Of a stretch of 64,000 nucleotides of DNA, positions 1 to 64,000 are shown piece by piece. Source of the DNA: Actinomycetes bacterium (GTDB taxonomy: Bacteria; Actinomycetota; Thermoleophilia; BMS3ABIN01); contig JAJYXB010000007.1 in assembly GCA_021791195.1 (NCBI GenBank), forward strand, positions 1 to 64,000. The letters run 5' to 3'. The notes below the pieces were generated by a model. The model made no database searches. It had not been told where the DNA came from and saw nothing but the letters and a program-made list of their open reading frames with translations. The translations under genes and the position numbers were made by a program. Positions within the stretch are counted from its first letter, which is position 1, and each line of letters starts with the position of its first letter.

Positions 1-23
1 CCCTTACCGTTTACTCTGGCCAT
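1..23 (-). CDS. Start of an unidentified gene running off the left edge
   Basis: On the minus strand an ATG at 23-21 opens the reading M-A-R-V-N-G-K and runs off the window. A good ribosome binding site (AAAGGAGA) lies about 5 bases upstream of it. Only seven codons are visible, so no function can be given. The gene would diverge from the AbiEii fragment at 71. It could be chance, but the spacing of site and start codon is typical. Confidence 0.3.
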
Positions 24-70
24 CGTCTCTCCTTTGATATTGGACTCGATACCTAATATCTTGGAGAACG

Positions 71-490
71 ATGGCCGCTCTTCCTTTAGCGGCTGTTAGA
101 ATTTACAGAAGTTTAAGGGCACGACCCAAAGAGATCCATTCGCCATATAGCGATGCCGTTTTTAAAAGCTTCGCCACTTATTCTCTGGAAGAAATTCTTG
201 TTGAGAAGCTTTGCGCGATAATCGGCCGCACTGAACCTCGGGATATTTATGACGTGAATTATCTTTTTGGGATGGCTGATATCGATTTCCACAAAATCCC
301 GGATGCTTTTCGCGAGAAGGCGGAGTTTAAAGGGATTTATCCCGAGAGATTAAAAACAAGCTTGAATGACAAAAAAGATAAATATGAGCGGATGTGGGGA
401 ACCCGCCTGGAGCATCAGATCAAGGAGCTGCCTCACTTAGCAGAAGTTTTGCGAGAGCTAAATCGGAGTTTGAGAAAATACGATCTTTAG
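71..490 (+). pseudogene. AbiEii/AbiGii toxin nucleotidyltransferase, C-terminal fragment
   Basis: The 139 residues match the C-terminal half of the AbiEii/AbiGii nucleotidyltransferase family (type IV toxin-antitoxin and phage-defence toxins). The typical run HSPYSD...TYSLEEILVEKL, followed by RDIYDVNYLF, is visible. The family is usually 220-300 residues long, and the N-terminal nucleotidyltransferase motif is absent. All three forward frames upstream of 71 are closed by stops, so the N-terminal half is gone and is not merely outside the window. A GGAG sits just before the ATG, so a short protein could still be made. No AbiEi antitoxin gene is seen next to it. I read it as a truncated relic of a defence system. 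Confidence 0.65.
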
Positions 491-571
491 AGGAATCTGA
501 CGTAAACCGCTATAAAATGTTGTATATGAATCGCTAAGAAATATTGGATTTGAGTGGCGAAATGCTTGAAA

Positions 572-724
572 TTACCTCAGAGTCTTCTTCGCAAGGTTCC
601 CCAATTGCTGTAAAATAGGGGCGTTGTAGCTGTTCAGATAACGTCCGAACACCCCGACCAATGAAGACTTATTCCAACGCTCAGCTGAGAAGAGAGCATC
701 AAAGAATTCGGCAGGCTGAGCCTT
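572..724 (-). pseudogene. Unidentified coding remnant in the 491-912 gap
   Basis: The stretch 491-912 has no confident gene. On the minus strand about 50 codons ending at the TAA at 572-574 read like real protein (AEFFDALFSAERWNKSS, then GVFGRYLNSYNAP). A neighbouring frame just upstream also looks protein-like (NAIYVKDGEVKRL), with the two joined by a one-base shift near 720. No start codon or ribosome site serves the readable part. I do not recognise the family. It is probably the frameshifted tail of a lost accessory gene. Confidence 0.35.
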
Positions 725-748
725 TTAACTTCACCGTCTTTAACATAG

Positions 749-1021
749 ATGGCGTTGATAATAATGACGACGGAGGATCTGGAGGATCTAGAGGTTTCAG
801 TAAGGAATTTCGGGTTTAAAGAATTATTAACGGATTATTCAAAAGAATGTCCGGATCGTTTGGTAAATTTGAGAAATTACATTGTTTCATCTAAGTATAA
901 GAAGCTCATGTGTCACAATAAATATCCCATGTCTTCTAGCTTGGCGTCTGCCAACCGGCTATCCATCTCTTCCTGGGTCATACCGAGGACTTCGGCCCAT
1001 TTGGCCAGTTTGTCGGGGTGA
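749..1021 (+). CDS. Possible small hypothetical protein, doubtful
   Basis: The first 50 or so codons read like a natural protein (FGFKELLTDYSKECPDRL). The last third, from about 913, is antisense to the XRE gene and has no protein character. An overlapping frame starting at ATG 661 covers the apparent upstream part and ends at 819, so this could be one gene broken by a frameshift near 815. No family is recognised and no ribosome site is clear. It is reported mainly to account for the base composition of this stretch. Confidence 0.25.
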   Translation: MALIIMTTEDLEDLEVSVRNFGFKELLTDYSKECPDRLVNLRNYIVSSKYKKLMCHNKYPMSSSLASANRLSISSWVIPRTSAHLASLSG

Positions 1022-1227
1022 GGAACGAACCGGCCGAGTTCCGTGTCTGAAACATAGCCAGCGTTGCGGTAGCCCAAGACTTTACTTACCTGCATAAGCG
1101 TCAAACCTTTTTCGCGCCGTATCCTCCGTTGTCTCTCGGCGAATGGTGGGAAGTCTGGGCTACTAGGCACGCCACTGGCGCGAAACCCACTTGAAAAAGA
1201 GCTATAGTCAATTCTGGTGTATGGCAC
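913..1227 (-). CDS. XRE-family helix-turn-helix regulator, 5' end overlapped by IS
   Basis: This is a small DNA-binding protein of the Cro/C1 (XRE) type. The helix-turn-helix covers roughly residues 33-75 (RRIRREKGLTLMQVSKVLGY), with a C-terminal tail. It lies 8 bases beyond the transposase stop, but its first dozen codons are the terminal inverted repeat of the IS256 element. The GTG start at 1227 therefore comes from the insertion. A more natural start is the GTG at residue 20 (about 1170), which lies in chromosomal sequence. The insertion has separated the gene from its original promoter, so its present expression is uncertain. A near-identical 34-base piece of the same gene recurs at 4731-4764. 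Confidence 0.6.
   Translation of the reverse strand: MPYTRIDYSSFSSGFRASGVPSSPDFPPFAERQRRIRREKGLTLMQVSKVLGYRNAGYVSDTELGRFVPHPDKLAKWAEVLGMTQEEMDSRLADAKLEDMGYLL
1129..1161 (+). repeat. Direct repeat copy 1 (XRE gene segment)
   Basis: The 33 bases beginning TTGTCTCTCGGCGAA and ending GGTGGGAAGTCTGGGCT recur at 4731-4764 with one inserted and one changed base. This copy is inside the XRE coding region, where the complement encodes S-P-D-F-P-P-F-A-E-R-Q. The second copy lies in noncoding relic sequence, so this copy is probably the parental form. Confidence 0.7.
1190..1198 (+). repeat. Target-site duplication, left copy
   Basis: CTTGAAAAA immediately abuts the left end of the IS256-family element, and the identical nine bases follow its right end at 2588-2596. 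Eight- to nine-base target duplications are the norm for this family. The perfect match points to a fairly recent, simple transposition event. Confidence 0.85.
1199..1223 (+). repeat. IS256-family left terminal inverted repeat
   Basis: It pairs with 2563-2587 on the opposite strand. Matching positions include GAG, TATA and the uninterrupted TCTGGTGTA. The repeat also supplies the first codons of the current XRE reading frame. Confidence 0.75.
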
Positions 1228-1235
1228 CTCATTGA

Positions 1236-2483
1236 TCAGGCGGCATCCCTGTCCTGGTTTTCGATCTCGATTCCGTCCTTGAACTTTACTCCGTTGATTA
1301 CCTTTGCCAGGTGATCAAAACCGCGCAACCGGCGCCAGTTGCCTTCGGCGCACATTCCCAGCTTAAATGCCATCGCCAGCATCGTCTGCCTGGTGACACA
1401 GCCCTTGGCCTGTTTGCTGCGGTGCCGGATGGTGGCGAACGTCGACTCGATCGGATTGGTGGTGCGGATGTGCTGCCAGTGCACCGCCGGAAAGTCGTAG
1501 AAGGCCAGCAGCTGTGTGCGATCCTTGACCAGGCACTCGGCAGCCTTGGGATACTTGTCCTGATATGTTTCAATAAACAAGTCAAAAGCCTTCACCGCGT
1601 CGTCTTTGGTTTCGGCCATCCAGATCTCGTGTATAGCCTCCTTCGCTTTCGGCTGAGTGTGTTTGGGCAGATAGTTGAGCACGTTAGCGATTTTGTGCTT
1701 CCAGCAACGCTGATGACGGGTTTCGGGGAAGATCTCGTCCAGTGCGCCCCAGAATCCCAGAGCGCCATCAGCGACGCCGAGCGCCGGAGCGTTTAGTCCT
1801 CGGCTTTTTAGATCCAGAAGCACCTCCCGCCAGCTCTGGGTGGATTCTCTTACCCCGTCCTCGATGGCCAGGAAGTGCTTCTCGCCCCGGTCGTTGACAC
1901 CAACCACGACCAGCAGGCAAAGCTTCTGGGACTCGGCTCTTATTCCCGAGTAGATGCCGTCGGCCCACAGGTAGACCCAGGTCTCGTCATCCAACCTCTT
2001 TTTGCTCCAGGCAAGGTACTCATCGAGCCAGACTTTCTTTAAGCGGCTGACCACCGCCGGGGAGAGTCCCCTGGCCTCGGGTCCCATCAGCACTTCCAGT
2101 GCCGCCTGCATCTGGCCGGTAGAGATGCCTTTCAGATACAGCCAGGGAATGGCCGCCTCCACCGACTTTGCCTTGCGCAGGTATGGCGGCACCAGTGTCG
2201 AGTGGAACACCGCCTGTTCATCGGTGCGGCTTCTGACCTTGGGGACCTTGGCCGGCACCGGGCCGATGCCGGTTAAGATCTCGCGCACCGGCAGGTAGCC
2301 GTTTCTCACCACTGCCGCTCGTCCCTGCTCATCGGTGAGACCCTCAAAGAGAGCCAGATACTCGGCTACCTCAACTTCCAGCGCTCTCATCAGCAGTTCT
2401 CTGGCATCCCGCCTGAGCATCTCCGTCAGCGGGTCCGAAATAAACGCTGGCCTTTCGATTGGAACTACGTTACTCTCGCTCAT
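1236..2483 (-). CDS. IS256-family (Mutator-like) transposase
   Basis: This 415-residue DDE transposase catalyses movement of its own element by copy-out and paste-in. The acidic residues are visible in their family contexts: WADGIYSG, VADGALGFWGAL with the cysteine/histidine run HQRCWKHK, and TTNPIESTFATIRHR. The frame is open further upstream to 2531. The ATG at 2483 is preferred because AGGAG lies 8 bases before it and the product then begins MSESNVV. Length and motifs agree with a full-length, potentially active enzyme. The gene occupies nearly the whole insertion sequence. Confidence 0.93.
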   Translation of the reverse strand: MSESNVVPIERPAFISDPLTEMLRRDARELLMRALEVEVAEYLALFEGLTDEQGRAAVVRNGYLPVREILTGIGPVPAKVPKVRSRTDEQAVFHSTLVPPYLRKAKSVEAAIPWLYLKGISTGQMQAALEVLMGPEARGLSPAVVSRLKKVWLDEYLAWSKKRLDDETWVYLWADGIYSGIRAESQKLCLLVVVGVNDRGEKHFLAIEDGVRESTQSWREVLLDLKSRGLNAPALGVADGALGFWGALDEIFPETRHQRCWKHKIANVLNYLPKHTQPKAKEAIHEIWMAETKDDAVKAFDLFIETYQDKYPKAAECLVKDRTQLLAFYDFPAVHWQHIRTTNPIESTFATIRHRSKQAKGCVTRQTMLAMAFKLGMCAEGNWRRLRGFDHLAKVINGVKFKDGIEIENQDRDAA

Positions 2484-2562
2484 GTGGCGCACTCCTTTTG
2501 TTGAATTTGATTTGGTCAAAACCAATTTCAACAGGGTGCGCCGCCTTTTTCAAATCAGTGGG

Positions 2563-2587
2563 CGTACACCAGATTCAGTTATAACTC
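2563..2587 (-). repeat. IS256-family right terminal inverted repeat
   Basis: The complement begins GAGTTATAACTGAATCTGG and aligns with the left end over about 25 bases, with a perfect nine-base core TCTGGTGTA. Confidence 0.75.
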
Positions 2588-2596
2588 CTTGAAAAA
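2588..2596 (+). repeat. Target-site duplication, right copy
   Basis: CTTGAAAAA is identical to 1190-1198 and directly follows the right inverted repeat. Confidence 0.85.
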
Positions 2597-2660
2597 TTGT
2601 AGAAAACTGATACCCTGAAATGGTTCTGGCTCGTGGTCGAGCCGGCGGACTCGTACATTT

Positions 2661-2894
2661 ATGAATGCACCCCGTCAAAAAACCGGGAACGGCGTGAAGC
2701 GGCTGCTTTTCATGGTCATGGGATCGGTACTCCTCGGCCTCGGGTTCGTGATACTTTTAGGCGCGGTAATCAGGTTTGCGGGGGGCGATCTCAAGGCCTC
2801 GCCTATGGGCTATCTGGCCGCGGTCCTGCTGGGAGGCATCCTTCCCTGCGTTTCCGGTTTTTACTTCATTATCAAGGGTTGGCGGACGGGTTGA
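2661..2894 (+). CDS. Small two-helix membrane protein, hypothetical
   Basis: The 77 residues hold a basic N-terminus (RQKTGNGVKR) and two hydrophobic segments, about 16-40 (LLFMVMGSVLLGLGFVILL) and 51-73. They are joined by a short loop with G-G-D, giving a hairpin in the membrane. No family is recognised. The ATG has only a weak purine run in front of it. A GTG at about residue 12 is an alternative. It precedes another membrane protein gene by 77 bases on the same strand and may be co-transcribed with it. Confidence 0.55.
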   Translation: MNAPRQKTGNGVKRLLFMVMGSVLLGLGFVILLGAVIRFAGGDLKASPMGYLAAVLLGGILPCVSGFYFIIKGWRTG

Positions 2895-2971
2895 AACGCG
2901 AGTGATTGGGTGGGGCGCAGAACAAGATGCGCGGGCCGGGTCAAAAACATTTCTGACCAAGGGAGACCGGA

Positions 2972-3625
2972 TTGGCTGTATTCTGGAGTCTCATGTTCCT
3001 GTTCTCGTTGGGATGCCTGCTCACAGGACTGATCAGGCCATCTGTTTATTCCACCCTGCTTCACACCAACTTCACGCGCAAGCGGGCGGGTTTGATCTTC
3101 GGCAGCCTTTTTGTGGTAGTGCTGATTCTGGGGACAATTTTCCCGGCGGGAAAAGCTGAGGAAGGCTCGAACGCGTCCGCAATGGAAACCACGGCCCACA
3201 TGACTGCGGCCGCCGCGTCCGGCGAGGAAACAACCGCAGGCTCATCCCCCCAGGGCGTCGAAGCCTGCAAGCTGTTGAGCAGAACCGAAGTGGAAAGCGT
3301 CCTGGCGGAAGCCTTCGCGGAGCCCACGGAAATCACAAGCGAGTTCACGCCGGCAAAAACATGTGTTTACGAATCAGTGGCCAAAGACGCGGTGGGCGAC
3401 CCAAAAACCAGGATAACCCTGCAGTACTACACCGAGGGCACTTTTACCAACCGGCCGGCCGACAAGCAGCAGGCGACGAAGACGAAGATCGGTGACGATT
3501 CATATTTCAGCGAGAGCGGAATTTTGTTTCTTAACAAGGGCGGAACGCTGATTAATATGTTAGGTAACATAACCTACCAGCAGGAAGAAGAGCTGGGGAA
3601 GCTGGCGTTTCAGCATATGCCCTGA
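2972..3625 (+). CDS. Membrane-anchored extracytoplasmic protein, hypothetical
   Basis: The N-terminal 60 residues hold two transmembrane segments (about 2-22 and 41-58). A Thr/Ala/Ser-rich linker of some 35 residues follows, then a soluble domain of about 120 residues. The domain begins V-E-A-C-K-L-L and has a second Cys (TCVYE). This resembles small actinobacterial secreted domains of the DUF3558 type, where two cysteines may form a disulfide. The likeness is general and I do not assign a family. The start is a TTG at 2972 with GGGAGA five bases upstream. The domain is probably on the outer face of the membrane. Confidence 0.6.
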   Translation: MAVFWSLMFLFSLGCLLTGLIRPSVYSTLLHTNFTRKRAGLIFGSLFVVVLILGTIFPAGKAEEGSNASAMETTAHMTAAAASGEETTAGSSPQGVEACKLLSRTEVESVLAEAFAEPTEITSEFTPAKTCVYESVAKDAVGDPKTRITLQYYTEGTFTNRPADKQQATKTKIGDDSYFSESGILFLNKGGTLINMLGNITYQQEEELGKLAFQHMP

Positions 3626-3627
3626 TG

Positions 3628-3673
3628 TGGAGCCGCCGTGCGGAATCGAACCGCAGGGCTGCTCATTACGAAT
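3628..3673 (-). tRNA. Partial tRNA-Thr(CGU): 3' half only, likely att-site scar
   Basis: Read on the minus strand, this is the 3' half of a tRNA. The anticodon loop TTCGTAA is followed by the 3' anticodon stem TGAGC, a variable loop, a perfect T arm (TGCGG-TTCGATT-CCGCA), acceptor strand CGGCGGC, discriminator T and encoded CCA. Upstream of the loop the sequence does not pair (CAGAA instead of GCTCA), and no D arm or 5' acceptor strand exists. Breakage exactly in the anticodon loop is the classic boundary of tyrosine-recombinase attachment sites. The gene cannot yield a working tRNA. Confidence 0.75.
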
Positions 3674-3711
3674 TCTGACCAGAGGCGCCCGTCAGTCCAG
3701 ATTTATCATGG

Positions 3712-4662
3712 TTAAAGGAATCTTCTGTGCGAGAAAATTGAGCAAGTGACGCGAAATTTCTGTCCATGGGTAGCAATGAAGTCAGCATTGATGACGTTCC
3801 CGGTTGTCATATTAACCAGTGGCCGTGCAACCTCCGGTAAAGCTTTCCGTAGCGGAATCATAGTGTATGTCACTGGTTGGGACGCTGGTATACCCGTGAC
3901 CCGGTTGAACTGTGAAATGCCAATACCCGGGCGCAACCGGCTGTTTTGCAAATAAATCGCCCCACCGCAAGTATGGACCGCTGTCTCTCCTGCAATTGCC
4001 CGCAACGTTGATGGGATACTGGATGACTCGATCCTGCGAGGCGCTGTAACCGAACAGTGCCGAATTTACCGGGGAACAGCCCTGTTTGTCATAGAGAGCA
4101 AATTCCAGTGGCTGCCCCTTCGCCATTAATATCACGGTAATCGAGAATAACAGGCTTTCCTTCCGTTTCCGGCGGCGCATCCACGCTGTAATAGTAGCCC
4201 TGCTTAATTTCACAGGGCAGGTAGAAAGCATCTTTCTGACTTGAATCACTAATCGAAATTGTGTTTATGATGTTGCCGGTGTCCGTGTCCTGCAGGGATA
4301 CCCGAGTTGGCCCCTCGTAATAGCTGGCGCCCCTTGTCTCTTGAGGGCAGGAATAAATGTCAGCATCGCCGGCAGAAAGCGCGCGACGGGTTGGATTCAG
4401 CATCCAGATGATCAAAGCTCGGTTTGCGACGCCGGGGAGGTTATTTTGTTCGATTATTTGTGCGTTTGCGGGAAGAGCAACCGGCGGCTCGTTAGTTATT
4501 TCTGTATTGGCATTTGTAGTGCCTATTGTTGCCGAATCGGTATTCGTAGCAATGCTCGAGTTACTTTGCGTCGCAGTTTTGCTGCTTTCAGCCGCCGGGT
4601 TTATCTGAGCCTCGCCGCACCCGGATGACAGCGCCAGGAGAATCAGGAGAAAAGGAACATGG
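3712..4662 (-). pseudogene. Frameshifted lipoprotein gene
   Basis: A secreted lipoprotein can be read only by joining frames. From about 4662 a hydrophobic signal ends in a lipobox (LALSSGC) and is followed by a Thr/Asn/Ser-rich linker and a domain with NPTRRALSAGDADIYSC. That frame stops at 4089. At the run GGGG near 4113-4116 a one-base shift restores the protein (GQPLEFALYDKQGC, then GYWHFTVQPGHGY) down to 3812. A third frame remains open to 3712. No ATG, GTG or TTG in frame precedes the signal sequence. The lower GC than the flanking core genes suggests transferred DNA. The family is unknown. Confidence 0.55.
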
Positions 4663-4693
4663 AATAGCAGAAGCCTGCGATGGCCCCTATTTT

Positions 4694-4757
4694 ACTTCCC
4701 ACCATTTCGACCTGCGGTTTCCTTGATACTTTGTCTCTCGGCGAAACGGTGGGAAGT
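4694..4757. repeat. Inverted repeat, 16-bp arms
   Basis: ACTTCCCACCATTTCG (4694-4709) and CGAAACGGTGGGAAGT (4742-4757) are inverted copies with one mismatch and a 32-base spacer. The right arm is part of the second XRE-segment repeat. No gene is supported between 4663 and 4907, and this relic is the only structure I see there. Confidence 0.6.
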
Positions 4758-4764
4758 CTGGGCT
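4731..4764 (+). repeat. Direct repeat copy 2 (relic of XRE gene segment)
   Basis: These 34 bases match 1129-1161 except for one inserted and one substituted base. The change throws the encoded XRE segment out of frame, so this copy cannot be part of a working homologue. Confidence 0.7.
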
Positions 4765-4907
4765 GCGCCCAGACGACGGCTCCCTGCGTTCGCCTTAATC
4801 CCCCTTTTTTAAAACCACAAGCAACTGCAGATGTTCATGACTCGGAATCAAACTACGGGTTGGTGACGGTGTTGGTGTGCCATATTTACCGCCGCACTTT
4901 TTCAAAG

Positions 4908-5873
4908 TCAGTGAGTGTGATGTCTTACTGGCTTCGCCGTGTGGTTATTGATATCGCAATAAGGTCCGGCGACATCACAGGCAGAAGACTCGATCTCCAG
5001 GGTTGCATGAACAATGCCAAAGTCCCGGACAAGCATCTCCCTTAAATCTTTCAGGATATGGCCCCCTTCGCTGATCATGACGTCCTCAACCAGCACATGA
5101 CAGCTGAGAGCGTAAAGCCCGGAGCCGATGGTCCATACATGGATATCATGAATATCTCTGACTCCTTTCTCTTCCTTCATTTCCGCCACCAGTTTATTGA
5201 CTTCAATTGCCCGCGGAGCTTCTTCCAGGAAGATTTCCAGGGTTTCGCGGATTATGCCCCAGGCCCCCCAGAGGAGGGCTAGACCAATGATTATGCTAAT
5301 GAGTGGATCAACCGGGTACCAGCCAGTGGCGATAATAACCAGGCTTGCGACCAGCACGGCGGCCGAAGCGGCCGCGTCGCCAAGCAGATGGAGGATCGCG
5401 CCGCGGATATTTATGTCCCCCGAATGAGCTTTTTTGAGAATGCCCACTATTGACAGATTGGCAAAAAGGGCTATGGCTGCTGTAACCAGGACCAACCTGC
5501 CGGCTACCGGTTGCGGATTTAGAAAACGCTGGTAAGCTTCGTAAAATATCCAGGCAGTAACAAGGACAATGGTAATGGCGTTGATGAGTGCGGTGAGGAT
5601 GCCGGTGCGATGGTAACCAAACGTCTTTTCAGCATTAGGCGGTTTTTTTGCCTGCGCCATACCGTACCAGGTAATACCCAGGGCTGTAATGTCCGTGAAA
5701 TTGTGGGCGGCGTCGCTTAAAAGCCCCAGGCTGTTTGCGATCAGGCCGACGATGACCTCGACGACGACTATGGAAAGATTGAGGGCGATGCCCCAGATCA
5801 GGCCGCCCGCAATCCCCTTTCGGGGGGCAGTTGATTCTATTGCTGATGCATGCTTGTGTTCGCTTTTACTCAT
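4908..5873 (-). CDS. Cation diffusion facilitator, zinc-type (CzcD/ZitB-like)
   Basis: This 321-residue member of the cation diffusion facilitator family exports divalent metal in exchange for protons. It has a His-rich N-terminus, six membrane helices, and the two intramembrane metal motifs HNFTD (helix 2) and HLLGD (helix 5). The HxxxD/HxxxD pair is typical of zinc-transporting members. A cytoplasmic domain follows, with DIHDIHVWTIGSG and a His/Cys-rich tail. The start at 5873 (MSKSEHKH) has AAAGGA just before it. An ATG four codons earlier is possible. The gene overlaps the end of the upstream transporter by 8 bases. It is the last gene of an ArsR-controlled operon, so it probably serves Zn(II) or Cd(II) efflux. 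Confidence 0.85.
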   Translation of the reverse strand: MSKSEHKHASAIESTAPRKGIAGGLIWGIALNLSIVVVEVIVGLIANSLGLLSDAAHNFTDITALGITWYGMAQAKKPPNAEKTFGYHRTGILTALINAITIVLVTAWIFYEAYQRFLNPQPVAGRLVLVTAAIALFANLSIVGILKKAHSGDINIRGAILHLLGDAAASAAVLVASLVIIATGWYPVDPLISIIIGLALLWGAWGIIRETLEIFLEEAPRAIEVNKLVAEMKEEKGVRDIHDIHVWTIGSGLYALSCHVLVEDVMISEGGHILKDLREMLVRDFGIVHATLEIESSACDVAGPYCDINNHTAKPVRHHTH

Positions 5874-6510
5874 CTTCCTTTGCATCTTCCAGGGCTTCCC
5901 ACCCTTCCTTTATGATTAGAGGCAACATGGCCAGCGCCGCCAGGGGATCGGCCCACGACCAGCCGAAGGCGGCGTTTAAGCCAAGCCCGATAAGCAGTAC
6001 GAGCGAAAGATATGTGCAGACCCAGGTTTCCATTGCGTCAGAGGCCAGGGCCCTGCTATCCAGGGCAGTAGCCACCCGTTGCTTGGAAATAGCCAGAACC
6101 GGCATCACGGCCAGGGAGAGCGCGGCGACGACGATGCCCACCGTGCTTTCCTGCGCTTCCACTCCGGCCAGCATCTTCCAGCCGGATTCAATCAGGATAT
6201 AGAGGGCCAGGGCAAAGAAAGTCAGCCCGACAACGTATGACGCCCGGCGCTCGATTTTCGAATGATCATCATCTGTAATTGCATGTCCCAGCTGTGCCTC
6301 TTTTTTGAGCCGCCACAGCAGCGCAGCACCGGCAGTTATCTCGATCAAACTGTCCAGGCCAAAGCCCACCAGCGCTACGCTGCCTGCTAAATAACCAGCA
6401 CCAATTGCCACAAATCCTTCAATGGCGTTATAGCCAATAGTGAAAAACTCCAAGCGGATACCGCGAGTCAGCAAGGAGGGGCGACGTCTGCTATCAGAAA
6501 GCGACGCCAT
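5866..6510 (-). CDS. Short cation efflux family membrane protein
   Basis: The 214 residues contain the CDF-type membrane domain, with about six hydrophobic segments, but lack the C-terminal cytoplasmic metal-binding domain of the larger neighbour. The metal-site positions appear as GFGLDSLIEI and LASDAMETW (DxxxE rather than HxxxD), so its specificity may differ. Stop-start overlap TAATG with the ArsR gene and an 8-base overlap with the following CDF gene indicate translational coupling in one operon. It could work alone or as a partner of the larger CDF. The likely substrate is a divalent metal. Confidence 0.75.
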   Translation of the reverse strand: MASLSDSRRRPSLLTRGIRLEFFTIGYNAIEGFVAIGAGYLAGSVALVGFGLDSLIEITAGAALLWRLKKEAQLGHAITDDDHSKIERRASYVVGLTFFALALYILIESGWKMLAGVEAQESTVGIVVAALSLAVMPVLAISKQRVATALDSRALASDAMETWVCTYLSLVLLIGLGLNAAFGWSWADPLAALAMLPLIIKEGWEALEDAKEDE

Positions 6511-6920
6511 TATTTCAATCCCCTTTGAACGGTTGACCTGTGACCCAGATGTTCAAGCCCAGTGGTAAAAAGTTTAAGCACGTGCTCATCATCCAGTGAA
6601 TAATAGGCGATGCGTCCTTCCTTGCGGTATTTCACAAGCTTAGCCATTCGCAGCACGCGAAGCTGATGGGATACCGCGGATCGGCTCATCCCCAGTGCCG
6701 CAGCCAGGTCACAGACGCAGAGTTCCCGCTCAGCCAGCAGAGATATGAGGCGCAGACGCGAGGAATCCGCCATGACCTGAAAGATCTGGGCGAGATCGGT
6801 TGCAGCCAATAACGCCAAGGCCTTCTTTCGCGCCTGTTTCACCGCGGCAGGATTAATGCAGTGGACCTCACAAATATCGCTTGCCGCTGTTCGCGATGAC
6901 TTGGTCTGTTTGTTAATCAT
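6510..6920 (-). CDS. ArsR/SmtB-family metal-sensing repressor
   Basis: This 136-residue winged-helix repressor (residues about 40-115) heads the efflux operon. Two classical metal sites can be seen. An alpha-3/N-terminal cysteine site is formed by ELCVCDLAAALG with C-E-V-H-C near the N-terminus, as in CadC. The alpha-5 carboxylate/histidine site DDEHVLKLF...EHLGH resembles SmtB and ZiaR. Having both suggests sensing of Zn(II) with possible Cd/Pb response. Metal binding should release the repressor from the palindrome at 6950-6965, which overlaps the promoter of this gene, so the system is predicted to autoregulate. Confidence 0.85.
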   Translation of the reverse strand: MINKQTKSSRTAASDICEVHCINPAAVKQARKKALALLAATDLAQIFQVMADSSRLRLISLLAERELCVCDLAAALGMSRSAVSHQLRVLRMAKLVKYRKEGRIAYYSLDDEHVLKLFTTGLEHLGHRSTVQRGLK

Positions 6921-6949
6921 GATTGTGACTGCCTTTTAAATGAAAATAA

Positions 6950-6965
6950 GTGAACACTCATTCAC
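6950..6965. promoter_or_regulatory. ArsR/SmtB operator palindrome
   Basis: GTGAACACTCATTCAC is a near-perfect dyad of the TGAA-N6-TTCA form recognised by SmtB/ArsR repressors. It touches the -10 box of the ArsR promoter, so bound repressor would block RNA polymerase. Confidence 0.75.
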
Positions 6966-6993
6966 ATATAGCAGTAAAAAAATCCCCTGTCAA
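6965..6993 (-). promoter_or_regulatory. Promoter of the ArsR-CDF-CDF operon
   Basis: On the minus strand TTGACA (6988-6993), a 17-base spacer and TATATG (6965-6970) form a strong housekeeping-type promoter directed at the ArsR gene. The operator dyad starts at its -10 box. Confidence 0.7.
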
Positions 6994-7003
6994 TATCCGA
7001 AGC

Positions 7004-7423
7004 TCACCGCGGAGATCTGTCCTGACAGCGGGCACAGATGCCGCTGATATCGATCTGGTGGCTGACCTGGCGGAAGCCATTTTTCTTTGAGATCCGGTCC
7101 AGGTCGGATTCCAGCGCCTGATCCGATACGGTTTCGGAGCGGCCGCATTCCAGGCAGGAGAGGTGATGGTGATGGCTGGCGAAGCGGTCGGTCAGCTCGA
7201 TCATCCGCTTGCCGCCGGCGACCACATCGTGGATGATCCCCAGCTTGCGGAACAGCGCCAGCGTGCGGTAGACACTGGCCCGGTCGGCGCCAGCGGCGCA
7301 TTCGCGGATCACGCTGGAGACCGTCGTCAGATCATGCTTCTGCAGGAACCCGAAGACCTCCAGTCTGGGCCCCGTCACTTTCAGTCCCGCCTCGCGCAGC
7401 TGCTGTTTGAATTTGGCCTTCAC
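7004..7423 (-). CDS. zur: Fur-family metalloregulator, probably zinc (Zur)
   Basis: This 139-residue Fur-superfamily repressor has an N-terminal winged helix (GLKVTGPRLEVFGFLQKHD, RASVYRTLALFRKLGI). The dimer/metal domain has the His cluster SHHHHLSC and two CxxC pairs (CLEC, CARC) for the structural zinc. The divergent neighbour is a zinc/manganese uptake ABC operon, so Zur is the best guess; Fur, Mur or PerR cannot be excluded by sequence. The GTG start at 7423 has no Shine-Dalgarno sequence, which suggests leaderless or weak initiation. The palindrome at 7443-7459 lies between the two divergent genes and should be its operator. Confidence 0.8.
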   Translation of the reverse strand: MKAKFKQQLREAGLKVTGPRLEVFGFLQKHDLTTVSSVIRECAAGADRASVYRTLALFRKLGIIHDVVAGGKRMIELTDRFASHHHHLSCLECGRSETVSDQALESDLDRISKKNGFRQVSHQIDISGICARCQDRSPR

Positions 7424-7442
7424 AGGAGAAAAGCTAGACTAA

Positions 7443-7459
7443 TTGCGACTTTTTTGCAA
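7443..7459. promoter_or_regulatory. Candidate Fur/Zur operator
   Basis: TTGCGACTTTTTTGCAA is an interrupted palindrome (TTGCRA-N5-TYGCAA) in the divergent intergenic region of the Fur-family gene and znuA. Its position would allow one bound dimer to repress both transcription units. Confidence 0.5.
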
Positions 7460-7522
7460 ATACTTTGGCGTCGTAGTATTTTCCCCTTGGAGAAGTAAAC
7501 GTACACAAGGCGGTAATCCCGG

Positions 7523-8449
7523 TTGAAACGCAGGCTATTCTGGCTACTTCTGGGGCTCCTGGCCGTGCTGGTCGCGTGCATGGCTCTGGGGCTGGGACCC
7601 TTTGGCAGGCTGGGCACTTCGCCTGCACCCGGGGGCAAGGTGCGCGTCACGGCCTCTTTTTACACCATGGCTGAGTTCGCCCGTCAGGTGGGCGGCGACA
7701 GGGTGGATGTCACTACCATGATTCCCGCGGGCGTGGAGCCACATGAGTTCCTGCCCACGACGCAGGATATCGCCGGCGCTTACAAGTCGCAGGTTTTTGT
7801 TTACAACGGCGCCGGTCTGGAGCCCTGGGCGGACAAGATCAGCGGGGATCTGGGCGCCGGTGGCGTAGTCGTGGTCAATGCCAGCGACGGGATCGATCTG
7901 ATGGCGGGGGAAGGTTCGGCCTACGATCCGCATGTCTGGCTCGATCCGGTGCTGGCCCAGCGGGAAGTGGATAACATCAGGGATGGCCTGATCAGGGCGG
8001 ATCCGAAGGACAGGTCTGTATATGAACAGAATACCGCGGCATACAACCAGAAACTTGCCGCCCTGGACGGCGCTTTCAGAAGCGGACTGGCAAGTTGCGC
8101 CCGGAGAGACATCGTGACCTCGCACCAGGCTTTCACATATCTTGGCAAACGTTACGGTCTGGACGTGATGGCGATTTCCGGCCTTTCGCCGGACGAGGAG
8201 CCGCCGCCGCAAAAACTGGCCGAGGTGGCGCGATTCGCCCGCCAGCACAATATCCATTACATCTTTTTCGAGCGGCTGGTCAACCCGAAACTGTCACAGA
8301 CGATCGCCACCGAAGTGGGAGCACAGACGCTGGTTTTTGACCCGCTGGAAGGATTGACGCAGCAGGAGGCCGGCCGTGGGGAGGACTACCTCTCGGTGCA
8401 GCGGGAAAACCTGGCAAATCTGCGCCGGGCCATGGAGTGCGGGTCATGA
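7523..8449 (+). CDS. znuA: Zinc/manganese ABC transporter substrate-binding lipoprotein
   Basis: This 308-residue cluster A-I binding protein captures metal outside the membrane. The signal segment ends in LVAC, a plausible lipobox. The expected ligands are present: His in VEPHEFLPT, His in YDPHVWLDP, His in TSHQAFTYLGKRYGL, and Asp in VFDPLEG. A His-rich loop, common in zinc-specific ZnuA, is missing, so manganese remains possible. The start is a TTG at 7523. The stop overlaps the ATG of the ATPase gene (ATGA). With znuC and znuB it forms a complete importer, presumably controlled by the Fur-family gene on the other strand. Confidence 0.87.
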   Translation: MKRRLFWLLLGLLAVLVACMALGLGPFGRLGTSPAPGGKVRVTASFYTMAEFARQVGGDRVDVTTMIPAGVEPHEFLPTTQDIAGAYKSQVFVYNGAGLEPWADKISGDLGAGGVVVVNASDGIDLMAGEGSAYDPHVWLDPVLAQREVDNIRDGLIRADPKDRSVYEQNTAAYNQKLAALDGAFRSGLASCARRDIVTSHQAFTYLGKRYGLDVMAISGLSPDEEPPPQKLAEVARFARQHNIHYIFFERLVNPKLSQTIATEVGAQTLVFDPLEGLTQQEAGRGEDYLSVQRENLANLRRAMECGS

Positions 8450-9198
8450 GCGGGGGCGCGGTCATCAGCGTCAGGGATGTCACTTTTTCCTACCGCGAAG
8501 AGCCGGTGCTGTCACGGATCAACCTGGATATCATCCCCGGCGATTATCTGGGTATAATCGGTCCCAACGGCGGCGGCAAGACGACGCTGCTGAAACTGAT
8601 GCTGGGTCTGATCCGGCCGACCGTCGGCAGCGTCGAGCTCTTCGGCAATCCGGTCGGCGATTTCCAGGAATGGTCGCGGATCGGATACGTGCCCCAGAAG
8701 GCGACCAGCATCGAGGCGCGTTTTCCGTTCACAGTCGCTGAAGTCGTGGCGTTCGGCCGGATCGGACGCGCCGGCCTGCTGCGGCGCCTGAAAGCGGAGG
8801 ATCGCCGCGCGGTCGACACGGCGCTGGAGCAGGTGAACATGCTGGCGCACCGCCGGTCCCTGGTCACGGAGCTGTCTGGTGGCCAGCAGCAGCGGGTGTT
8901 CATCGCCAAGGCGCTGGTGTCGCAACCGGACATCATGCTGCTGGACGAGCCCACCGTGGGCGTCGACGTGCAGTCCCAGGATGACTTTTACCACCTGCTC
9001 TCGCGCCTCAACCGCGAGGAAGGCATCACGCTGGTGGTCGTATCGCATGACATCGACGTGATCGCCAATGAGATCAGCAGCGTCGCCTGCCTGAATCAGA
9101 CACTTATCTGCCATGGCTCGCCACAGGAATTCATCACCGGCGAGTACATGGAAAAGCTCTACGGCAAAGGCCGCAAATTCATCCTGCACGGGCACTAG
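8446..9198 (+). CDS. znuC: Metal ABC transporter ATP-binding protein
   Basis: This 250-residue ABC ATPase drives metal import. Walker A is GPNGGGKTTL, the signature LSGGQQQRVFIAKAL and Walker B IMLLDEPT, followed by the switch histidine VVVSHDID. The start is the ATG at 8446, which overlaps the znuA stop by four bases and has GGAG about 8 bases before it. A GTG three codons upstream is less likely. It is sandwiched between the binding protein and permease genes, in the usual order. Confidence 0.92.
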   Translation: MSGGAVISVRDVTFSYREEPVLSRINLDIIPGDYLGIIGPNGGGKTTLLKLMLGLIRPTVGSVELFGNPVGDFQEWSRIGYVPQKATSIEARFPFTVAEVVAFGRIGRAGLLRRLKAEDRRAVDTALEQVNMLAHRRSLVTELSGGQQQRVFIAKALVSQPDIMLLDEPTVGVDVQSQDDFYHLLSRLNREEGITLVVVSHDIDVIANEISSVACLNQTLICHGSPQEFITGEYMEKLYGKGRKFILHGH

Positions 9199-9213
9199 GG
9201 GAACCGGAAGGCA

Positions 9214-10017
9214 TTGCTGGATATATTCACATATGGTTTCATGGTCCGCGCTTTTCTGGCCGGGATCACCATCGGTCTGGTCGCGCCGCTGATCGGCTGT
9301 TTTCTGGTCGCCAAGCGCTATTCGATCATCGCCGATACCCTGGCGCACGCGTCGCTTGCCGGCGTGGCGCTCGGCGCGCTGCTCTTTATCAATCCGCTCA
9401 TCGGCGCGCTGGGAGTGGCGCTGGTGATCGCCCTGGTGATCGAGCGGCTGCGTGTCGGCCGGATCCTGACCGGGGATGTGGCGCTGGCCATGTTCCTGTC
9501 GAGTGGCCTGGCGGTGGCCATCGTGCTCATCGGTTTGTCGAAGAATGTGCAGATCGATCTCTTCTCCTATCTCTTCGGCAGCATCACCACCGTCAGCAGG
9601 CAGGACCTCTGGATCATCATGCCGCTGGGCGGGCTGGTGCTGGCTTTCATCGGCCTGTTTTACAAGGAGCTGGCTTATCTGGCTTTTGACGACGAATCGG
9701 CCCGCGTCAGCGGCCTGCCGACTATCTTTCTCAATCAGGCGCTGGTGATTCTGGCGGCGGTGACGGTGGTGCTCTCGCTGCGCATCGTGGGCGGCCTGCT
9801 GATCGGGGCGCTGATGGTCATCCCCGTGGCCGCGGCGATGCAAAACGGCCGCAGTTTCAGCCGTACGATCCTTTACGCCGTGGCATTCGGTCTGGCTTCG
9901 GTGGTCGCGGGACTGTTTGCATCCTTTTACCTGAATACGGCGGCGGGGGGGACGATAGTGCTGATCTCGCTGCTGCTGTTCGTCATCTCTGTGGCCTGGA
10001 AGAAAATACCGGCGTAG
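9214..10017 (+). CDS. znuB: Metal ABC transporter permease
   Basis: This 267-residue ABC-3 type permease has about eight membrane segments and the family signature around RYSIIADTLAHASLAGVALG. It forms the membrane channel of the znuACB importer. The start is a TTG at 9214, 15 bases after the ATPase stop, preceded by a GGAAGG run. It is the last gene of the operon. The 70-base gap after it contains GC-rich inverted repeats that may end transcription. Confidence 0.9.
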   Translation: MLDIFTYGFMVRAFLAGITIGLVAPLIGCFLVAKRYSIIADTLAHASLAGVALGALLFINPLIGALGVALVIALVIERLRVGRILTGDVALAMFLSSGLAVAIVLIGLSKNVQIDLFSYLFGSITTVSRQDLWIIMPLGGLVLAFIGLFYKELAYLAFDDESARVSGLPTIFLNQALVILAAVTVVLSLRIVGGLLIGALMVIPVAAAMQNGRSFSRTILYAVAFGLASVVAGLFASFYLNTAAGGTIVLISLLLFVISVAWKKIPA

Positions 10018-10087
10018 CTTTGCGGCGCGCGGTGTGCATGCGCGCCTTACTTACATGATTAAGGCGCCGCGCGGGTAAAAGATACGC

Positions 10088-11035
10088 ATGGATGCGATCA
10101 CCGCAGAAGGCGTGAGCAAGCGTTTCGGCGACGTCCAGGCGCTGGATGACGTGTCGCTGTCGATTCCCGAGGGCAGGATCTACGCCCTGCTGGGGCCGAA
10201 CGGCGCCGGCAAGACGACGCTGATCAAGATCATGACCACGCTGCTCAGGCCCGACGCCGGCCACGTCGAGGTCGGCGGGCTGGATGTCGTCTCGCGCGCC
10301 GCCGAGGTGCGTGAGATCATCGGTCTGGCCGGACAGTTCGCCGCGGTGGATGATCATCTTACCGGGCGCGAGAACCTGGAGATGGTTGCCCGGCTTTACC
10401 ATCTGAGCCGCAGGCAGGCGCAGCATCAGGTGCAGCAGATCATCGATCGGCTGGATCTGACCCAGGCCGCTGACCGGACAGGCAGGACGTATTCCGGCGG
10501 CATGCGGCGCCGGCTCGACCTTGGCGCCAGCTTCATCACCGCCCCCCGCATCCTGTTTCTGGACGAGCCCACTACCGGGCTGGACCCGCACGGCCGCGCC
10601 GAGCTCTGGAGTGTCATTCGGGAGCTGACCGGCGGCGGGACCACGCTGCTGCTGACGACGCAAAATCTGGAAGAAGCGGAAGAGCTGGCCGACCGGATCG
10701 CCATTATCGACCGGGGGAAGCTGATCGCCGACGGGACGGCCGGCGAGCTGAAGGACAGGGTGGGCGGCAGCGTGCTGGAATTCCGCATCGCCGCGACGGA
10801 CGGCCGGCTCCAGCGGGCCGCTGATGTCACAGCCGACCTCTTCGTTAAAAGTCCCACAGTAGAAGCAGGCATCAACCGTATCTGCGGCTCGGTGGAAAGC
10901 AGCACCAACGCGCTCACTGAGGTTGTCCGCCGTCTGGACCGGGAGCAGATCCCCATCGCCGACATCCGTCTGCGCAAGCCGTCTCTGAACGAGGTATTTC
11001 TCACCCTGACCGGCAATGTGGCGGAGGAGCGATGA
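10088..11035 (+). CDS. ABC-2 exporter ATPase, DrrA-like
   Basis: This 315-residue ATPase belongs to the daunorubicin-resistance (DrrA) family. Walker A is GPNGAGKTTLIKIMTT, the signature TYSGGMRRRLDLGAS and Walker B ILFLDEPTTGLDP. The DrrA-type C-terminal extension of about 90 residues ends RKPSLNEVFLTLTG. It energises export of drugs or lipids by the membrane partner downstream, with which it shares an ATGA overlap. Nothing nearby indicates a biosynthetic cluster, so the substrate is unknown. Confidence 0.9.
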   Translation: MDAITAEGVSKRFGDVQALDDVSLSIPEGRIYALLGPNGAGKTTLIKIMTTLLRPDAGHVEVGGLDVVSRAAEVREIIGLAGQFAAVDDHLTGRENLEMVARLYHLSRRQAQHQVQQIIDRLDLTQAADRTGRTYSGGMRRRLDLGASFITAPRILFLDEPTTGLDPHGRAELWSVIRELTGGGTTLLLTTQNLEEAEELADRIAIIDRGKLIADGTAGELKDRVGGSVLEFRIAATDGRLQRAADVTADLFVKSPTVEAGINRICGSVESSTNALTEVVRRLDREQIPIADIRLRKPSLNEVFLTLTGNVAEER

Positions 11036-11832
11036 GCACCTCCGTGGTTGAACGGACCTGGCCGGAAAGGCTCAGAAACAACGTTTCCGACGTCCTGACT
11101 CTGGTGAAGCGCAACCTCAGGCGTTACGAGCGCATCCCGCAGCTGCTGGTGTTTTCTACCATCCAGCCCGTGATGTTCCTGCTCCTGTTCAATTACGTGT
11201 TCGGCGGCGCTATCGGGGCTACCACCGGCACCGGCAACTATATCGAGTTCCTGCTGCCTGGCATCCTGATGCAGGTGGCGCTGTTCGGCTCGACTGCCAC
11301 CTCCGTCGGGCTGGCCGACGACCTCTCAAAGGGGATGGTCGACCGCTTCCGTTCCCTGCCGATCGCGCGCTCGGCGGTGCTCGCCGGCAGGACCGGCGCC
11401 GACCTTTTGCGCAACACCTTCGTGGTGCTGCTCATGGTCGCGGTCGGTATGGTGCTGGGATTTCGCTTTCAGGGCGGTTTCGCCTACGGCGCAGGCGCGA
11501 TGCTGCTGGTGCTTTTTTTCGGATATGCATTCTCCTGGATATCGGCGACGATCGGGTTGACCGTCCACGATCCGGAGACCGTGCAGGTGGCGAGCTTCAT
11601 CTGGATCTTTCCGCTGGTCTTTGCCAGCGGTGCTTTCGTGCCGGTGGCGACGATGCCGGGCTGGCTGCAGCCGTTTGCCGAGCATCAACCGGTGACCGTG
11701 ACCGTGAATGCAGTGCGCTCGATGATGCTGGAGGGCGCCCCCGGCGATCTCGGCCAGGCGCTTATCTGGATCGCCGGCATCCTGATCGTCTTCATCTCCC
11801 TGGCGGTCTGGGCTTACAAGCGCAGTGCCTGA
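11032..11832 (+). CDS. ABC-2 exporter permease, DrrB-like
   Basis: This 266-residue membrane protein has a cytoplasmic N-terminus and six predicted helices. Family landmarks are FLLPGILMQ, DLSKGMVDRFRSLPIARSA, and the conserved loop FASGAFVPVATMPGWLQPFAEHQPVTVTVNAVRS. Together with the DrrA-like ATPase it makes a complete two-gene exporter. The next gene, hspR, is convergent. Confidence 0.9.
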   Translation: MSTSVVERTWPERLRNNVSDVLTLVKRNLRRYERIPQLLVFSTIQPVMFLLLFNYVFGGAIGATTGTGNYIEFLLPGILMQVALFGSTATSVGLADDLSKGMVDRFRSLPIARSAVLAGRTGADLLRNTFVVLLMVAVGMVLGFRFQGGFAYGAGAMLLVLFFGYAFSWISATIGLTVHDPETVQVASFIWIFPLVFASGAFVPVATMPGWLQPFAEHQPVTVTVNAVRSMMLEGAPGDLGQALIWIAGILIVFISLAVWAYKRSA

Positions 11833-11893
11833 AACGGCTCACGCCCGCAAGGGCGGCGTCCTTGGACTGTGGTCAGGCCGGAACCGGCCCAGA

Positions 11894-11912
11894 CCCGGGA
11901 TTGGAGCCCGGG
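11894..11912. other. GC-rich hairpin between convergent genes
   Basis: CCCGGG-ATTGGAG-CCCGGG can form a stable stem between the convergent DrrB-like and hspR genes. It lacks a T tract, so it may slow transcription from either side but is not a clear intrinsic terminator. Confidence 0.35.
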
Positions 11913-11921
11913 GGAGTGGGG

Positions 11922-12338
11922 CTATCTGCGCCGGCGGCGCAGAATAATCTCGCCCCTGGAGACAGGGACCAGCTCGCGGCGGTAGCTGCGATGGACAGCT
12001 TCGACCTCGCGCTGGAGCCGGCCGGCGGCCTCGGCGACCTCGGCGCGCAGGGCGGCGATGCTTCCTTCCAGGTCGTTGATGCGGCACTCCAGTTCCAGGA
12101 CCTTCTCCACGCCGGCGAGGTTCATCCCCAACCGGGTGGTGAATTCCTGGATCTTCTTCAGCCGCTCGATGTCTTCCTCCGAATAGAGGCGCGTGTTCCT
12201 CGGAGTGCGGGCGGGCGTGATCAGGCCCTTCTGTTCGTAGATCCGCAGCGTCTGCGGATGCATCCCGGCCAGCTCGGCGGCGACCGAGATCATATAGAGT
12301 GGTTGCGGACCCTTGCGTTTATTATTCCGGACTGGCAT
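11922..12338 (-). CDS. hspR: Heat-shock repressor HspR (MerR family)
   Basis: This 138-residue MerR-type regulator has the helix-turn-helix at residues about 15-60 (YMISVAAELAGMHPQTLRIYEQKGL, then RNTRLYSEEDIERL). A coiled coil follows, then a strongly basic end (five arginines). In actinobacteria HspR represses the dnaK operon with DnaK as co-repressor. The gene is the last of dnaK-grpE-dnaJ-hspR and starts two bases after the dnaJ stop, the canonical arrangement. The usual HAIR operator is not obvious upstream of dnaK; see the dyad at 16023-16038. Confidence 0.93.
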   Translation of the reverse strand: MPVRNNKRKGPQPLYMISVAAELAGMHPQTLRIYEQKGLITPARTPRNTRLYSEEDIERLKKIQEFTTRLGMNLAGVEKVLELECRINDLEGSIAALRAEVAEAAGRLQREVEAVHRSYRRELVPVSRGEIILRRRRR

Positions 12339-12340
12339 GG

Positions 12341-13459
12341 TTACTGACCGGCATTCAGGCCGGCGCGCGGATCATCGTGACTTAATTCAGCGAACCGCTT
12401 CAGCGCTTCGGTCTGCTCCTTGTTGAGTTTCTCGGGAACGGTGATGCTGACTTTCACAATCAGATCGCCGGAGCCGCCACCTTTCAGCCGCGGCGCGCCC
12501 TTGCCCTTGACCCGGAAGCTCTTGCCGTTGGGCGTGCCCTTGGGGATCTTCAGCGAGATGCTGCCATCGGTGGTGGGCACCTCGACCTTGGCGCCCAGAG
12601 CGGCTTCTGCGAACGACACCGGCACATTGATGAGCAGGTCGTCGCCGCGGCGGTGAAAAACCTGGCTGGCGGCCACCTTGACCTTGACGTAAAGATCTCC
12701 CGGTGGCCCGCCTTGAGGGGCTGGCTGACCCTTGCCTTTCAGCCGGATCTTGCTGCCGTCTTTGACACCGGGAGGGATTTTGACAGTATATTTCTTGGTC
12801 GCGCGCGCGATGCCAGAGCCGCCGCAGCGGGGGCAGGGCGTCTCGATAACACTGCCGCGGCCGCCGCAACGCGGGCACGGCTCGCTCAGCGCGAAGAAGC
12901 CCTGGTTCCGGGAGACGACGCCGCGGCCGCCGCATTGCGGACAGGTAGACGGCGATGTGCCCGGAGCGGCGCCGGAGCCCTGGCAGGCGGGACAGCCGAC
13001 ATCCTTGTCGACTGCGATCCTGGTGGTGACACCGCGCAGCGCGTCCTCGAAGGAAAGATTGAGCACATAAGTAAGATCGGCGCCTTTCATTGCCCGGCCG
13101 GCGCCGTAAGCGGCGCCGCCGCCACCGCCGAACAGGTCGAAGATGTTGAAACCGCCTGCTCCTGCCGCGCCGCCGTAGCCGCTGCGCCGGAACGCTTCCT
13201 CGAACGCGGAGGCATCGAAGCCGGCGCCGCCCGGTCCGCCGCCGTAGAACTGCTGGGGCCCGGCGTCGTACTGCTTGCGCTTCTCGGTGTCCGAGAGCAC
13301 GTCATACGCCGCCGAGATCTCCTTGAACTTCGCCTCGGCGTCCTTGTTGTCCGGATTGGCGTCGGGATGATACTGGCGCGCCAGCTTGCGGTAGGCCTTC
13401 TTGATCTCGGCCTGGGAGGCTCCCCTGTCGACTCCTAATGTTTCGTACAGATCTGCCAT
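12341..13459 (-). CDS. dnaJ: Chaperone DnaJ (Hsp40)
   Basis: This 372-residue co-chaperone stimulates DnaK ATPase activity and delivers unfolded substrates. It has a J domain with the essential HPD (QYHPDANPD), then a Gly/Phe-rich linker. Four CxxCxGxG zinc repeats follow ([32 protein letters not shown]), then the C-terminal substrate-binding barrels. The start is set at ATG 13459 ([10 protein letters not shown]), four bases after the grpE stop. The frame is open nine codons further upstream, but those overlap grpE. Length and domain set are normal for type I DnaJ. Confidence 0.95.
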
Positions 13460-13463
13460 CTCA

Positions 13464-14054
13464 TCAATCTTTACCGCCCTCGTCACGGCCGGCGTCCAGG
13501 TCCTTGGAGACGATGACCTTCGCCGGACGCACCATGCGGTCTTCGAGCTGGTAGCCCTTTTCGATCACCTGCATCACGGTGCCTTCCTCATGCTCGGCTG
13601 AGGGCTGGCAGAGGATCGCATCATGCTGGTTGGGGTCGAACGGCTGCCCGTGGGCGTCGATCTCGCAGAGGCCGCGCTTGACCAGTACGTCCCGCAGCTG
13701 GTTGTATACCAGCTCGACGCCGCCGCTCAAGACCTCCTGGTCGTGCTCGGCGGCGGCCTGCATCGCCCGCTCGAAGTTATCCAGCACCGGCAGCAGCTCC
13801 TCGATCATCTGCGTGGAGGCGCGCTGGCCGGCCTGCTCCGATTCGCGCAGCACCCGCTTGCGGAAGTTGGCGAACTCCGCCTGCAGCCGCTGCAGGGCTT
13901 CGAGATATTCATCCCGCTCGCGGCGGAGCTCCTCAGCCATCTGCGCGGAGATCTCGGCGACCTTCTGGTCCGAAGCGCCCGCAGTGGGCGCTTCGGATTC
14001 CGGGGATGTGTCTTTTTTCGGGGCTGGGCCCCGTTGATGCGTATGTTTGTCCAT
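13464..14054 (-). CDS. grpE: Nucleotide exchange factor GrpE
   Basis: This 196-residue protein releases ADP from DnaK. It has a charged, variable N-terminus, a long coiled coil (about 35-90, EEFANFRKR-type signature present as [12 protein letters not shown]), and a C-terminal beta domain with [13 protein letters not shown] and the closing [21 protein letters not shown]. It starts five bases after the dnaK stop, in the same operon. Confidence 0.95.
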
Positions 14055-14059
14055 AAGGC

Positions 14060-15964
<1,905 letters not shown>

Positions 15965-16022
15965 GATCTGTTCCTCCTAAAATACACGCTGACATTTGCC
16001 TGTAAAGTAAAACATTTGAAAT

Positions 16023-16038
16023 CGCTATTGTCTTAGCG
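16023..16038. promoter_or_regulatory. Dyad just downstream of the dnaK promoter
   Basis: CGCTATTGTCTTAGCG has perfect five-base arms (CGCTA/TAGCG) and a six-base centre, placed a few bases after the predicted transcription start of dnaK. It does not match the HAIR consensus (CTTGAGT-N7-ACTCAAG) or CIRCE. It may be a divergent HspR operator or an unrelated structure. Confidence 0.4.
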
Positions 16039-16045
16039 CATTGCT

Positions 16046-16074
16046 ATTATAAAATCTAAGCCTGATACTGTCAA
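16046..16074 (-). promoter_or_regulatory. dnaK operon promoter
   Basis: On the minus strand TTGACA (16069-16074), a 17-base spacer and TATAAT (16046-16051) match the housekeeping consensus at every position. The start of dnaK is about 80 bases downstream. Confidence 0.85.
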
Positions 16075-16195
16075 ATTGTTATAGGGAGAATCCGGCGGCT
16101 TCAGGGCCGATCCACCATACGAAGTTTATGCCCCGGGGAAGACATTAGTAATCAGGGCTGCCGTCCCGGGCTGCGGTTGAACGCACCCCTGCTAG

Positions 16196-16224
16196 TTGCA
16201 AAATGATACATAGTGGAGTAAAGT
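16196..16224 (+). promoter_or_regulatory. Candidate rex promoter
   Basis: TTGCAA (16196-16201), a 17-base spacer and TAAAGT (16219-16224) lie 35 bases before the rex start. The -10 box is one to two bases off consensus. No clear Rex operator (TTGTGAA dyad) is seen here. Confidence 0.5.
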
Positions 16225-16258
16225 CTTGCCGTAACCAGCAAACCGGATGGAGGGTAGT

Positions 16259-16882
16259 ATGGCAGAGGAACGGCTGCCTTTAGGAGTCGCGGCCCGCTTG
16301 TCGCGTTATCTGCAGATTCTCACTCAGGCGAAAAAGACTGGCAAGCACACCATCTCCTCCAAGACCCTCAGTGAGTATTCCAACGTCAATCCCACACAGA
16401 TCCGCCGCGATCTGTCATCTTTTGGGAAGTTCGGCAAGCGTGGCGTAGGCTACAACGTGGATTACCTCATCGCCCGCATCAAGGAGATCCTGCACACATC
16501 GGGCTCGCACAACCTGGCGCTGATGGGCAGCGGCAATCTCGGCACGGCCATCGCCAGCTCAAAGATATTTGCCGATCACGGGTTCAACATTGCGGCGCTG
16601 TTTGACGCCGATCCGGCGAAGATCGGCCAGGAGGTAGGCAGTCTGCGGGTGCAACCGGTGACTGAGGTCGCGGAGACGGTCCGGGAGCGGGGCATCATCG
16701 TGGGTGTGCTCGCGGTGCCGCCGCACGCGGCCCAGGAGGCGGCCAACGTGCTGGTCAGCGCCGGCGTCAAGATCATCTTCAACTACACCGAGGCGCTGGT
16801 GGATGCGCCGCCTGGCATCACCGTACACTCGATGAGCCCCGCCGGCGAGCTGCTCTACGCCCTTTATTTCTATCTGACCTGA
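16259..16882 (+). CDS. rex: Redox-sensing repressor Rex
   Basis: This 207-residue repressor reads the NADH/NAD+ ratio. The N-terminal winged helix includes VNPTQIRRDLSSFGKFGKRG. The Rossmann domain starts LALMGSGNLGTAI (GxGxxG). The domain-swap helix at the C-terminus ends SPAGELLYALYFYLT. Rex usually controls fermentative and respiratory genes in Gram-positive bacteria. Start ATG 16259 is preferred because GGAGGG lies five bases upstream; another ATG four codons earlier overlaps that site. It is followed by a bidirectional terminator. Confidence 0.94.
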   Translation: MAEERLPLGVAARLSRYLQILTQAKKTGKHTISSKTLSEYSNVNPTQIRRDLSSFGKFGKRGVGYNVDYLIARIKEILHTSGSHNLALMGSGNLGTAIASSKIFADHGFNIAALFDADPAKIGQEVGSLRVQPVTEVAETVRERGIIVGVLAVPPHAAQEAANVLVSAGVKIIFNYTEALVDAPPGITVHSMSPAGELLYALYFYLT

Positions 16883-16931
16883 AGGCGGCCATGCCAGCTA
16901 GCAGAATTCAGCCAAATTATAAACAAACAAA

Positions 16932-16961
16932 AAAAGTGTCTCCCGGTCCGGAGACACTTTT
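16932..16961. terminator. Bidirectional intrinsic terminator
   Basis: AAAAGTGTCTCC-CGGTCC-GGAGACACTTTT is a perfect 12-bp stem with A/T tails on both sides. It separates rex from the convergent small gene at 17000-17224 and can serve both. Confidence 0.9.
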
Positions 16962-16999
16962 CATTTACGGAGGCATTCCCGGAGCCGGACGCCAGCGTG

Positions 17000-17224
17000 T
17001 CAGCTCAGCAACTCTTCGGGAGACTTGTTCGTCAAGAGGTAGGAGAAGAATTCGATCACGTGCTCGTCAGCTTCCAGCTCTTCCGGAGTCTTGTCGATAT
17101 ACAGCGCCGAGATGGGGTCGAGCTTGTGCCGGTGTTCCTCGCAGTAATCCACACCGTGGCGAACCGTCCAATTGCCACAACCTGAAACCTTGCACTTCTT
17201 TATCTTCTTTTCCATCACAATCAC
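17000..17224 (-). CDS. Small Cys/His protein, putative zinc-binding
   Basis: The 74 residues hold an N-terminal metal-knuckle-like pattern (CKVSGC, then YCEEHRHK: C-x4-C-x11-C-x2-H). A conserved-looking acidic tail follows, with TPEELEADEHVIEFFSYLL and SPEELL. The spacing suggests one bound zinc ion. No family is recognised. The GTG at 17224 has GGAAAG upstream; the ATG three codons later is an alternative start. It converges with rex on a shared terminator and diverges from pyk. Confidence 0.6.
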   Translation of the reverse strand: MIVMEKKIKKCKVSGCGNWTVRHGVDYCEEHRHKLDPISALYIDKTPEELEADEHVIEFFSYLLTNKSPEELLS

Positions 17225-17352
17225 TTTCTTTCCGCAAAAGCCGCGTGTGAGTGCTGCTCTACGGTAAAGAATTACAATAATTATAAGTTATTTTCCTCTA
17301 TTTGAAAAGAGTTTTTTTAATGCGAAGTCAAGGAAGAATGAAGAAGGGGCAG

Positions 17353-18771
17353 ATGATGATATTCAGAAGAACAAAGATCGTGGCGACTCTCGGTCCCGCC
17401 ACTGCGGGTGAGATTCAGATCAAGGCGCTGGTCGAAGCCGGGATGGACGCCGTACGGCTGAATTTTTCTCACGGCAGCCACGAGGAATACGCGCGCCTGC
17501 TGGGGATCGTGCGCGCGGTGTCGGCTGAAGCCGGTAAACCACTGGCGGTGATCGCGGACCTGCAGGGGCCGAAAATACGGGTCGGCGAGATGCCTCCTGA
17601 AGGAGTGAAGCTGGTACGCGGCCAGCAGCTGTCCGTGACTCCCAGCCGGGTCACGGGCACGGCCGGGCAGATCCCGGTGGTTTATTCAGGGCTGGACAGC
17701 ATAGCCAAGGCTGGCAGCCGCATCCTTATCGATGACGGCAAGATCGTGCTGAAAGTGCTCCGGCAGGAGGATGGTGCGCTGGTATGCCGGGTCATGTCCG
17801 GAGGCTTGCTGACCTCGCGCAAGGGTGTGAACTTTCCCGGGGCGACGATCGCGGCGCCCAGCCTGACGGCCAAGGACCGCCAGGACCTGGAATTCGCGTT
17901 GCAAGCCGGCAGCGATTACATCGCCCTGTCGTTCGTGCGCGAGGCGGCCGACATCGAGGCGCTGCGCAGCCTGATCGTGGAACTGACCGACCGGCCGGTG
18001 AAGATCATCGCCAAGATCGAGAAGCGCGAAGCGATCCGCAACATCGGCGCCATCATCAACGCGGCGGACGCCATCATGGTGGCCCGCGGCGACCTGGGGG
18101 TTGAGATCGCACCGGAGCGGGTGCCGTACTGGCAGAAGGAGATCATCCGCCGCGCGACGGATAACGCCAGGCTGGTGATCACGGCCACGCAGATGCTCGA
18201 ATCGATGATCACCAGCCCGACACCGACCCGGGCCGAGGCCAGCGACGTCGCCAACGCCGTATACGACGGCACCGATGCGGTGATGCTCTCCGGCGAAACC
18301 GCGGTGGGCAAGTATCCGGCGCGGGCGGTGGCCACCATGCACCGCATCGCCCGCACTGTGGAAGCTTCGCTGGGCAAGAGAAAAGTAGACAAGCGTTCCT
18401 CCGGCGGCTCGGTGACGCGGGCTATCAGCGCCGCCGCCTGCGAGCTGGCCGGCGATCTGGATGTGGCCGCCATCGTTACGCCCACCAGTTCCGGCACCAC
18501 GCCCGTCGAGGTGGCCAAGCACCGCCCCGGCTCGCCGATAGTCGCCGTGAGCCCCGACATGAACGTCGTTAACCAGCTGGCGCTCGCCTGGGGAGTGAAA
18601 CCGCAGCTGATAACTCCCGCCCGCGATACCGACGACACGTTCTCCAAGGCGATCAGCGCCGCCGAAGCCAGCGGACTGGTCAGCCCGGGGAGGATGATTG
18701 TGATCACGGCTGGCATCAGGGTCAATGAGCCAGGCACCACAAACCTGATCAAGGTTCAATGGATCGAGTAG
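17353..18771 (+). CDS. pyk: Pyruvate kinase
   Basis: This glycolytic enzyme converts PEP and ADP to pyruvate and ATP. The N-terminus FRRTKIVATLGPA, substrate loop VRLNFSHGSHEEY, LQGPKIRVG, the signature AKIEKREAIRNI with MVARGDLGVE, and ATQMLESMI are all present. The product is about 472 residues, the size of the basic family form without the extra C-terminal PEP-utiliser domain. Of several in-frame starts (17302, 17338, 17353, 17356), the ATG pair at 17353/17356 fits best because AAGGGG precedes it and homologues begin right before RRTKIVATLGP. The following genes divIC, DUF501 and ppx run in the same direction. Confidence 0.95.
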   Translation: MMIFRRTKIVATLGPATAGEIQIKALVEAGMDAVRLNFSHGSHEEYARLLGIVRAVSAEAGKPLAVIADLQGPKIRVGEMPPEGVKLVRGQQLSVTPSRVTGTAGQIPVVYSGLDSIAKAGSRILIDDGKIVLKVLRQEDGALVCRVMSGGLLTSRKGVNFPGATIAAPSLTAKDRQDLEFALQAGSDYIALSFVREAADIEALRSLIVELTDRPVKIIAKIEKREAIRNIGAIINAADAIMVARGDLGVEIAPERVPYWQKEIIRRATDNARLVITATQMLESMITSPTPTRAEASDVANAVYDGTDAVMLSGETAVGKYPARAVATMHRIARTVEASLGKRKVDKRSSGGSVTRAISAAACELAGDLDVAAIVTPTSSGTTPVEVAKHRPGSPIVAVSPDMNVVNQLALAWGVKPQLITPARDTDDTFSKAISAAEASGLVSPGRMIVITAGIRVNEPGTTNLIKVQWIE

Positions 18772-18877
18772 CGATCCGCTGCGGCTGGCGTACTGGCGCG
18801 ACTTTGCATGCGGCAGACCTGCTGCCGGCAGCAGAAGCGGCAAAAAAATGAAGGGGTGAGGACGGCGGCGGCGAAAA

Positions 18878-19306
18878 ATGCTTAGAAGGAAAACGGATTT
18901 GACAGCCAGAGCAGCCACAACAAGGAGATTTGCATTCGTCACCCGCCGCCGCGGTCTCTGGCGGCTGGGCATGCTCGCCGTGATCCTGATAATCGCCGCC
19001 GGCTATATTTCACCGGTAATGGCCATCTACAGCCGGAGCAACGATATCAAGCAGGAACAGGCGGAAGCTTCCCGGCTTCAGCAGAAACACGATTCGCTGC
19101 AGGTGGAACGCGACCGGCTCCAGACCAACTCGTACGTGGAAGAGGTGGCCCGTCGCGACCTGGGCCTCATCCGGCCCGGAGAGCAGCCATATGTGGTCCG
19201 CGATCTTGGTGCCGCGAGCAGCACGCCGGCGAAAGCCCCCGCCGCTCCCGCACCGAAATCGTTGCTCGGGCGGGTGCTGGACGACCTGAAGTCGCTTCTG
19301 CCCTGA
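18878..19306 (+). CDS. Septum formation initiator, DivIC/FtsB-like
   Basis: This 142-residue bitopic membrane protein has a basic N-terminal tail and one transmembrane helix (about 32-50). A periplasmic coiled coil (about 55-90, EQAEASRLQQKHDSLQVERDRLQ) leads to the family motif YVEEVARRDLGLIRPGE, and a Pro/Ala tail follows. DivIC/FtsB links early and late divisome proteins. In actinobacteria it usually sits between eno and the DUF501 gene; here pyk occupies the eno position. The DUF501 gene starts one base after its stop. Confidence 0.85.
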   Translation: MLRRKTDLTARAATTRRFAFVTRRRGLWRLGMLAVILIIAAGYISPVMAIYSRSNDIKQEQAEASRLQQKHDSLQVERDRLQTNSYVEEVARRDLGLIRPGEQPYVVRDLGAASSTPAKAPAAPAPKSLLGRVLDDLKSLLP

Positions 19307-19307
19307 C

Positions 19308-19835
19308 GTGCCGGAGGGACCGACTCCGCTTCAGCTCCGCCTTGCCGTCGCCGGACAGCTCGGCCGTCCGCCCGCGATAGAATTCGAGATCGTCGTGTCA
19401 TGCCGCTACGGCTGGCCTGCTGTCATCAAGAACTCGTCAGTCGACGCGGGGGGGAATCCCAATCCCAATCTCTATTATCTGAGTTGTCCGTATCTGCGCC
19501 GCGAGATATCCCGGCTGGAGGACCGGGGTGAGATTACGCGCCTGCAGGAGCGGCTGACCGCTGATGCTGCCCTGGCGGAATCCGTCCGGGCGGCGCAACG
19601 GCGTCATGAAGCCGAGTGGGAGGCGGAAGCCGGTGGCCCCATCAAGCCGGCGCCTCCAGGACCCCGCATCGCCGCCGCCTCCGGCGACCTCCTGTTAAAA
19701 TGCCTGCATGCGCAGTTTGCCTATTATCTCGTCCACCGTGATTACGCGATCGGCGGGTTGATCGCGGGCGAACTTGCGGACATCTGGTGCGGCGACGAAC
19801 GCTGCCGCCACTACCTCCGCGAGCCGGAGAAATAA
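19308..19835 (+). CDS. DUF501 family protein
   Basis: The 175 residues match DUF501, a family of unknown function largely restricted to actinobacteria. Its motifs are a cysteine-containing core around NPNLYYLSCPYLRREISRLED, and HAQFAYYLVHRDYAIGG with C-G-D-E-R-C-R-H near the end. The Cys and His residues hint at metal binding but this is not shown. It starts with GTG one base after the DivIC gene and is followed 14 bases later by ppx, the common actinobacterial order. Confidence 0.85.
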   Translation: MPEGPTPLQLRLAVAGQLGRPPAIEFEIVVSCRYGWPAVIKNSSVDAGGNPNPNLYYLSCPYLRREISRLEDRGEITRLQERLTADAALAESVRAAQRRHEAEWEAEAGGPIKPAPPGPRIAAASGDLLLKCLHAQFAYYLVHRDYAIGGLIAGELADIWCGDERCRHYLREPEK

Positions 19836-19849
19836 CACAAAAAGTAATT

Positions 19850-20761
19850 ATGACAATTGTTGCGATCATCGACACCGGCACCAATTCCACCCGCATGCTG
19901 GTCGCCAGAAGAGCCGGGAATGAGCTGGATGAGCTGGCGCGGCTGACTACGGTGACCAGGCTGGGGGAGGGGGTTGACGCGGCCGGCCGGCTGGGGGCGG
20001 CGGCGCGCGAGCGCGTCAGCCGCTGTGTGGATGAATATGCCGAGATCATCGCCGCCCATGGCGTGGAAAATACGCTGATGCTGGCAACCAGTTCGGTGCG
20101 GGATTCCTCTGATGGGGAGGAGTTCCTGGCGCAGCTTGCCCGGCAGCACGGTTTTTCATGCGGGATACTGCCAGGAAAGGAAGAGGCGCGGCTCAGCTTT
20201 TTAGGCGCCACACTGGGCCTGGGACATGCTTCCGGAAGAATCATGCTGGTCGATATCGGCGGCGGCAGCACGGAGATCGCATGTGGCGTCCGCGGCCGTA
20301 TCGATTACGCGCGCAGCCTGCGCCTGGGGTGCGTCCGCATCAGCGAGCGGTTTTTCCGCGAGGATCCGCCGGCGGCAACCGAGCTTGCCGGCGCTGCCAG
20401 CCAAATCGATGCAACGCTGGCCTCCGGGATAGAACGCGGGCGTCTTGGCGCTGTCGACCTGGCGGTCGCGGTAGCCGGCACGGTTACTACGCTGGCAGCG
20501 ATCGATCTGGAGCTGCAGCGATACGACCGCGACGCGGTGCACGGGCATGTTCTTGACCGGCAGGCGGTGGACGGCATGCTGGAGCGCCTGGCACGGATGG
20601 ATTTTTCACAGCGGCTGGCGATCGCGACGGTAGGGGAGGGGCGGGCGGACGTGATCGTCGGCGGGGCGCTGATCGCGTCCAGGGTGATGGAATACACCGG
20701 CGTATCGAGCCTGACCGTCAGTGAAACCGATATCATGGACGCAGCGGCGCTGGAACTCTAG
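19850..20761 (+). CDS. ppx: Exopolyphosphatase / guanosine pentaphosphate phosphohydrolase
   Basis: This 303-residue member of the Ppx/GppA branch of the sugar kinase-actin fold hydrolyses polyphosphate or pppGpp. Nucleotide-binding motifs are AIIDTGTNSTRMLVA at the N-terminus and MLVDIGGGSTEIACG in the middle. AVAGTVTTLAAIDLEL and ERADVIVGGALI-like elements follow. The start is placed at ATG 19850 because the motif begins there; the open frame extends 21 codons upstream into DUF501. The short length (no HD domain) fits the actinobacterial Ppx1/2 form. Confidence 0.88.
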   Translation: MTIVAIIDTGTNSTRMLVARRAGNELDELARLTTVTRLGEGVDAAGRLGAAARERVSRCVDEYAEIIAAHGVENTLMLATSSVRDSSDGEEFLAQLARQHGFSCGILPGKEEARLSFLGATLGLGHASGRIMLVDIGGGSTEIACGVRGRIDYARSLRLGCVRISERFFREDPPAATELAGAASQIDATLASGIERGRLGAVDLAVAVAGTVTTLAAIDLELQRYDRDAVHGHVLDRQAVDGMLERLARMDFSQRLAIATVGEGRADVIVGGALIASRVMEYTGVSSLTVSETDIMDAAALEL

Positions 20762-20860
20762 GCGAGGCTGGACGGACGGCTTTTCGGCGGCGCTTCGGAT
20801 AGATAGAATGCATATGCGGGAATGCACTGGCAGGCAGCTGGCGGAGCAAACCGCGAGCCG

Positions 20861-20947
20861 GCCCGAGTGGTGGAACTGGTAGACACAAGGGACTTAAAAT
20901 CCCTCGCCCTTACGGGTGTGTGGGTTCGATTCCCACCTCGGGCACCA
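20861..20947 (+). tRNA. tRNA-Leu (UAA)
   Basis: It is a complete class II tRNA with acceptor stem GCCCGAG/CTCGGGC, discriminator A and encoded CCA. The anticodon stem AGGGA/TCCCT closes the loop CTTAAAA (anticodon TAA at 20895-20897). It has a long variable arm (CGCCCTTACGGGTG) and T loop GTTCGATTC. The long variable arm and the anticodon both assign leucine. Confidence 0.97.
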
Positions 20948-20949
20948 AT

Positions 20950-21372
20950 TCAGGCCTGCGGCGTCCTTTCGCGTCCGGCGCCGGCATGCTTCACCAGCAA
21001 GACGGCTGTGCCGCAGTCGCTGGTCTCAACATCCACCTTGTCCATGAGGCTGCCCATGATGCCGAAGCCAAGGCCCTCGGATGGCGGCGGTGGCAACGGC
21101 ATTCCATGGCCACGGTCCAGGACTTCCACCTTGAAATCTCCCTGCCCGTCAAAGCAGGAAATCTCGATGGTGCGTTCCTGGCGGTCGGTGCTTTCGAAAT
21201 ATGCGTGCCTGACTACGTTGGTCGAAGCCTCGGAAAGCGCGACTTTGATGTCGGCGATGCTGTCTTCTTCGAAGCCGAGATTCTGGGCCGCGGCGGAGAC
21301 AACCAGACGCACCAGCGAAAGGTACTCAGCTTTGGCTGGTACGATCAGATTAAGGACTTTTCTATCGGTCAT
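20950..21372 (-). CDS. RsbW-like anti-sigma factor / serine kinase
   Basis: This 140-residue GHKL ATPase resembles RsbW/SpoIIAB. The N box is ALSEASTNVVRHAY, G1 VLDRGHGMP and G2 GLGFGIMGSLMDKV. Such proteins hold a SigB/SigF-type sigma factor inactive and phosphorylate an anti-anti-sigma partner. The ATG at 21372 is chosen for its AGGTG site; a GTG three codons earlier directly follows the sigma stop. It is co-transcribed downstream of the sigma gene. No anti-anti-sigma (STAS) gene is in this operon. Confidence 0.85.
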   Translation of the reverse strand: MTDRKVLNLIVPAKAEYLSLVRLVVSAAAQNLGFEEDSIADIKVALSEASTNVVRHAYFESTDRQERTIEISCFDGQGDFKVEVLDRGHGMPLPPPPSEGLGFGIMGSLMDKVDVETSDCGTAVLLVKHAGAGRERTPQA

Positions 21373-21381
21373 CTCTTTCAC

Positions 21382-22152
21382 CTATAAAGTTTCTTTGGGC
21401 ATAGTCAGGTTCTGTCTCAACGATTGCAGCGTCCGCCGCAGCAGCCGGGAAACATGCATCTGCGAAATGCCAAGCTGGTTTGCGATCTCGGTCTGGCTCA
21501 GACCCTCCACGAACCGCAGATAAAGCAGATTCTGCTCCCGCGCGCTGAGGTCTGACATGGCTCCGGCCAGACTGAGCCGCTCGTCGAGTGTCTCCAGGGT
21601 TTTGTCCTCACCGCCAATGATGTCAAGCAAGGAAAGATCGCTGTCCTCAGCCGAGCTGGAGTTGAGCGACGCGACGGCAGAACTCTCGATACTCCCGAGG
21701 CCTTCGATCACGTCTTCTTCACTGATCCCCATCTCCTGTGAAATCTCTGCAACATTGGGAGACCTGCCATGCTCCTGTGAAAATCTCTGAACGGCGTTAT
21801 TAAGCGCATGGGCCCGCTCCCGCAACCCCCTCGGCAGCCTGATCGTTGAGGTCCTGTCCCGAAAGTACCGTTTCAGCTCTCCGACGATCGTAGGCACCGC
21901 ATAAGTAGTAAATTGCACGTTTCGGTCCGGGTCAAACCTGTCAATCGCTTTCAGCAGGCCCATCGAGGCTACCTGGACCAGGTCGTCCAGCGGTTCGCCG
22001 CGGTTCATGAAGCGTCGCGCCAGCGAATGCGACAGATCCAGATGCGCCCTCACCAGAATATTCTTGATCTTGGGATCGTGCGAACCCTTATAAATACGAA
22101 AGAGCGACTGGATCTCTTCCTTGCTCAGGGAGTTGTCGGACCGGCGCGTCAA
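21382..22152 (-). CDS. SigB/SigF/SigG-family alternative sigma factor
   Basis: This 256-residue sigma-70 family protein of group 3 has region 2 (GEPLDDLVQVASMGLLKAIDRFDPDRNVQFTTYA in part), region 3 (LPRGLRERAHALNNAVQ) and region 4 (LSAREQNLLYLRFVEGLSQTEIANQ). It recruits RNA polymerase to stress or developmental promoters. It starts with TTG at 22152, overlapping the stop of the upstream gene (TTGA), which implies translational coupling. The two flanking GHKL-type genes suggest control by partner switching. Confidence 0.9.
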   Translation of the reverse strand: MTRRSDNSLSKEEIQSLFRIYKGSHDPKIKNILVRAHLDLSHSLARRFMNRGEPLDDLVQVASMGLLKAIDRFDPDRNVQFTTYAVPTIVGELKRYFRDRTSTIRLPRGLRERAHALNNAVQRFSQEHGRSPNVAEISQEMGISEEDVIEGLGSIESSAVASLNSSSAEDSDLSLLDIIGGEDKTLETLDERLSLAGAMSDLSAREQNLLYLRFVEGLSQTEIANQLGISQMHVSRLLRRTLQSLRQNLTMPKETL

Positions 22153-22550
22153 GAAAGCTTCTGAGCGACGTTTTTCACCAGGATGATCTCAAATCCCCCC
22201 TGAGGGCTCGGTATCTCTTCAACGCGGTCCGCTACCTGCTCCAGGATGAAACGACTATAACGGTTGAGCTTGCTGTCGTTATCAAAAAGATCGCGTGAGA
22301 TGCCCTGTGTCACCACCTCGAGTCTGTCAGACAGGATCTGGAAGCGGAAACACAATGTTCCTTCCGGATTTGGTTCTGACAGATACAACCGGAAGAGCTC
22401 ATCCAGCGCCGTCTGCATGTCATCAGACTGATCCAGATTGAGTCCGGACTTGCTTGCCACCGCGGATACGGCCAGGCGAACGATCCCGGACATCCGGGTT
22501 TCCTGGGGAAGCTGCAGGCAGACAACATCAGCCAGTAGCTCGTCAGTCAA
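22149..22550 (-). CDS. Degenerate RsbW-like (GHKL-fold) regulator
   Basis: The 133 residues align in layout with the RsbW family (LPQETRMSGIVRLAVSAVASKSGL, then a helix MQTALDELFRLYL and FILEQVADRVEEI). The N box asparagine and both glycine boxes are missing, so ATP binding is unlikely. It is first in the operon, ahead of the sigma factor and the intact RsbW. It may be a non-catalytic sigma binder or a decoy partner of the kinase. A SigB-like promoter lies upstream. Confidence 0.65.
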   Translation of the reverse strand: MTDELLADVVCLQLPQETRMSGIVRLAVSAVASKSGLNLDQSDDMQTALDELFRLYLSEPNPEGTLCFRFQILSDRLEVVTQGISRDLFDNDSKLNRYSRFILEQVADRVEEIPSPQGGFEIILVKNVAQKLS

Positions 22551-22583
22551 AGGGGTACCTCCGAATTGGACAGCCTATGGCTT

Positions 22584-22608
22584 ATACCCGCTTGAACACC
22601 GTTCTAAC
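22584..22608 (-). promoter_or_regulatory. Candidate SigB/SigF-type promoter
   Basis: On the minus strand GTTAGA (22603-22608), a 13-base spacer and GGGTAT (22584-22589) resemble the GTTTAA-N12-15-GGGTAT class read by SigB-type sigma factors. It points at the operon encoding exactly such a sigma factor, so autoregulation is likely. Confidence 0.5.
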
Positions 22609-22714
22609 TCAAACGAATAGATTATAATAGTCAGATGGAAAAAGGGGAATGTTATAATAAGGTCAAATTACTTATAAATAACAAGGCGATTGCGCCTGGC
22701 GAAGAGGCATGCCG

Positions 22715-22990
22715 ATGACAGAACAAGAAAAAACGGATCGCTGCCGGCTCAACGAGATCAACGGTATCGATGCCTGGTGCACAGGGGATAAGTGCATTTA
22801 CTGGCGGCTGCTTGAGTCGCAGGATATCGAGGATGAAAACGAAATCGGTTGCGGCATCCAGCATTTTGGGTTGATCGACCAGCTGGAAGCAGATACGGCA
22901 AGTTGGCTGCTATCGATGAAGAAGCGGCTCGAGCAAATAACTCCGGAAACGGGGAAGGCAAGGATTCACTTCAAGCGTCGCGAAAAATAG
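22715..22990 (+). CDS. Small four-cysteine protein, hypothetical
   Basis: The 91 residues contain RCRLNE, WCTGDKCIYWRL and GCGIQHFGL, giving four or five cysteines in the first half with spacing that suggests a metal or Fe-S site. The rest is helical and charged. No family is recognised. ATG 22715 is preferred to the ATG at 22709 because GAAGAGG lies at proper distance. It diverges from the sigma operon and may share its stress control. Confidence 0.55.
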   Translation: MTEQEKTDRCRLNEINGIDAWCTGDKCIYWRLLESQDIEDENEIGCGIQHFGLIDQLEADTASWLLSMKKRLEQITPETGKARIHFKRREK

Positions 22991-23011
22991 AACAGTTTCA
23001 TTGTTTCATAG

Positions 23012-23060
23012 TTTACCGGTAAAAATTTTGGGTAAATTCCGGTTGAGGAGTAATAACTCC
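23012..23060. other. Two palindromes upstream of the DJ-1-like gene
   Basis: TTTACCGGTAAA (23012-23023) is a perfect 12-base palindrome. GGAGTAATAACTCC (23047-23060) is a perfect five-base-arm hairpin a few bases before the GTG start. The hairpin could mask or position the ribosome binding region, and the palindrome could be an operator. Confidence 0.4.
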
Positions 23061-23064
23061 CGGG

Positions 23065-23616
23065 GTGAGAAAAGTGAAACTGACAGCCAAGACAGTCGGC
23101 GTTATAGTGGCACCTGGATTTGACGACGGGCAAGTCATCAGGGTGACCGAGATCCTCAAGGGGATGGAAGCCCAGGTGCTGGTTATTTCCCTGGGGGACA
23201 CCGTTCCCGCGGGTGTGGCTGGCATGAGGGGGGCCCTGATCAAACCGGGGATCCAGATGTCCCGGTTGCATCCCGCAAACCTGGATGCCTTGATAATTCC
23301 CGGCGGAAACTCAACTGCCAGCATGCAGGCGGATTCCATGATGTTGACCCTGATTATGGAGATAGAGTCAATGGAAAAGCCGATTGGCGCCATCGGCAAC
23401 GGTGTGGTGGTACTGGCTTCTGCGGGTCAGGTGGCCAGCCGGCGTGTGACCGGTGACTATCGCATTAAGCCCGCCGTCGAGGAGGCGGGCGCCACTTATC
23501 TCGATCAGGCCCTGGTAGTCGATCACAACCTGGTCACAGCCCAGTCGGACAGGAACCTGGACCACTTTGTTGAAGCCATTGCCTTTCTGCTCCAGCCCGC
23601 AACCACTCTTCGCTGA
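23065..23616 (+). CDS. DJ-1/PfpI-family protein lacking the catalytic cysteine
   Basis: The 183 residues have the DJ-1/PfpI class I glutamine amidotransferase-like fold (GVIVAPGFDDGQVIRVTEIL, ALIIPGGNST). The nucleophile elbow, usually A-I-C-H-G, reads AIGNGVVVL here, so the reactive cysteine is glycine and the following histidine is asparagine. Protease, glyoxalase or deglycase activity by the family mechanism is therefore not expected. A conserved glutamate near the N-terminus is replaced too (FDDGQ). It may be a structural or ligand-binding member. The GTG at 23065 is used as start; a second GTG three codons on is possible. Confidence 0.75.
   Translation: MRKVKLTAKTVGVIVAPGFDDGQVIRVTEILKGMEAQVLVISLGDTVPAGVAGMRGALIKPGIQMSRLHPANLDALIIPGGNSTASMQADSMMLTLIMEIESMEKPIGAIGNGVVVLASAGQVASRRVTGDYRIKPAVEEAGATYLDQALVVDHNLVTAQSDRNLDHFVEAIAFLLQPATTLR
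23596..23616 (+). repeat. Short direct repeat, copy 1
   Basis: This 21-base unit starts CCCGCAACCACTCTT and includes the stop codon of the DJ-1-like gene. It recurs at 23642-23662 with one change, and its first nine bases recur at 23688-23696. Confidence 0.6.
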
Positions 23617-23641
23617 GGCAAGCCGCGGGGTCGTTGCGGAA

Positions 23642-23662
23642 CCCGCAACCACTCTTTGCTGA
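23642..23662 (+). repeat. Short direct repeat, copy 2
   Basis: It matches 23596-23616 at 20 of 21 positions and lies in the intergenic region before the response regulator gene. It probably arose by local duplication. Confidence 0.6.
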
Positions 23663-23761
23663 CGAAAAGCGCGCAACCGGCGCCCAACCCGCAACCTGGC
23701 TGCTATCGCGGCCGGAGCATTTCCACTATCAGAGTCCTTCGAGATATTGGTTTAAGTGAAC

Positions 23762-24463
23762 ATGTCCGCGAAAAAAATACTCGTAGTCGACGATGAAGCC
23801 AGCGTACGCAAGCTGGTGCGTTCATATCTGGAGCGTGATGGGTTCAGTGTGGTCGAGGCGGCCGATGGCGCCACGGCGCTGGAGACCGCGCGCCGGGAGC
23901 ATCCGGCCCTGGTAATCCTGGACCTGATGCTGCCCGAGGTGGAGGGGCTGGAGGTCTGCCGCGTCCTGCGCGCCGAATCCGATGTCTTCGTGTTGATGCT
24001 AACGGCAAAAACGGAGGAAACGGACAAACTGGTGGGGCTGGGTCTCGGCGCAGATGATTACCTGACCAAGCCGTTCAGCCCCCGGGAACTGGTGGCGCGG
24101 GTAAAGGCGATCCTGCGCCGCGCAGCCCCGGCGCCGGCCGCGGAGTCCGGGGCAGCGCTGACGGCGGGACCGATAACACTCGATGAGGCTCGGCGCGAGA
24201 CGGCGGTCGCCGGCAGACGGGTGGACCTGACCGCCCGGGAATTCGATATCCTGGCGCAGCTGATGAAGCGTCCAGGCATGGTCTTTACCCGCGAACATCT
24301 TCTGGAGCAGGTGTGGGGCTATAATTTTTACGGCGATCCGCGCGTGGTAGACGTGCACGTTGCCAGGCTGAGAAAAAAAATCGAAGCCGATCACACAAAT
24401 CCTGAGTTTATCAAAACGGTACGTGGAATCGGCTATAAGCTGGAAGTGGAAAAAGCAACATGA
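23762..24463 (+). CDS. OmpR/PhoB-family response regulator
   Basis: This 233-residue transcription factor has a receiver domain with acidic pocket VVDDE, phospho-acceptor Asp54 (VILDLMLPE), switch Thr and Lys (MLTAKTE, DDYLTKPFSPREL). The C-terminal winged helix (DLTAREFDILAQL, VWGYNFYGDPRVVDVHVARLR) is also typical. ATG 23762 is used; a GTG two codons upstream is possible. The stop overlaps the kinase ATG by four bases. Three TTCAC boxes at 11-base spacing before the next secreted-protein gene are its likely binding site. Confidence 0.92.
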   Translation: MSAKKILVVDDEASVRKLVRSYLERDGFSVVEAADGATALETARREHPALVILDLMLPEVEGLEVCRVLRAESDVFVLMLTAKTEETDKLVGLGLGADDYLTKPFSPRELVARVKAILRRAAPAPAAESGAALTAGPITLDEARRETAVAGRRVDLTAREFDILAQLMKRPGMVFTREHLLEQVWGYNFYGDPRVVDVHVARLRKKIEADHTNPEFIKTVRGIGYKLEVEKAT

Positions 24464-25578
24464 ATGGAAACCAGATCCAGATAAAATGGAAGCTGCTGCT
24501 GACGTACCTGGCGGTGGTGGCCGTGTGCATCGCCATGACCGCTGCGATCACGCGCGAGCTGACCATCAGCGATTACAGCCAGCATCTGTCCGAGATGGCG
24601 CAGTCGGGCATGGGCGGGATGATGAACAGCAGCATGATGATCTCTCTGGAGCAGACATTTCGCGACGCGCTCAACGTCTCCCTGATCTGGGGCGGATTGG
24701 CGGCGGCGGGCGTGGCGGTGATCCTCAGCTTCGCGATCTCGCGGCGCATCACCAGTCCGATCCATAACATGGCCGCGGTCACGGAAAAGATCGCCGAGGG
24801 CGATTACAGCCAGCGGGTAGTGGTCAAGAACCGGGACGAGATCGGCAGCCTGGCTGAGAGCCTGAACTGCATGGCTGGCAGGCTGCAGGAATCGCAGCGT
24901 ATGCGCCGGGAGATGATGGCCAATATCGCCCATGAGCTGCGTACGCCGCTGACGAGCATCTCGGGTTATATGGAGGGTCTTGCCGACGGCGTGGTGCCGG
25001 CGTCGCCGGAGATCTATCATCTCGTCCACGGCGAAGCGGCACGGCTTAGTCGCCTGGTTGACGATCTGCAGAGATTGTCCAGGGCTGAGTCGGGCGGCGA
25101 GGAGCTCGACATCATCAAGCTGCCCACCGGGGAGACGCTCAAGCGTGTCAGCAAGAAACTGGAGCCGCAACTCGGGGAGAAGCATCTGCAGTTCGATGTC
25201 AGCGTCGCCCCGGACACGCCGCCGATGATGGCGGATTCCGACAAGATCGAACAGGTGTTGATGAATCTGCTCGATAACGCGGTGCGCTACACCGATGTCG
25301 GTGGGCGGATATCGCTGGAAGCGGCTCCGCACGACGGCAGCGTCCAGATCAGCGTGGCCGATAACGGCATGGGCATCGCCGCAGATGACCTGCCGCACAT
25401 TTTTGAGCGGTTCTACCGCGCGGACAAGTCGCGTTCGCGCGAAAAGGGCGGCAGCGGCATCGGGCTGACAATCGTCAAGCGCTATGTCGAATCGCTGGGC
25501 GGGGACATCGCGGTCAGCAGCGCTCCGGGGAAAGGCACCAGATTCACGGTGAAGCTGCCGGCGGCAATGCCGCACTGA
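24460..25578 (+). CDS. Sensor histidine kinase with Met-rich sensing loop
   Basis: This 372-residue kinase has two membrane helices (about 9-30 and 72-92) around a 40-residue extracytoplasmic loop. A HAMP domain follows, then the H box with His158 (ANIAHELRTPLTSISGY), N box (LLDNAVRYTD), G1 (VADNGMGIA), F box (HIFERFYRAD) and G2 (GGSGIGLTIVKRY). The loop contains MAQSGMGGMMNSSMMISL, unusually Met-rich, as in Cu(I)/Ag(I) sensors. It phosphorylates the response regulator encoded upstream. The metal stimulus is an inference from composition only. Confidence 0.88.
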   Translation: MNGNQIQIKWKLLLTYLAVVAVCIAMTAAITRELTISDYSQHLSEMAQSGMGGMMNSSMMISLEQTFRDALNVSLIWGGLAAAGVAVILSFAISRRITSPIHNMAAVTEKIAEGDYSQRVVVKNRDEIGSLAESLNCMAGRLQESQRMRREMMANIAHELRTPLTSISGYMEGLADGVVPASPEIYHLVHGEAARLSRLVDDLQRLSRAESGGEELDIIKLPTGETLKRVSKKLEPQLGEKHLQFDVSVAPDTPPMMADSDKIEQVLMNLLDNAVRYTDVGGRISLEAAPHDGSVQISVADNGMGIAADDLPHIFERFYRADKSRSREKGGSGIGLTIVKRYVESLGGDIAVSSAPGKGTRFTVKLPAAMPH

Positions 25579-25634
25579 CCTCCGGCTCCGGGCTTCGTCA
25601 GCGCTCATCAAGCAAAATCCACCCCCTGCCATTC

Positions 25635-25661
25635 TTCACGAAATCTTCACAAACGGTTCAC
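25635..25661. promoter_or_regulatory. Triple TTCAC direct repeat, response-regulator operator
   Basis: TTCAC occurs at 25635, 25646 and 25657, exactly 11 bases apart, so the boxes lie on one face of the helix. This is the usual layout for OmpR/PhoB-family tandem binding. A -10-like CATAAT at 25683-25688 follows, and the Met-rich gene starts at 25724. Confidence 0.75.
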
Positions 25662-25723
25662 GCCGCCTTCATTCTGGCCGGGCATAATCGGGTTGTAAGG
25701 TTAAAGAGCGAAGGAGGAAGAAA

Positions 25724-26074
25724 ATGTCAATTTCGAAGCTGACAATCATTGGCGTGGCCGCGGTGGCGTTATTGCTCCTGGGAGCGGCGGTGGTCTTCGC
25801 CCAGGGCAATACCGGCACTTACGGTCCCGGGATGATGCGCGGTTTCGGGGCTCCAGGCACCACCGGCACGGCCCAGACGGCTCCCAACACCCCGCCCAGC
25901 GGCGGCTACGGCCCGGGCATGATGGGTAATGGCAACGGTTACGGCGGCACGTACGGCCCGGGCATGATGGGTAATAATGTTGACTGGAACAAGATGCGCA
26001 ACGCCATGAACAGCGGTAACTGGAACGAGATGTACCAGGTCTGCAGCGACGCTTTCAATCGGCAGAACCGGTAG
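25724..26074 (+). CDS. Small secreted Met/Gly-rich repeat protein
   Basis: The 116 residues begin with a signal peptide (cleavage expected after VVFA). The mature part has three copies of YGPGMM (YGPGMMRG and twice YGPGMMGN) spaced by Gly/Asn/Thr-rich linkers, and it ends in a short helix with one cysteine (YQVCSDAFNRQ). Paired methionines in flexible repeats are a known way to bind soft metals such as Cu(I) or Ag(I), as in SilE-like proteins, but no homology is claimed. AGGAGG precedes the ATG. It follows a two-component system and its putative operator, so it is a likely target of that system. Confidence 0.75.
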   Translation: MSISKLTIIGVAAVALLLLGAAVVFAQGNTGTYGPGMMRGFGAPGTTGTAQTAPNTPPSGGYGPGMMGNGNGYGGTYGPGMMGNNVDWNKMRNAMNSGNWNEMYQVCSDAFNRQNR

Positions 26075-26173
26075 CCACCAGCACCCCAGCGGCAGAACGG
26101 CAGATCTCCCCGGGGGGTAGCGCACCCATCTTCGCGCTTGTGCCCAACGCATCTTCGTGCGCGGCTTCCGTGG

Positions 26174-26193
26174 GTGCGCCCTGCCGGGCGCAC
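26174..26193. other. Hairpin GTGCGCCC-TGCC-GGGCGCAC
   Basis: This is a perfect eight-base-pair stem with a four-base loop in the gap between the Met-rich gene and the peptide gene. It may act as a terminator element for the forward transcript of the Met-rich gene. Apart from this and the next hairpin I see nothing in 26075-26271. Confidence 0.5.
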
Positions 26194-26203
26194 ATGTTTA
26201 AAA

Positions 26204-26229
26204 GGGGCGGCCCTGGTGGGGGCCGCCCC
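26204..26229 (-). terminator. Intrinsic terminator after the peptide gene
   Basis: On the minus strand GGGGCGGCC and GGCCGCCCC form a strong stem followed by TTTTAAA. It ends the unit that contains the 42-codon peptide gene and probably the rhodanese gene before it. Confidence 0.75.
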
Positions 26230-26271
26230 TGACAGGACGCTGCAAGTTGCGCTCCTGCGGCTTTGTCAGCC

Positions 26272-26400
26272 TTACGGGGCCGACGGAACCGTCACGCTGC
26301 ACTGCCAATTGGCGCACCCGAAGGTGATTTCCTTCAAGTTGTCATGCTTCACCAGCTCAGGCTTGGCGTAAGGCTCCCGCTTTTTCTGCTTACTTTTCAT
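26272..26400 (-). CDS. Putative RiPP precursor with lasso-type leader (42 aa)
   Basis: This short gene has a perfect AGGAGG seven bases before its ATG and is followed by an intrinsic terminator. The product starts MKSKQKKRE. It continues YAKPELVKHDNLKEITFG, which matches the YxxPxL...T leader of lasso-family peptides recognised by PqqD-like (RRE) proteins. Thr at position -2 implies cleavage before Gly, giving the core GCANWQCSVTVPSAP. A classical lasso ring needs Asp or Glu at core position 7-9; here position 7 is Cys and none is acidic, with a second Cys at position 2. The core therefore cannot form the usual macrolactam. No cyclase, protease or RRE gene is visible nearby. It lies 53 bases after the secreted rhodanese gene on the same strand. 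Confidence 0.7.
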   Translation of the reverse strand: MKSKQKKREPYAKPELVKHDNLKEITFGCANWQCSVTVPSAP

Positions 26401-26453
26401 CGCGGTTCCTCCTGTTAATTCGATGTTGATTGCCTTTGTCATTATTTTCTCAG

Positions 26454-27983
26454 CTAGGGCAATGTATAGGAGGTGCCACAGATATCAGTCGCGCTGCCTG
26501 CCATGATAGTATGCCAACCGCCTACGCCAGCCGGCACGTTGTACTTCACCGTCGCGGTAGCTGAGCCGCCCGGCGACATGATGTTCGCCACTGTGAGCGG
26601 CAGCGCTGACGCCACCGTAACGCCATTGGTATTTATGCTGCCGGTTATGTTGATGTCATAGCCAATGCCGCTGCCGCTGTTGCTGATAGTCCAATCCACT
26701 GAAAGCAAGCCAGCGTTATAATCGGAAACCGTCCCCCAATACGGACTGGGAGCGCTCAGGTTCAGGCTCGGCTTGCTGCTCGGGCACTGACCTGAATACG
26801 TAAGTCCCCCGGGGGCAGAGCCGGTGACTACCGGATAGTTATGCTCCTCGGTGTTCGCGTTGAACTCCATCCCGTAGCCGTTGTTCCATGCCGCAAGCCC
26901 GTACCTGAGACCCTTGTCGGGGGCGCCGGCGTTGCGAATTCCCAGCGCGTTCAGACCAATTACGGCAGCGTTGGATTCCTGCTGGCCGTTGGCGTAGACA
27001 ATCACGGGCTTGCTGGTGTCGATTGACAGCAGGTTGGTATAATCGCCGGCGCCATCCTTGGCAAACAACTGCTGATACGGGATATTTACTGCGCCGGTAA
27101 TGTGACCGGCGGCGTATTCGGCAGCGCTGCGGACATCGACGACCGTGTAGTTGCCGATGTTGCTGTCATTGACCTGGCCGGTGCCTGTGCCCGGGAAGAT
27201 GAACGGCGGGCTGGTCGCAGACTCAGACAGGTTGTCGGCCACTCTGGTGATCTCCGCCGGCTCAGTCGAAGTGGTGTTATTGATTACCGGATACGCACCC
27301 GGGGCCGGCAGCGGATGCGGCGTCGTTTCCATGCCATACGTATGCACATAGATGTCCTTGGTGCCGGGCGTCACTTCCGCCAGCACGCTGGGCTCGGCCG
27401 CCGAGTTCCATCCCAGATTGCCCCACTTGAGCGCTGTGATGACTGGAGCGGGAGTACCGAAGTACCCGGCCTGAGCCACCGCCCCCAAGGCCATCTCGGC
27501 CAGTTTGTCGGTGTGACCGCTGTAGCAGGCAAGCACGATCGTCTTGTTTTGGTGCTTGGCCAGCTCGCTCCTGATATATTCGAGATTGGCCGGCTTGACA
27601 ATATCCTGGTATTTGTAGGTAGTCACAGGAATCGCCCCGGGGATGTGACCTGCGCCCATGCCGGCGGTATTTGTCCCGGTATAAGCGTCAGCAGCTCTCA
27701 CATCGATGACCAGCGGATCATTGGTGGGATCATCACCCGGGCCGATCGTGCCGTCATTGTTGTCGTCAAGCAATGCCATCAGCGTTGTCGTGTCCATGTA
27801 ATTTGTGCCTGGGACATTGACGGCGGGAGCGCTGTTTAAAAAAGCGTTGCTGTTGTCGGCAATTATGCCGAACTGAGCGTCGCCTGGCGGCGGCGCCGCC
27901 GAACTGGTGGCGACCAGGCATAGCGTGGTCGCCAGGCTAAATGCAAACATGACAAGGCAGATCAGCCTTAGTTGTTTGCCCAT
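26454..27983 (-). CDS. Secreted tandem rhodanese-domain protein
   Basis: This 509-residue exported protein has a signal peptide to about residue 29. The first rhodanese domain (DVRAADAY, GHIPGAIPV) has the active loop CYSGHT and catalytic Cys153. It contains an inserted calcium-loop-like stretch, DDNNDGTIGPGDD. The second domain (DVRSAAEYAAGHITGAVNIP) has VYANGQQES, with Ala at the catalytic position, so it is inactive. A C-terminal beta-sandwich follows (LSAPSPYWGTVSDYN, then SATDICGTSYTLP). The first domain may transfer sulfane sulfur outside the cell. The start is set at 27983 because the signal peptide begins there; the open frame runs 54 codons further without a signal. The region is less GC-rich than the core genes. 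Confidence 0.8.
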   Translation of the reverse strand: MGKQLRLICLVMFAFSLATTLCLVATSSAAPPPGDAQFGIIADNSNAFLNSAPAVNVPGTNYMDTTTLMALLDDNNDGTIGPGDDPTNDPLVIDVRAADAYTGTNTAGMGAGHIPGAIPVTTYKYQDIVKPANLEYIRSELAKHQNKTIVLACYSGHTDKLAEMALGAVAQAGYFGTPAPVITALKWGNLGWNSAAEPSVLAEVTPGTKDIYVHTYGMETTPHPLPAPGAYPVINNTTSTEPAEITRVADNLSESATSPPFIFPGTGTGQVNDSNIGNYTVVDVRSAAEYAAGHITGAVNIPYQQLFAKDGAGDYTNLLSIDTSKPVIVYANGQQESNAAVIGLNALGIRNAGAPDKGLRYGLAAWNNGYGMEFNANTEEHNYPVVTGSAPGGLTYSGQCPSSKPSLNLSAPSPYWGTVSDYNAGLLSVDWTISNSGSGIGYDINITGSINTNGVTVASALPLTVANIMSPGGSATATVKYNVPAGVGGWHTIMAGSATDICGTSYTLP

Positions 27984-28238
27984 ATTCCCCACACCCTTTC
28001 TAGTTGAAGTCCAGTAATTCCAACTTCCAAAAGTTCCTGCTATTAAATAAATACCTCCTTTCCGTCGCGACAAAATAAAGATTTTAATTTTTACTAAAAA
28101 ACAACAGTAAAAAATAAGGAAATTTAGTATATAACTTTCTTTCAAGTTGTCAACGAAGTGAAATATTGCTTTTTCTAATAGCTAACTGGATAAGTCAACT
28201 AATGTTTTGGCGGTTAACAGCTCATTGAGGCATGAAAG

Positions 28239-28490
28239 ATGAAATTGATGCGGTTGATAAAAGAGGAAAAATTACCGGGAGTACTGCGACGAGAGCTGGC
28301 CTGGCAACTTGGCATCTCGACTGTTACCGCCTGGACGATGAGGCGCAAGATCGCGCATGCCATGAGAAGGAGGGAAGGGGAGCCGATGCTTGTGGGTTTG
28401 GTGGAGGATGATGAATCCTGCGTGGGTGGGCCCGTAGCGGCGTCTTTGGCCGCGGCAACCAGTGGCAGGTTATTGCATGGCGGAACCTGA
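28239..28490 (+). pseudogene. IS1595-family transposase fragment
   Basis: The 83 residues match the middle of ISXO2/IS1595 transposases: LPGVLRRELAWQLGISTVTAWTMRRKI, then LVGLVEDDESCVGG around the first catalytic acid. The N-terminal zinc ribbon and the rest of the catalytic domain are missing (family length about 250-330). It is a dead footprint in an AT-rich stretch between the rhodanese gene and the polysaccharide locus. From 28491 to 28606 I see only a stem GCCTCTC-AG-GAGAGGC and no gene. Confidence 0.7.
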
Positions 28491-28606
28491 TGGGAAAGCC
28501 TCTCAGGAGAGGCCTCTTCCCGGTGTTGTAACCAGACTCGCGGGCTGGCCCCGGCCGCGCGACGGATAGTGGGCATTACGAGGGGAAAATTCCCAAACGG
28601 CGAATT

Positions 28607-28634
28607 TTGATTTATAAAGTCGTTAAGCTAGAAT
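28607..28634 (+). promoter_or_regulatory. Candidate promoter of the polysaccharide operon
   Basis: TTGATT (28607-28612), a 16-base spacer and TAGAAT (28629-28634) lie 70 bases before the Wzz-like gene. A small stem (CCGCC-GACAT-GGCGG) follows in the leader. Confidence 0.5.
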
Positions 28635-28705
28635 TTAATTATTAAAGCCGCCGACATGGCGGTCGATGTTTGTCTGGAGTTTTCCCCGAGGGAGGATCCG
28701 AATAA

Positions 28706-29392
28706 TTGACCTTAACCGATGCCTTAAAAATCGTAAAGCGCTATATATTGCTGATTGTCATCGTCGCTCTGGTGGCTGGTGGTTTCGGCTATTTTTACAG
28801 CGCCCGCCAAACCAAGATATATGAAGCGGATATCACCGTGCTGGTCGGTCAGAATCAGGGGCTGGCGGAAAACCTGAACCTGACCACGGCGCTGCAGAAC
28901 GTCGCCAACAGCATGAGCAAGATGATCACTTCGCGCACGGTAGCGGAAAAAGTCGTGGGCGACCTCAATCTCAACATGTCGCCGGAAACATTGCTTAACA
29001 ACCTGTCAGCCCAGCCGGTACAGCAGACGCAGCTGATCCAGGTGACCTATACGGACACCAATCCGCAGCAGGCGGCAAAGGTCGCCAATGGTGTCGGCAA
29101 TGCCTTCTCCGAACTGATCCAGAAAACGGAATCTTCGCAGAGCGGTCTTACGGCGCAACTGTGGCAGGGAGCCACCGTGCCAAACGGCAGCGTCAAGCCG
29201 ACGCCGACCCGGAATGGCATTCTGGCCGCCCTGGTCGGCTTGATGCTGGGTGTAGGTGTGGCTTTCCTGCTCGACAGGATGGATACCCGCTGGCGCTCCA
29301 TGGATGAGGTTGAAGAAAGTCTTGGTCTGCCGATCCTGGGCGTGATACCCCAGATGACCAGAGAAACCCTTAGTGAAAATCCCAGGTACTGA
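28706..29392 (+). CDS. Wzz/CapA-type polysaccharide co-polymerase
   Basis: This 228-residue protein has one membrane helix near each end (about 14-30 and 170-190), with an extracytoplasmic domain between them, the Wzz/chain-length determinant fold. It typically sets polysaccharide chain length and activates a cytoplasmic BY-kinase through its C-terminal tail. The tail here (VEESLGLPILGVIPQMTRE) is the part that contacts the kinase. The start is a TTG at 28706 with GGGAGG about 12 bases upstream. The kinase gene follows after two bases. Confidence 0.85.
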   Translation: MTLTDALKIVKRYILLIVIVALVAGGFGYFYSARQTKIYEADITVLVGQNQGLAENLNLTTALQNVANSMSKMITSRTVAEKVVGDLNLNMSPETLLNNLSAQPVQQTQLIQVTYTDTNPQQAAKVANGVGNAFSELIQKTESSQSGLTAQLWQGATVPNGSVKPTPTRNGILAALVGLMLGVGVAFLLDRMDTRWRSMDEVEESLGLPILGVIPQMTRETLSENPRY

Positions 29393-29394
29393 TA

Positions 29395-30093
29395 ATGGCA
29401 ATCGAAACCAATGATTATCAACTGTATGTAAAGCACTACCCGAATTCAGCGGTATCTGAAGCATTCCGCATGCTGAGAACCAACCTGCTGTTGACAAACA
29501 TTGACCGCGGTCTCAATTCGCTGGTCGTCACCAGCGCCGATCGCGGCGAAGGAAAGTCGACTATTTGCGCCAACCTCGCGGTGATCATGGCGCAGGCGGA
29601 AAAGAAGGTGCTGCTGCTGGATTGCGACCTGCGTCTCCCCAGCCAGGGGAACCTGTTTGACATCGCTACCGATGTGGGAGTGACCACGATGGTTGGCAGC
29701 TTCGGTGATGACCGGACGGTGGAAATCCCCGAGGAGGTCATGCCGGGACTGACCGTGATCGGCAGCGGTCCGCCTCCGCCAAACCCTTCGGAGTTTCTTG
29801 GCTCCAACAAGTTTCGCGCTTTTCTGGAACACATGGAAAAATCCTACGATACCGTCATTGTCGACGCGCCGCCGGTAGGCCTGGTGACCGACGCCGCCGT
29901 GCTTTCCGCACTTGTCGATGGGACGGTGCTGGTGCTTGACGCGCAGTCGGGACTGCGCAACCTCGCCCTGCAGGCAAAGGCTTCGCTGGAAAAGGTCAAC
30001 GCCAATCTCATCGGCGTGATCCTCAACAATGTCCGGCAGGAGCGAAACCTGTATTCGTATTACCACTATCGCGGGTACCAGGGCGAGGAATAA
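29395..30093 (+). CDS. BY-family tyrosine kinase (CpsD/CapB-like)
   Basis: This 232-residue cytoplasmic P-loop kinase autophosphorylates on C-terminal tyrosines and controls polysaccharide export. Walker A is SADRGEGKSTICANLA, Walker A' LLLDCDLRLPSQ and Walker B VIVDAPPVGLVTDA. The tyrosine cluster YSYYHYRGYQGEE ends the protein. Wzz-like and kinase parts are on separate genes, as is usual in Gram-positive bacteria. The cognate PHP-type phosphatase is encoded at 32649. Confidence 0.92.
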   Translation: MAIETNDYQLYVKHYPNSAVSEAFRMLRTNLLLTNIDRGLNSLVVTSADRGEGKSTICANLAVIMAQAEKKVLLLDCDLRLPSQGNLFDIATDVGVTTMVGSFGDDRTVEIPEEVMPGLTVIGSGPPPPNPSEFLGSNKFRAFLEHMEKSYDTVIVDAPPVGLVTDAAVLSALVDGTVLVLDAQSGLRNLALQAKASLEKVNANLIGVILNNVRQERNLYSYYHYRGYQGEE

Positions 30094-30363
30094 AACATAC
30101 CCGGGTTGCTCCTTCCCCAGCGGGTCCGGCTTTTCCGCGCCAGCGTCTGAACAGGCGCGTGCGCGGCCGCAGCTAATGTTAGCCGCGTGTTCTTCCGAAA
30201 TCTTGTGCGCGACGGCCCGCACCGCCTCGGTGCGGCGGCGCTGTGATAAAATTAATCAGATTGCCCATTCGGTAGGAGGAAGGGCTTATTCCCCCGACGA
30301 TTCCCCGAAATGGCGCATTTCTGGCTCGGCTGGCAGAGCGGGTCACCAAGGGAGTATCAGGAT

Positions 30364-31791
30364 ATGCCCGGAAAAAGAAGTCTGCACCGGTGGGTGCTTG
30401 CGGCCGACATCTTCTCAGGCGTGCTGGTCATTAACCTGGTGTACTTCCTGGTTGGATCGAATCCTTCACTGGCGGCTCCCAAGCACACCGGTCTCACTCT
30501 GCTGGACGTTCTTTTCTATGTGACTTTCATGTCGCTGGTGCTCACCAGCGTCGCCCTGAATAGTGACTATGCTCCGGGAAAGCGTTATTCCCGCCTGTCC
30601 GAAGCCGGTATGCTGGCTCGCAGTTCCCTGGTCTCATTTGCGCTGCTGGTGAGCTCGGCTTTCCTGCTTGAGGATTTCGTGCTGTCGCAGAACGAAATCT
30701 TTTCCCGTCCGGGCATCGTCTTCATGGTCACTGTTTACACCTTCCTCCTGATCGACATCCGGCTGATCGCGCACTCCTTGCAGAGCCGCTGGTTCGATCA
30801 TGGCGGCTTTCGCAAGAAGATGGTGATCGTCGGCGCTGGCGCCGAAGGAGCCAAGGTCTACGACCATCTGAAAGGCAAAAACTGGCTTGGTGTCAAATGC
30901 CTGGGTTTCGTGGATCAGAAAGCTACCGGCGCACCGGTAGCCGAGGCGCAGCTGCTGGGCCGCGTGGAGGATCTGCCGGCGCTGGTAGCTGAGCGCGGGG
31001 TGGAAGAGATCGTGATCGCGCTGCCTCCGGAAGAACACGAGCTGATGCAGAAGATCGTCAATAACGGCGTCCGCCAGAACGTGAAGCTGCGGATCATACC
31101 GGACGCGCTGGCTTATCCCTACAGTAACATCGACATCCAGGAATATGACGGTCTGGCGATGATTGACGTGAGCTCGCCCAGGCTCGACGTCATGCACAGC
31201 GGCGTCAAGCGGATCATGGATATCGGCCTGGCGCTGGTGCTGCTGGTCTTTGATCTGCCCTTCATGTTGTTCATCGCGGTGGGGATCAAGCTGTCGTCCA
31301 GGGGCCCGGTGATATTTCGCCAGACCCGGCTGGGGAAAGATGGCAAGAGTTTCGAGATGATGAAGTTCCGCTCCATGGTGATCGATGCCGACAGCCAGCG
31401 CAAGAAGCTGGAGCGTCGCAATGAAGCCAAAGGACCGATTTTCAAGATCAGGGACGATCCGCGCATCACCCGTTTCGGCCGCCTGCTGAGGCGGACCAGC
31501 CTGGATGAGCTGCCGCAGATCATCAATGTCCTGAAAGGCGACATGAGCATGGTAGGGCCGCGGCCACCGCTGCCCGAGGAAGTGGGGCGCTACAAGTCTC
31601 AGCATCTCAAGCGGCTGGCGGTGCGTCCGGGCGTGACGGGGCTGTGGCAGGTAAGTGGCCGCGATCGTCGCGATTTCGAGGATATGGCGAAGCTCGACCT
31701 GTACTATATCGAGAACTGGTCCGGGTGGATGGACCTGAAGATCATTCTGAAGACGATCCCCGTAGTGTTATCGCGGCGGGGGGCCTACTAG
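30364..31791 (+). CDS. Polyprenyl glycosylphosphotransferase (WbaP/WcaJ-like)
   Basis: This enzyme of about 475 residues starts repeat-unit synthesis by moving a sugar phosphate onto undecaprenyl phosphate. Four to five N-terminal helices lead to a CoA-binding-like Rossmann domain (KMVIVGAGAEGAKVYDHL). A further helix and the catalytic bacterial sugar transferase domain follow (KRIMDIGLAL, RQTRLGKDGKSFEMMKFRSM, RRTSLDELPQIINVLKGDM, VGPRPPLPEE, RPGVTGLWQVSGRD). ATG 30364 is favoured by AAGGGAG upstream; another ATG is 18 codons earlier. The 270-base gap before it holds a -10-like TAAAAT near 30245 and no gene. Confidence 0.92.
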   Translation: MPGKRSLHRWVLAADIFSGVLVINLVYFLVGSNPSLAAPKHTGLTLLDVLFYVTFMSLVLTSVALNSDYAPGKRYSRLSEAGMLARSSLVSFALLVSSAFLLEDFVLSQNEIFSRPGIVFMVTVYTFLLIDIRLIAHSLQSRWFDHGGFRKKMVIVGAGAEGAKVYDHLKGKNWLGVKCLGFVDQKATGAPVAEAQLLGRVEDLPALVAERGVEEIVIALPPEEHELMQKIVNNGVRQNVKLRIIPDALAYPYSNIDIQEYDGLAMIDVSSPRLDVMHSGVKRIMDIGLALVLLVFDLPFMLFIAVGIKLSSRGPVIFRQTRLGKDGKSFEMMKFRSMVIDADSQRKKLERRNEAKGPIFKIRDDPRITRFGRLLRRTSLDELPQIINVLKGDMSMVGPRPPLPEEVGRYKSQHLKRLAVRPGVTGLWQVSGRDRRDFEDMAKLDLYYIENWSGWMDLKIILKTIPVVLSRRGAY

Positions 31792-31833
31792 CTGCCGGAT
31801 CTGGCCCACCGGCGCGGGCATCGCGTCGCGGGC

Positions 31834-32532
31834 CTAGGTTTCGCCCTGTCGCAGGCTGCTGGAAGTAAGCTTCCCGTGGATGATGAGCCGGTGCGTGGTG
31901 TCCCAGATGGGGTCGCAGGTTATCAGCGTGATCTCGTCCTGGCCGTCGGAATTGAGCACCGAAGTATCTTCGGGCTGGGTGATATGCTGATCGGTCACCG
32001 AGTAGTTGAAATTGCCGTAAGGGGTGTGGACGATAATCTCGTCGCCCTTGGCAAGATCGTTCAGGCGTAAAAATGGCCCGCCATAGAGCACCCGGTCTCC
32101 GGCGACGGCAAAATTACCGTTCATCCCGGGAAGCGGAGTGCTTTCCAGATGGCCCGGGCCCTTGTGTAGCGCGCTGTCCGATGAGCCCTCAACCACGATG
32201 ACGTTAAGGCCGATCTTTGGTATCTCGAGCTTGGCTATGGTCTGTTTCTCCGAGAGCCGCGATTTGAAGGCGATCGCCAGCTGCCGCAGCTTGTCCCGGT
32301 CGGCCGCCCCCTGAAGTTTATCCAGGACCGAGTGGTCCAGGGCCAGCGAGGCCGCCGACTCCTGCTCGTATTGCCCGCGCAGATCGCGCTGCACGAAGTA
32401 GCCCACGACCCAGGTAACGGGGATGTAGAGAAGCACCGCCACACCAGCAAGAATCAGTGTGAGGCCGATTATTCTTCGCTTGGAGAATCTTTTGCGCTTT
32501 TTGGAGGTTTTTTCGGAACTCTGTTCAGACAT
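31834..32532 (-). CDS. Class D/E-like sortase with altered catalytic histidine
   Basis: This 232-residue membrane-anchored transpeptidase homologue has a basic N-terminus, one helix (about 21-45) and the sortase barrel. Catalytic Cys206 (ITLITCDP) and Arg215 (THRLIIHG) are present. The histidine normally found in A-G-H-R is Asp146 (NFAVAGDRVLYGGPF), encoded by GAC at 32095-32097, one base from a His codon. Without histidine the usual thiolate pair cannot form, so activity is doubtful. No LPXTG-type substrate is encoded nearby. It is convergent with the glycosyltransferase and divergent from the PHP phosphatase. Confidence 0.85.
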   Translation of the reverse strand: MSEQSSEKTSKKRKRFSKRRIIGLTLILAGVAVLLYIPVTWVVGYFVQRDLRGQYEQESAASLALDHSVLDKLQGAADRDKLRQLAIAFKSRLSEKQTIAKLEIPKIGLNVIVVEGSSDSALHKGPGHLESTPLPGMNGNFAVAGDRVLYGGPFLRLNDLAKGDEIIVHTPYGNFNYSVTDQHITQPEDTSVLNSDGQDEITLITCDPIWDTTHRLIIHGKLTSSSLRQGET

Positions 32533-32648
32533 TGTTGCCCTGTTTTGTTCTTAGCATAGTGGACATTGACCTTATTCTCAAGAATCTGCCTGTCCCGGCA
32601 ACAGAATTTAATGGTATGTTAGCGGTAAGTTGACCGGAAGGAATCTGA

Positions 32649-33422
32649 TTGAGATTTATTGATACCCACTGTCACATCATCCCGGGTGTGGACGACGGCC
32701 CCGCTGATGCCGATATCAGCCTCGATATGGGCAGGATCGCGACCGAGGATGGCATCGGCACGATCATCGCCACGCCGCATGTCGTCGAGGGCATCTACGA
32801 GGGGGCCAACCGTGCGGATAAACTGGCCGGCCTGCGTGCCCTGTTCGCGGAAAACGGCGTCGATGTCGAGCTGGCCGCAGGCGCTGAGGTGCCGATGAGC
32901 ATGTGCGCCGGAAATAATGGCGGGCTGCTGGAATCCCTGACGCTGGCCGGTGGCAGATATCTGCTGATGGAGACGTCCGAGACCACCTTCGAACAGTTGA
33001 GCCAGGCGGTCTTCAACGTGCGCATGCACGGATTCTACCCGATCCTGGCGCACCCGGAGCGGACCGGCTTCATCCAGCAGCACCCCGAGCGGCTGGCCGA
33101 GCTGATCGGCCGCGGCGATGTGTTCGTGCAGGCGACGGTGGCCAGCATCGAAGGCCTGTTCGGCAAACAGGCCCGGAAAGCGTGGTTGGGCATGGTGAGT
33201 TCCGGTCTGGTCCATCTTGTGGGCAGTGATGCGCATTCCCGCCGGATGCGGGCTCCGCGTCTCTCCGGCAGCTATGCGGAACTATGCCGGCTGGCGGGCG
33301 AGCATGTGGCGCGCATGATCATGTATGAAAATCCACGGCGGGTGCTGGCCGGCGAGAAACTGGTCACCGCAGTGCCGGCGCGCACGCGACTCGGCCTGTG
33401 GTCGCGGCTGCGCGGCAGGTAA
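32649..33422 (+). CDS. PHP-family tyrosine-protein phosphatase (CpsB/CapC-like)
   Basis: This 257-residue metal-dependent phosphatase removes phosphate from BY-kinases. PHP motifs run through the protein: IDTHCHIIPGVDDGP at the N-terminus, IATPHVVEGIY, GAEVPMS, YPILAHPERT and LVGSDAHSRRMRAPRL, giving a tri-metal site. The start is a TTG at 32649 with GGAAGGA upstream. It completes the Wzz-kinase-phosphatase control triad with the genes at 28706 and 29395. Confidence 0.9.
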   Translation: MRFIDTHCHIIPGVDDGPADADISLDMGRIATEDGIGTIIATPHVVEGIYEGANRADKLAGLRALFAENGVDVELAAGAEVPMSMCAGNNGGLLESLTLAGGRYLLMETSETTFEQLSQAVFNVRMHGFYPILAHPERTGFIQQHPERLAELIGRGDVFVQATVASIEGLFGKQARKAWLGMVSSGLVHLVGSDAHSRRMRAPRLSGSYAELCRLAGEHVARMIMYENPRRVLAGEKLVTAVPARTRLGLWSRLRGR

Positions 33423-33570
33423 TCCGCACAACACCCCTCCAACGGCGGCTTCCGCCAGGCTTCATTTTTCCCCGCGCAAAACCGATATAACTTCCGATTA
33501 AAGCGGACGGTGCCGCTGTCCGATTTATCTCCTGATAAAGGGCTTCCTCGAAAGTACGATTTTAGGGCAG

Positions 33571-34089
33571 ATGGACGAACTCAACCTCAATATCCTGGGG
33601 CGCGACGCGGCTCTCTCCGCTGACGACCCCGAGCGCGGGCGGGAAGAACCCGGCCTGGCGGTCATCATGATGATGCTGCATGGTGAGACCTTCGCTATCC
33701 CGCTCAGTCAGGTAAAGGAAATCATCCGCGTACCGCACATCACCTGGGTCCCTGGCGCTCCGGCAACCGTCAAAGGAATCATAAATCTCAGGGGGACAGT
33801 TGTCGCCGTGCTGGAGCTGGCGGCGCTGCTGGGTCATCCGGCAGTCGCGTGCGGTCAGACGAGCAGGATTGTGATCGTCGATTCCGCCGGCGCTGTCGCA
33901 GGCCTGCTGGTGGAAGAGGTGCTGGGAGTAGAAGAGGTAGCGTATGCAGCGATCGAACCTTCAATGCGTACGCTCGATGAGCAGCAACGCAACTACGTCA
34001 GTGCGCAGACTGAAGCCGCCGGGCGGCTGGTCGGCATCCTCGACATAGATGTGGTACTGGAAAATTCGCGGCCGGCCGAAAATTTTTAA
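33571..34089 (+). CDS. cheW: CheW-family coupling protein
   Basis: This 172-residue adaptor links the chemoreceptor to CheA. It has the CheW SH3-like double barrel with FAIPLSQVKEIIRVPHITWVPG, the conserved IINLRGTVVAVLEL, and a C-terminal GRLVGILDIDVVLE. It is the first gene of a six-gene chemosensory operon on one strand. The 148-base gap before it contains small GC-rich stems only. Confidence 0.92.
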   Translation: MDELNLNILGRDAALSADDPERGREEPGLAVIMMMLHGETFAIPLSQVKEIIRVPHITWVPGAPATVKGIINLRGTVVAVLELAALLGHPAVACGQTSRIVIVDSAGAVAGLLVEEVLGVEEVAYAAIEPSMRTLDEQQRNYVSAQTEAAGRLVGILDIDVVLENSRPAENF

Positions 34090-34111
34090 CCGATGAGAAT
34101 GGGGGTCAAAA

Positions 34112-35779
34112 ATGGCTGTTGAAAGCGGGATTCCTCCCGTACAGACTGGAAACTTGAGGGACATCGTTCCCCGCCGGAGGTGGGTGAGGAGCCTATTCCG
34201 CAACAGTATTGAAGCGAAGATCATGGTTCTGGTGACGCTGATCATCATCCTTGGCTTTGGAACATTCGCTGTTATCAACATCCGCCAGGAAAAAAGCAAA
34301 CTAATCGGACAGCAGGAGACGTCTAATCACGTCGCCGCCGATCTGGTCGCCAACGGCATCAAGGCGAGCATGCTGGAGGGCAAACCGGATTTTACTGTCA
34401 AAACCCTTCAGGACTTCAAGGGGATCGGCGACCTCAGCCAGATCCAGGTTTTCGACCATAAGGGCAATCAGGTGTTCAACGGCAGCGGTCCGGCCACCGG
34501 CGTCACGGCCGACCAGCTTTCCACTGCGCTTAAGACCGGTCAGACGGCCGTTTTCTATCAGGGCAAGGGCGACAACCGTGTGCTGACCGAGATCCATCCG
34601 CTGCCCAACGAGGCGGCATGCCAGAGTTGTCATGGCGCCGACAATCCCATGCGCGGCGCGGTCCTGGTTTCGACTTCGACGCAGCACATCGACAGCGAGA
34701 TCAGGTCCAATGAAGTGCGCACGGTGATATTCATGCTGGTGACGCTTCTGTTTGTGATCGCGGCGCTGAAATTGTCGCTCAGGTTCGTGGTCACCAAGCC
34801 GCTGAAGAACGTTGTTTCCGCCATCCGGCGGATCGCAGCCGGCGATCTCACGCGGCGGGTGGACCTGAAAGCGGATGACGAGCTGGGAGCGCTGGCCCTG
34901 AGTTTCAATGATATGACCGATGGCCTCAGCCATCTGAGCTCGAAGATCCGGCATATGGGCGAACAGACCGCGGTGGCCTCAGACGAGATTACCAGCGCCA
35001 TCGAGCGGCAGGTCAGCGCCTCCGCGGAGCAGTCCGCTGCGGTGACCGAGACATCGGCGACGATCGAAGAGCTGGCGGGCACGGCCAAGCAGATAGCCGA
35101 GACCGCCGAATCCGTGGCGCGCGTGGCGGAAGAGACACTGGCGCATGCGGAGAAGGGGCAGCAGGCGGTATCCGCCACCATCGAAGGCATGCACGCCATC
35201 AATGAAAAGGTAAACAAGGTGGCGGAAAAAACGCTGTCGCTGGGAGAAAAATCACAGCGTATCAGCACTATCCTGGAGATCATCAACGATATTGCCGATC
35301 AGACCAACCTGCTGGCGCTGAATGCCGCCGTGGAGGCGGCGCGGGCCGGTGATCAGGGACGCGGCTTCGCGGTCGTGGCCGGTGAAATCCGCCGCCTGGC
35401 GGAAGAGAGCGTCGGCGCAACCGGCAAGATCAAGGCGCTGATCGACGAGATCCAGGCAGAAACCAACAGTACCATCATGGCGACCGAGGAAAGCGCCAAG
35501 GAGGTCGGCCAGGGGGTCGAACTTGCCGCCGGCGCGGGGCAATCGCTGGAAAGCATCCTCGAAGTCGTGAACGAGAACACCGTGGCCGCCAAGGAGATAT
35601 CCGTAGCCACGCAGCAACAGAAGAGCGCCAGCGAACAGGTGGTCGTGGCGATGACCAATATCTCCGAAGCCAGCCGGCAGCAGGCCAAGAGCGCCAAACA
35701 GACCCAGAGTTCAACCGAAAGGCTGACCAGGGCGGCGCAGGAGCTGCGCGAGGCGATCGAGCAGTTCAAGCTGGAGTAG
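34112..35779 (+). CDS. Methyl-accepting chemoreceptor with c-type heme motif
   Basis: This 555-residue receptor has two helices (about 37-57 and 207-226) around an extracytoplasmic sensor of about 150 residues. A HAMP domain and the long signalling coiled coil follow; the hairpin tip is [26 protein letters not shown] in part. The sensor ends with [13 protein letters not shown], a CxxCH heme-attachment site (Cys170, Cys173, His174). Heme-c receptors of this type respond to redox state, oxygen or NO. It is the only receptor in the operon and so probably the dedicated input of this pathway. Confidence 0.92.
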
Positions 35780-35842
35780 GCAGTGTCTGTCATCACAGAA
35801 GCAGGCGGCAGTTACTAAAACCAAAATGAAAAAATATGACAA

Positions 35843-38221
35843 ATGAATAACTGGACTGACGATACGGGGTTTATGGAGACCTTCAGGGCGGAGGCCGCTG
35901 AGCGGCTGCAGGTGCTCAGCAACGGTCTGATGCATCTCGAGGAGTCTCCCGGCGACGAGGAGATGCTCAAGAAGCTGTTCCGGGAAGCGCATACCCTGAA
36001 AGGGGCGGCGGGCATGATGGGCCTGGACGCCATCAAGGAGCTCTCCCACCGCATGGAGGACATCCTCGAAGCGGTGCAGAAAGGCCGCGTTACTCTCAGG
36101 GGCGGCACTGCCGACCTGTTGCTGGAAACACTGGACCGGATCGAGACGCTGCTGCCTGAAGGTCAGTCCGAGCCGGAACCGGTGTCCGCTGTCGCTGAAC
36201 TGCTAAGTCGGTTGGAGGCGGTCAGGGGAAGCGATGAGGCCAGCCAGGTTTCCCGCGCAGATGTTCCGCCAGCAGCTGCCGAGGCCGGCGCCGAGCCAGC
36301 CACCGCGAATGCCGAGGCAGAATCAGGGACGGCATTAAAGGTGGTTGAGCCGGAGGCTTCCGGTGTGTTGCTCAGTCCGGAGCCCGTGATGGAGAACCGG
36401 ACTGCGCCACCCGCGGCGGGTGGCGCGGCAGACTCCCGGCAGAACGGTCAGCCTTCCCCGCAAAAAAACAGCCGGAATGAATCGACGATCAGGGTCAACA
36501 TCGATCGTCTGGATAATCTGCTCAATCTCATGGGTGAGATACTCGTCAACCAGGGCGACGCCGAGGAGAAGATCGGCGGTCTGTCGCAGATGCAGAACCG
36601 CCTGCGGGAGATGAAGTCGCTGTTTGCCGGTCTGCGCGACCAGGTCAGGCGGCTTAAGGGAGAGGTCGAGGCGGAACGCATGGATGTCATCGACCAGCAG
36701 ATCATCCGGATGGAAGATACCCTGGCCCGGACGGTGGATGAGATGGGCTCAGTCACCAAGGGCATCCGGGAGAATACAAACAGCCGCAGGCTGGCGCTCG
36801 ACGATCTGCAGGATCAGGCGCTGCACGTGCGCATGCTGCCGATCGCTAGCATATTTTCGCTCTACCCGCGTGTTGCCCGCAGCGCCGCCGCGAGCACGAA
36901 AAAGAAGGTGCTGCTGAAGGTCGGCGGCGAGAAGACGGAGCTCGACAAGCGCATCCTGGAGCAGGTCGCCGATCCCCTGATGCACATCGTCCGCAACTGT
37001 GTCGATCATGGCATCGAGTCGCCGGCAGAGCGTGAAGCTGTCGGGAAACCGCAACAGGGGACGATCTGGCTGAAGGCGTCGCAGCGCGGCGACCGCGTCG
37101 AGATCACGGTCGAGGATGACGGTGGTGGCATCAATCCTGACAAGATCAGGGCGGCGGCGGCAGCCAGGGGCATCATCGCCGAAAGCGACTCGCTGTCCGA
37201 TGAGGAGGCGGTGCAGCTTATCTTCAAGACGGGATTCTCGACAGCCGACGCGGTGACGGCGCTTTCCGGCCGCGGCGTAGGTCTGGATGTGGTGAGGAAC
37301 AACATCGAGAAGCTGGAGGGCTCGGTGGGCGTCGAATCCGAAATCGGCACGGGGACGAAGTTCAAGGTCTCGCTGCCGGTCACGCTCGCGGTCATAAACG
37401 GTCTGCTGGTAGGTTCGGACGAGTCGCGCTTCATCATCCCGATGGCATCTGTGAAGGAGTTGGTGTCACTGGCTCCGGACGATATCCAGTCGCTCGGCAC
37501 TCACAAGGGATTTTTAATGCGCGGCAGCGCCGTTCCGCTCATCGACCTGAAGGAATTTCTGGGCGGCAATGCCACGGAAGCGGAAAGCCGCAAGCTGCGG
37601 GTGGTGATCGTCGGCGCGGAGCGTGACCGGCTGGGCCTGATCGTTGGAAATCTCGCCGGCGAGCGCGAAACCGTCATCAAGAGTCTGGGAGAATTCCTGC
37701 CTCACCTGCGATTCATTGCTGGCGTCACGGTCCTGGGCAGCGGTGAGCCCGTGCTGGTGCTGAACATCAACGAGCTGGTCTGCGCAGTGAAGGAAGGCAC
37801 GAGCTTCCGCGACGCCTCCCGGCCCGTGGTGGAGGCGGCAGCGGGGCCAGCCGACAGAAAAGCGGTCCTCGTGGTCGAGGACTCGCTGGTCGTGCGCGAA
37901 ATGCAGCGTAACATCCTCGAAGCGGCCGGCTATCAGGTAGATACCGCGGTGGATGGCAACGATGCGCTTTCGCAGCTGTCGGTCAAACCGGTCGACTGCG
38001 TGGTCACCGACATCGAGATGCCGGGCATGGATGGATTCCACCTCACCTCTGCCATCAGGCGCAACAAGGAGATTAGCGACATCCCGGTAATCATGGTCTC
38101 ATCCCGCAGCAGCGACGACGACAAGCGTAAAGGGGCCGAGGCGGGCGCAAATGCGTACGTCGTCAAGGGCTCCTTCGATCAGCAGAATCTGCTTGATACC
38201 ATCTGCCGGCTGGTTGCCTGA
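35843..38221 (+). CDS. cheA: Hybrid histidine kinase CheA-REC
   Basis: This 792-residue kinase has an N-terminal HPt domain (P1) with phospho-acceptor His50 (REAHTLKGAAGMMG). An Ala/Pro/Glu-rich linker, dimerisation helices and the ATPase (HIVRNCVDHGIESP, VEDDGGGINPD, GRGVGLDVVRNNIE) follow, then the CheW-like P5. A receiver domain is fused at the end (VLVVEDSLVVRE, Asp723 in VVTDIEMPGMDG). CheA-REC hybrids are typical of Wsp/Frz-like pathways rather than simple flagellar chemotaxis. Residues 90-210 have no P2-like domain that I can recognise. Confidence 0.93.
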   Translation: MNNWTDDTGFMETFRAEAAERLQVLSNGLMHLEESPGDEEMLKKLFREAHTLKGAAGMMGLDAIKELSHRMEDILEAVQKGRVTLRGGTADLLLETLDRIETLLPEGQSEPEPVSAVAELLSRLEAVRGSDEASQVSRADVPPAAAEAGAEPATANAEAESGTALKVVEPEASGVLLSPEPVMENRTAPPAAGGAADSRQNGQPSPQKNSRNESTIRVNIDRLDNLLNLMGEILVNQGDAEEKIGGLSQMQNRLREMKSLFAGLRDQVRRLKGEVEAERMDVIDQQIIRMEDTLARTVDEMGSVTKGIRENTNSRRLALDDLQDQALHVRMLPIASIFSLYPRVARSAAASTKKKVLLKVGGEKTELDKRILEQVADPLMHIVRNCVDHGIESPAEREAVGKPQQGTIWLKASQRGDRVEITVEDDGGGINPDKIRAAAAARGIIAESDSLSDEEAVQLIFKTGFSTADAVTALSGRGVGLDVVRNNIEKLEGSVGVESEIGTGTKFKVSLPVTLAVINGLLVGSDESRFIIPMASVKELVSLAPDDIQSLGTHKGFLMRGSAVPLIDLKEFLGGNATEAESRKLRVVIVGAERDRLGLIVGNLAGERETVIKSLGEFLPHLRFIAGVTVLGSGEPVLVLNINELVCAVKEGTSFRDASRPVVEAAAGPADRKAVLVVEDSLVVREMQRNILEAAGYQVDTAVDGNDALSQLSVKPVDCVVTDIEMPGMDGFHLTSAIRRNKEISDIPVIMVSSRSSDDDKRKGAEAGANAYVVKGSFDQQNLLDTICRLVA

Positions 38222-38227
38222 GGCACG

Positions 38228-39295
38228 ATGGAAGCGCATCCCCAAAAAGATAATTCCCGCATCAGGGTGCTGGTAGCCGATGACTCGCCGACCGTCCGGA
38301 TGATGCTTTGCCGCATGCTGGAAGCCGATCCGCAGATCGTGATCGTCGGCATGGCCGACAACGGCCGCGAGGCGGTCGATCAGGTGGCGATGCTCAAACC
38401 TGACCTGGTGACCATGGACGTGCGCATGCCGGTGATGGACGGCCTGAGAGCCATCGAGCAGATCATGGCCTACAGTCCCGTGCCGGTGCTGGTGGTCAGC
38501 TCCGTCGTGGACCCGGAGCATACCACTAACGCCGCCAAGGCTCTGGGCGCCGGCGCCGTCGATGTCATGTCCAAGCCAGAGCCAAAATCGCTGGCGGAGT
38601 TCAACCAGATCGCTCTGGAGCTGCAAGGCAAAGTCAGGCTGCTTTCGCGCGTACGCGTTATCACCCATCCCCGCGCCCGGCTCCAGGAACGCGAGCAGGA
38701 GACCAGGAAGCCGCGGACGGCCCGGGACAGGGAGAGGAGCAGTAAACTGGTGGCGGTCGCCTCTTCTACCGGAGGACCCCAGGCCCTTCAGGCGATCCTC
38801 AGCAAACTGCCTCAGGATTTTCCCGCCGGTATCCTGGTCGTGCAGCACATCGCCCGCGGTTTTACCGAAGGGCTGGTCAGCTGGCTGGGATCCAGCTGCC
38901 GGCTGAAGGTGCGTCAGGGCGCTGACGGTGAACCGATCGTACCGGGAGAAGTGATGGTCGCTCCGGATGCGATCCACATGATCGTGACGCCGGAACGGCG
39001 CATCGGCCTGGTTGACCGGCAGATCGCCAGCCCTCATAAACCTTCGGCGGACGTGCTGCTGGAATCGGTGGCTGCGGTTTACGGAAACGAAGCCGTCGGT
39101 GTCATTCTCACCGGGATGGGCCGCGATGGCGCCTCCGGGATCAAGGCGATCCATGACAGCGGCGGCCATACGATCGCGCAGGACGAGAACTCGTCCGTGA
39201 TATTCAGCATGGCCAAGGAAGCGATCATGCTGGGCGGAGTGGAGAATGTGGTGCCTCTCACAGACATCAATGGAATACTGAAAGCGATTGTGTGA
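38228..39295 (+). CDS. cheB: Chemoreceptor methylesterase CheB
   Basis: This 355-residue enzyme has a receiver domain (VLVADDSPTVRMML, TMDVRMPVMDG) joined by a charged linker to the methylesterase. The catalytic triad is visible as Ser in VASSTGGPQ, His in VVQHIARGF and Asp in LTGMGRDGASG. It demethylates the receptor to adapt signalling. In this operon it would correspond to WspF, a negative regulator. Its stop overlaps a possible GTG start of the next gene. Confidence 0.94.
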   Translation: MEAHPQKDNSRIRVLVADDSPTVRMMLCRMLEADPQIVIVGMADNGREAVDQVAMLKPDLVTMDVRMPVMDGLRAIEQIMAYSPVPVLVVSSVVDPEHTTNAAKALGAGAVDVMSKPEPKSLAEFNQIALELQGKVRLLSRVRVITHPRARLQEREQETRKPRTARDRERSSKLVAVASSTGGPQALQAILSKLPQDFPAGILVVQHIARGFTEGLVSWLGSSCRLKVRQGADGEPIVPGEVMVAPDAIHMIVTPERRIGLVDRQIASPHKPSADVLLESVAAVYGNEAVGVILTGMGRDGASGIKAIHDSGGHTIAQDENSSVIFSMAKEAIMLGGVENVVPLTDINGILKAIV

Positions 39296-39297
39296 CG

Positions 39298-40821
39298 ATG
39301 GAAGCAAGCCGGGAAAATGTGAGCCCTTGCCGGATCCTGGTCGCTGAGGACAGTCCTACCCAGCGGCGGATCATCATGTCCGTGCTCGCCCAGGAGGGCC
39401 ACGAAGTGCTGCTTGCCAGCGACGGCATCGAAGCGGTAACGCAGGCGTTTCAGGAAGCGCCGGACCTGGTCGTGCTCGATATCGAGATGCCGAAGATGAA
39501 TGGCTATCAGGTATGCCGTCTGCTCAAGGATGACTGCCGCACGGCGCACATCCCGATCATCATGCTCACCAGCAAGGCACAGGAAACAGACAAGTTTTGG
39601 GGGCTGAAAACCGGCGCCGACCGCTACGTCACCAAGAGCTTCAAGCTCACCGGGCTGGCGGCGACCGTGCAGGAGTTGCTGGAGTCAGGTCCGGCTGGCG
39701 GCGTCCTGACGCCGCAGGGCGGTGGCTTTCAGGCGGGGCAGGAGCCGCCTGACGACCAGGACATCGATGTGCTCTCGCGGGTCAATGAACTGCTGGACCG
39801 CAAGCTGTACGAGGCGACGATAATCAATGAGATCAGCAAGCTCAACACGCTGAGCGAGGATTGCGGCATCACGCTAAGCTCGATGCTGACCGTGGTGGCC
39901 AAGGTGATCGAATGCCACGTCTGTTCGGTTTTTCTGATCGAGGAGGCAGAACTTTTCATCCATGTTCACGACCAGGTCGGCCGCCGTTACTTCGATGAAG
40001 CGCGCCGGCGGATGCTCGAGGTGGCGCTGCCGTTGATGCGGCCCGGATCGAGCCCTTCGCAGATCAAGGTTTCGGTGGATTCCGAACCTTCGCTTGTGCG
40101 CGAAGACAGCCAGGAATCCGGCAGCATCAAATCGATGCTGACACTGGAGCTGAAGGCTCGCGGCCATACGATCGCGCTGCTGGCGCTCACCAGCAAGAGC
40201 GCGGATGCGTTCAACCACAATGTGCGGCGTCTGCTGGACATTATCGAGTATCCCGTCAGCCTCGTCGTGGACAATGCCCGCCTGCACGAGGGCACGCGCA
40301 AGCTGGCGATCACTGACGGCCTCACCCGGCTTTACAATCACCGTCATTTCTATGAGCTGCTGGAGCAGGAGTTCCAGCGGGCGACCAGATATGAAAGCAA
40401 GCTCTCGCTGATCATGATTGACATCGATTCATTCAAGCTGATCAACGATACGCACGGACACCAGGTGGGGGATGAGATCATCATGGCGCTAGCGGGCGTG
40501 ATCTCACGGGAAGTGCGCGATGTTGACATTGCTGCCAGATATGGCGGTGAAGAGATGGCGGTGCTGCTGCCGCAGACCGGCATCAGGCAGGCAAAGGCAG
40601 TGGCCGAAAGGATCCGCGCCGCAGTGGAGAATCATGATTTCAGCCTTCCGGACCGAGGCACGGTGAGCATCAGCCTTGGAGTCGCCGGTTTCCCGGAATG
40701 TGGCGCCAGTAACTACACGATGCTTGTGCAGGTGGCGGATGCTGCACTGTATGAAGCCAAGAAGGCAGGAAAAAACTGCGTCAGAACAGGAAAATGCCAT
40801 GGAACAGCTAAAGAGATATAA
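39298..40821 (+). CDS. REC-GAF-like-GGDEF diguanylate cyclase (WspR-like)
   Basis: This response regulator of about 507 residues has an N-terminal receiver (ILVAEDSPTQRR, VVLDIEMPKMNG, TSKAQETD). A middle GAF-like segment (about 180-340) precedes a GGDEF domain with the active motif RYGGEEM. An upstream RDVD, five residues before GGEE, is the inhibitory I-site. It should make c-di-GMP when phosphorylated by the CheA of this operon and be product-inhibited. ATG 39298 is used; a GTG two codons earlier overlaps the cheB stop. The cyclase replaces CheY as the output protein. Confidence 0.92.
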   Translation: MEASRENVSPCRILVAEDSPTQRRIIMSVLAQEGHEVLLASDGIEAVTQAFQEAPDLVVLDIEMPKMNGYQVCRLLKDDCRTAHIPIIMLTSKAQETDKFWGLKTGADRYVTKSFKLTGLAATVQELLESGPAGGVLTPQGGGFQAGQEPPDDQDIDVLSRVNELLDRKLYEATIINEISKLNTLSEDCGITLSSMLTVVAKVIECHVCSVFLIEEAELFIHVHDQVGRRYFDEARRRMLEVALPLMRPGSSPSQIKVSVDSEPSLVREDSQESGSIKSMLTLELKARGHTIALLALTSKSADAFNHNVRRLLDIIEYPVSLVVDNARLHEGTRKLAITDGLTRLYNHRHFYELLEQEFQRATRYESKLSLIMIDIDSFKLINDTHGHQVGDEIIMALAGVISREVRDVDIAARYGGEEMAVLLPQTGIRQAKAVAERIRAAVENHDFSLPDRGTVSISLGVAGFPECGASNYTMLVQVADAALYEAKKAGKNCVRTGKCHGTAKEI

Positions 40822-42235
40822 ACTCACCGAAGAAGATTTCGAGCGTTTTCGCAAGTTGATCAATCAGGCCAGCGGCATGTTCTTCGACCGCGGCAAGCGG
40901 GACGTCCTCCAGCTGGGGCTATCGGACCGGGCCGAGGCGGTGGGAGCCACCACGCTCAGCGATTACTACGATCTGCTCACTGCCGATCCCGAAAGGGAGA
41001 ACGAGGTGCGCCAGCTGCTGGCCCACCTTTCCGTGCAGGAGACCCAGTTCTTCCGCAATCTGCCGCAGTTCGATGCGTTGCGCAAGTTCATTATCCCCGA
41101 GATTACGCGCCGCAAGGCCGGGGAGCACCGGACGATGCGCTTCTGGTGCGCCGGCTGTTCCACCGGCCAGGAACCGTATTCGGTAGCGATGTCGGTGATG
41201 GACGTGCTGCCCGATCCCGGCTCATGGAATATCGAGGTGCTCGGCACTGACCTGAACGAACAGGCGCTCGAGGTTGCCAGGCGCGGCTGGTATCCGGAGA
41301 AGAAGCTGACGGGCATCGACCGCTCTCATCTGGAGCGGTATTTCCGCCCCCAGGACGGGGGCTACGTGATTTCCGAGCCGGTCAGAAGGGCGGTTAAATT
41401 CGCGCGCCACAACCTTGTCAGCGACAACCTGCCCATCTCCGTTTTCGGTACGTGCGACGCTGTTTTTTGCCGAAATGTGATCATTTATTTCAGCCACGAG
41501 ACCGCCAAGTACGTGATCGAGCACTTCTTCGATATCCTCAATCCGGGCGGCTACCTCTTTCTTGGTCACTCGGAAACGCTGTGGAAGATGTCAGCGAAGT
41601 ATTCGCTGGTGGAAATGGGCGATGCGTTCATCTACCGCAAGCCGTTGCCGATGTCGATCGAGGGCAGGCGGTTCATCCCCGAGCGGCGGATGCGCCATAG
41701 CGGCTTGCCGGCAGGCATCGGCAGCGAGCGCCGCGCCATCACGGACCGGCGGACGGTGCGCCATCCGGGTCATTTCGATCTGGCGATATGGGGCCGCAGC
41801 CATCAGGATACGGAAGCGGCGGCCGACGCTACCGGCGAGATCACCAAAGCCAAGGCCCACCTCGATCTGGGAGAGTTTGACCTGGCGATCAGTTCGCTGA
41901 TGGAAGCGATCAAATCCGACGGCGTCAGCGGCGAGGCATATTTCCTCCTCGGACTGGCGTTTGAAAAGAAGAAGGACCTCACCCAGGCCGAAGACGCCTT
42001 TCGCAAGTCCGTCTACTGCGAACCGGGTCTGAGCCTGGCCCATTTTCATCTGGCCAACGTTCTGGAGCAGGCGGGGAAGCTGAAGAACGCCATCCGGGAG
42101 TACCGCAGCGCCGCCAGCGGCTTTAACGACCGCCCCCCCAGCGACTGGGAAGAGGAGCTGGAAGTGTTCGACACCAGTTCGCTGGTGAACATGTGCGAAT
42201 GGAAGATCGAGAACCTGGGCGGACTCGAAAGCTGA
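40799..42235 (+). CDS. cheR: Chemoreceptor methyltransferase CheR with C-terminal TPRs
   Basis: This enzyme of about 478 residues methylates receptor glutamates using S-adenosylmethionine. The N-terminal helical domain (HLSVQETQFFRN) precedes the methyltransferase (RFWCAGCSTGQEPYS, VLGTDLNEQAL, CDAVFCRNVIIYF). The last 120 residues are TPR-like repeats (AYFLLGLAFEKKKDL, AHFHLANVLEQAG). The CheR-TPR form is that of WspC. The start at 40799 (MEQLKRYKL) has AGGAAA eight bases before it and overlaps the cyclase gene by 23 bases. Confidence 0.93.
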   Translation: MEQLKRYKLTEEDFERFRKLINQASGMFFDRGKRDVLQLGLSDRAEAVGATTLSDYYDLLTADPERENEVRQLLAHLSVQETQFFRNLPQFDALRKFIIPEITRRKAGEHRTMRFWCAGCSTGQEPYSVAMSVMDVLPDPGSWNIEVLGTDLNEQALEVARRGWYPEKKLTGIDRSHLERYFRPQDGGYVISEPVRRAVKFARHNLVSDNLPISVFGTCDAVFCRNVIIYFSHETAKYVIEHFFDILNPGGYLFLGHSETLWKMSAKYSLVEMGDAFIYRKPLPMSIEGRRFIPERRMRHSGLPAGIGSERRAITDRRTVRHPGHFDLAIWGRSHQDTEAAADATGEITKAKAHLDLGEFDLAISSLMEAIKSDGVSGEAYFLLGLAFEKKKDLTQAEDAFRKSVYCEPGLSLAHFHLANVLEQAGKLKNAIREYRSAASGFNDRPPSDWEEELEVFDTSSLVNMCEWKIENLGGLES

Positions 42236-42325
42236 AGACCTCCAAGCGTCATCCGTTGTGATAACATTTTCGCCTGTGCGGAAATAAGATAACGTCAGAT
42301 CCATCCTTTTCGGAGGCGAACCTGA

Positions 42326-42619
42326 GTGGTATCACACGATGACGTCAGATACGTAGCCAAGCTGGCGCGGCTGAAGATCGACGAGGACGAGCTCGATCGC
42401 TACGCGGCGCAACTCTCATCCATCCTGGGCCACATCGACCAGATCTCGGGCCTGGACATCGCCGGTGTGGAGCCGACATCACATGTCATCCAGCTGTCAA
42501 ACGTGCTGCGTGATGACGAGGTGCGCGATTCCGTATCGCGCGAACTGGCGCTTCAGAACGGACCCGAGGTCGAAGCCGGAGCCTTCCGCGTGCCGCCTAT
42601 CCTGGACACCGGGGAATAA
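42326..42619 (+). CDS. gatC: Asp-tRNA(Asn)/Glu-tRNA(Gln) amidotransferase subunit C
   Basis: This 97-residue subunit stabilises GatA and joins it to GatB. Family residues are VRYVAKLARLKIDEDELDRY, LGHIDQISGLDIAGVEPT and the C-terminal FRVPPILDTGE. The start is a GTG with GGAGG nine bases upstream. Its stop overlaps the gatA start in TAATG. Confidence 0.94.
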   Translation: MVSHDDVRYVAKLARLKIDEDELDRYAAQLSSILGHIDQISGLDIAGVEPTSHVIQLSNVLRDDEVRDSVSRELALQNGPEVEAGAFRVPPILDTGE

Positions 42620-44085
42620 TGGCGGCGAAAGAAAACCTTTTGCGCTTGAGCGCGGTGGAGGCGCTGGAACTGATGCGCGCCGGCGATCTGACCGCGGCGG
42701 CGCTGACGGATGCCTACCTGGAGCAGATCGACCGGCGCGACCATGAGGTGGGCGCCTATTTGCGGGTGACCGCGGAAGCGGCGCGGCTGGAAGCCGCCGC
42801 TCATGACGCCGCAGCCGAGCGGGCGCCGCTGGCGGGTCTGCCGACCGCCGTCAAGGATGTCCTCTGCACGCAGGGAGTCACCACCACGTGCGCCTCGAAG
42901 ATGCTCGAGCATTACAACCCGATCTATACGGCTACCTGCGTGAAGCAGATGACGCGGGCGGGCATGGTCAGCCTGGGGAAGACGAACATGGATGAATTCG
43001 CGATGGGTTCGTCCACCGAGAATTCAGCCTTCGGCCCGACGCGCAATCCGTGGGATCTGGAGCGGGTGCCCGGTGGTTCCAGTGGCGGCTCGGCGGCGGC
43101 TGTTGCCGCGGGCGAGGCGATCTGGGCGCTGGGCTCGGATACCGGCGGCTCGATCAGGCAGCCGGCTGCCTTTTGCGGCGTGGTGGGGCTGAAGCCGACA
43201 TACGGCAGCGTCTCCCGCTACGGATTGGTGGCTTTTGCTTCTTCTTTCGATCAGGTGGGGCCGATCACCAGGACGGTGCGCGACGCGGCCCTGATGCTGA
43301 AATTCCTGGTGGGGAAGGATCCGCTCGATTCTACATCGGTTGACCATCCGGAAGAGATCGTCATGCCCGAGGACCGCGACCTGAGCGGCGTGCGCATCGG
43401 AGTGGTCAACGAGCTGGTGGGTGAGGGGATCGACGCCGGCGTGCTTTCGGTCTTCAACGATGCCGTCTCCCGGATCGCGGCCGCGGGGGCCGAGGTGGGC
43501 GAAGCCAGCCTGCCGAACGCCGAATACGCGCTGCCCGCCTATTATATCCTGGCGCCAGCGGAGGCCAGCGCCAACCTGGCGCGCTTCGACGGGGTCCGGT
43601 ACGGCCTGCGCGCCGATTCCGGCGGCGGCGTCACGGAGATGTACGAGGAGACGCGGCAAAAAGGTTTCGGTGACGAGGTCAAGCGCCGCATCATGCTCGG
43701 CACCTACGCCCTTTCCTCTGGTTATTATGAGGCATATTACGGCCAGGCGCAGAAAGTGCGCACGCTGATCGTGCGCGATTTTGCCGCCGCCTTTGAAAAG
43801 TTCGATCTGCTGGTGTCGCCGACGGCTCCCACCACCGCGTTCCGGCTGGGAGAGAAGCTCGGTGATCCGCTGACGATGTACAAATCCGATATCTGCACCA
43901 TCCCGGTCAATCTGGCCGGCCTGCCCGGCATCTCGATCCCGGCCGGCATGTCCGGCGGCATGCCCGTGGGGCTGCAGATCGTCGGACGGGCGTTCTCCGA
44001 GAACCGGCTGCTGCAGGCGGCCCACAGCGCCGAGAGCGTTATCGGCTTCGACCTGGTCTCGCCGCTGATCGAGGAGCGCGACTGA
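42619..44085 (+). CDS. gatA: Amidotransferase subunit A (glutaminase)
   Basis: This 488-residue amidase-signature enzyme releases ammonia from glutamine for transamidation. The Ser-cisSer-Lys machinery appears as PTAVKDVLCTQG (Lys), GSDTGGSIRQPAAFCG (Ser) and PGGSSGGSAAAVA. Length is standard. It is coupled to gatC and gatB. Confidence 0.96.
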   Translation: MAAKENLLRLSAVEALELMRAGDLTAAALTDAYLEQIDRRDHEVGAYLRVTAEAARLEAAAHDAAAERAPLAGLPTAVKDVLCTQGVTTTCASKMLEHYNPIYTATCVKQMTRAGMVSLGKTNMDEFAMGSSTENSAFGPTRNPWDLERVPGGSSGGSAAAVAAGEAIWALGSDTGGSIRQPAAFCGVVGLKPTYGSVSRYGLVAFASSFDQVGPITRTVRDAALMLKFLVGKDPLDSTSVDHPEEIVMPEDRDLSGVRIGVVNELVGEGIDAGVLSVFNDAVSRIAAAGAEVGEASLPNAEYALPAYYILAPAEASANLARFDGVRYGLRADSGGGVTEMYEETRQKGFGDEVKRRIMLGTYALSSGYYEAYYGQAQKVRTLIVRDFAAAFEKFDLLVSPTAPTTAFRLGEKLGDPLTMYKSDICTIPVNLAGLPGISIPAGMSGGMPVGLQIVGRAFSENRLLQAAHSAESVIGFDLVSPLIEERD

Positions 44086-45533
44086 TGGAATTCGAACCGG
44101 TCATCGGACTTGAGATCCACGTCGAGCTCTCGACCGCCAGCAAGATGTTCTGCGGCTGCCGCGTCGCCTTCGGTGGCGAACCGAACACGCGCTGCTGCCC
44201 GGTATGCATGGCGCATCCGGGAGCGTTGCCGGTGGCCAACCGCAAGGCGATCGAATTCCTGGCGAAGATCGGACTGGCGCTGGATTGCGCCGTTCCCGGG
44301 CACAGCATCTTCCACCGCAAGAATTATTTTTATCCCGACCTCCCCAAGGGTTACCAGATATCCCAGTATGACCAGCCTTTCGCGGTCGAGGGGCATCTGG
44401 ACATCATCGTCGATGATGAGCCGCACCGCGTCGGCATCGAGCGCGTCCACATGGAGGAGGACACCGCCAAGAACATCCACGCCGGCGAAAGCGGCCGCAT
44501 CGCCGGAGCGTTATATTCACTGATCGATTTCAACCGCTCCGGCACGCCGCTGGTGGAGATCGTCACCAGGCCCGAGATCCATTCGCCGCAGGCAGCCCGC
44601 ATCTTTCTCAACAAGCTCAAGAACCTGCTCAAGTACCTTGACGTCTCCGACTGCAACATGGAGGAGGGCTCGCTGCGCTGCGACGCCAATGTCTCGGTGC
44701 GGCCCGCCGGTTCGAGCGAGCTGGGCGTCAAGACCGAGCTGAAGAACATGAACAGCTTCAAGCACCTGGAAAAGGGTCTGACGAAGGAGATCCAGCGGCA
44801 GGTGGAGCTGCTCCAGGCCGGCGAGCGGGTGGTGCAGCAGACCGTCCACTTCGACTTCGCCACCGGGGAGGTGACGCCGATGCGTTCCAAGGAGTTCGCG
44901 CATGACTACCGTTACTTCCCGGAGCCCGACCTGGTGCCGCTGGAGGCTGGCAGCGATTTCGTCGAGAGCGTCCGCGCCGCGATGCCGGAGCTGCCGGGAG
45001 CGCGCGCCCGGCGGTATGTGGATGACCTGGGGCTGCCTGAATATAACGCCGAGGTGCTCACCTCCAGCCGCGAACTATCTGACTATTTCGAGGAGAGCCT
45101 GAAGCATTTTGATGACGCCAAGCTTGTCAGCAACTGGCTGATGGGCGAGCTGCTTGGCTACCTCAACGCCACCGGAGGCGAGCTGGCCAGCTGCCAGGTG
45201 ACGCCGGAGTCACTGGGCAATCTGCTGGCAATGCTCGGCTCCGGGCAGGTCAGCAACGCCGTCGGCAAGGAAGTCTTTGCCGAGATGTGCCAGACCGGCA
45301 AGGCCGCCGGCGAAATCGTCGAGGCCCGGGGTCTGACCCAGATCTCGGATGAAGCCCAGCTGGCTGGCATCGCCGAAAAGATCATCGCCGCCAACCCGGC
45401 ACAGGTGGAGCAGTTCCGCGGCGGCAAGCAGCAGGTGCTCGGCTTTTTTGTCGGCCAGGTGATGAAAGAGACCAAAGGCCGGGCAAATCCGAAAGTGGTA
45501 AACCAGGTCCTGCGACAGAAACTGGCGGAGTAG
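44085..45533 (+). CDS. gatB: Amidotransferase subunit B
   Basis: This 482-residue kinase/transamidase subunit activates misacylated tRNA. The N-terminus EPVIGLEIHVELSTASKMFCGC, NFNRSG-like DFNRSGTPLVEIVT, MEEGSLRCDANVSVRP and the tail domain (MKETKGRANPKVVNQVL) are all typical. The Cys cluster CGC...CCPVC is the zinc site. It overlaps the gatA stop by one base. Presence of gatCAB suggests that Gln-tRNA and/or Asn-tRNA is made indirectly. Confidence 0.96.
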   Translation: MEFEPVIGLEIHVELSTASKMFCGCRVAFGGEPNTRCCPVCMAHPGALPVANRKAIEFLAKIGLALDCAVPGHSIFHRKNYFYPDLPKGYQISQYDQPFAVEGHLDIIVDDEPHRVGIERVHMEEDTAKNIHAGESGRIAGALYSLIDFNRSGTPLVEIVTRPEIHSPQAARIFLNKLKNLLKYLDVSDCNMEEGSLRCDANVSVRPAGSSELGVKTELKNMNSFKHLEKGLTKEIQRQVELLQAGERVVQQTVHFDFATGEVTPMRSKEFAHDYRYFPEPDLVPLEAGSDFVESVRAAMPELPGARARRYVDDLGLPEYNAEVLTSSRELSDYFEESLKHFDDAKLVSNWLMGELLGYLNATGGELASCQVTPESLGNLLAMLGSGQVSNAVGKEVFAEMCQTGKAAGEIVEARGLTQISDEAQLAGIAEKIIAANPAQVEQFRGGKQQVLGFFVGQVMKETKGRANPKVVNQVLRQKLAE

Positions 45534-45536
45534 TCC

Positions 45537-47150
45537 GTGAGCGAAGCAGACTTCATCCCCGCGACAATGATGACGCAGCACCCCGACAGCGCTTCGCGCT
45601 ACGTGCCGGTGCGCGACGAGGCGGTGGAGGCGATCGACGCCCTCACGCCGCAGCCGATCGGCCTGGGCCTGGAAGAGGTGATGGTCGACTACGAGGGCAA
45701 GCTCACCCCGTATCACCAGACCGCCGAGATCGCGCTGGGACTGCTGGAACGCGGACAGGTGCCGGGGCGCGACATCCTGGTGACGCCGCGGGTGCCCAGC
45801 GCGACCAAAGAGACCGCCTTCCACCAGCTGATGGCGCTGATGAGCGTGATCGAGTCGAACTATCAACTGGCTGCGGCCGGCAGCGATGGCGCCATCCGCG
45901 AGGTGATCGTGCCCATGGTCGAGACCGCCGCCGAACTGGTCGATGTGCGCCGCCGCATCCAGGACGTCATCGAGCTGGGCCACAAGGAATTCGGCATCCC
46001 CTCGGATCCGGACGCCGTGCAGGTGATCCCCCTGATCGAGGAGGTGCCGGAGCTGCTGGGCGCCGGCAGGATGCTGGGGCAGTACCTGGAGCGTGCGGCC
46101 GCGGCCGGCTACAAGGTCAGCCGCCTGCGGATAATGCTGGGCCGCAGCGATTCGGCGATGATCTATGGTCTGGTGCCGTCGGCGCTGGCAGTCAAAATCG
46201 CCATCTCGGACTGCTGCGCGCTGGGGCGCGAGAAAGAAATTGATGTAATGCCGATATATGGCGGCGGCGTGCTGCCGTTCCGCGGCCACGTCAGCCTGGA
46301 GAATCTCGGCCGGCTGGCGGAGGAGTATGCCGGGATCCGTACCGTCACGGTGCAGTCGGGGCTGCGCTATGACTGTGGCGGCGCCGCGACCCGCCAGGTC
46401 GCGATCCAGGCGCACGAATGCCTCCGGGGTAAATCACCGCTGGCCTACAGCGCCGGCGAACGCGACGAGATCGCGGCGCTCATCGGCCTGTTCACCATCC
46501 CGTATCTGGAAAGCTTCACTGAGCTGCTGCCGGTGGTCGTCCCCATCTCCGACGTCATCCCCCGGCAGCGCGACCGGCTGGCCCGCAAAAGCGCTGTCGG
46601 CTACGCCCGCGCCGCTGCCGAACCGGCCAAGCTGGCGGCTGAGATCGCCAATGCGAGTGTGGCCGCCCGGGTGGCGGCGGCGCCGACGCTTGAGGCGGCC
46701 AGCCTTCCGCGGGCGATCAGCTTCACCGGCGCGCTATACGCGATCGGGCTGCCGCCGGAGTTCATCGGCACCGGCCGGGGGCTGGCGACCGTGGCCAGGG
46801 AACTGGGTGATGACGGGGTGGGCCGTCTGCTCAGTATCTATCCGGGTCTGAAAGTCGACCTGGCGCAGGCCGCCCGTTTCGCCAACATGGCAACCGCTGC
46901 GATGCACCTTCCCGGGAAGCTGATGTCGCAGCTGAGCGAGGATTTCCGCGAGGTTTCCGCCCGCCTGGGCATCGAGGCCGGGCCGGCTTCCGCCGAGGAC
47001 CAGCGCTATCATGTATTGCTGGAGACGGTGCAGCCGCTGCTCAGGCAGCTGGTCGCCGGCGGGGACGAATGGGCGGGCGAGGTCGCCGACCGCGACCTGG
47101 TCACGGAGTGGATCTGCCGTCTCGGCAGGCTGCGCGGCAGCCTGGGATAA
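45537..47150 (+). CDS. ppcA: Archaeal-type phosphoenolpyruvate carboxylase
   Basis: This 537-residue enzyme makes oxaloacetate from PEP and bicarbonate. It belongs to the short archaeal-type family (about half the size of bacterial PepC) and starts PATMMTQHPDSAS, the family hallmark. Other landmarks are VPMVETAAELV, VIPLIEEVPELL, MLGRSDSAMIYG and the Gly-rich loop YGGGVLPFRGH. The start is a GTG three bases after gatB. It precedes citrate/2-oxoglutarate-type genes, so it probably supplies oxaloacetate to them. Confidence 0.9.
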   Translation: MSEADFIPATMMTQHPDSASRYVPVRDEAVEAIDALTPQPIGLGLEEVMVDYEGKLTPYHQTAEIALGLLERGQVPGRDILVTPRVPSATKETAFHQLMALMSVIESNYQLAAAGSDGAIREVIVPMVETAAELVDVRRRIQDVIELGHKEFGIPSDPDAVQVIPLIEEVPELLGAGRMLGQYLERAAAAGYKVSRLRIMLGRSDSAMIYGLVPSALAVKIAISDCCALGREKEIDVMPIYGGGVLPFRGHVSLENLGRLAEEYAGIRTVTVQSGLRYDCGGAATRQVAIQAHECLRGKSPLAYSAGERDEIAALIGLFTIPYLESFTELLPVVVPISDVIPRQRDRLARKSAVGYARAAAEPAKLAAEIANASVAARVAAAPTLEAASLPRAISFTGALYAIGLPPEFIGTGRGLATVARELGDDGVGRLLSIYPGLKVDLAQAARFANMATAAMHLPGKLMSQLSEDFREVSARLGIEAGPASAEDQRYHVLLETVQPLLRQLVAGGDEWAGEVADRDLVTEWICRLGRLRGSLG

Positions 47151-47170
47151 TGCCGGCGCGGTCAATCGGG

Positions 47171-47200
47171 TTGGAACAGTCGCCCGACATAAGTTATATT
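47171..47200 (+). promoter_or_regulatory. Candidate promoter for the NifV-like operon
   Basis: TTGGAA (47171-47176), an 18-base spacer and TATATT (47195-47200) lie 50 bases before the NifV-like start. It may allow the dehydratase and dehydrogenase genes to be expressed apart from ppcA. Confidence 0.4.
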
Positions 47201-47249
47201 ATCTAGGTCCGCAAGTTTCCTACTCCTCTCGCGGGCGCAATCGGGCACA

Positions 47250-48467
47250 ATGACAAAATCCAAAAAAGAAAAACTGGATAGTTTCGTTCTGGAGGGGGTC
47301 CAACTGGCACCCGGCATGAAGATCAAGATCGATGACACCACCCTGCGGGACGGTGAACAGACGGCTGGCGTCGTTTTCGCCAACCAGGAGAAGGTTCGCA
47401 TCGCCCGGCTGCTGGACGAGGTCGGCGTGCACCAGATCGAGGTCGGCATCCCCGCGATGGGCGGCGATGAGAAGAAGACGATCAAGCACATCGCCGGCCT
47501 GGGACTAGGCGCCAGCATCCTCGCCTGGAACCGGGCGGTGATCGAAGACCTGCGGCACTCGCTCGACTGCGGCGTCAATGCGGTCGCCATCTCGATGTCG
47601 GCGTCGGACATCCACATCGAGCACAAACTGAAGAAGTCGCGCGCCTGGGTGCTGGAAAGCATCAAGCGGGCAGTCGATTTCGCCAAGGAACATGACCTGT
47701 ACGTGTCGGTCAATGCCGAGGACGCCTCCCGCGCCGACCTGGAGTTCCTGGTGCGCTTTGCCCGCGCCGCGCGCCAGCAGGGCGCCGATCGCATCCGCTT
47801 CTGCGATACCGTCGGTATCCTCGACCCGTTTGACACTTTTAACGTGATCTCGTTTCTGCGCAAGAATGTGGATATGGAGATCGAGATGCACACGCACAAT
47901 GATTTCGGCATGGCCACCGCCAACGCCCTGGCGGGCATCAAGGCCGGGGCGAGCTACGTCAACACCACGATCAACGGCCTTGGAGAGCGGGCGGGCAACG
48001 CCGCTCTGGAGGAAGTGGCGATGGCGCTCAAATATATCGCCAAGGTGCACATGGACCTGCACACCGAGCGCTTCCGCGAGCTCTCGGAATATGTCGCCGG
48101 CGCCTCGGCGCGCAATATCCCGGTGTGGAAACCGATTGTCGGCGCCAACGTGTTCGCGCACGAATCGGGCATCCACGCCGACGGCGTCATCAAGAATCCG
48201 CTCAACTACGAGGTTTTCAGCCCCGAGGAGGTCGGGCTGGAGCGGCAGCTGGTCATCGGCAAGCACTCCGGCAGCAAGTCGATCCAGATGAAGTTCAAGG
48301 AATTCGGCATCGAGCTGGATGACGGGGATAGCCGCGAGATCCTGAGGCTGGCGCGCAAGCTGGCGGTGGAGCTCAAACGGGGACTTTTTGGCAAAGAGCT
48401 GATGTACATCTACAAGGATTACCTGGCTCAGAAGGAGGCCCCCGGGCAGGGCAACCTCAGTGGCTAG
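47250..48467 (+). CDS. NifV-like acyltransferase; homocitrate or Re-citrate synthase
   Basis: This 405-residue enzyme of the DRE-TIM superfamily (isopropylmalate/homocitrate synthases) condenses acetyl-CoA with a 2-oxo acid. The N-terminal metal/substrate motif is IDDTTLRDGEQTAG. HTHNDFGMATANALAG carries the metal histidines, and GERAGNAALEEV and ANVFAHESGIHADGV follow. There is no LeuA regulatory domain, and the sequence is closest in feel to NifV. The neighbours (PEP carboxylase, aconitase-family subunits, isocitrate-type dehydrogenase) suggest oxaloacetate as the acceptor, which would make it a Re-citrate synthase. Homocitrate synthase is the main alternative; no nif genes are seen. Confidence 0.75.
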   Translation: MTKSKKEKLDSFVLEGVQLAPGMKIKIDDTTLRDGEQTAGVVFANQEKVRIARLLDEVGVHQIEVGIPAMGGDEKKTIKHIAGLGLGASILAWNRAVIEDLRHSLDCGVNAVAISMSASDIHIEHKLKKSRAWVLESIKRAVDFAKEHDLYVSVNAEDASRADLEFLVRFARAARQQGADRIRFCDTVGILDPFDTFNVISFLRKNVDMEIEMHTHNDFGMATANALAGIKAGASYVNTTINGLGERAGNAALEEVAMALKYIAKVHMDLHTERFRELSEYVAGASARNIPVWKPIVGANVFAHESGIHADGVIKNPLNYEVFSPEEVGLERQLVIGKHSGSKSIQMKFKEFGIELDDGDSREILRLARKLAVELKRGLFGKELMYIYKDYLAQKEAPGQGNLSG

Positions 48468-49716
48468 CACGCTCGCGGAAAAGATCATCGGCGCTCACGT
48501 CGGACGTGATGTCAAATCAGGTGAGATCGTCGTCACGCCCGTGGATGTGGCCGCTCTCCAGGACGGCACCGGCCCGCTGGCGCTGACGCAGCTCGAGGAG
48601 CTCGGGCTGATCAGGGCGCACAATCCGGAAAAGACCGTCCTTTTTATCGACCATGCCGCTCCCAGCCCGCGCAAGGAGCTCTCCAACGCGCACATGTCGC
48701 TGCGAAAATTTGCTGCCGGGACCGGCGCGGTGCTTTCCGAGATCGACGAAGGCGTCTGCCATCAGCGCCTGGTTGAAAGCTTTGCTTCACCAGGAGACAT
48801 ACTTATCGGCGCCGATTCCCATTCCTGCACTTCCGGCGCCCTGGGCGCTTTCGCCACCGGCATGGGCTCAACCGATGTCGGCATCGGTATCGCCACCGGC
48901 AAGACCTGGCTGAAAGTGCCGGCGACGCTGCGGGTGACGATGAGCGGCGAGTTTCCACCAGGAGTCTACGCCAAGGATCTGATGCTGCACCTGATCGGCC
49001 TGATCGGCGCCGACGGCGCCACCTACATGGCGATCGAATTCACCGGTCCGCTGGCGCAGGCGATGAGCATGCCCGAGCGCTTCACGCTCTGCAATATGGC
49101 GGTCGAGGCCGGCGCCAAGACGGGGTTGTTCGCCGCCGACGAGACAACCAGAAAATATCTCGAGCAGCAGGGCAGGGGGGGGGATTACCGCGAGCTGGCC
49201 GCCGACGAGGGGGCGCAGTACGAGCGCACGGTCGAGATTGACGCCCAGGCGCTGGAGCCCACGGTCTCGGCGCCGCATACGGTCGACAACACCATGACCG
49301 CCGCCGCGGCGGCTGGCACGAAAGTGAACCAGGTCTACATCGGCACCTGCACCAACGGCCGCATCGAAGATCTGCGGATCGCGGCAGAGGTGCTGCGCGG
49401 CCGCCGGCGCCATCCGGACACGCGTCTGATCGTCACGCCGGCATCGCGCTCTGTGTATCTGAAGGCCGCGGAGGAAGGGCTGCTGACCGTCTTTGTCGAG
49501 GCCGGGGCCACGGTCACCGGACCGGGTTGCGGCGCCTGCGTCGGCGTGCACGGCGGCATCCTCGGCGACGGAGAGATCTGCATCGCCACACAGAACCGCA
49601 ATTTCCAGGGCCGCATGGGCAATGCCGAGGCCTTTATCTGGCTGGCGTCGCCAGCCACGGCCGCCGCATCGGCGCTGGCCGGAGAGATTGTTGATCCCAG
49701 GGAATACCTGTCATGA
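48460..49716 (+). CDS. Aconitase-family (LeuC/homoaconitase-type) large subunit
   Basis: This 418-residue Fe-S hydro-lyase subunit isomerises a hydroxy-acid by dehydration and rehydration. Cluster ligands are in GTCTNGRIEDL and TGPGCGACVG. Other motifs are FIDHAAPSPRKELSNAH, GADSHSCTSGALGAFATGMGSTD in part, and the C-terminal QNRNFQGRMGN. The same family serves isopropylmalate, homoaconitate and aconitate, so only context can choose; the small subunit argues for a tricarboxylate. It begins with GTG, overlapping the upstream stop by eight bases. Confidence 0.85.
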   Translation: MASTLAEKIIGAHVGRDVKSGEIVVTPVDVAALQDGTGPLALTQLEELGLIRAHNPEKTVLFIDHAAPSPRKELSNAHMSLRKFAAGTGAVLSEIDEGVCHQRLVESFASPGDILIGADSHSCTSGALGAFATGMGSTDVGIGIATGKTWLKVPATLRVTMSGEFPPGVYAKDLMLHLIGLIGADGATYMAIEFTGPLAQAMSMPERFTLCNMAVEAGAKTGLFAADETTRKYLEQQGRGGDYRELAADEGAQYERTVEIDAQALEPTVSAPHTVDNTMTAAAAAGTKVNQVYIGTCTNGRIEDLRIAAEVLRGRRRHPDTRLIVTPASRSVYLKAAEEGLLTVFVEAGATVTGPGCGACVGVHGGILGDGEICIATQNRNFQGRMGNAEAFIWLASPATAAASALAGEIVDPREYLS

Positions 49717-50213
49717 TCCTGAAGGGAAAAGCATGGATCTTTGGAGACTCGATCTCCACCGACCACATCGCCCCGGGGCGCTATTTCCATCTGCGTACAA
49801 ACCTGCCGGAGCTGGCCAGGCACGTGCTCGAGGACGCCAACCCGGATTTCGCGGCGCAGATGCAGCCAGGCGACTTCGTCGTCGCCGGACGCAATTTCGG
49901 GCTCGGCTCCAGCCGCGAGCACGCGCCGCGCATCATCAAGCTGGCGGGTGTCAACGCCGTGCTGGCGCAGTCGTTCGCCCGCATTTTCTTTCGCAACTCG
50001 ATCAACGTCGGCCTGCCGGTGCTGGAGCTGGACACCTCCAGCATCAGTCAGGGTGACGAACTCGAAGTCGACCTGGAAGCGGGCACGGTCAGGAACGTCA
50101 CCCGGGACATTACGGTTGCTTTCCAGCCGCTGCCGCCGGTGATGGTGAAGATCCTGGGCGACGGCGGCATTGTGGAGCACTTCAGGAAATACGGAGATTT
50201 CAACCTCGAATAG
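49713..50213 (+). CDS. Aconitase-family (LeuD-type) small subunit
   Basis: This 166-residue swivel subunit has WIFGDSISTDHIAPGRY, the Cys-free turn GRNFGLGSSREHAP, and INVGLPVLEL. The substrate-reading loop after GRYF is HLRT. In methanogen paralogues, as I recall, isopropylmalate enzymes carry a hydrophobic YLVY-type loop, while homoaconitase has YLRT, whose Arg binds the extra carboxylate. Arg here favours aconitate or homoaconitate. It overlaps the large subunit stop (ATGA). Confidence 0.82.
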   Translation: MILKGKAWIFGDSISTDHIAPGRYFHLRTNLPELARHVLEDANPDFAAQMQPGDFVVAGRNFGLGSSREHAPRIIKLAGVNAVLAQSFARIFFRNSINVGLPVLELDTSSISQGDELEVDLEAGTVRNVTRDITVAFQPLPPVMVKILGDGGIVEHFRKYGDFNLE

Positions 50214-50253
50214 CTGACTGACTGCAAACGGGAACGGGAGGAAAAGGAGCAGC

Positions 50254-51264
50254 ATGGCGGATTCATACGAAGTGACCCTGATCCCCGGCGACGGCATCGG
50301 CCCCGAGATCGTCGCTGCCGCTTGCCGGGTAGTGAACGCTACCGGCGTGGCGATCGAATGGCGCGAGGTGATTGCGGGGTCCGGGGCGCTGGCGGAGTAC
50401 GGCACGCCGCTGCCGGATCATGTGCTGGCATCGATCCGCCAGACCGGCGTGGCTCTCAAGGGACCGGTGACGACGCCTGTCGGCAGCGGTTTTCGCAGCG
50501 TCAACGTCACCCTGAGGCAGTCACTTGACCTTTACGTCAATCTGAGGCCTGCCGTATCGATTCCGGGAGTGAAATCGCGCTATGAGGATATCGACCTGGT
50601 GATCGTGCGCGAGAACACCGAGGACCTCTATGCCGGCATCGAGCACATGGTCGGCCCCGACGCTGCCGAAAGCATCAAGATCATCACCCGCCGCGCATCA
50701 GAGCGCGTCGCCAGGTACGCCTTCGAGTATGCCCGCCGGGAAAAGCGCAGGAAGGTGACCGCGGTGCACAAGGCCAACATCATGAAGATGAGCGACGGGC
50801 TGTTCCTGGAATCGGCGCGGACGGTGGCGGCAGATTACAGCGACATCGAATTCGAGGACCGCATCGTCGATAACATGTGCATGCAGCTGGTGCAAAAACC
50901 GGAGCTCTACGACGTCATGGTGCTCCCCAACCTTTACGGCGATATCGTCTCCGATCTCTGCGCCGGCCTTGTCGGCGGTCTCGGTGTGGCGCCGGGGGCC
51001 AACATCGGCGACACGATGGCGGTGTTCGAGCCGGTCCACGGCAGCGCTCCCAAGTATGCCGGCCAGAACAAGGCCAATGCCACCGCCACCATCCTCTCGG
51101 CGGTGCTGATGTTAAGGCATCTGGGCGAGGGAGAGGCAGCCGACCGTGTGATGGCAGCGGTGCGCCAGGTCATCGGCGAAGGCAAGCACGTTACTTACGA
51201 CCTGGGCGGGAGCGCCGGCACCTCCGAAATGGCCGACGCCATCATCGAGTCCATGAGCCGCTAG
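50254..51264 (+). CDS. Isocitrate/isopropylmalate-family dehydrogenase, IDH-like
   Basis: This 336-residue beta-decarboxylating dehydrogenase has [11 protein letters not shown] at the N-terminus, [21 protein letters not shown] and [14 protein letters not shown]. The catalytic Lys region is [13 protein letters not shown], and [13 protein letters not shown] and the coenzyme loop [14 protein letters not shown] follow. The Ser/Asn pair in RSVNVTLRQ is typical of isocitrate binding; isopropylmalate enzymes have a different helix here. The K-Y in the coenzyme loop matches residues used for NADP in the E. coli enzyme, so NADP is possible. It would make 2-oxoglutarate as the last step of the local pathway. 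AGGAGG-like sequence precedes the ATG. Confidence 0.85.
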
Positions 51265-51321
51265 AAACCGCCGTTTCTGATTGCTGAAGGCATCTGCGGC
51301 GGCGGAACCCATGCCGTTGGG

Positions 51322-52095
51322 CTAGCTGCCGACGGCTGACAGAGGCTTCAGCCCCACGAGCATCGCCCGGACGTTATCCCAGTCCCAGCCGGTCCACGTT
51401 CCGGTGGACATGCTGTAGTAAAGGTCATGGGGCTGGCCGGCGGCGTCCTTGTACTGGCTTTTCCAGACCACGATGTAAGTCTCCGCTTTAATGATGTTTG
51501 TCGTCCTGACCGCCTCGCTTCCCTGCAGATAATCGCGGGTACGGTGCCAGTAGACCTGGTAATCGACGCCGTTCACATGTTCGCTGGTAACGTAGTACCC
51601 TGCCAGCGAACTGCTGTTGGAGCCGGTCTGGTTAAAAGTGAGCGTGCGGCGCTGGTTCGCCGGATCGTAGTACCTGTAACTGTAGTAACCAACAGGGTCG
51701 CCGGCGGTCTTCCCCGAGCCTATGGTATCCGGGTCCAGCTTCATGCCGGACGGCAGCTGGGTGGGAACCATAACGGGATAGGGCACGGTCTGTTGCAGAG
51801 CGATCAGCGCTTTCATCTCGTTCGGCGCCGGGGTGCCGCTTGCGCTCTTCAGGTCGGGATTGAGCGCAATCCCCGCCGGCGCTGGCGCCAGCGTCGTCGC
51901 CGTAGCGGCGGGCAGGCTCTGCGTGTGCGGGGTAGTGATCCCGGAGTTGGAACTGCCACATCCGGCGAACAGCAATGCGATCATCAACGCCGCCGTGAGC
52001 GTCAGCAGCCGGGAAAAACGGCGCCGGATGCCACTGTGCGGCAAAATCCGGGTGATTTTCCCCTGGGAACTGCGGAAGTCAGATTTAACTTGCAT
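51322..52095 (-). CDS. Secreted lipoprotein, hypothetical
   Basis: The 257 residues have a basic N-terminus, a hydrophobic signal and the lipobox LLFAGC. A Thr/Pro/Ala linker and a domain with ALQQTVPYPVMVPTQLPSGM follow, then GYYSYRYYDPAN and Trp-rich strands. This resembles DUF4367-like or anti-sigma sensor domains of Gram-positive bacteria, but the match is only general. The start is set at ATG 52095 (MQVKSDF), which has GGAG eight bases upstream. The frame stays open 48 codons further. It stands alone between convergent idh and a divergent small gene. Confidence 0.65.
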   Translation of the reverse strand: MQVKSDFRSSQGKITRILPHSGIRRRFSRLLTLTAALMIALLFAGCGSSNSGITTPHTQSLPAATATTLAPAPAGIALNPDLKSASGTPAPNEMKALIALQQTVPYPVMVPTQLPSGMKLDPDTIGSGKTAGDPVGYYSYRYYDPANQRRTLTFNQTGSNSSSLAGYYVTSEHVNGVDYQVYWHRTRDYLQGSEAVRTTNIIKAETYIVVWKSQYKDAAGQPHDLYYSMSTGTWTGWDWDNVRAMLVGLKPLSAVGS

Positions 52096-52373
52096 GACGC
52101 GATCTCCGTCCATCACCGTCAGATCACGAATATGATAGCAGAACGCCATCCGCCGGGAAAATTTCGCATTGACAAAAACTAAAGAGGATATCAAAAATGG
52201 GATTGCCTTCACCGATCCTCCGTATCCGGAAAAGCTCATGTCCTGTCGAAAAAAAATCCACCAATTTGCGAAAATGGAATTTATGCAGGTATTGAAAGAG
52301 AGCGGCGATGCCGGTAAGATTCATACCCCACCATCCACGGCAGAAGGAGGAAAAAACGGTCTTAGGAACTGGC

Positions 52374-52559
52374 ATGCCCAGGCCCCAGGAGAAATCATCC
52401 GGTCAAGCCGGCAATGAACCGATCGCCGAGATCTCCTGTGAGACCTGTTTTTTCGGACAGAGCGGACTGTGCTCGCTGCCAAAGGAAGAGGCGTGTCCTA
52501 CTTTCAGGGCTGGCTGGCTGGTGAAAGTGCCGGCGGCAAAAGCGGCTGAAAGGCGCTGA
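52374..52559 (+). CDS. Small four-cysteine protein, hypothetical
   Basis: The 61 residues hold a compact cysteine pattern, SCETCFFGQSGLCSLP then ACPTFR (C-x2-C-x7-C-x7-C). Such spacing suggests a zinc ribbon or Fe-S site. The start at ATG 52374 has AGGA six bases upstream; the open frame begins earlier at 52308. It converges with the universal stress gene. The stretch 52096-52373 otherwise holds a TTGACA box near 52169 and no convincing gene. Confidence 0.55.
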   Translation: MPRPQEKSSGQAGNEPIAEISCETCFFGQSGLCSLPKEEACPTFRAGWLVKVPAAKAAERR

Positions 52560-52565
52560 AGCCGT

Positions 52566-52997
52566 TTATTCCCGGGGGGAGTGCTTGATAATCAGCACGG
52601 GACAGGTCGCTTTCTGAACCACCCGGTAACTGACGCTTCCCAGCAACATGCCTCTGAATTCACTCAAACCCCTGCTGCCCAGGACCAGCAGGTCGACTCC
52701 CTCTTTTTCAGCGACAGCCACGATCGCGGTGCCGATCGCTTCGGGGGGATAGTCGATCTCGACGCGGGTGTGGACTTTTGCTCCGGAGCCTCTGAACTCT
52801 TTGGCCGCCTCGTGTACGATTGTTTCGGCCGTCTCCCGGTTGGTGTCCTTGACGTCGATGTCAGCCGTGCAGCCGGGGCAGATGTGCACCAGCAACACTT
52901 CCGCGGCGCTAACCTTCTTCGCCAGTTCAGCGGCATGTGCCACCGCGGCTTTGGCATTATCGGAACCATCGGTCGCTACCATGATCTTGCTAAACAT
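52566..52997 (-). CDS. Universal stress protein, UspA family
   Basis: The 143 residues begin MFSKIMVATDGSDNAKAAVAHA and close with the ATP-binding signature GSRGLSEFRGMLLGSVSYRVVQKATCPVLII (G-x2-G-x9-G-[ST]). This predicts an ATP-binding, homodimeric UspA. It is induced by starvation or hypoxia in many actinobacteria. The start at 52997 overlaps the end of ileS by eight bases; GGGGT precedes it. An Asp- and Cys-bearing loop (CPGCTADIDVKD) is unusual. Confidence 0.9.
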   Translation of the reverse strand: MFSKIMVATDGSDNAKAAVAHAAELAKKVSAAEVLLVHICPGCTADIDVKDTNRETAETIVHEAAKEFRGSGAKVHTRVEIDYPPEAIGTAIVAVAEKEGVDLLVLGSRGLSEFRGMLLGSVSYRVVQKATCPVLIIKHSPRE

Positions 52998-55900
52998 CTG
53001 TACCCCGTTTCTGGATAATCGATCCCGTGCGGGCGATAGACACTTCCAGCGTCTCGCCGTCGACAGCGATCTCGTGCACCGGCGCGCCGGGCGCCGCCGC
53101 GCCGCCTGCGAAACTAAGCTCGCGGCAGAGCGTCTCCGTCCGGAAGAAGTCGGCATGTTCGCGGACCGCCTGCGCCAGCACGCCGGCGCCAGCGATGCTT
53201 ACAGCTATTGTATCCTCAATCCTGAAGCCTGAATCCTTGCGCAGGCCCTGGACCTTGTGCACCAGCTCGCGGGCGAGGCCCTCACGCCGGAGTTCATCGG
53301 TCACCACCGTGTCGATGCCGACGGCGCGGCCGCCGCTCTGCTCGGTCGAATATCCTTCACGGCCGGATTCCTCCACCAGGATCTCGTCACGCGACAGCAC
53401 CTCCTCACGGCCAGCGACCATGATGCCCAGCTCGCCGTCGGTTTCCAGCCGGTCCAGGGTGTGCGACGGGTCCAGCGCCGCGATGGCGGCGTCGACCTGG
53501 GGGCGCCTGGCGCCGAAGCGCGGGCCGAGCTTCTGCAGGTTCGGTTTCAGACGGATCTGGAGCAGGCCGGCCGCATCAGCGGCATAACTGATCCGTTTCA
53601 CGTTCAGTTCATCGGCGACCAGCTGTTCGAGCTGCTTCAAGGCCTGCTGCTCTTCGGCCGGCGCCACGATGACAGCTTCGGCCAGCGGCTGCCGCGTCTT
53701 GACGCCCGCCTTGTTGCGGGCGGCGCGGCCGAGGTTTACCACTCGCCGTACCTGCTCCATTTCAAAAAGCAGCTCATCGTCCACCAGCGCCGCGTCGCTG
53801 ACCGGGTAATCGCACAGATGAACGCTCTCCGGTCCGCCGGCGCCGCCGGAGAGCGCCAGATTGCGGTAGATCTCCTCGGCGAGGAACGGCGTATAGGGGG
53901 CCAGCAGTTTGGCCACGTTCACCAGGCACTCATGCAGCGTCAGATAGGCGCTCAGCTTGTCCACGTCCCCCTCGCTCTTCCAGAAGCGGCGGCGGCTGCG
54001 GCGCACGTACCAGTTGGAGAGATCGTCGACAAATTCCTGAATGGCGCGGCCGCTGGCGGTAACTTCGTAGTCGTCCAGGCCGGCCCGAACCTGGCCTGTC
54101 AGCCGGTGCAGACGAGCGATGATCCAGCGGTCGAGCAGCGGCCGTGCCGCTACCGGCAGCGCGTGATCACCGGGGTTGAAGGCGTCGATGCTGGCGTAAA
54201 CGACAAAAAATGAATAAGTATTCCAAAGTGTCAACAGGAACTTGCGCACGACCTCGTCGATCGCCTCGGGAAAGAAGCGCCGCGGATACCAGGGGGAGCT
54301 GACCGTGAACAGGTACCAGCGGAAAGCGTCGGCGCCCTGCTTGTCGAGCACCTGCCAGGGCTCGACCACATTGCCCCTGGACTTGCTCATCTTCTGGCCT
54401 TCGCGGTCGAGGATGTGCCCCAGGCAGACGACGTTGCGGTAGCTGGACTTGCCGAACAGCAGGGTGCTCACCGCCATCAGGCTGTAGAACCAGCCGCGGG
54501 TCTGGTCGATCGCCTCGCATATGAAGTCAGCCGGGAAGCGGGACTTAAACAGCTCCTTGTTCTCGAACGGATAATGCCACTGCGCCACCGGCATGCTGCC
54601 GGAATCAAACCAGGCGTCGATCACCTCCAGCACCCGCGTCATCTCACCACCGCATTCGGGACACCTGAGCTTCACCTCATCGATGAAAGGGCGGTGCAGA
54701 TCGATGTTCGCGCCGGGGTCCGCCACCGCCATCTCGCGCATCTCCGCCACGCTGCCGACACAGTGATCGTGCCCTTCGTCGCAGCGCCAGACCGGGAGCG
54801 GCGTGCCCCAGTAGCGCTCACGAGAGAGCGCCCAGTCGATGTTGTTCTTCAGCCAGTTGCCGAAGCGGCCATGCTTGATGTGCTCCGGATACCAGTTGAC
54901 CGATTCGTTAGCCTTAAGCAGCTCTTCCTTGACCGCAGTCGTCCTGATGTACCAGCTGGCCTTGGCGTAATAGATGAGCGCCGTATCGCAGCGCCAGCAG
55001 TGTGGATAGGAGTGCTCATAGGGGACTTGGGCCAGCAGCAGGCCGCGCTGCTGAAGCTCCAGGATTATCTCGGCGTCGGCATCCTTGACGAACTGGCCGG
55101 TCCACGGCCTGACACGCGCGTCGAAGCGGCCCTCCTCATCGACAGGATTGATAACCGGCAGATCGTTGGCACGGCCGACTTCCATGTCGTCCGCGCCGAA
55201 AGCGGGGGCGATATGCACGATGCCAGTGCCCTCCTCGGCCGAGACGAAGTCCGCCGCCACGATAAAATGAGCTTTCTTTTCCGGCGCGACAAAATCATAG
55301 GGAGGGATGTAAGCGCGCCCGGTCAGTTCCGCCGCCGGGATCTCGCGCACGATCCGCACATCCTCGCCGAAAAGTTTTTCCGCCAGATTCCTGGCCATGA
55401 TCAGGCGGCTGCCTTCCCGTTCAACCTCGGCGTAGGTTATGGCGGGGCTGATAGCGGCGGCGACGTTGCTGATCAGCGTCCAGGGCGTGGTCGTCCAGAC
55501 CAGCAGCGACAACTCGGGGTCATCCGCCAGCGGAAAGCGCACATAGATGGAGGGGTCCTCGACCGTCTTGTAGCCCTGGTCGACCTCGTGGCTGGAAAGG
55601 GAGGTGCCGCAGCGGGCGCAGTAGGGCACCACCTTGTAGTCGTAATAAAGCAGTCCCCGGTCCCAGATCTGCCTCAGGTTCCACCAGACGCTTTCGATGT
55701 AATCGTTGCTGAGCGTGTAGTAGGCGTCCCTGGTGTCGATCCAGAAGCCGATCCGCTCCGTGAGCCGCTCCCACTCCTCGAGGTACCGGTAGATGCTCTC
55801 GCGGCAAAGGCGGTTGAACTCGGCGATGCCTACCTTCTCGATGTCGCGCTTGCCGCTGATGCCGAGCTGCTTCTCTACCTCCAGCTCGACCGGCAGGCCG

Positions 55901-56193
55901 TGTGTGTCCCAGCCGGCCTTGCGGGGGACGTGGTAGCCGCACATGGTCTTGTAACGCGGAAAGATATCCTTGAAGATGCGTGAGAGCACATGGTGCGAGC
56001 CCGGCTTGCCGTTGGCCGTGGGCGGCCCTTCGTAAAAGACGAATTCATCCCGCCCCTGCCGCAGCTCCATGCTCTTCTCGAAGATGCGGTTTTCTTTCCA
56101 GAAGGAAAGGATCTCCTCTTCCAGCCTGGGAAAGCTGACCCGTGGAGATACCTGTTTGTAAATCTGGTTTTGCTGTTTGTCGCCGTCGCTCAT
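52990..56193 (-). CDS. ileS: Isoleucyl-tRNA synthetase, type 2, with GSHH signature
   Basis: This 1067-residue class I synthetase charges tRNA-Ile. It is of the eukaryote-like type 2 (IleRS2), shown by its length, its long C-terminal domain and motifs such as WVRRSRRRFW-like YVRRSRRRFWKSEGD. The active-site signature, normally HIGH, reads GSHH (KPGSHHVLSRIFKD); KMSKS is intact (GQKMSKSRGN). A zinc site CARCGTS and a second CPECGGEM are visible, and an editing domain is present (WTTTPWTLISN). Type 2 enzymes tolerate mupirocin. I recall that GxHH variants have been described as especially resistant. The usp gene overlaps its 3' end. Confidence 0.95.
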   Translation of the reverse strand: MSDGDKQQNQIYKQVSPRVSFPRLEEEILSFWKENRIFEKSMELRQGRDEFVFYEGPPTANGKPGSHHVLSRIFKDIFPRYKTMCGYHVPRKAGWDTHGLPVELEVEKQLGISGKRDIEKVGIAEFNRLCRESIYRYLEEWERLTERIGFWIDTRDAYYTLSNDYIESVWWNLRQIWDRGLLYYDYKVVPYCARCGTSLSSHEVDQGYKTVEDPSIYVRFPLADDPELSLLVWTTTPWTLISNVAAAISPAITYAEVEREGSRLIMARNLAEKLFGEDVRIVREIPAAELTGRAYIPPYDFVAPEKKAHFIVAADFVSAEEGTGIVHIAPAFGADDMEVGRANDLPVINPVDEEGRFDARVRPWTGQFVKDADAEIILELQQRGLLLAQVPYEHSYPHCWRCDTALIYYAKASWYIRTTAVKEELLKANESVNWYPEHIKHGRFGNWLKNNIDWALSRERYWGTPLPVWRCDEGHDHCVGSVAEMREMAVADPGANIDLHRPFIDEVKLRCPECGGEMTRVLEVIDAWFDSGSMPVAQWHYPFENKELFKSRFPADFICEAIDQTRGWFYSLMAVSTLLFGKSSYRNVVCLGHILDREGQKMSKSRGNVVEPWQVLDKQGADAFRWYLFTVSSPWYPRRFFPEAIDEVVRKFLLTLWNTYSFFVVYASIDAFNPGDHALPVAARPLLDRWIIARLHRLTGQVRAGLDDYEVTASGRAIQEFVDDLSNWYVRRSRRRFWKSEGDVDKLSAYLTLHECLVNVAKLLAPYTPFLAEEIYRNLALSGGAGGPESVHLCDYPVSDAALVDDELLFEMEQVRRVVNLGRAARNKAGVKTRQPLAEAVIVAPAEEQQALKQLEQLVADELNVKRISYAADAAGLLQIRLKPNLQKLGPRFGARRPQVDAAIAALDPSHTLDRLETDGELGIMVAGREEVLSRDEILVEESGREGYSTEQSGGRAVGIDTVVTDELRREGLARELVHKVQGLRKDSGFRIEDTIAVSIAGAGVLAQAVREHADFFRTETLCRELSFAGGAAAPGAPVHEIAVDGETLEVSIARTGSIIQKRGTDV

Positions 56194-56317
56194 GGGTTTT
56201 GGTCGGTGCGCGGCAAGGACTGTTTCACGCCGCGGTCAGGGACACTACAATATACGTAGTATGTGACCCTTTTTGCAACTTTGGCGGGGCTGCTGCCGGG
56301 GTATATCATGTGTATCA

Positions 56318-56803
56318 ATGAACGGCGGGCAAGACGTGAGAACCGGTCTGTCAAAAAAAGCCGGACTGCTGGCTTTGCTGGTTGTCGCGTCCGTGGTTTT
56401 ACTGCTGATCGTGCGCGCTCATGGTGATGACGGCGGCGACGCCAGCGCCGTGGCGGCGATAACCGACATGGAGCACCCGGCGCACCGCCTGGCCGATGTG
56501 CCCGGCGCGGCGTTCGTAAGCGTTTTTGTCTACGATGCCAACGGCGGCGTATCCTCGTTCATGGTCGGCGGCGGCACCGGTGAATTCTTGCAGATGGCGG
56601 CTGCGGTCGGCCGGGCGCAAACCGTCGACGGGAGCGAGGACGCTTCATTCGGGGATCTGCTGGTCTTTTCCTTCGGGGGCAACGACACCCTCGAGGTCCC
56701 GTATTCAGTCAGCCGCAACCTGCTTGACTTCAACGGCGCCGTCTACAGGCCCGCGGCCGATCTGGCGCCCCTGATCACAAAGGTGGAAAACAGGCTCACA
56801 TGA
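56318..56803 (+). CDS. Membrane-anchored small protein, hypothetical
   Basis: The 161 residues have one N-terminal helix (about 16-35, LLALLVVASVVLLLIV), then an extracytoplasmic domain with AAFVSVFVYDANGGVSSFMVGGG and DLLVFSFGGNDTLEVPYS. No family is recognised. ATG 56318 is used; a GTG six codons later is possible. It overlaps the cysteine desulfurase start by four bases, so the two are coupled. Confidence 0.6.
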   Translation: MNGGQDVRTGLSKKAGLLALLVVASVVLLLIVRAHGDDGGDASAVAAITDMEHPAHRLADVPGAAFVSVFVYDANGGVSSFMVGGGTGEFLQMAAAVGRAQTVDGSEDASFGDLLVFSFGGNDTLEVPYSVSRNLLDFNGAVYRPAADLAPLITKVENRLT

Positions 56804-57945
56804 CGATCTATCTGGACAATGCCGCCAGCAGCTGTCCCAAACCGGAAAGCGTGATCCGCGCGGTCAACGATTGCATGATCGATGCCTGCGCCAATCCGGG
56901 CAGGGGAGCGCACCGGAAGGCGGTGGCGGCCGCGAGGATCATTTTCAGAACCAGGCAGCAGGCAGCCCAGTTTCTGGGAGTCGCCGACAGCGTCAACATA
57001 ATCTTCACCCAGAATGCCACCGATTCGCTCAACATGGCGCTGCACGGCTTTCTCCGCCCCGGTGACCACGTGGTCACCTCTTCGGTGGAGCACAATGCCG
57101 TTCTGCGGCCGCTCAAGGTTCTGGCGCGCGAGGGGATAGAGGTGTCATTCGCGCCGGCAGACGCTGCCGGCCGGGTCGAATCAGATGCGGTGCTGGATCT
57201 GGTGAAGCCGCAAACGCGGCTGGTGGTGCTGACGCATTCGTCCAACATCACCGGCGCGGTGCTGCCCATCGCCGAGCTGGCGCGGGAGCTGGCCGCAGGA
57301 AACGTGCCCCTGCTGGTGGACGGCGCTCAGAGCGCCGGGACGCTCCCGCTGGACATGGAACAGATGCCGGTGAGCATGCTGGCGCTGACCGGCCACAAAG
57401 GGCTGCTGGGACCACAGGGGGTGGGACTGCTTTACCTCGCGCCCGGGATCGGGCTGCGCTCGCTGCGTCAGGGAGGCACCGGCAGCAGTTCGGAGCAGGA
57501 ACAGGACGAACTGGAGCGGCCGGACCGCTACGAGTGCGGCACCTTCAACACGCCAGGGATCGCCGGCCTGGGCGCCGGCATCCAGTACCTGCAGGAACAG
57601 GGGATGGAACGGCTGGCGGCGCACAAGGCGGCGCTGACCGGGCGGCTGTACGAGGGGCTGGCCGGCATCGGGGGCGTAACGGTCTACGGACCGGGCGCCG
57701 GCGAGCGGCGGGGACCACTGGTTGCTTTCAATGTCGCTTCGCTGCCTTCCTCGGAGGTGGCGGCGAAGCTTGACCATGATTATGATATTGCCTCAAGGGC
57801 TGGCATCCATTGCGCACCGGGGGCGCATCGGGCGATGGGCACGCTTGGGCGCGGCGCAGTCAGGCTCAGCATCGGGCCCTTCAACACCGAAGAGGACATT
57901 GACGCTGCGGTGGCGGCGGTCACGGCGATCGCCGCTGCTGTCTGA
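56800..57945 (+). CDS. Cysteine desulfurase family protein
   Basis: This 381-residue class V PLP enzyme takes sulfur from cysteine as a persulfide. It has YLDNAASSCPKPESV at the N-terminus, THSSNITGAVLPI, and the PLP lysine in TGHKGLLGPQG. The catalytic cysteine is in AGIHCAPGAHRAMGT, placed as in the SufS-like subgroup of bacterial anaerobes (TIGR01977-type). No scaffold gene (iscU/sufU) is adjacent, so it may serve selenium or tRNA thiolation rather than general Fe-S assembly. Confidence 0.88.
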   Translation: MTIYLDNAASSCPKPESVIRAVNDCMIDACANPGRGAHRKAVAAARIIFRTRQQAAQFLGVADSVNIIFTQNATDSLNMALHGFLRPGDHVVTSSVEHNAVLRPLKVLAREGIEVSFAPADAAGRVESDAVLDLVKPQTRLVVLTHSSNITGAVLPIAELARELAAGNVPLLVDGAQSAGTLPLDMEQMPVSMLALTGHKGLLGPQGVGLLYLAPGIGLRSLRQGGTGSSSEQEQDELERPDRYECGTFNTPGIAGLGAGIQYLQEQGMERLAAHKAALTGRLYEGLAGIGGVTVYGPGAGERRGPLVAFNVASLPSSEVAAKLDHDYDIASRAGIHCAPGAHRAMGTLGRGAVRLSIGPFNTEEDIDAAVAAVTAIAAAV

Positions 57946-57968
57946 AGGCTATCGGAACGGAGTCTGGC

Positions 57969-59051
57969 ATGGATGCGGAAATAAAAAAGTTTCAGGGGGA
58001 GGAGCAGCCGCTGCCGCGGTGCGCTTCGCTGGCGATCGGCAGCCTGCCGCATACCGATGTGGAGGCGGCGGTCGAACTGATGATCGCCCGCAATCCCGTC
58101 TGCCCGGCCTGGCCGCAGCTGCCCCGGCTCGATTTCCGTGAAGGGATGTACGCGCAGTACGCCGAGTGCATGCCGGCCGCGATAATCGACGCGGAGCGGA
58201 GGCGCGTCTGGTTCGACATGGAGAAGGCGCCCGCGGAGATGGCGGAATTCTATGAGCGGTACTTCGCCGGCGATGCCGGCCTGTGCGCCATTTCCGCGGA
58301 CTTTGCCCAAGGCTTTCGCCCCTTCATCGAACGGCTGCCACTGCCGCAGGCGCGGTTCCTCAAGGGCCAGGTGACCGGCCCGGCCAGCTTCGGGCTGACG
58401 GTCACCGATGCCGCGAACAAGCCGGTGCTTTATCACCCCGACCTGTTCGAGGCAGTCGTCAAGGCGCTGGCGCTGAAGGGTGGCTGGCAGGTGAGGCAGT
58501 TTCTGGATGCGGCCCCCGGCGCCAAACCGGTGATATTCTTTGATGAGCCCTACCTGACACAGGTGGGTTCGGCCGTGATCAGCCTGCCGGCGGAGCAGAT
58601 CGTGGCCAGCCTGAATGAGTGCTTTGCGCCGGTGCACGAACTCGGCGGCTACACTGGCACGCATGTCTGCGGCGGTACCGACTGGGGCTTGCTGGCCTCC
58701 ACCGAGGTGGACATCCTCCATTTCGACGCCGCCGATCATCAGCAGGAGCTGTTCTGCTACGAGGTCGAGCTGGCCGGCTTTCTGGAGCGCGGCGGCATGC
58801 TGGCCTGGGGCATGATCCCCACCGACGAGCGGTCTCTCCGGATGAGCGGGGCTGCCGTCGCCGAGCAGGTCATCAGGAGCGCGGAAAAAGTCGCGGCCTT
58901 TGCGCCAGCCGGCATCGACGAGCTCGAGGTGCTGCAGCACTCATTTGTATCCCAATCCTGCGGCCTCGGCTCACGCGATGCCGGGATTGCGGAGCGCTGC
59001 CTGGAGCTGGCGGCTGAAGCGTCAGATGCGCTTGACAGGCAAATATGTTAA
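57969..59051 (+). CDS. MetE-core/UROD-like putative methyltransferase
   Basis: The 360-residue protein has the uroporphyrinogen decarboxylase / cobalamin-independent methionine synthase barrel (SLAIGSLPHTDVEAAVELM, RFLKGQVTGPASFG, PVIFFDEPYL). Zinc ligands of MetE type can be recognised: His and Cys in GTHVCGGTDW and Cys in VSQSCGLGS. It lacks the N-terminal half of full MetE, as in archaeal core-MetE proteins that take methyl groups from corrinoid proteins. The methyl donor and product cannot be told. It is 23 bases after the cysteine desulfurase. Confidence 0.75.
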   Translation: MDAEIKKFQGEEQPLPRCASLAIGSLPHTDVEAAVELMIARNPVCPAWPQLPRLDFREGMYAQYAECMPAAIIDAERRRVWFDMEKAPAEMAEFYERYFAGDAGLCAISADFAQGFRPFIERLPLPQARFLKGQVTGPASFGLTVTDAANKPVLYHPDLFEAVVKALALKGGWQVRQFLDAAPGAKPVIFFDEPYLTQVGSAVISLPAEQIVASLNECFAPVHELGGYTGTHVCGGTDWGLLASTEVDILHFDAADHQQELFCYEVELAGFLERGGMLAWGMIPTDERSLRMSGAAVAEQVIRSAEKVAAFAPAGIDELEVLQHSFVSQSCGLGSRDAGIAERCLELAAEASDALDRQIC

Positions 59052-59054
59052 GCT

Positions 59055-59558
59055 ATGCTGCGGCTGTGGGATACAGTTTATACGGACAGAATTCCGGATT
59101 CTGAAGTACTCACAGGCGATGCCGCTTTGGACCCTGCACGTGAAAACATACTGCACGAGCGCCTGAGGCGCGCCGGCAAGCAGTTCGGAAAATACTGCGT
59201 TGTCGGCGGCATCGGTTTCATCATCAACCTCATCATCTTCGCCCTCCTTGCCAACGTGGCCCATGTGCACTACCAGATCGCTGCAACCATCTCGTTCACG
59301 GTAGCGGTGACAAACAATTTCCTCCTGAACAAGTACTGGACGTTCGAAAATCCCGAGGGGAACGGGCTGGTGCAGGCGAGCCGCTTCCTTGTCATCAGCG
59401 TGATGATCTGGGCGATCAACCTGCTCATACTGCACGTTTTGATCGAAAACGTGCACATGAACAGCAAAATCCTGGCTCAGGCGATCGCCATCGTGTTTGT
59501 CACGGTGCTGAATTTTACCGGCAACAAGATGTGGAGCTTCCGGCAGACGGCCGCTTGA
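59055..59558 (+). CDS. GtrA-family membrane protein
   Basis: The 167 residues carry an N-terminal cytoplasmic part and four helices of the GtrA/DPMS2 family (KYCVVGGIGFIINLIIFALL, FTVAVTNNFLLNKYWTFEN, ending VLNFTGNKMWSF). These proteins help to flip or handle lipid-linked sugars in wall glycosylation. The two GT87-type genes downstream fit that role. It starts three bases after the previous stop. Confidence 0.85.
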   Translation: MLRLWDTVYTDRIPDSEVLTGDAALDPARENILHERLRRAGKQFGKYCVVGGIGFIINLIIFALLANVAHVHYQIAATISFTVAVTNNFLLNKYWTFENPEGNGLVQASRFLVISVMIWAINLLILHVLIENVHMNSKILAQAIAIVFVTVLNFTGNKMWSFRQTAA

Positions 59559-59667
59559 ATCTCCCCGGTTTCGCCCCGGCATCCCTTCCGGTAACTTCCC
59601 TGATTGACTGTTTTCCCATCCGGTATGATTATTGCTGGCGACCGGACGTTTCCAGGCAGGTGATCTG

Positions 59668-61710
59668 ATGCGCATCTTATTCGCCGCGACTGCGATCGTG
59701 CTCGCCCTGTCTTTGGGCTGGGCGGATGCACCGGCCCGCGGCGCCACCTTGAGGCAGTTCCCGATCGATCCGGCCGCGGCCGGTCCTGCCCTGAGCACCT
59801 CCGGCGTAACCAGCCCGCCTTACGCCGATTCGCGGCTGAGCGAGGGGCAGGCGAAAAAGATAGCCTCCGCCGATCCGAGCGTGACGATGATCCTGGCCAA
59901 GCACCCCGAACTGGTGCGGCATGCCGCTTTCAAGAGCGATACGCGCAGCTGGGAGGTCACCTGGACCGACGCCCGCAACGGCCGCGAGTTCATCCACATC
60001 ACCGTGGACGACCAGACCGGCAAAATCACAGCCTCTGACATCCAGAGTGAGGCATACTTTGACGCCCTGCCGGCGCTGACTGAGGCCCAGGTCATCGATA
60101 CCGCCAGGAAACAGCAGCCGGTGATCGACGAGCTTGCCGATCACCCGGATGCACAGCCGAGCGCGTCCCTGGGCTCGGATTCGGTCTGGACCGTCAGTTT
60201 CTACGACGGCAGCTCCGAGATCGCGCGCGTGACCATCGACGACATGGGCGGCAACGTCAAGGAAGTGCTGGTCGGCCCGCAGGTGGCCTGGCAGATGGCG
60301 CGCGGCTACAAAGGCGCTTTCGGCCGCATCATCAATGAGGCGTACGTCTGGCTGCCGCTCTGCCTGCTGTTCCTCCTGCCCTTCTTTGATCTGCGCCGGC
60401 CGCTGCGGATTTTCAATCTCGATCTGCTGATGCTGCTCTCATTTACGGTATCGCATTATTTTTTCAACCAGGGCGAGATCTTCCGCTCGGTGCCATTATC
60501 TTACCCGCCGCTCGCATACCTCTTCCTGCGCCTGCTGTGGACAGCGGTGCGCCGGGTGCCGCGCCGGCGCAGCCCGCAGCCACCCGTGGTCGCCGAAACG
60601 GACTCACGGATCTTCACCGCAGTGAGCGCCGCCGGCCGCCCACGGAGAGGTGACGGGGGGGACGACGATCTGGATACCGACGCCGCCGGGCATGTCCATC
60701 TGAACTTCCCGCCGCTGGTGCTGGCCATCGGCCTGGCGGCCCTGATCATATTCCGGATCACGATCAACATCGCGGATTCCAACGTAGTCGATGTCGGCTA
60801 CTCGGGCGTAATCGGTGCGCACCGCATCATCGAGAATCAGACCCCATACGGCCACATGGCGTCGGACGACCAGAACGGCGACACTTACGGTCCGCTCAAT
60901 TACCTGCTTTACGTGCCTTTTGAACGCACGCTGCAGTGGTCGGGCAAATGGGACGATCTGCCGGCCGCGCACGCCACCGCCATCTTCTTCGACCTGGTGA
61001 CGATCGCCGGCATGTTTATGGCGGGCCGCAGCCTCGCCCGCAGCAGGAGAGCGGGCAACCGGCTGGGCCTGGCGCTGGCGTATGCCTGGGCAGCCTTCCC
61101 ATATACCACATTTGTGCTTAATTGCAATGTCAATGACACCATCCAGGCCGCGTTCCTCGTCTGGGGATTTGTCTTCATCCGCAGAGGCCTGATCTCAGGC
61201 CTCCTGCTGGGGCTGGGGATGCAGATCAAATTCTTCCCGGCGATGCTGGGGCCGCTGTGGGCATCGTTCCCCAACGCGTTTCGCAACTGGAAACGGCGGG
61301 CGCTGTTCGTGCTTGGGTTGGTCGCCGGCGCGGCAGTGGTGATGCCGGTTGTGTTCATGGGAGATGGCTCGCTGCATACCTTCCTGCAACATTCGATCGA
61401 ATGGCAATGGGGGCGGCAATCACCGTTCAGCCTCTGGGGGCAATATCCGGACCGGCTTGCGCGCGTGCAGCATGTAGGGCAGTATGTGCTGGCAAGTCTG
61501 GCGGTGCTGGCGTATTTCCTGCCCTGGAAAAAGAACCGGATTCAGCTGGCGGCAGCGTCTGCGGCGCTGGTGATCGGCTTCCAGATCCTGCAGACGCACT
61601 GGTTTTACCTGTACATACCGTGGTTCTTCCCGCTGGCGATGATCGCGCTGATGGTCGCCTCCGGCAGACCGGGGGCGAAGAGGATGGAGACGGGACTTGT
61701 CGCTGGCTGA
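59668..61710 (+). CDS. GT87-type membrane glycosyltransferase with PepSY-like N-domain
   Basis: This protein of about 680 residues starts with a signal-like helix, followed by two PepSY-like repeats (WEVTWTDARNGREFIHITVDD and VWTVSFYDGSSEIARVTIDDMGG, each ending in D-x-x-G). About ten to twelve membrane helices of the DUF2029/GT87 polyprenyl-phosphate sugar transferase type follow (NQTPYGHMASDDQNGDTYGP, FYLYIPWFFP). The extracytoplasmic PepSY pair in front of a GT-C enzyme is uncommon. ATG 59668 has AGGTG six bases upstream; the open frame begins 12 codons earlier. It overlaps the next gene by 14 bases. Confidence 0.75.
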   Translation: MRILFAATAIVLALSLGWADAPARGATLRQFPIDPAAAGPALSTSGVTSPPYADSRLSEGQAKKIASADPSVTMILAKHPELVRHAAFKSDTRSWEVTWTDARNGREFIHITVDDQTGKITASDIQSEAYFDALPALTEAQVIDTARKQQPVIDELADHPDAQPSASLGSDSVWTVSFYDGSSEIARVTIDDMGGNVKEVLVGPQVAWQMARGYKGAFGRIINEAYVWLPLCLLFLLPFFDLRRPLRIFNLDLLMLLSFTVSHYFFNQGEIFRSVPLSYPPLAYLFLRLLWTAVRRVPRRRSPQPPVVAETDSRIFTAVSAAGRPRRGDGGDDDLDTDAAGHVHLNFPPLVLAIGLAALIIFRITINIADSNVVDVGYSGVIGAHRIIENQTPYGHMASDDQNGDTYGPLNYLLYVPFERTLQWSGKWDDLPAAHATAIFFDLVTIAGMFMAGRSLARSRRAGNRLGLALAYAWAAFPYTTFVLNCNVNDTIQAAFLVWGFVFIRRGLISGLLLGLGMQIKFFPAMLGPLWASFPNAFRNWKRRALFVLGLVAGAAVVMPVVFMGDGSLHTFLQHSIEWQWGRQSPFSLWGQYPDRLARVQHVGQYVLASLAVLAYFLPWKKNRIQLAAASAALVIGFQILQTHWFYLYIPWFFPLAMIALMVASGRPGAKRMETGLVAG

Positions 61711-62971
61711 AAGGACGCAAAAGATACCCCAACGCTACCGGCCGTGGCTGGTCGCGCTGGCGTTCATCATCCTGCAGGCTTTCATCTGGTTTGTCCTCTT
61801 TGAGGTTCTGTGGTACAAGGACCGGTCGATTACCGACACGCCGGAATATTACGATTATGCCAGCCGTATGGTGAGAGGCATGGTGCCATATCGGGATTTT
61901 GCCTCCGAATATCCGCCGGTCGCGATGGTGATCTTCTGGATCCCGCGCGTCATCTCGGGTCCGGGTTATGACGCCTTTGTCAGGTGGTTCGAGGTCGAGA
62001 TGTATCTGGCCAGCTGCGGCATCATCGCCCTGATGACCGTGGCGGCTAACAGGCTGTGGGGCAGCGTCAGGAAGCTCGCCGGCGCCCTGGGAGCCTACAC
62101 TTTCCTGATCCTGGCGCTGGGTTCGCTCGTCGAATCGCGTTTCGACCTGGCCGCCGCGTTCATCATCCTCGCCAGCGTGGTCAGCTTTATCACCGACCGT
62201 TACCTGCTGGCGTGGCTGCTTCTGGGTGTCGGCCTGATGACAAAGTTGGTGCCGGCTCTGCTGGCGCCAGTGTTTCTCATCGCCCATTTCCGCCGCCGGC
62301 AGTTCTGGGAGCTGCTCAAGGGCCCGGCGGCCATGCTGGTGGCAACGCTGGTGATCGCGGCGCCGTTCATCTTCTCGGCGCCTGCGGGGCTGGCCGGCGC
62401 CTTCCTCTACCACGTGGAGCGGCCGCTGCAGCTCGAGAGCAGCTGGGCGTCACCGTTGCTGCTGGCATCGAAACTCGTCGGTTATCCGGTGCATATCATG
62501 AACGCCTACGGATCCCATAACGTTTATTCCACGCTTTCAAACGCCATGGCGGACATCTCGGCGCCGGTGACGATCCTGCTGCTGCTTGCAGGTTACTGGA
62601 TCTTCTTCCGCCGGTCGCGCGGTGGCGCGGATAACGATCTCGTCGCGGATGTCGTGCGCTTCTCGAGCGTCGCGATCGGCATCTTCATCCTGGGGGGAAA
62701 GGTCTTCTCGCCGCAGTTCATCATCTGGCTGCTGCCGCTGGTGCCGCTGGTGAAAGGGCCGGACCGGCCGGTGACACTGGGTTTCTTCGCTGCGGTGGTG
62801 GTACTGACACAGATCGAGTTTCCGTTCAACTACTGGCGGCTGTACTCGCTGGAAGGCGGAATCATCGCTGAAGTTGCGCTGCGCAACGCCATGCTGGCGG
62901 TATTCCTGGGAGTGATTCTTTTCTATCGCCGGCGGGAGGCTCTTGAGCCTGCCGGACCGGCTCTCCGGTAG
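61697..62971 (+). CDS. GT87-type membrane glycosyltransferase
   Basis: This 424-residue protein has about ten membrane helices and the DUF2029/GT87 pattern: an acidic first loop after helix 1 (DTPEYYDYASRMVRGMVPYRDFASEYPP) and GVGLMTKLVPALLAPVF. It probably transfers mannose or arabinose-like sugars from polyprenyl phosphate outside the membrane. The start is a TTG at 61697, coupled to the gene before it. It forms a cell-surface glycosylation set with the GtrA gene. Confidence 0.78.
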   Translation: MSLAERTQKIPQRYRPWLVALAFIILQAFIWFVLFEVLWYKDRSITDTPEYYDYASRMVRGMVPYRDFASEYPPVAMVIFWIPRVISGPGYDAFVRWFEVEMYLASCGIIALMTVAANRLWGSVRKLAGALGAYTFLILALGSLVESRFDLAAAFIILASVVSFITDRYLLAWLLLGVGLMTKLVPALLAPVFLIAHFRRRQFWELLKGPAAMLVATLVIAAPFIFSAPAGLAGAFLYHVERPLQLESSWASPLLLASKLVGYPVHIMNAYGSHNVYSTLSNAMADISAPVTILLLLAGYWIFFRRSRGGADNDLVADVVRFSSVAIGIFILGGKVFSPQFIIWLLPLVPLVKGPDRPVTLGFFAAVVVLTQIEFPFNYWRLYSLEGGIIAEVALRNAMLAVFLGVILFYRRREALEPAGPALR

Positions 62972-62992
62972 CGGTCCGGCGGCCGCCCGGGT

Positions 62993-63766
62993 TCAGGCCT
63001 CGATCCTGATCCGCTCGATCCCGGTCGCACGGCCGTCGGCGTTTGCCTGGATCAGCGCCCCCTCGATCCGGACACCCTCATCGGCGACTTCGAACCTGAC
63101 CGGCATCTGCGTCAGAAACCGTTTGAGAATGATTTCTTTCCTCACCCCGATCACCGAATCATGGGGGCCGGTCATGCCGGCGTCGGTGAGATAGGCAGTG
63201 CCCCCCGGCAAGACCTGCTCATCCGCCGTCTGTACGTGGGTGTGAGTTCCGATCACCGCCGTGACGCGGCCGTCCAGGTAGCGGCCGAGCGCCACCTTCT
63301 CGCTGGTGGCTTCAGCATGTATGTCGACCAGGATATGCCTGACGCCGCCAGGGATCTCCCTGAGCACGCTGTCGATCACCTGGAACATCCCCCTGGGGGC
63401 GCCGATGTAAAGATTGCCGGAAAGGTTGACGACGGCCAGGCTACCCGCGTCGCCAGCGGCGACTGTCCAGCCGCGGCCGGGATTTTCCGGCAGATAGTTG
63501 GCCGGCCGCACGATCCGGTCCGAGGCGGTCATGAAACCGGCGATGTCACGCTGCCGCCAGATGTGATTCCCGGTCGTGATCACGTCGACGCCACCAGCCA
63601 GCAGCTTCGTGGCGATATTGGATGTGATGCCGGCGCCGCTGGCGGCGTTCTCCCCGTTAGCGACCACGAAATCAGCCTGAGTCTGTTCACGCAGCTCGGG
63701 CAGCATGCGGATAAGCGCTTCGCGGCCGGGTCTGCCGAAGATGTCGGCGATGAAGAGGATGTTCAT
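62993..63766 (-). CDS. YmdB-family metallophosphoesterase
   Basis: The 257 residues match the TIGR00282/YmdB family: [54 protein letters not shown] and [13 protein letters not shown], which together give the two-metal site. YmdB homologues hydrolyse 2',3'-cyclic nucleotides and affect biofilm and RNA turnover in Bacillus. In many genomes it lies next to rny, which is not in view. It is convergent with the glycosyltransferase. Confidence 0.9.
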
Positions 63767-63844
63767 GTGGTGAGTATACTAAAATGGCGCCGCGCCATCC
63801 CGGCTTGGCAACGCCGGGCGCTATCTTCTAATATTGCATGCGTC

Positions 63845-64000
63845 ATGAAGATACTGATTACAGGTGGCGCCGGCTACATCGGCAGCATCCTCACCGAGAA
63901 ATGTCTCGAGGCCGGCGACGAAGTCATTGTCTACGATAACCTCAGCACCGGTCACCGGGAGGCGGTTCCCGCCGGCGCCGCGCTGGTGGTTGGCGATGTT
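63845..64000 (+). CDS. galE: UDP-glucose 4-epimerase-like gene, 5' part
   Basis: Fifty-two codons are visible before the window ends. They begin [19 protein letters not shown] and continue [18 protein letters not shown], the N-terminus of extended short-chain NAD(P)-binding epimerases. GalE is the best guess, but other sugar epimerases share this start. It would provide nucleotide sugars to the glycosylation genes before it. Confidence 0.75.

Follow-up and report, generated by a model that had tools for sequence, protein, structure and literature searches.

The peptide family described here has its closest known counterparts in lasso peptides of the paeninodin type and in the linear polyphosphorylated peptides (LPP). 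Lasso-type leader machinery has so far been tied to knotted peptides from compact clusters. For lasso leaders, a spacing of Tyr-17, Pro-14, Leu-12 and Thr-2 has been stated, and the residues H, GxSGSGKS and DD have been described for lasso kinases (PMC10368454). According to the work on LPP, a lasso-like RRE and an HprK kinase without a cyclase can give linear products (PMC13381572).

The present family shares with the paeninodin- and Bsf-type phosphorylated lasso peptides, which have discrete B1 and B2 proteins, the YxxPxL...Thr(-2) leader of the same spacing, a discrete RRE, a B2 protease, an HprK-like kinase with an intact motif and, in the wider locus of some genomes, an uncharacterised nucleotidyltransferase (PF14907). 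It differs from them in having neither a macrolactam cyclase nor an Asp or Glu at core positions 7-9, in usually carrying Glu at core position 1, and in having its precursors in 4-12 copies far from the enzymes. The resemblance to LPP comprises the YxxP leader, the discrete RRE, the HprK-like kinase, an NTP transferase, the location in a capsular polysaccharide locus, the absence of a cyclase and a product predicted to be linear. However, LPP has an SpI-like signal peptidase, an MsbA-like transporter and in-cluster precursors with variable C-termini, and is found in Bacillota only, whereas the family presented here has a B2 protease beside the RRE, scattered precursors and a near-invariant core.

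The precursor gene and its relatives

The features of the locus are collected in Table 1; the window is the whole stretch of DNA that was analysed, 64,000 nucleotides long.

Table 1. Features of the precursor gene and the adjoining partner gene in the window
Feature	Coordinates	Strand	Remarks
Candidate terminator	26204..26229	(-)	10-bp G+C-rich hairpin, then TTTT; downstream of the precursor gene; read from sequence
Precursor gene	26272..26400	(-)	42 aa, then stop; MKSKQKKREPYAKPELVKHDNLKEITFGCANWQCSVTVPSAP; backed by the homologue family and dN/dS
Predicted core	26275..26319	(-)	GCANWQCSVTVPSAP; from alignment; Trp5, Cys7 and Ser8 kept even in the most diverged copies
Leader, residues 1-27	26320..26400	(-)	MKSKQKKREPYAKPELVKHDNLKEITF; Thr at -2; from sequence and lasso-type spacing; cleavage site inferred, not shown
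YxxPxL motif (YAKPEL)	26353..26370	(-)	Expected RRE-binding motif; no binding data
Shine-Dalgarno AGGAGG	26408..26413	(-)	7 nt 5' of the ATG
Upstream gene, secreted protein	26454..27983	(-)	Rhodanese domains and family-specific C-terminal domain; start 27983 picked by signal-like N-terminus
C-terminal Ig-like partner domain	26457..26780	(-)	~108 aa; AlphaFold2 pLDDT 96
Promoter-like site TTGACA-16-TATACT	28126..28153	(-)	5' of the rhodanese gene; 11/12 matches; consensus match only

An alternative in-frame ATG at 26442 would give a possible product of 56 amino acids. The rhodanese and peptide genes lie on the same strand with a gap of 53 nt, or of 11 nt if the ATG at 26442 is used. Since the promoter-like site sits 5' of the rhodanese gene, the two probably form one operon, in which the peptide gene is likely to be the distal gene. 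The preliminary description had reported a perfect ribosome-binding site, which held, and a terminator belonging to the gene, which held in part: the hairpin and the TTTT are present, and the output of the terminator scanner did not include the hairpin at 26204-26229. The peptide gene converges with a gene (25724-26074, + strand) that adjoins a two-component system and whose secreted, Gly/Met-rich product repeats GGYGPGMMG-like motifs; no family match above cut-off was found for this protein. Just upstream of the rhodanese operon lies an ORF fragment (28239-28490, + strand) that was recognised, by eye only, as IS1595-type transposase-like.

In a search of 99 genomes, peptide matches were found in 19/19 genomes of the host's own family, which consists of uncultured Thermoleophilia-type Actinobacteria, at 4-12 per genome; the best homologue had an E value of 3.5e-24 (own copy excluded), and matches outside the family had E values of 0.2 or worse. 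The genes are scattered through each family genome and encode near-identical cores. When 397 genomes of the phylum were searched with a profile, the core was likewise confined to the host's family, and five genomes of another family matched in the leader only. A separate named collection yielded 68 peptide loci; the MAGs concerned bear the labels Thermoleophilia, Actinomycetes, Actinobacteria or Gaiellales, and the other sources are Bacterium BMS3Abin01 and one labelled only uncultured bacterium. All core-bearing genomes belong to one family and many are MAGs; the counts lack phylogenetic independence. The existence of homologues with the YxxPxL leader had been named beforehand as a test of the preliminary description, and they were found.

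In 112 codon-aligned copies, Pro-14, Thr-2, Cys2, Cys7, Ser8, Val11 and Pro12 are invariant while synonymous codons vary, and the median dN/dS of 0.16 (0.24 among closer pairs) indicates purifying selection. A Shine-Dalgarno match of at least four bases precedes 103 of 108 copies. The peptide gene is therefore real: homologues in every family genome, purifying selection and Shine-Dalgarno matches together rule out a chance ORF. A phage or plasmid origin was also rejected, as no relative was found in the viral contigs or plasmids searched. The peptide gave an Ogr_Delta zinc-finger Pfam match below cut-off (E 0.006), which we judged to be a coincidence of Cys spacing. No description of the peptide family was found in the literature searched, the scope of which excluded subscription papers and preprints.

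Diverged precursors with the same leader and other tails were also observed (L026:7750-7932, - strand; L186:6231-6425, - strand; L038:7500-7667; L045:7207-7467), the first two in the window's own genome. Among their tails are acidic and His-rich ones, e.g. ...WNCSSSGDNDDHDCDHGDD. Trp5, Cys7 and Ser8 are kept in L026, L038 and L045, the rest of the core being changed. Short precursors with the same leader type occur in another family of the phylum (L167, L168 and L169, from genomes G417, G143 and G205); they stand in tandem in L167 and L169. Their cores are short, begin with Gly1 and differ from that of the family, and some of them have Glu within positions 7-9. These leader-only relatives were not accepted as members of the core family.

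Numbering the core from the residue after Thr-x, we found in the alignment columns exactly the leader spacing stated for lasso peptides, with Pro of the YxxPxL motif in 112/112 copies, Tyr in 109/112 and Leu in 108/112. The peptide also matches two lasso models, NF033521 and NF033528, weakly. The core follows the pattern (E/G)CxxW(Q/S)CSVxVPxxP. Its positions 7, 8 and 9 are Cys, Ser and Val or Ile, with Asp or Glu there in none of the 112 aligned copies, which excludes a lasso ring because no acceptor is available. Core position 1 is Glu in 109 of 115 copies; Gly is found only in the window copy and one other, and is atypical. Thus, the lasso-type leader with Thr at -2, the Cys at core 2 and 7 and the missing Asp or Glu at 7-9, all claimed from sequence alone, held, and Gly1 is true of the window copy without being a family trait.

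The enzyme block

One convincing PqqD-type RRE is encoded in the genome, on contig C17 (PF05402, E 4.5e-19). By comparison with the PDB it is related to the lasso protein TbiB1 (E 2.9e-9), and it scores below the NF033536 cut-off (59.8 of 80). A second PqqD match on the same contig (C17:65867, E 0.39) was judged spurious, its ORF resembling ferredoxin-NADP reductase. The gene order is HprK-like kinase, RRE, B2 protease and DUF2079 membrane protein. The B2 protein exceeds the cut-off of NF033537, the NCBIfam lasso B2 model, and the complete copies retain its Cys and His; the kinase residues H, GxSGSGKS and DD are intact in all copies covering them. The RRE protein on which the preliminary description depended was hence found, is of the lasso type and adjoins a B2 protease. 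An RRE match is present in 18/19 family genomes and B2 over cut-off in 16/19, with one more weak match and two genomes without any; the three genomes short of the cut-off include the two least complete assemblies. Among 41 other genomes of the class, only three have B2 over cut-off.

The block is syntenic across the family, contains no cyclase, belongs to a polysaccharide locus and is distant from the precursors; in the loci fetched it generally adjoins the same housekeeping genes, which we identify from their sequence as hemW, hrcA and dnaJ. No precursor-like or leader-bearing ORF was found beside it in the 16 loci fetched. A local precursor was thus rejected for these loci, and apart from the scattered peptides no candidate was found for the leader-binding site of the block. 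Because the RRE and B2 genes lie far from the precursors, processing is probably carried out in trans, which remains an inference. No exporter was identified beside the block. One locus with the kinase, RRE and B2 genes also encodes a secreted glycoside-hydrolase-like protein that carries the partner domain described below (L027:17098-18930, - strand).

No lasso cyclase over the curated cut-off was found in the genome. Two full-length Asn-synthase proteins are encoded in a distant, radical-SAM-rich locus on contig C24; both pass TIGR01536 and are asparagine synthases by its curated cut-off, and they reach 247-256 bits against a lasso cyclase cut-off of 525. Ten peptide matches were obtained in genome G002, and the cyclase-like query matched nothing there. 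With neither a ring acceptor nor a cyclase, a lasso peptide proper is ruled out, and the earlier statement that a standard lasso knot is impossible holds for all 112 aligned copies: of the lasso criteria, that of the leader is met, and those of the ring acceptor and the cyclase are not. The genome has no match to the MNIO enzyme family PF05114 either, which rules out an MNIO-modified product of the bufferin or methanobactin type.

Secreted partner proteins

Upstream sequence was sufficient for 103 distinct peptide genes, and in 71 of these the gene directly upstream, on the same strand, encodes a partner protein. The partner protein ends in a domain of ~108 residues with the consensus YWxSxxDYxAxxLSVD...TNGVT...LxYxVPxGVxxF. 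This domain occurs in 11-39 copies per family genome on varied secreted proteins, most of its genes having no peptide gene; 41 other genomes of the class yielded a single weak match. The counts of peptides and partner domains per genome correlate (r 0.78). A probability calculated for the adjacency of the two leaves the relatedness of the genomes out of account and serves as illustration only. AlphaFold2 confidently predicts an Ig-like beta-sandwich with distant fold matches (best Foldseek E 5e-3). No Pfam family above cut-off was found for the window copy, and 8 of 29 members match CARDB weakly. The domain thus resembles CARDB and adaptin-ear-like Ig-like domains in its predicted beta-sandwich and in weak similarity to CARDB, whereas its sequence family, bar the one weak match, occurs only in this bacterial family.

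A signal-like or transmembrane start is present in 61/67 partner genes, and those without one mostly run off the contig. The other domains of the partners include rhodanese (15/62), multihaem c-type cytochromes, ethylbenzene-dehydrogenase-like, NosD-like and beta-helix domains and Ig repeats. The family shows operon-like coupling to secreted proteins, and ~30% of the peptide copies have no partner gene upstream. Such partner-less copies occupy recurrent places, most often before hemC-hemA-like genes; we take these from their sequence to be hemC-hemA, and genes beside some other copies to be trx genes. A stand-alone copy just before the hemC-hemA-like genes, on the opposite strand, was seen across genera (L025, L049, L088, L096, L098, L103, L117, L118, L122 and L124), mostly behind the same two upstream genes.

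Proposed explanation and its rivals

From these results, a hypothesis may be put forward, to which we assign a probability of roughly 0.62: the peptides constitute a new RiPP family restricted to one lineage; they would be trimmed in trans, stay linear or be closed by a disulfide, possibly carry phosphate, and work with surface proteins. The YxxPxL leader of the scattered precursors would be bound by the single lasso-type RRE of the genome, and the adjacent B2 transglutaminase-like cysteine protease would cut after Thr-Phe to release a core of 14-20 residues. The HprK-like kinase beside the RRE would probably phosphorylate the core, Ser8 being the best candidate. As there is neither a lasso cyclase nor a ring acceptor, the product is predicted to be linear or closed by a Cys2-Cys7 disulfide. 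Most precursors lie directly behind genes for secreted Ig-domain proteins; hence, the product would most likely act outside the cell with these partners, as a subunit, a ligand or an anchoring aid. The trimming, phosphorylation, chemistry, export and function are all inferred, without expression, binding or mass data, and the least secure of these is the function at the cell surface. The suggestion of an unnamed RiPP class made in the preliminary description is supported; what that description could not see is that the gene has many scattered relatives and that this family is coupled to secreted proteins.

Several observations speak against this hypothesis. The enzyme block, located in a polysaccharide locus, could serve an unseen substrate, and Glu at core position 1 is unusual for a B2 substrate. 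The partner-less copies, the many partner-domain genes without a peptide gene and the lack of an exporter beside the block are likewise unfavourable. A bolder version, which we regard as no more than possible, is that a central RRE, protease and kinase mature many peptides with near-identical cores, each co-encoded with a different surface protein, and that the peptide binds, decorates or anchors its cognate Ig-like domain.

Among the rival explanations, we consider it unlikely that the peptide is a secreted signal or toxin that uses the same RRE and B2 without any physical link to the partners, the operon reflecting co-regulation only. Small Cys-bearing peptides cleaved from a leader are often signals or bacteriocins, and the stand-alone copies agree with this explanation. 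However, a single recurring domain lies in front of many copies per genome, and the core hardly varies across copies and genera, unlike that of conflict peptides; a conflict peptide is disfavoured by this near-invariance. It is similarly doubtful that the core binds a metal, haem or sulfur ligand via Cys2 and Cys7 and aids extracellular redox proteins. The rhodanese, cytochrome c, ethylbenzene-dehydrogenase-like and NosD-like partners, as well as the copies beside hemC-hemA and trx genes, favour a ligand carrier, whereas no redox role is evident for the other partners, which are beta-helices, Ig repeats and proteins without a known domain.

A peptide with a radical-SAM thioether or Trp crosslink (sactipeptide, ranthipeptide or cyclophane type) that draws on the same RRE and B2 also appears improbable. 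In its favour, Trp5, Cys7 and Ser8 are invariant or nearly so, and a radical SAM enzyme with a Cys-rich C-terminus, the nearest in the fetched locus, is encoded ~7 kb from the RRE, with the same neighbourhood in 5 other genomes. On the other hand, this enzyme has glycosyltransferase-like genes around it, falls far short of all peptide-maturase cut-offs and is one of 38 radical SAM matches in the genome. The disulfide or thioether modification suggested earlier remains inferred. Finally, a short co-translated protein or regulatory ORF with a coincidental leader-like motif is very unlikely: direct processing data are lacking, but the exact lasso spacing of four residues recurs in >100 copies, together with the RRE and B2.

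Returning to the proposed RiPP family, the RRE and protease form a conserved, syntenic block of this bacterial family that apparently serves scattered precursors unable to form a lasso. Such systems would escape cluster-based genome mining, their precursor genes being distant from the enzymes and smaller than the usual gene-size limits. The coupling to secreted redox and surface proteins indicates a physiological role rather than one in warfare.

Follow-up and report, generated by a model that had tools for sequence, protein, structure and literature searches.

A Six-Gene Chemosensory Operon with a Predicted Heme-c Receptor and a Putative c-di-GMP Output in an Actinobacterium

Organization of the Operon

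The window, i.e., the whole stretch of 64,000 nucleotides that was analyzed, contains at positions 33571–42235 six genes encoding CheW, a heme-c MCP, CheA-REC, CheB, a REC-GAF-GGDEF protein, and CheR-TPR. All of them have intact reading frames, lie on the plus strand, and are tightly packed: along the operon, gaps of 22, 63, and 6 bp are followed by overlaps of 4 and 23 bp. The first gene (33571..34089) encodes the CheW coupling protein of 172 aa (Pfam CheW, 1.3e-33), and the second (34112..35779) the MCP receptor. The CheA hybrid kinase (35843..38221, 792 aa) is composed of Hpt, P3, HATPase, and CheW domains and a C-terminal REC domain, according to Pfam matches to Hpt, H-kinase_dim, HATPase, CheW, and REC; its phospho-His and ATP-site motifs are retained in six relatives. 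The CheB methylesterase of REC-CheB architecture (38228..39295; Pfam 2.6e-59, NCBIfam PRK00742 above the cut-off) has Ser/His/Asp motifs that are retained in the relatives. The REC-GAF-GGDEF diguanylate cyclase (39292..40821) is 509 aa in length when counted from GTG at 39292, an alternative start being ATG at 39298. The last gene (40799..42235) encodes a CheR methyltransferase of 478 aa with C-terminal TPR repeats (Pfam CheR 5e-57, TPR 6e-13); comparison with the relatives and the overlap indicate that its start is most likely ATG at 40799 rather than that of a longer TTG frame. Matches far beyond chance in Pfam and the intact, co-oriented genes confirm the six-part chemosensory operon proposed in an earlier sequence-only reading. 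Promoter-like matches near the operon were not above chance. The neighboring gene (32649..33422, plus strand) encodes a CpsB/CapC phosphatase of an adjoining capsule/EPS cluster and lies outside the operon core.

Conservation in Relatives

BMS3Abin01 (L003) and four further relatives have the identical six genes in the identical order; in a fifth relative, the operon is cut at the contig end. The level of protein identity across the operon relatives is 42–80%, and the catalytic and phosphorylation motifs of the operon proteins are retained. In L125 and L129, the neighbors are different (DNA polymerase A, S1-domain proteins), and the six che genes are still together. The CpsB/CapC neighbor is present in L003 and L128 and was not observed next to the operon in L125, L127, and L129. 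The operons of L003, L125, L127, L128, and L129 also have a single CheW. The cyclase is present in 15 of the 19 genomes of the order and in 12 of the 13 good ones, with the exception of G029, a 100% complete genome that lacks both the cyclase and CheA.

Heme-c Receptor

By hydropathy, the receptor has a transmembrane helix at residues 37–55, an extracytoplasmic sCache_heme domain at about 78–190, and a second helix at 205–223, followed by HAMP (4e-14) and the MCP signaling domain (MCPsignal, 2e-44). The extracytoplasmic domain is similar to Mcp40H-20_sensor (PF21563, 5e-11) and also matches the Geobacter heme-c structures 3b42/3b47. One CxxCH c-type heme site is located at residues 170–174, in the sCache domain between the two transmembrane helices, and a CcsA-type cytochrome c assembly gene was found in the genome. 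Judged by length alone, the receptor belongs to the 40H class: it is 28 residues (four heptads) longer than Tsr (36H) and equals WspA relatives in length. AlphaFold2 models, built with alignments of two rows, have pLDDT values of 61 for the receptor and 44 for the cyclase. The sCache_heme family (PMC8396549, PMC12889525) is reportedly scarce in Actinomycetota or missing from them; it was found in seven of seven sampled genomes of the BMS3ABIN01 order.

The Geobacter heme MCPs GSU0935 and GSU0582 share with this receptor the extracytoplasmic CxxCH domain, the distal Met position, HAMP, and the MCP domain; however, no cyclase output was found described in the literature for either of them. The switch had been predicted to be redox-controlled, and redox is one of two live readings of the signal. 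In the other, which differs in the signal alone and fits the pathway proposed below, the receptor detects nitric oxide instead of redox potential. Signaling-fused sCache_heme domains are reported to bind NO tightly but not O2 and to look like NO sensors (PMC12889525), and GSU0582/GSU0935 are reported as NO binders (PMC8396549). On the other hand, potentials of −156 mV and −251 mV were measured for GSU0582 and GSU0935, respectively (PMC8396549), and in the alignment, Met87 of the receptor falls on Met60 of GSU0935, the axial ligand released by redox change; this Met is retained in all five relatives having a complete sensor domain. NO as the signal falls only slightly short of an even chance.

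Diguanylate Cyclase

The cyclase (REC 3e-25, GGDEF 1e-45) is the only output encoded by the operon. It contains the phospho-Asp63 residue, an RxxD I-site, and the active-site motif GGEEM. The GAF-like domain between REC and GGDEF gives a weak match in the window protein and a clear one in L125. The active-site motif is GGEEI in four congeners and GGEEF in L128 and L003. The Met here and the Ile in the congeners as the last residue may mean reduced cyclase activity. The metal- and substrate-binding positions are conserved in seven of seven sequences. The closest counterparts of the receiver are stand-alone CheYs encoded by other che operons of actinobacteria (46–52% identity), while its identity to the receiver of the L164 WspR is 31%. 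A plasmid-borne REC-GGDEF protein of Deinococcus (L166), similar by coverage, was rejected as a counterpart; it adjoins an ordinary histidine kinase.

Relation to Wsp

The operon shares with Pseudomonas WspABCDEF-WspR a 40H-length MCP, CheW, CheR-TPR, CheA-REC, CheB, and a REC...GGDEF protein in one operon. Wsp was represented by L164 (Cupriavidus metallidurans CH34), L167 (Novosphingobium humi), and L169 (Mesorhizobium ciceri), and gene order was also read in L168. The one-to-one correspondence claimed earlier, with one CheW missing, is borne out in domain content; the number of CheWs, the gene order, and the cyclase architecture are different. Wsp has two CheWs (WspB, WspD), whereas the operon has one; the order here is CheW-MCP-CheA-CheB-DGC-CheR, as opposed to MCP-CheW-CheR-CheW-CheA-CheB-DGC in L164 and L167–L169; and unlike in Wsp, the cyclase has a GAF domain between REC and GGDEF, and the receptor is a heme-c sensor.

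The operon could be read as a genuine Wsp system that came, by acquisition or inheritance, with the other Wsp operons and in which one CheW disappeared, a GAF domain was added, and the receptor was exchanged. Its domain set equals that of the plasmid-borne Wsp operons L164, L167, L168, and L169, and its receptor has equal 40H length. A joint clade was not rejected by AU tests (p 0.15–0.33): the values are 0.245, 0.162, and 0.154 for the clade with Wsp and 0.325 for the clade that also includes the actinobacterial Wsp sets. However, the best trees of CheA and of CheA+CheB+CheR, the comparison proposed in the sequence-only reading for CheA/CheB, place the six-gene clade outside Wsp, and the split that sets Wsp together with the actinobacterial Wsp sets apart from it has a support of 80/92. 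The receiver similarity to actinobacterial CheYs rather than WspR, the different gene order, and the absence of a second CheW in every relative checked also argue against this origin, and we consider it unlikely. Judging by these comparisons, the operon corresponds to Wsp in its predicted function, though it was probably assembled separately.

Sister Operons and Origin of the Output

In the actinobacterial families f46, f62, f63, and f54, CheY followed by a PilB-type ATPase is encoded in the che operon. Such operons (L130–L132, L135, L140, and L143) are similar to the operon studied in their related CheA-REC, CheB, and CheR-TPR, in receptor length, and in having the closest receivers; they differ in that the output CheY stands alone next to an MshEN-T2SSE ATPase, that CheW or its domain occurs twice, and that a heme sensor is lacking. 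In trees of CheA alone and of the three proteins, the group uniting them with the six-gene operons has an SH-aLRT value of 97 in one taxon set and of 63 in a second one; the careful tree gives it 56/63 (bootstrap/SH-aLRT). Since the support varies between taxon sets, the sister relationship is suggested rather than shown.

A REC-GAF regulator without GGDEF was found in L004, and REC-GAF with a separate GGDEF neighbor in L134, L138, L141, and L144. The CheA data weakly reject a single clade of the six-gene operons and the REC-GAF operons (f50/f68), with p 0.029.

We tentatively propose an output swap, in which an actinobacterial chemosensory system formerly acted on type IV pili via CheY and a PilB-type ATPase, its CheY was fused to GAF-GGDEF, and its receptor was replaced by a heme-c sensor. 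A Wsp-like pathway could thus have arisen independently, and these pili would then have come under c-di-GMP via a pilin riboswitch and MshEN-PilB. The REC-GAF operons (L004; L134, L138, L141, and L144) may be surviving intermediates of this swap.

Type IV Pili and the Genomic Context

Type IV pilus genes are present in the genome. A c-di-GMP-I riboswitch (contig C14, 44971–45068; RF03167 at 59.9 bits, the cut-off being 59; E 2e-11) is located upstream of a pilin gene whose product has the N_methyl motif, and it carries a 15-pair intrinsic terminator (−28.4 kcal/mol, z −5.3). It can be noted that the score is barely above the curated cut-off. An Rfam search of the che loci of the relatives revealed no riboswitch. 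PilB of the same genome carries an MshEN domain (9e-18) with two 24-residue motifs and the 5-residue spacer kept; the first residue of motif I is Pro in place of Arg, and the last residue of motif II is Arg in place of Gln. This riboswitch before the pilin gene and the MshEN domain in PilB are new here. Together they suggest that c-di-GMP probably controls type IV pili in this genome.

The pili might instead be addressed directly, with the phosphorylated output acting on the pilus machine and GGDEF serving as a c-di-GMP receptor, not an enzyme. The pilus genes, the CheY and PilB-type ATPase genes of the sister operons, and the degeneration, within the genus, of the GGDEF motif at its fifth position, with the I-site retained, are consistent with this. 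Nevertheless, the conserved metal and substrate positions of all seven cyclases, two of which have the canonical GGEEF, and the absence of PilB in or beside the operon make direct action improbable. The operon encodes no stand-alone CheY/PilG-type receiver, only multidomain receivers.

The genome, 97.5% complete, was examined by searches and in selected stretches. It has two CheW-domain matches, namely the operon CheW and CheA, and thus one CheW and one CheA, both in the operon. Searches for FlhA (FHIPEP), Omp85, and PilZ proteins in the genome found none. All four stand-alone receivers adjoin other histidine kinases. A classical flagellar chemotaxis operon with CheY encoded elsewhere, which the full set of core Che proteins might suggest, is rejected as having a negligible chance, given the single CheA, the receivers beside other kinases, and the lack of FlhA, unless the 2.5% of the genome that is missing contains flagellar genes. 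The earlier statement that the operon has no CheY or flagellar gene was correct, and a separate CheY and flagellar set tied to the operon, which would have spoken against the c-di-GMP reading, was looked for and not found. The Gram-positive host also stands, the lineage being actinobacterial (PMC9948709) and Omp85 not having been found. The c-di-GMP machinery comprises 13 GGDEF proteins and two HD-GYP proteins; twelve GGDEF proteins besides the operon cyclase also feed c-di-GMP.

Proposed Pathway and Its Significance

From the sequence data, we propose, with a probability of roughly 70%, that the operon encodes an entire chemosensory pathway belonging to the "alternative cellular function" (ACF) type, with c-di-GMP as the output. 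A shift in the oxidation state or ligation of the heme (from His/Met to His/open, or through binding of NO) would move the receptor dimer and alter CheA autophosphorylation via CheW. Phosphorylated CheA would then phosphorylate the cyclase receiver and activate c-di-GMP synthesis. CheR-TPR and CheB would adapt the receptor through methylation, the CheA receiver is probably a phosphate sink or tuner, and the RxxD I-site should cap the product level. In a less certain step, suggested by the pilin riboswitch, the MshEN domain of PilB, and the pairing of CheY with a PilB-type ATPase in the nearest sister operons, c-di-GMP would adjust type IV pili.

Most known cases of chemosensory control over c-di-GMP come from Gram-negative bacteria. 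In the Wuichet–Zhulin scheme, CheR-TPR and a multidomain response regulator in a cluster are an ACF trait (PMC3447774), and the operon resembles this class in both, as well as in the 40H receptor (by length) and the lack of flagella. The Geobacter electrode-sensing network Esn (EsnABCD, PMC5585712) likewise has a 40H MCP, CheW, CheA, and, as its proposed output, a diguanylate cyclase response regulator; however, its genes are scattered, and EsnA has a cytoplasmic GAF domain and no periplasmic one (PMC5585712), whereas here one operon encodes a heme-c receptor. Other members of the phylum (L145, L147) have full sets of Wsp parts with two CheWs, and reports of ACF classes in Actinobacteria exist (PMC10746217), so a c-di-GMP-type chemosensory output is not unique in the phylum. 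For the combination itself, which the earlier reading presumed to be undescribed, no describing paper was found.

This actinobacterium, which is non-flagellated, has no chemosensory system besides the operon, which is conserved across the order and uses a sensor family reported as rare or absent in the phylum. With the pilin riboswitch in the same genome, it offers a full chain, open to testing, that would lead from redox or NO outside the cell to appendages on its surface. The series within the phylum, from CheY with PilB through REC-GAF to REC-GAF-GGDEF, provides natural material on the exchange of chemosensory outputs.

Operon Composition and Conservation

Analysis of ORFs and Pfam domains confirmed that a Wsp-like chemosensory operon with a cyclase, recognised in the sequence-only reading, occupies positions 33571–42235 of the window. 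Its six co-oriented genes encode CheW (33571–34089), an MCP (34112–35779), CheA-REC (35843–38221), CheB (38228–39295), a REC-GAF-GGDEF cyclase (39292–40821), and CheR-TPR (40799–42235). The same genes in the same order were found in five other genomes, namely BMS3Abin01 (locus L003), G302 (L125), G067 (L127), G239 (L128), and G347 (L129). In G381 (L126), the operon meets the contig end, and its last four genes are complete, together with the end of the MCP. The operon lies between CpsB and gatCAB in BMS3Abin01 and G239, as in the window; in G302 and G347 the neighbours are different (DNA polymerase A, S1-domain proteins), and the six genes are still together. The cyclase is present in 15 of the 19 genomes of the order (12 of the 13 good ones); G029, the one 100% complete genome without it, has no CheA match either.

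Comparison with Wsp and Other che Operons

Four plasmid-borne reference Wsp operons (L164, L167, L168, and L169, from the plasmid collection) have the order MCP-CheW-CheR/TPR-CheW-CheA/REC-CheB-REC/GGDEF. They contain two CheWs, whereas the window operon has one, its order is CheW-MCP-CheA-CheB-cyclase-CheR, and its cyclase carries an added GAF domain. In the careful version of the CheA+CheB+CheR tree, the window clade is supported at 100/100, and the split dividing it from Wsp and the actinobacterial Wsp sets (L145, L147, and L148) at 80/92; however, AU tests do not reject its grouping with Wsp. The earlier interpretation is upheld in part: the domain content corresponds to that of Wsp with one CheW short, but gene order and cyclase architecture differ. 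Two genomes of the phylum (L145, L147) encode complete Wsp part sets (two CheWs, REC-GGDEF, CheR-TPR), with receptors 36H-like in length.

The stand-alone CheYs of the actinobacterial che loci L130, L132, L135, L140, and L143, like the L004 REC-GAF regulator, are 46–52% identical to the cyclase receiver, versus 31% for the WspR receiver of L164. A PilB-type MshEN-T2SSE ATPase directly adjoins CheY in four of those families (f46, f63, f62, and f54), and such ATPase genes lie inside or at the end of the che operons (L130:3161–5014, L132:3675–5522, L135:2763–4658, L140:414–2117, and L143:3927–5630; those of L132 and L143 were assigned via BLAST to Pfam-tested ATPases). In the f50/f68 operons, the REC-GAF regulator lacks GGDEF, and a PAS-GAF-GGDEF protein is encoded by its own gene after it; L134, L138, L141, and L144 show this layout. 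Together, these comparisons suggest that outputs may have been exchanged on one chassis and that a Wsp-like function may have been reached separately from Wsp. Just upstream of the L144 operon, many TPR repeats follow a sortase domain within a single protein (L144:1139–2464).

Heme-c Receptor and Its Possible Signals

Hydrophobic helices 37–55 and 205–223 of the MCP flank a sensor domain matching Mcp40H-20_sensor (Pfam) and the Geobacter heme-c structures 3b42/3b47 (GSU0935/GSU0582). A CQSCH (CxxCH) motif is located at residues 170–174. In the 3b42 alignment, Met87 falls exactly on chain residue 26; if the CxxCH His (chain 110) is His144, this residue is by arithmetic Met60, the axial heme ligand of GSU0935 (PMC8396549). 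Both Met87 and CxxCH are conserved in 5/5 relatives with a complete sensor domain, and the genome encodes a CcsA-type cytochrome c assembly protein. In a phylum-wide sample, PF21563 was found in 11 of 396 genomes; every sampled member of the window genome's family, seven in all, is among them. The count agrees with the reported rarity or absence of sCache_heme domains in Actinomycetota (preprint PMC12889525) and makes the BMS3ABIN01 order an exception in the phylum.

The receptor had been proposed to respond to redox state, and redox sensing has been argued for receptors of the GSU0935/GSU0582 type (PMC8396549). On the other hand, signalling-fused sCache_heme domains are reported to behave like NO sensors (preprint PMC12889525), and the signal here may be either redox state or NO.

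No earlier description of a heme-c receptor in a chemosensory and cyclase operon of a Gram-positive bacterium was found in the literature searched (subscription papers were mostly outside its reach), as the sequence-only reading had supposed. The nearest precedents are Geobacter EsnABCD (PMC5585712) and CheR-TPR/ACF clusters, which are almost absent in Gram-positives (PMC3447774); ACF classes have been noted in six flagellated Actinobacteria (PMC10746217).

Predicted c-di-GMP Output and Genomic Context

Alignment with relatives indicated that receiver Asp63 and Lys are conserved in the cyclase, as are the DIDxFK metal site, ND, the Asp of GHQVGDE, RxxD, and GGEE. As the fifth residue of the last motif, the window protein has Met, four congeners have Ile, and Phe occurs in L128 and L003. 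Judged against Hypr enzymes, the conserved GHQVGDE Asp would favour c-di-GMP over cGAMP as the product.

The genome (2.15 Mb, 97.5% complete) belongs to BMS3ABIN01, an actinobacterial order in GTDB (PMC9948709). The second-best named match of its CheA is from a Frankiaceae MAG, and a single-membrane cell fits, as Omp85 was not found in a genome search. There is one CheW and one CheA. The supposed lack of CheY and flagellar genes is supported: FlhA was not found in the 97.5% complete genome, and the stand-alone receivers on contigs C8, C22, and C19 (two) each adjoin another histidine kinase. Thirteen GGDEF proteins and at least two HD-GYP proteins are encoded, while neither EAL nor PilZ was found in the genome.

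Two further heme-sensor proteins are encoded on C19, at 130 kb and 24 kb. At the first locus (L159:3518–6972; about 129.5–133.0 kb), an sCache_heme histidine kinase-REC precedes a stand-alone REC and a REC-HD-GYP phosphodiesterase, apparently linking a heme sensor to c-di-GMP breakdown. The second (L158:1018–3891; about 23–26 kb) encodes a 957 aa CxxCH sensor histidine kinase-REC-REC-GGDEF, whose GGDEF is weak and possibly degenerate. With these two loci, heme-c sensing in this genome appears to be tied to both synthesis and breakdown of c-di-GMP.

Candidate Targets

A cluster encoding Wzz, a CpsD-like ATPase, a sugar transferase, a sortase, and CpsB (28706–33422) lies immediately upstream of the operon; this capsule/EPS cluster is a possible c-di-GMP target. 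Type IV pilus genes are located on C14 and encode PilB with MshEN (9e-18), PilT, PilC, and pilins. At the N-terminus of PilB, a 5-residue spacer separates two 24-residue motifs; this is the MshEN layout of PMC11656802, with two polar end positions altered. On the same contig, a c-di-GMP-I-GGC riboswitch aptamer (L154:12972–13069; Rfam, 59.9 bits against a cut-off of 59, E 2e-11) is followed by a 15-pair hairpin with a T run (−28.4 kcal/mol, z −5.3). A pilin gene carrying an N_methyl motif comes next, preceded by a GGAGG site. The riboswitch with its strong intrinsic terminator (L154:12972–13165, C14 44971–45164) immediately precedes this type IV pilin gene. In Clostridioides difficile, a c-di-GMP riboswitch controls pili, according to a reference cited in PMC11656802. 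Given the pilin-gene riboswitch, the MshEN-containing PilB, and this precedent, type IV pili would be the most economical target of the pathway.
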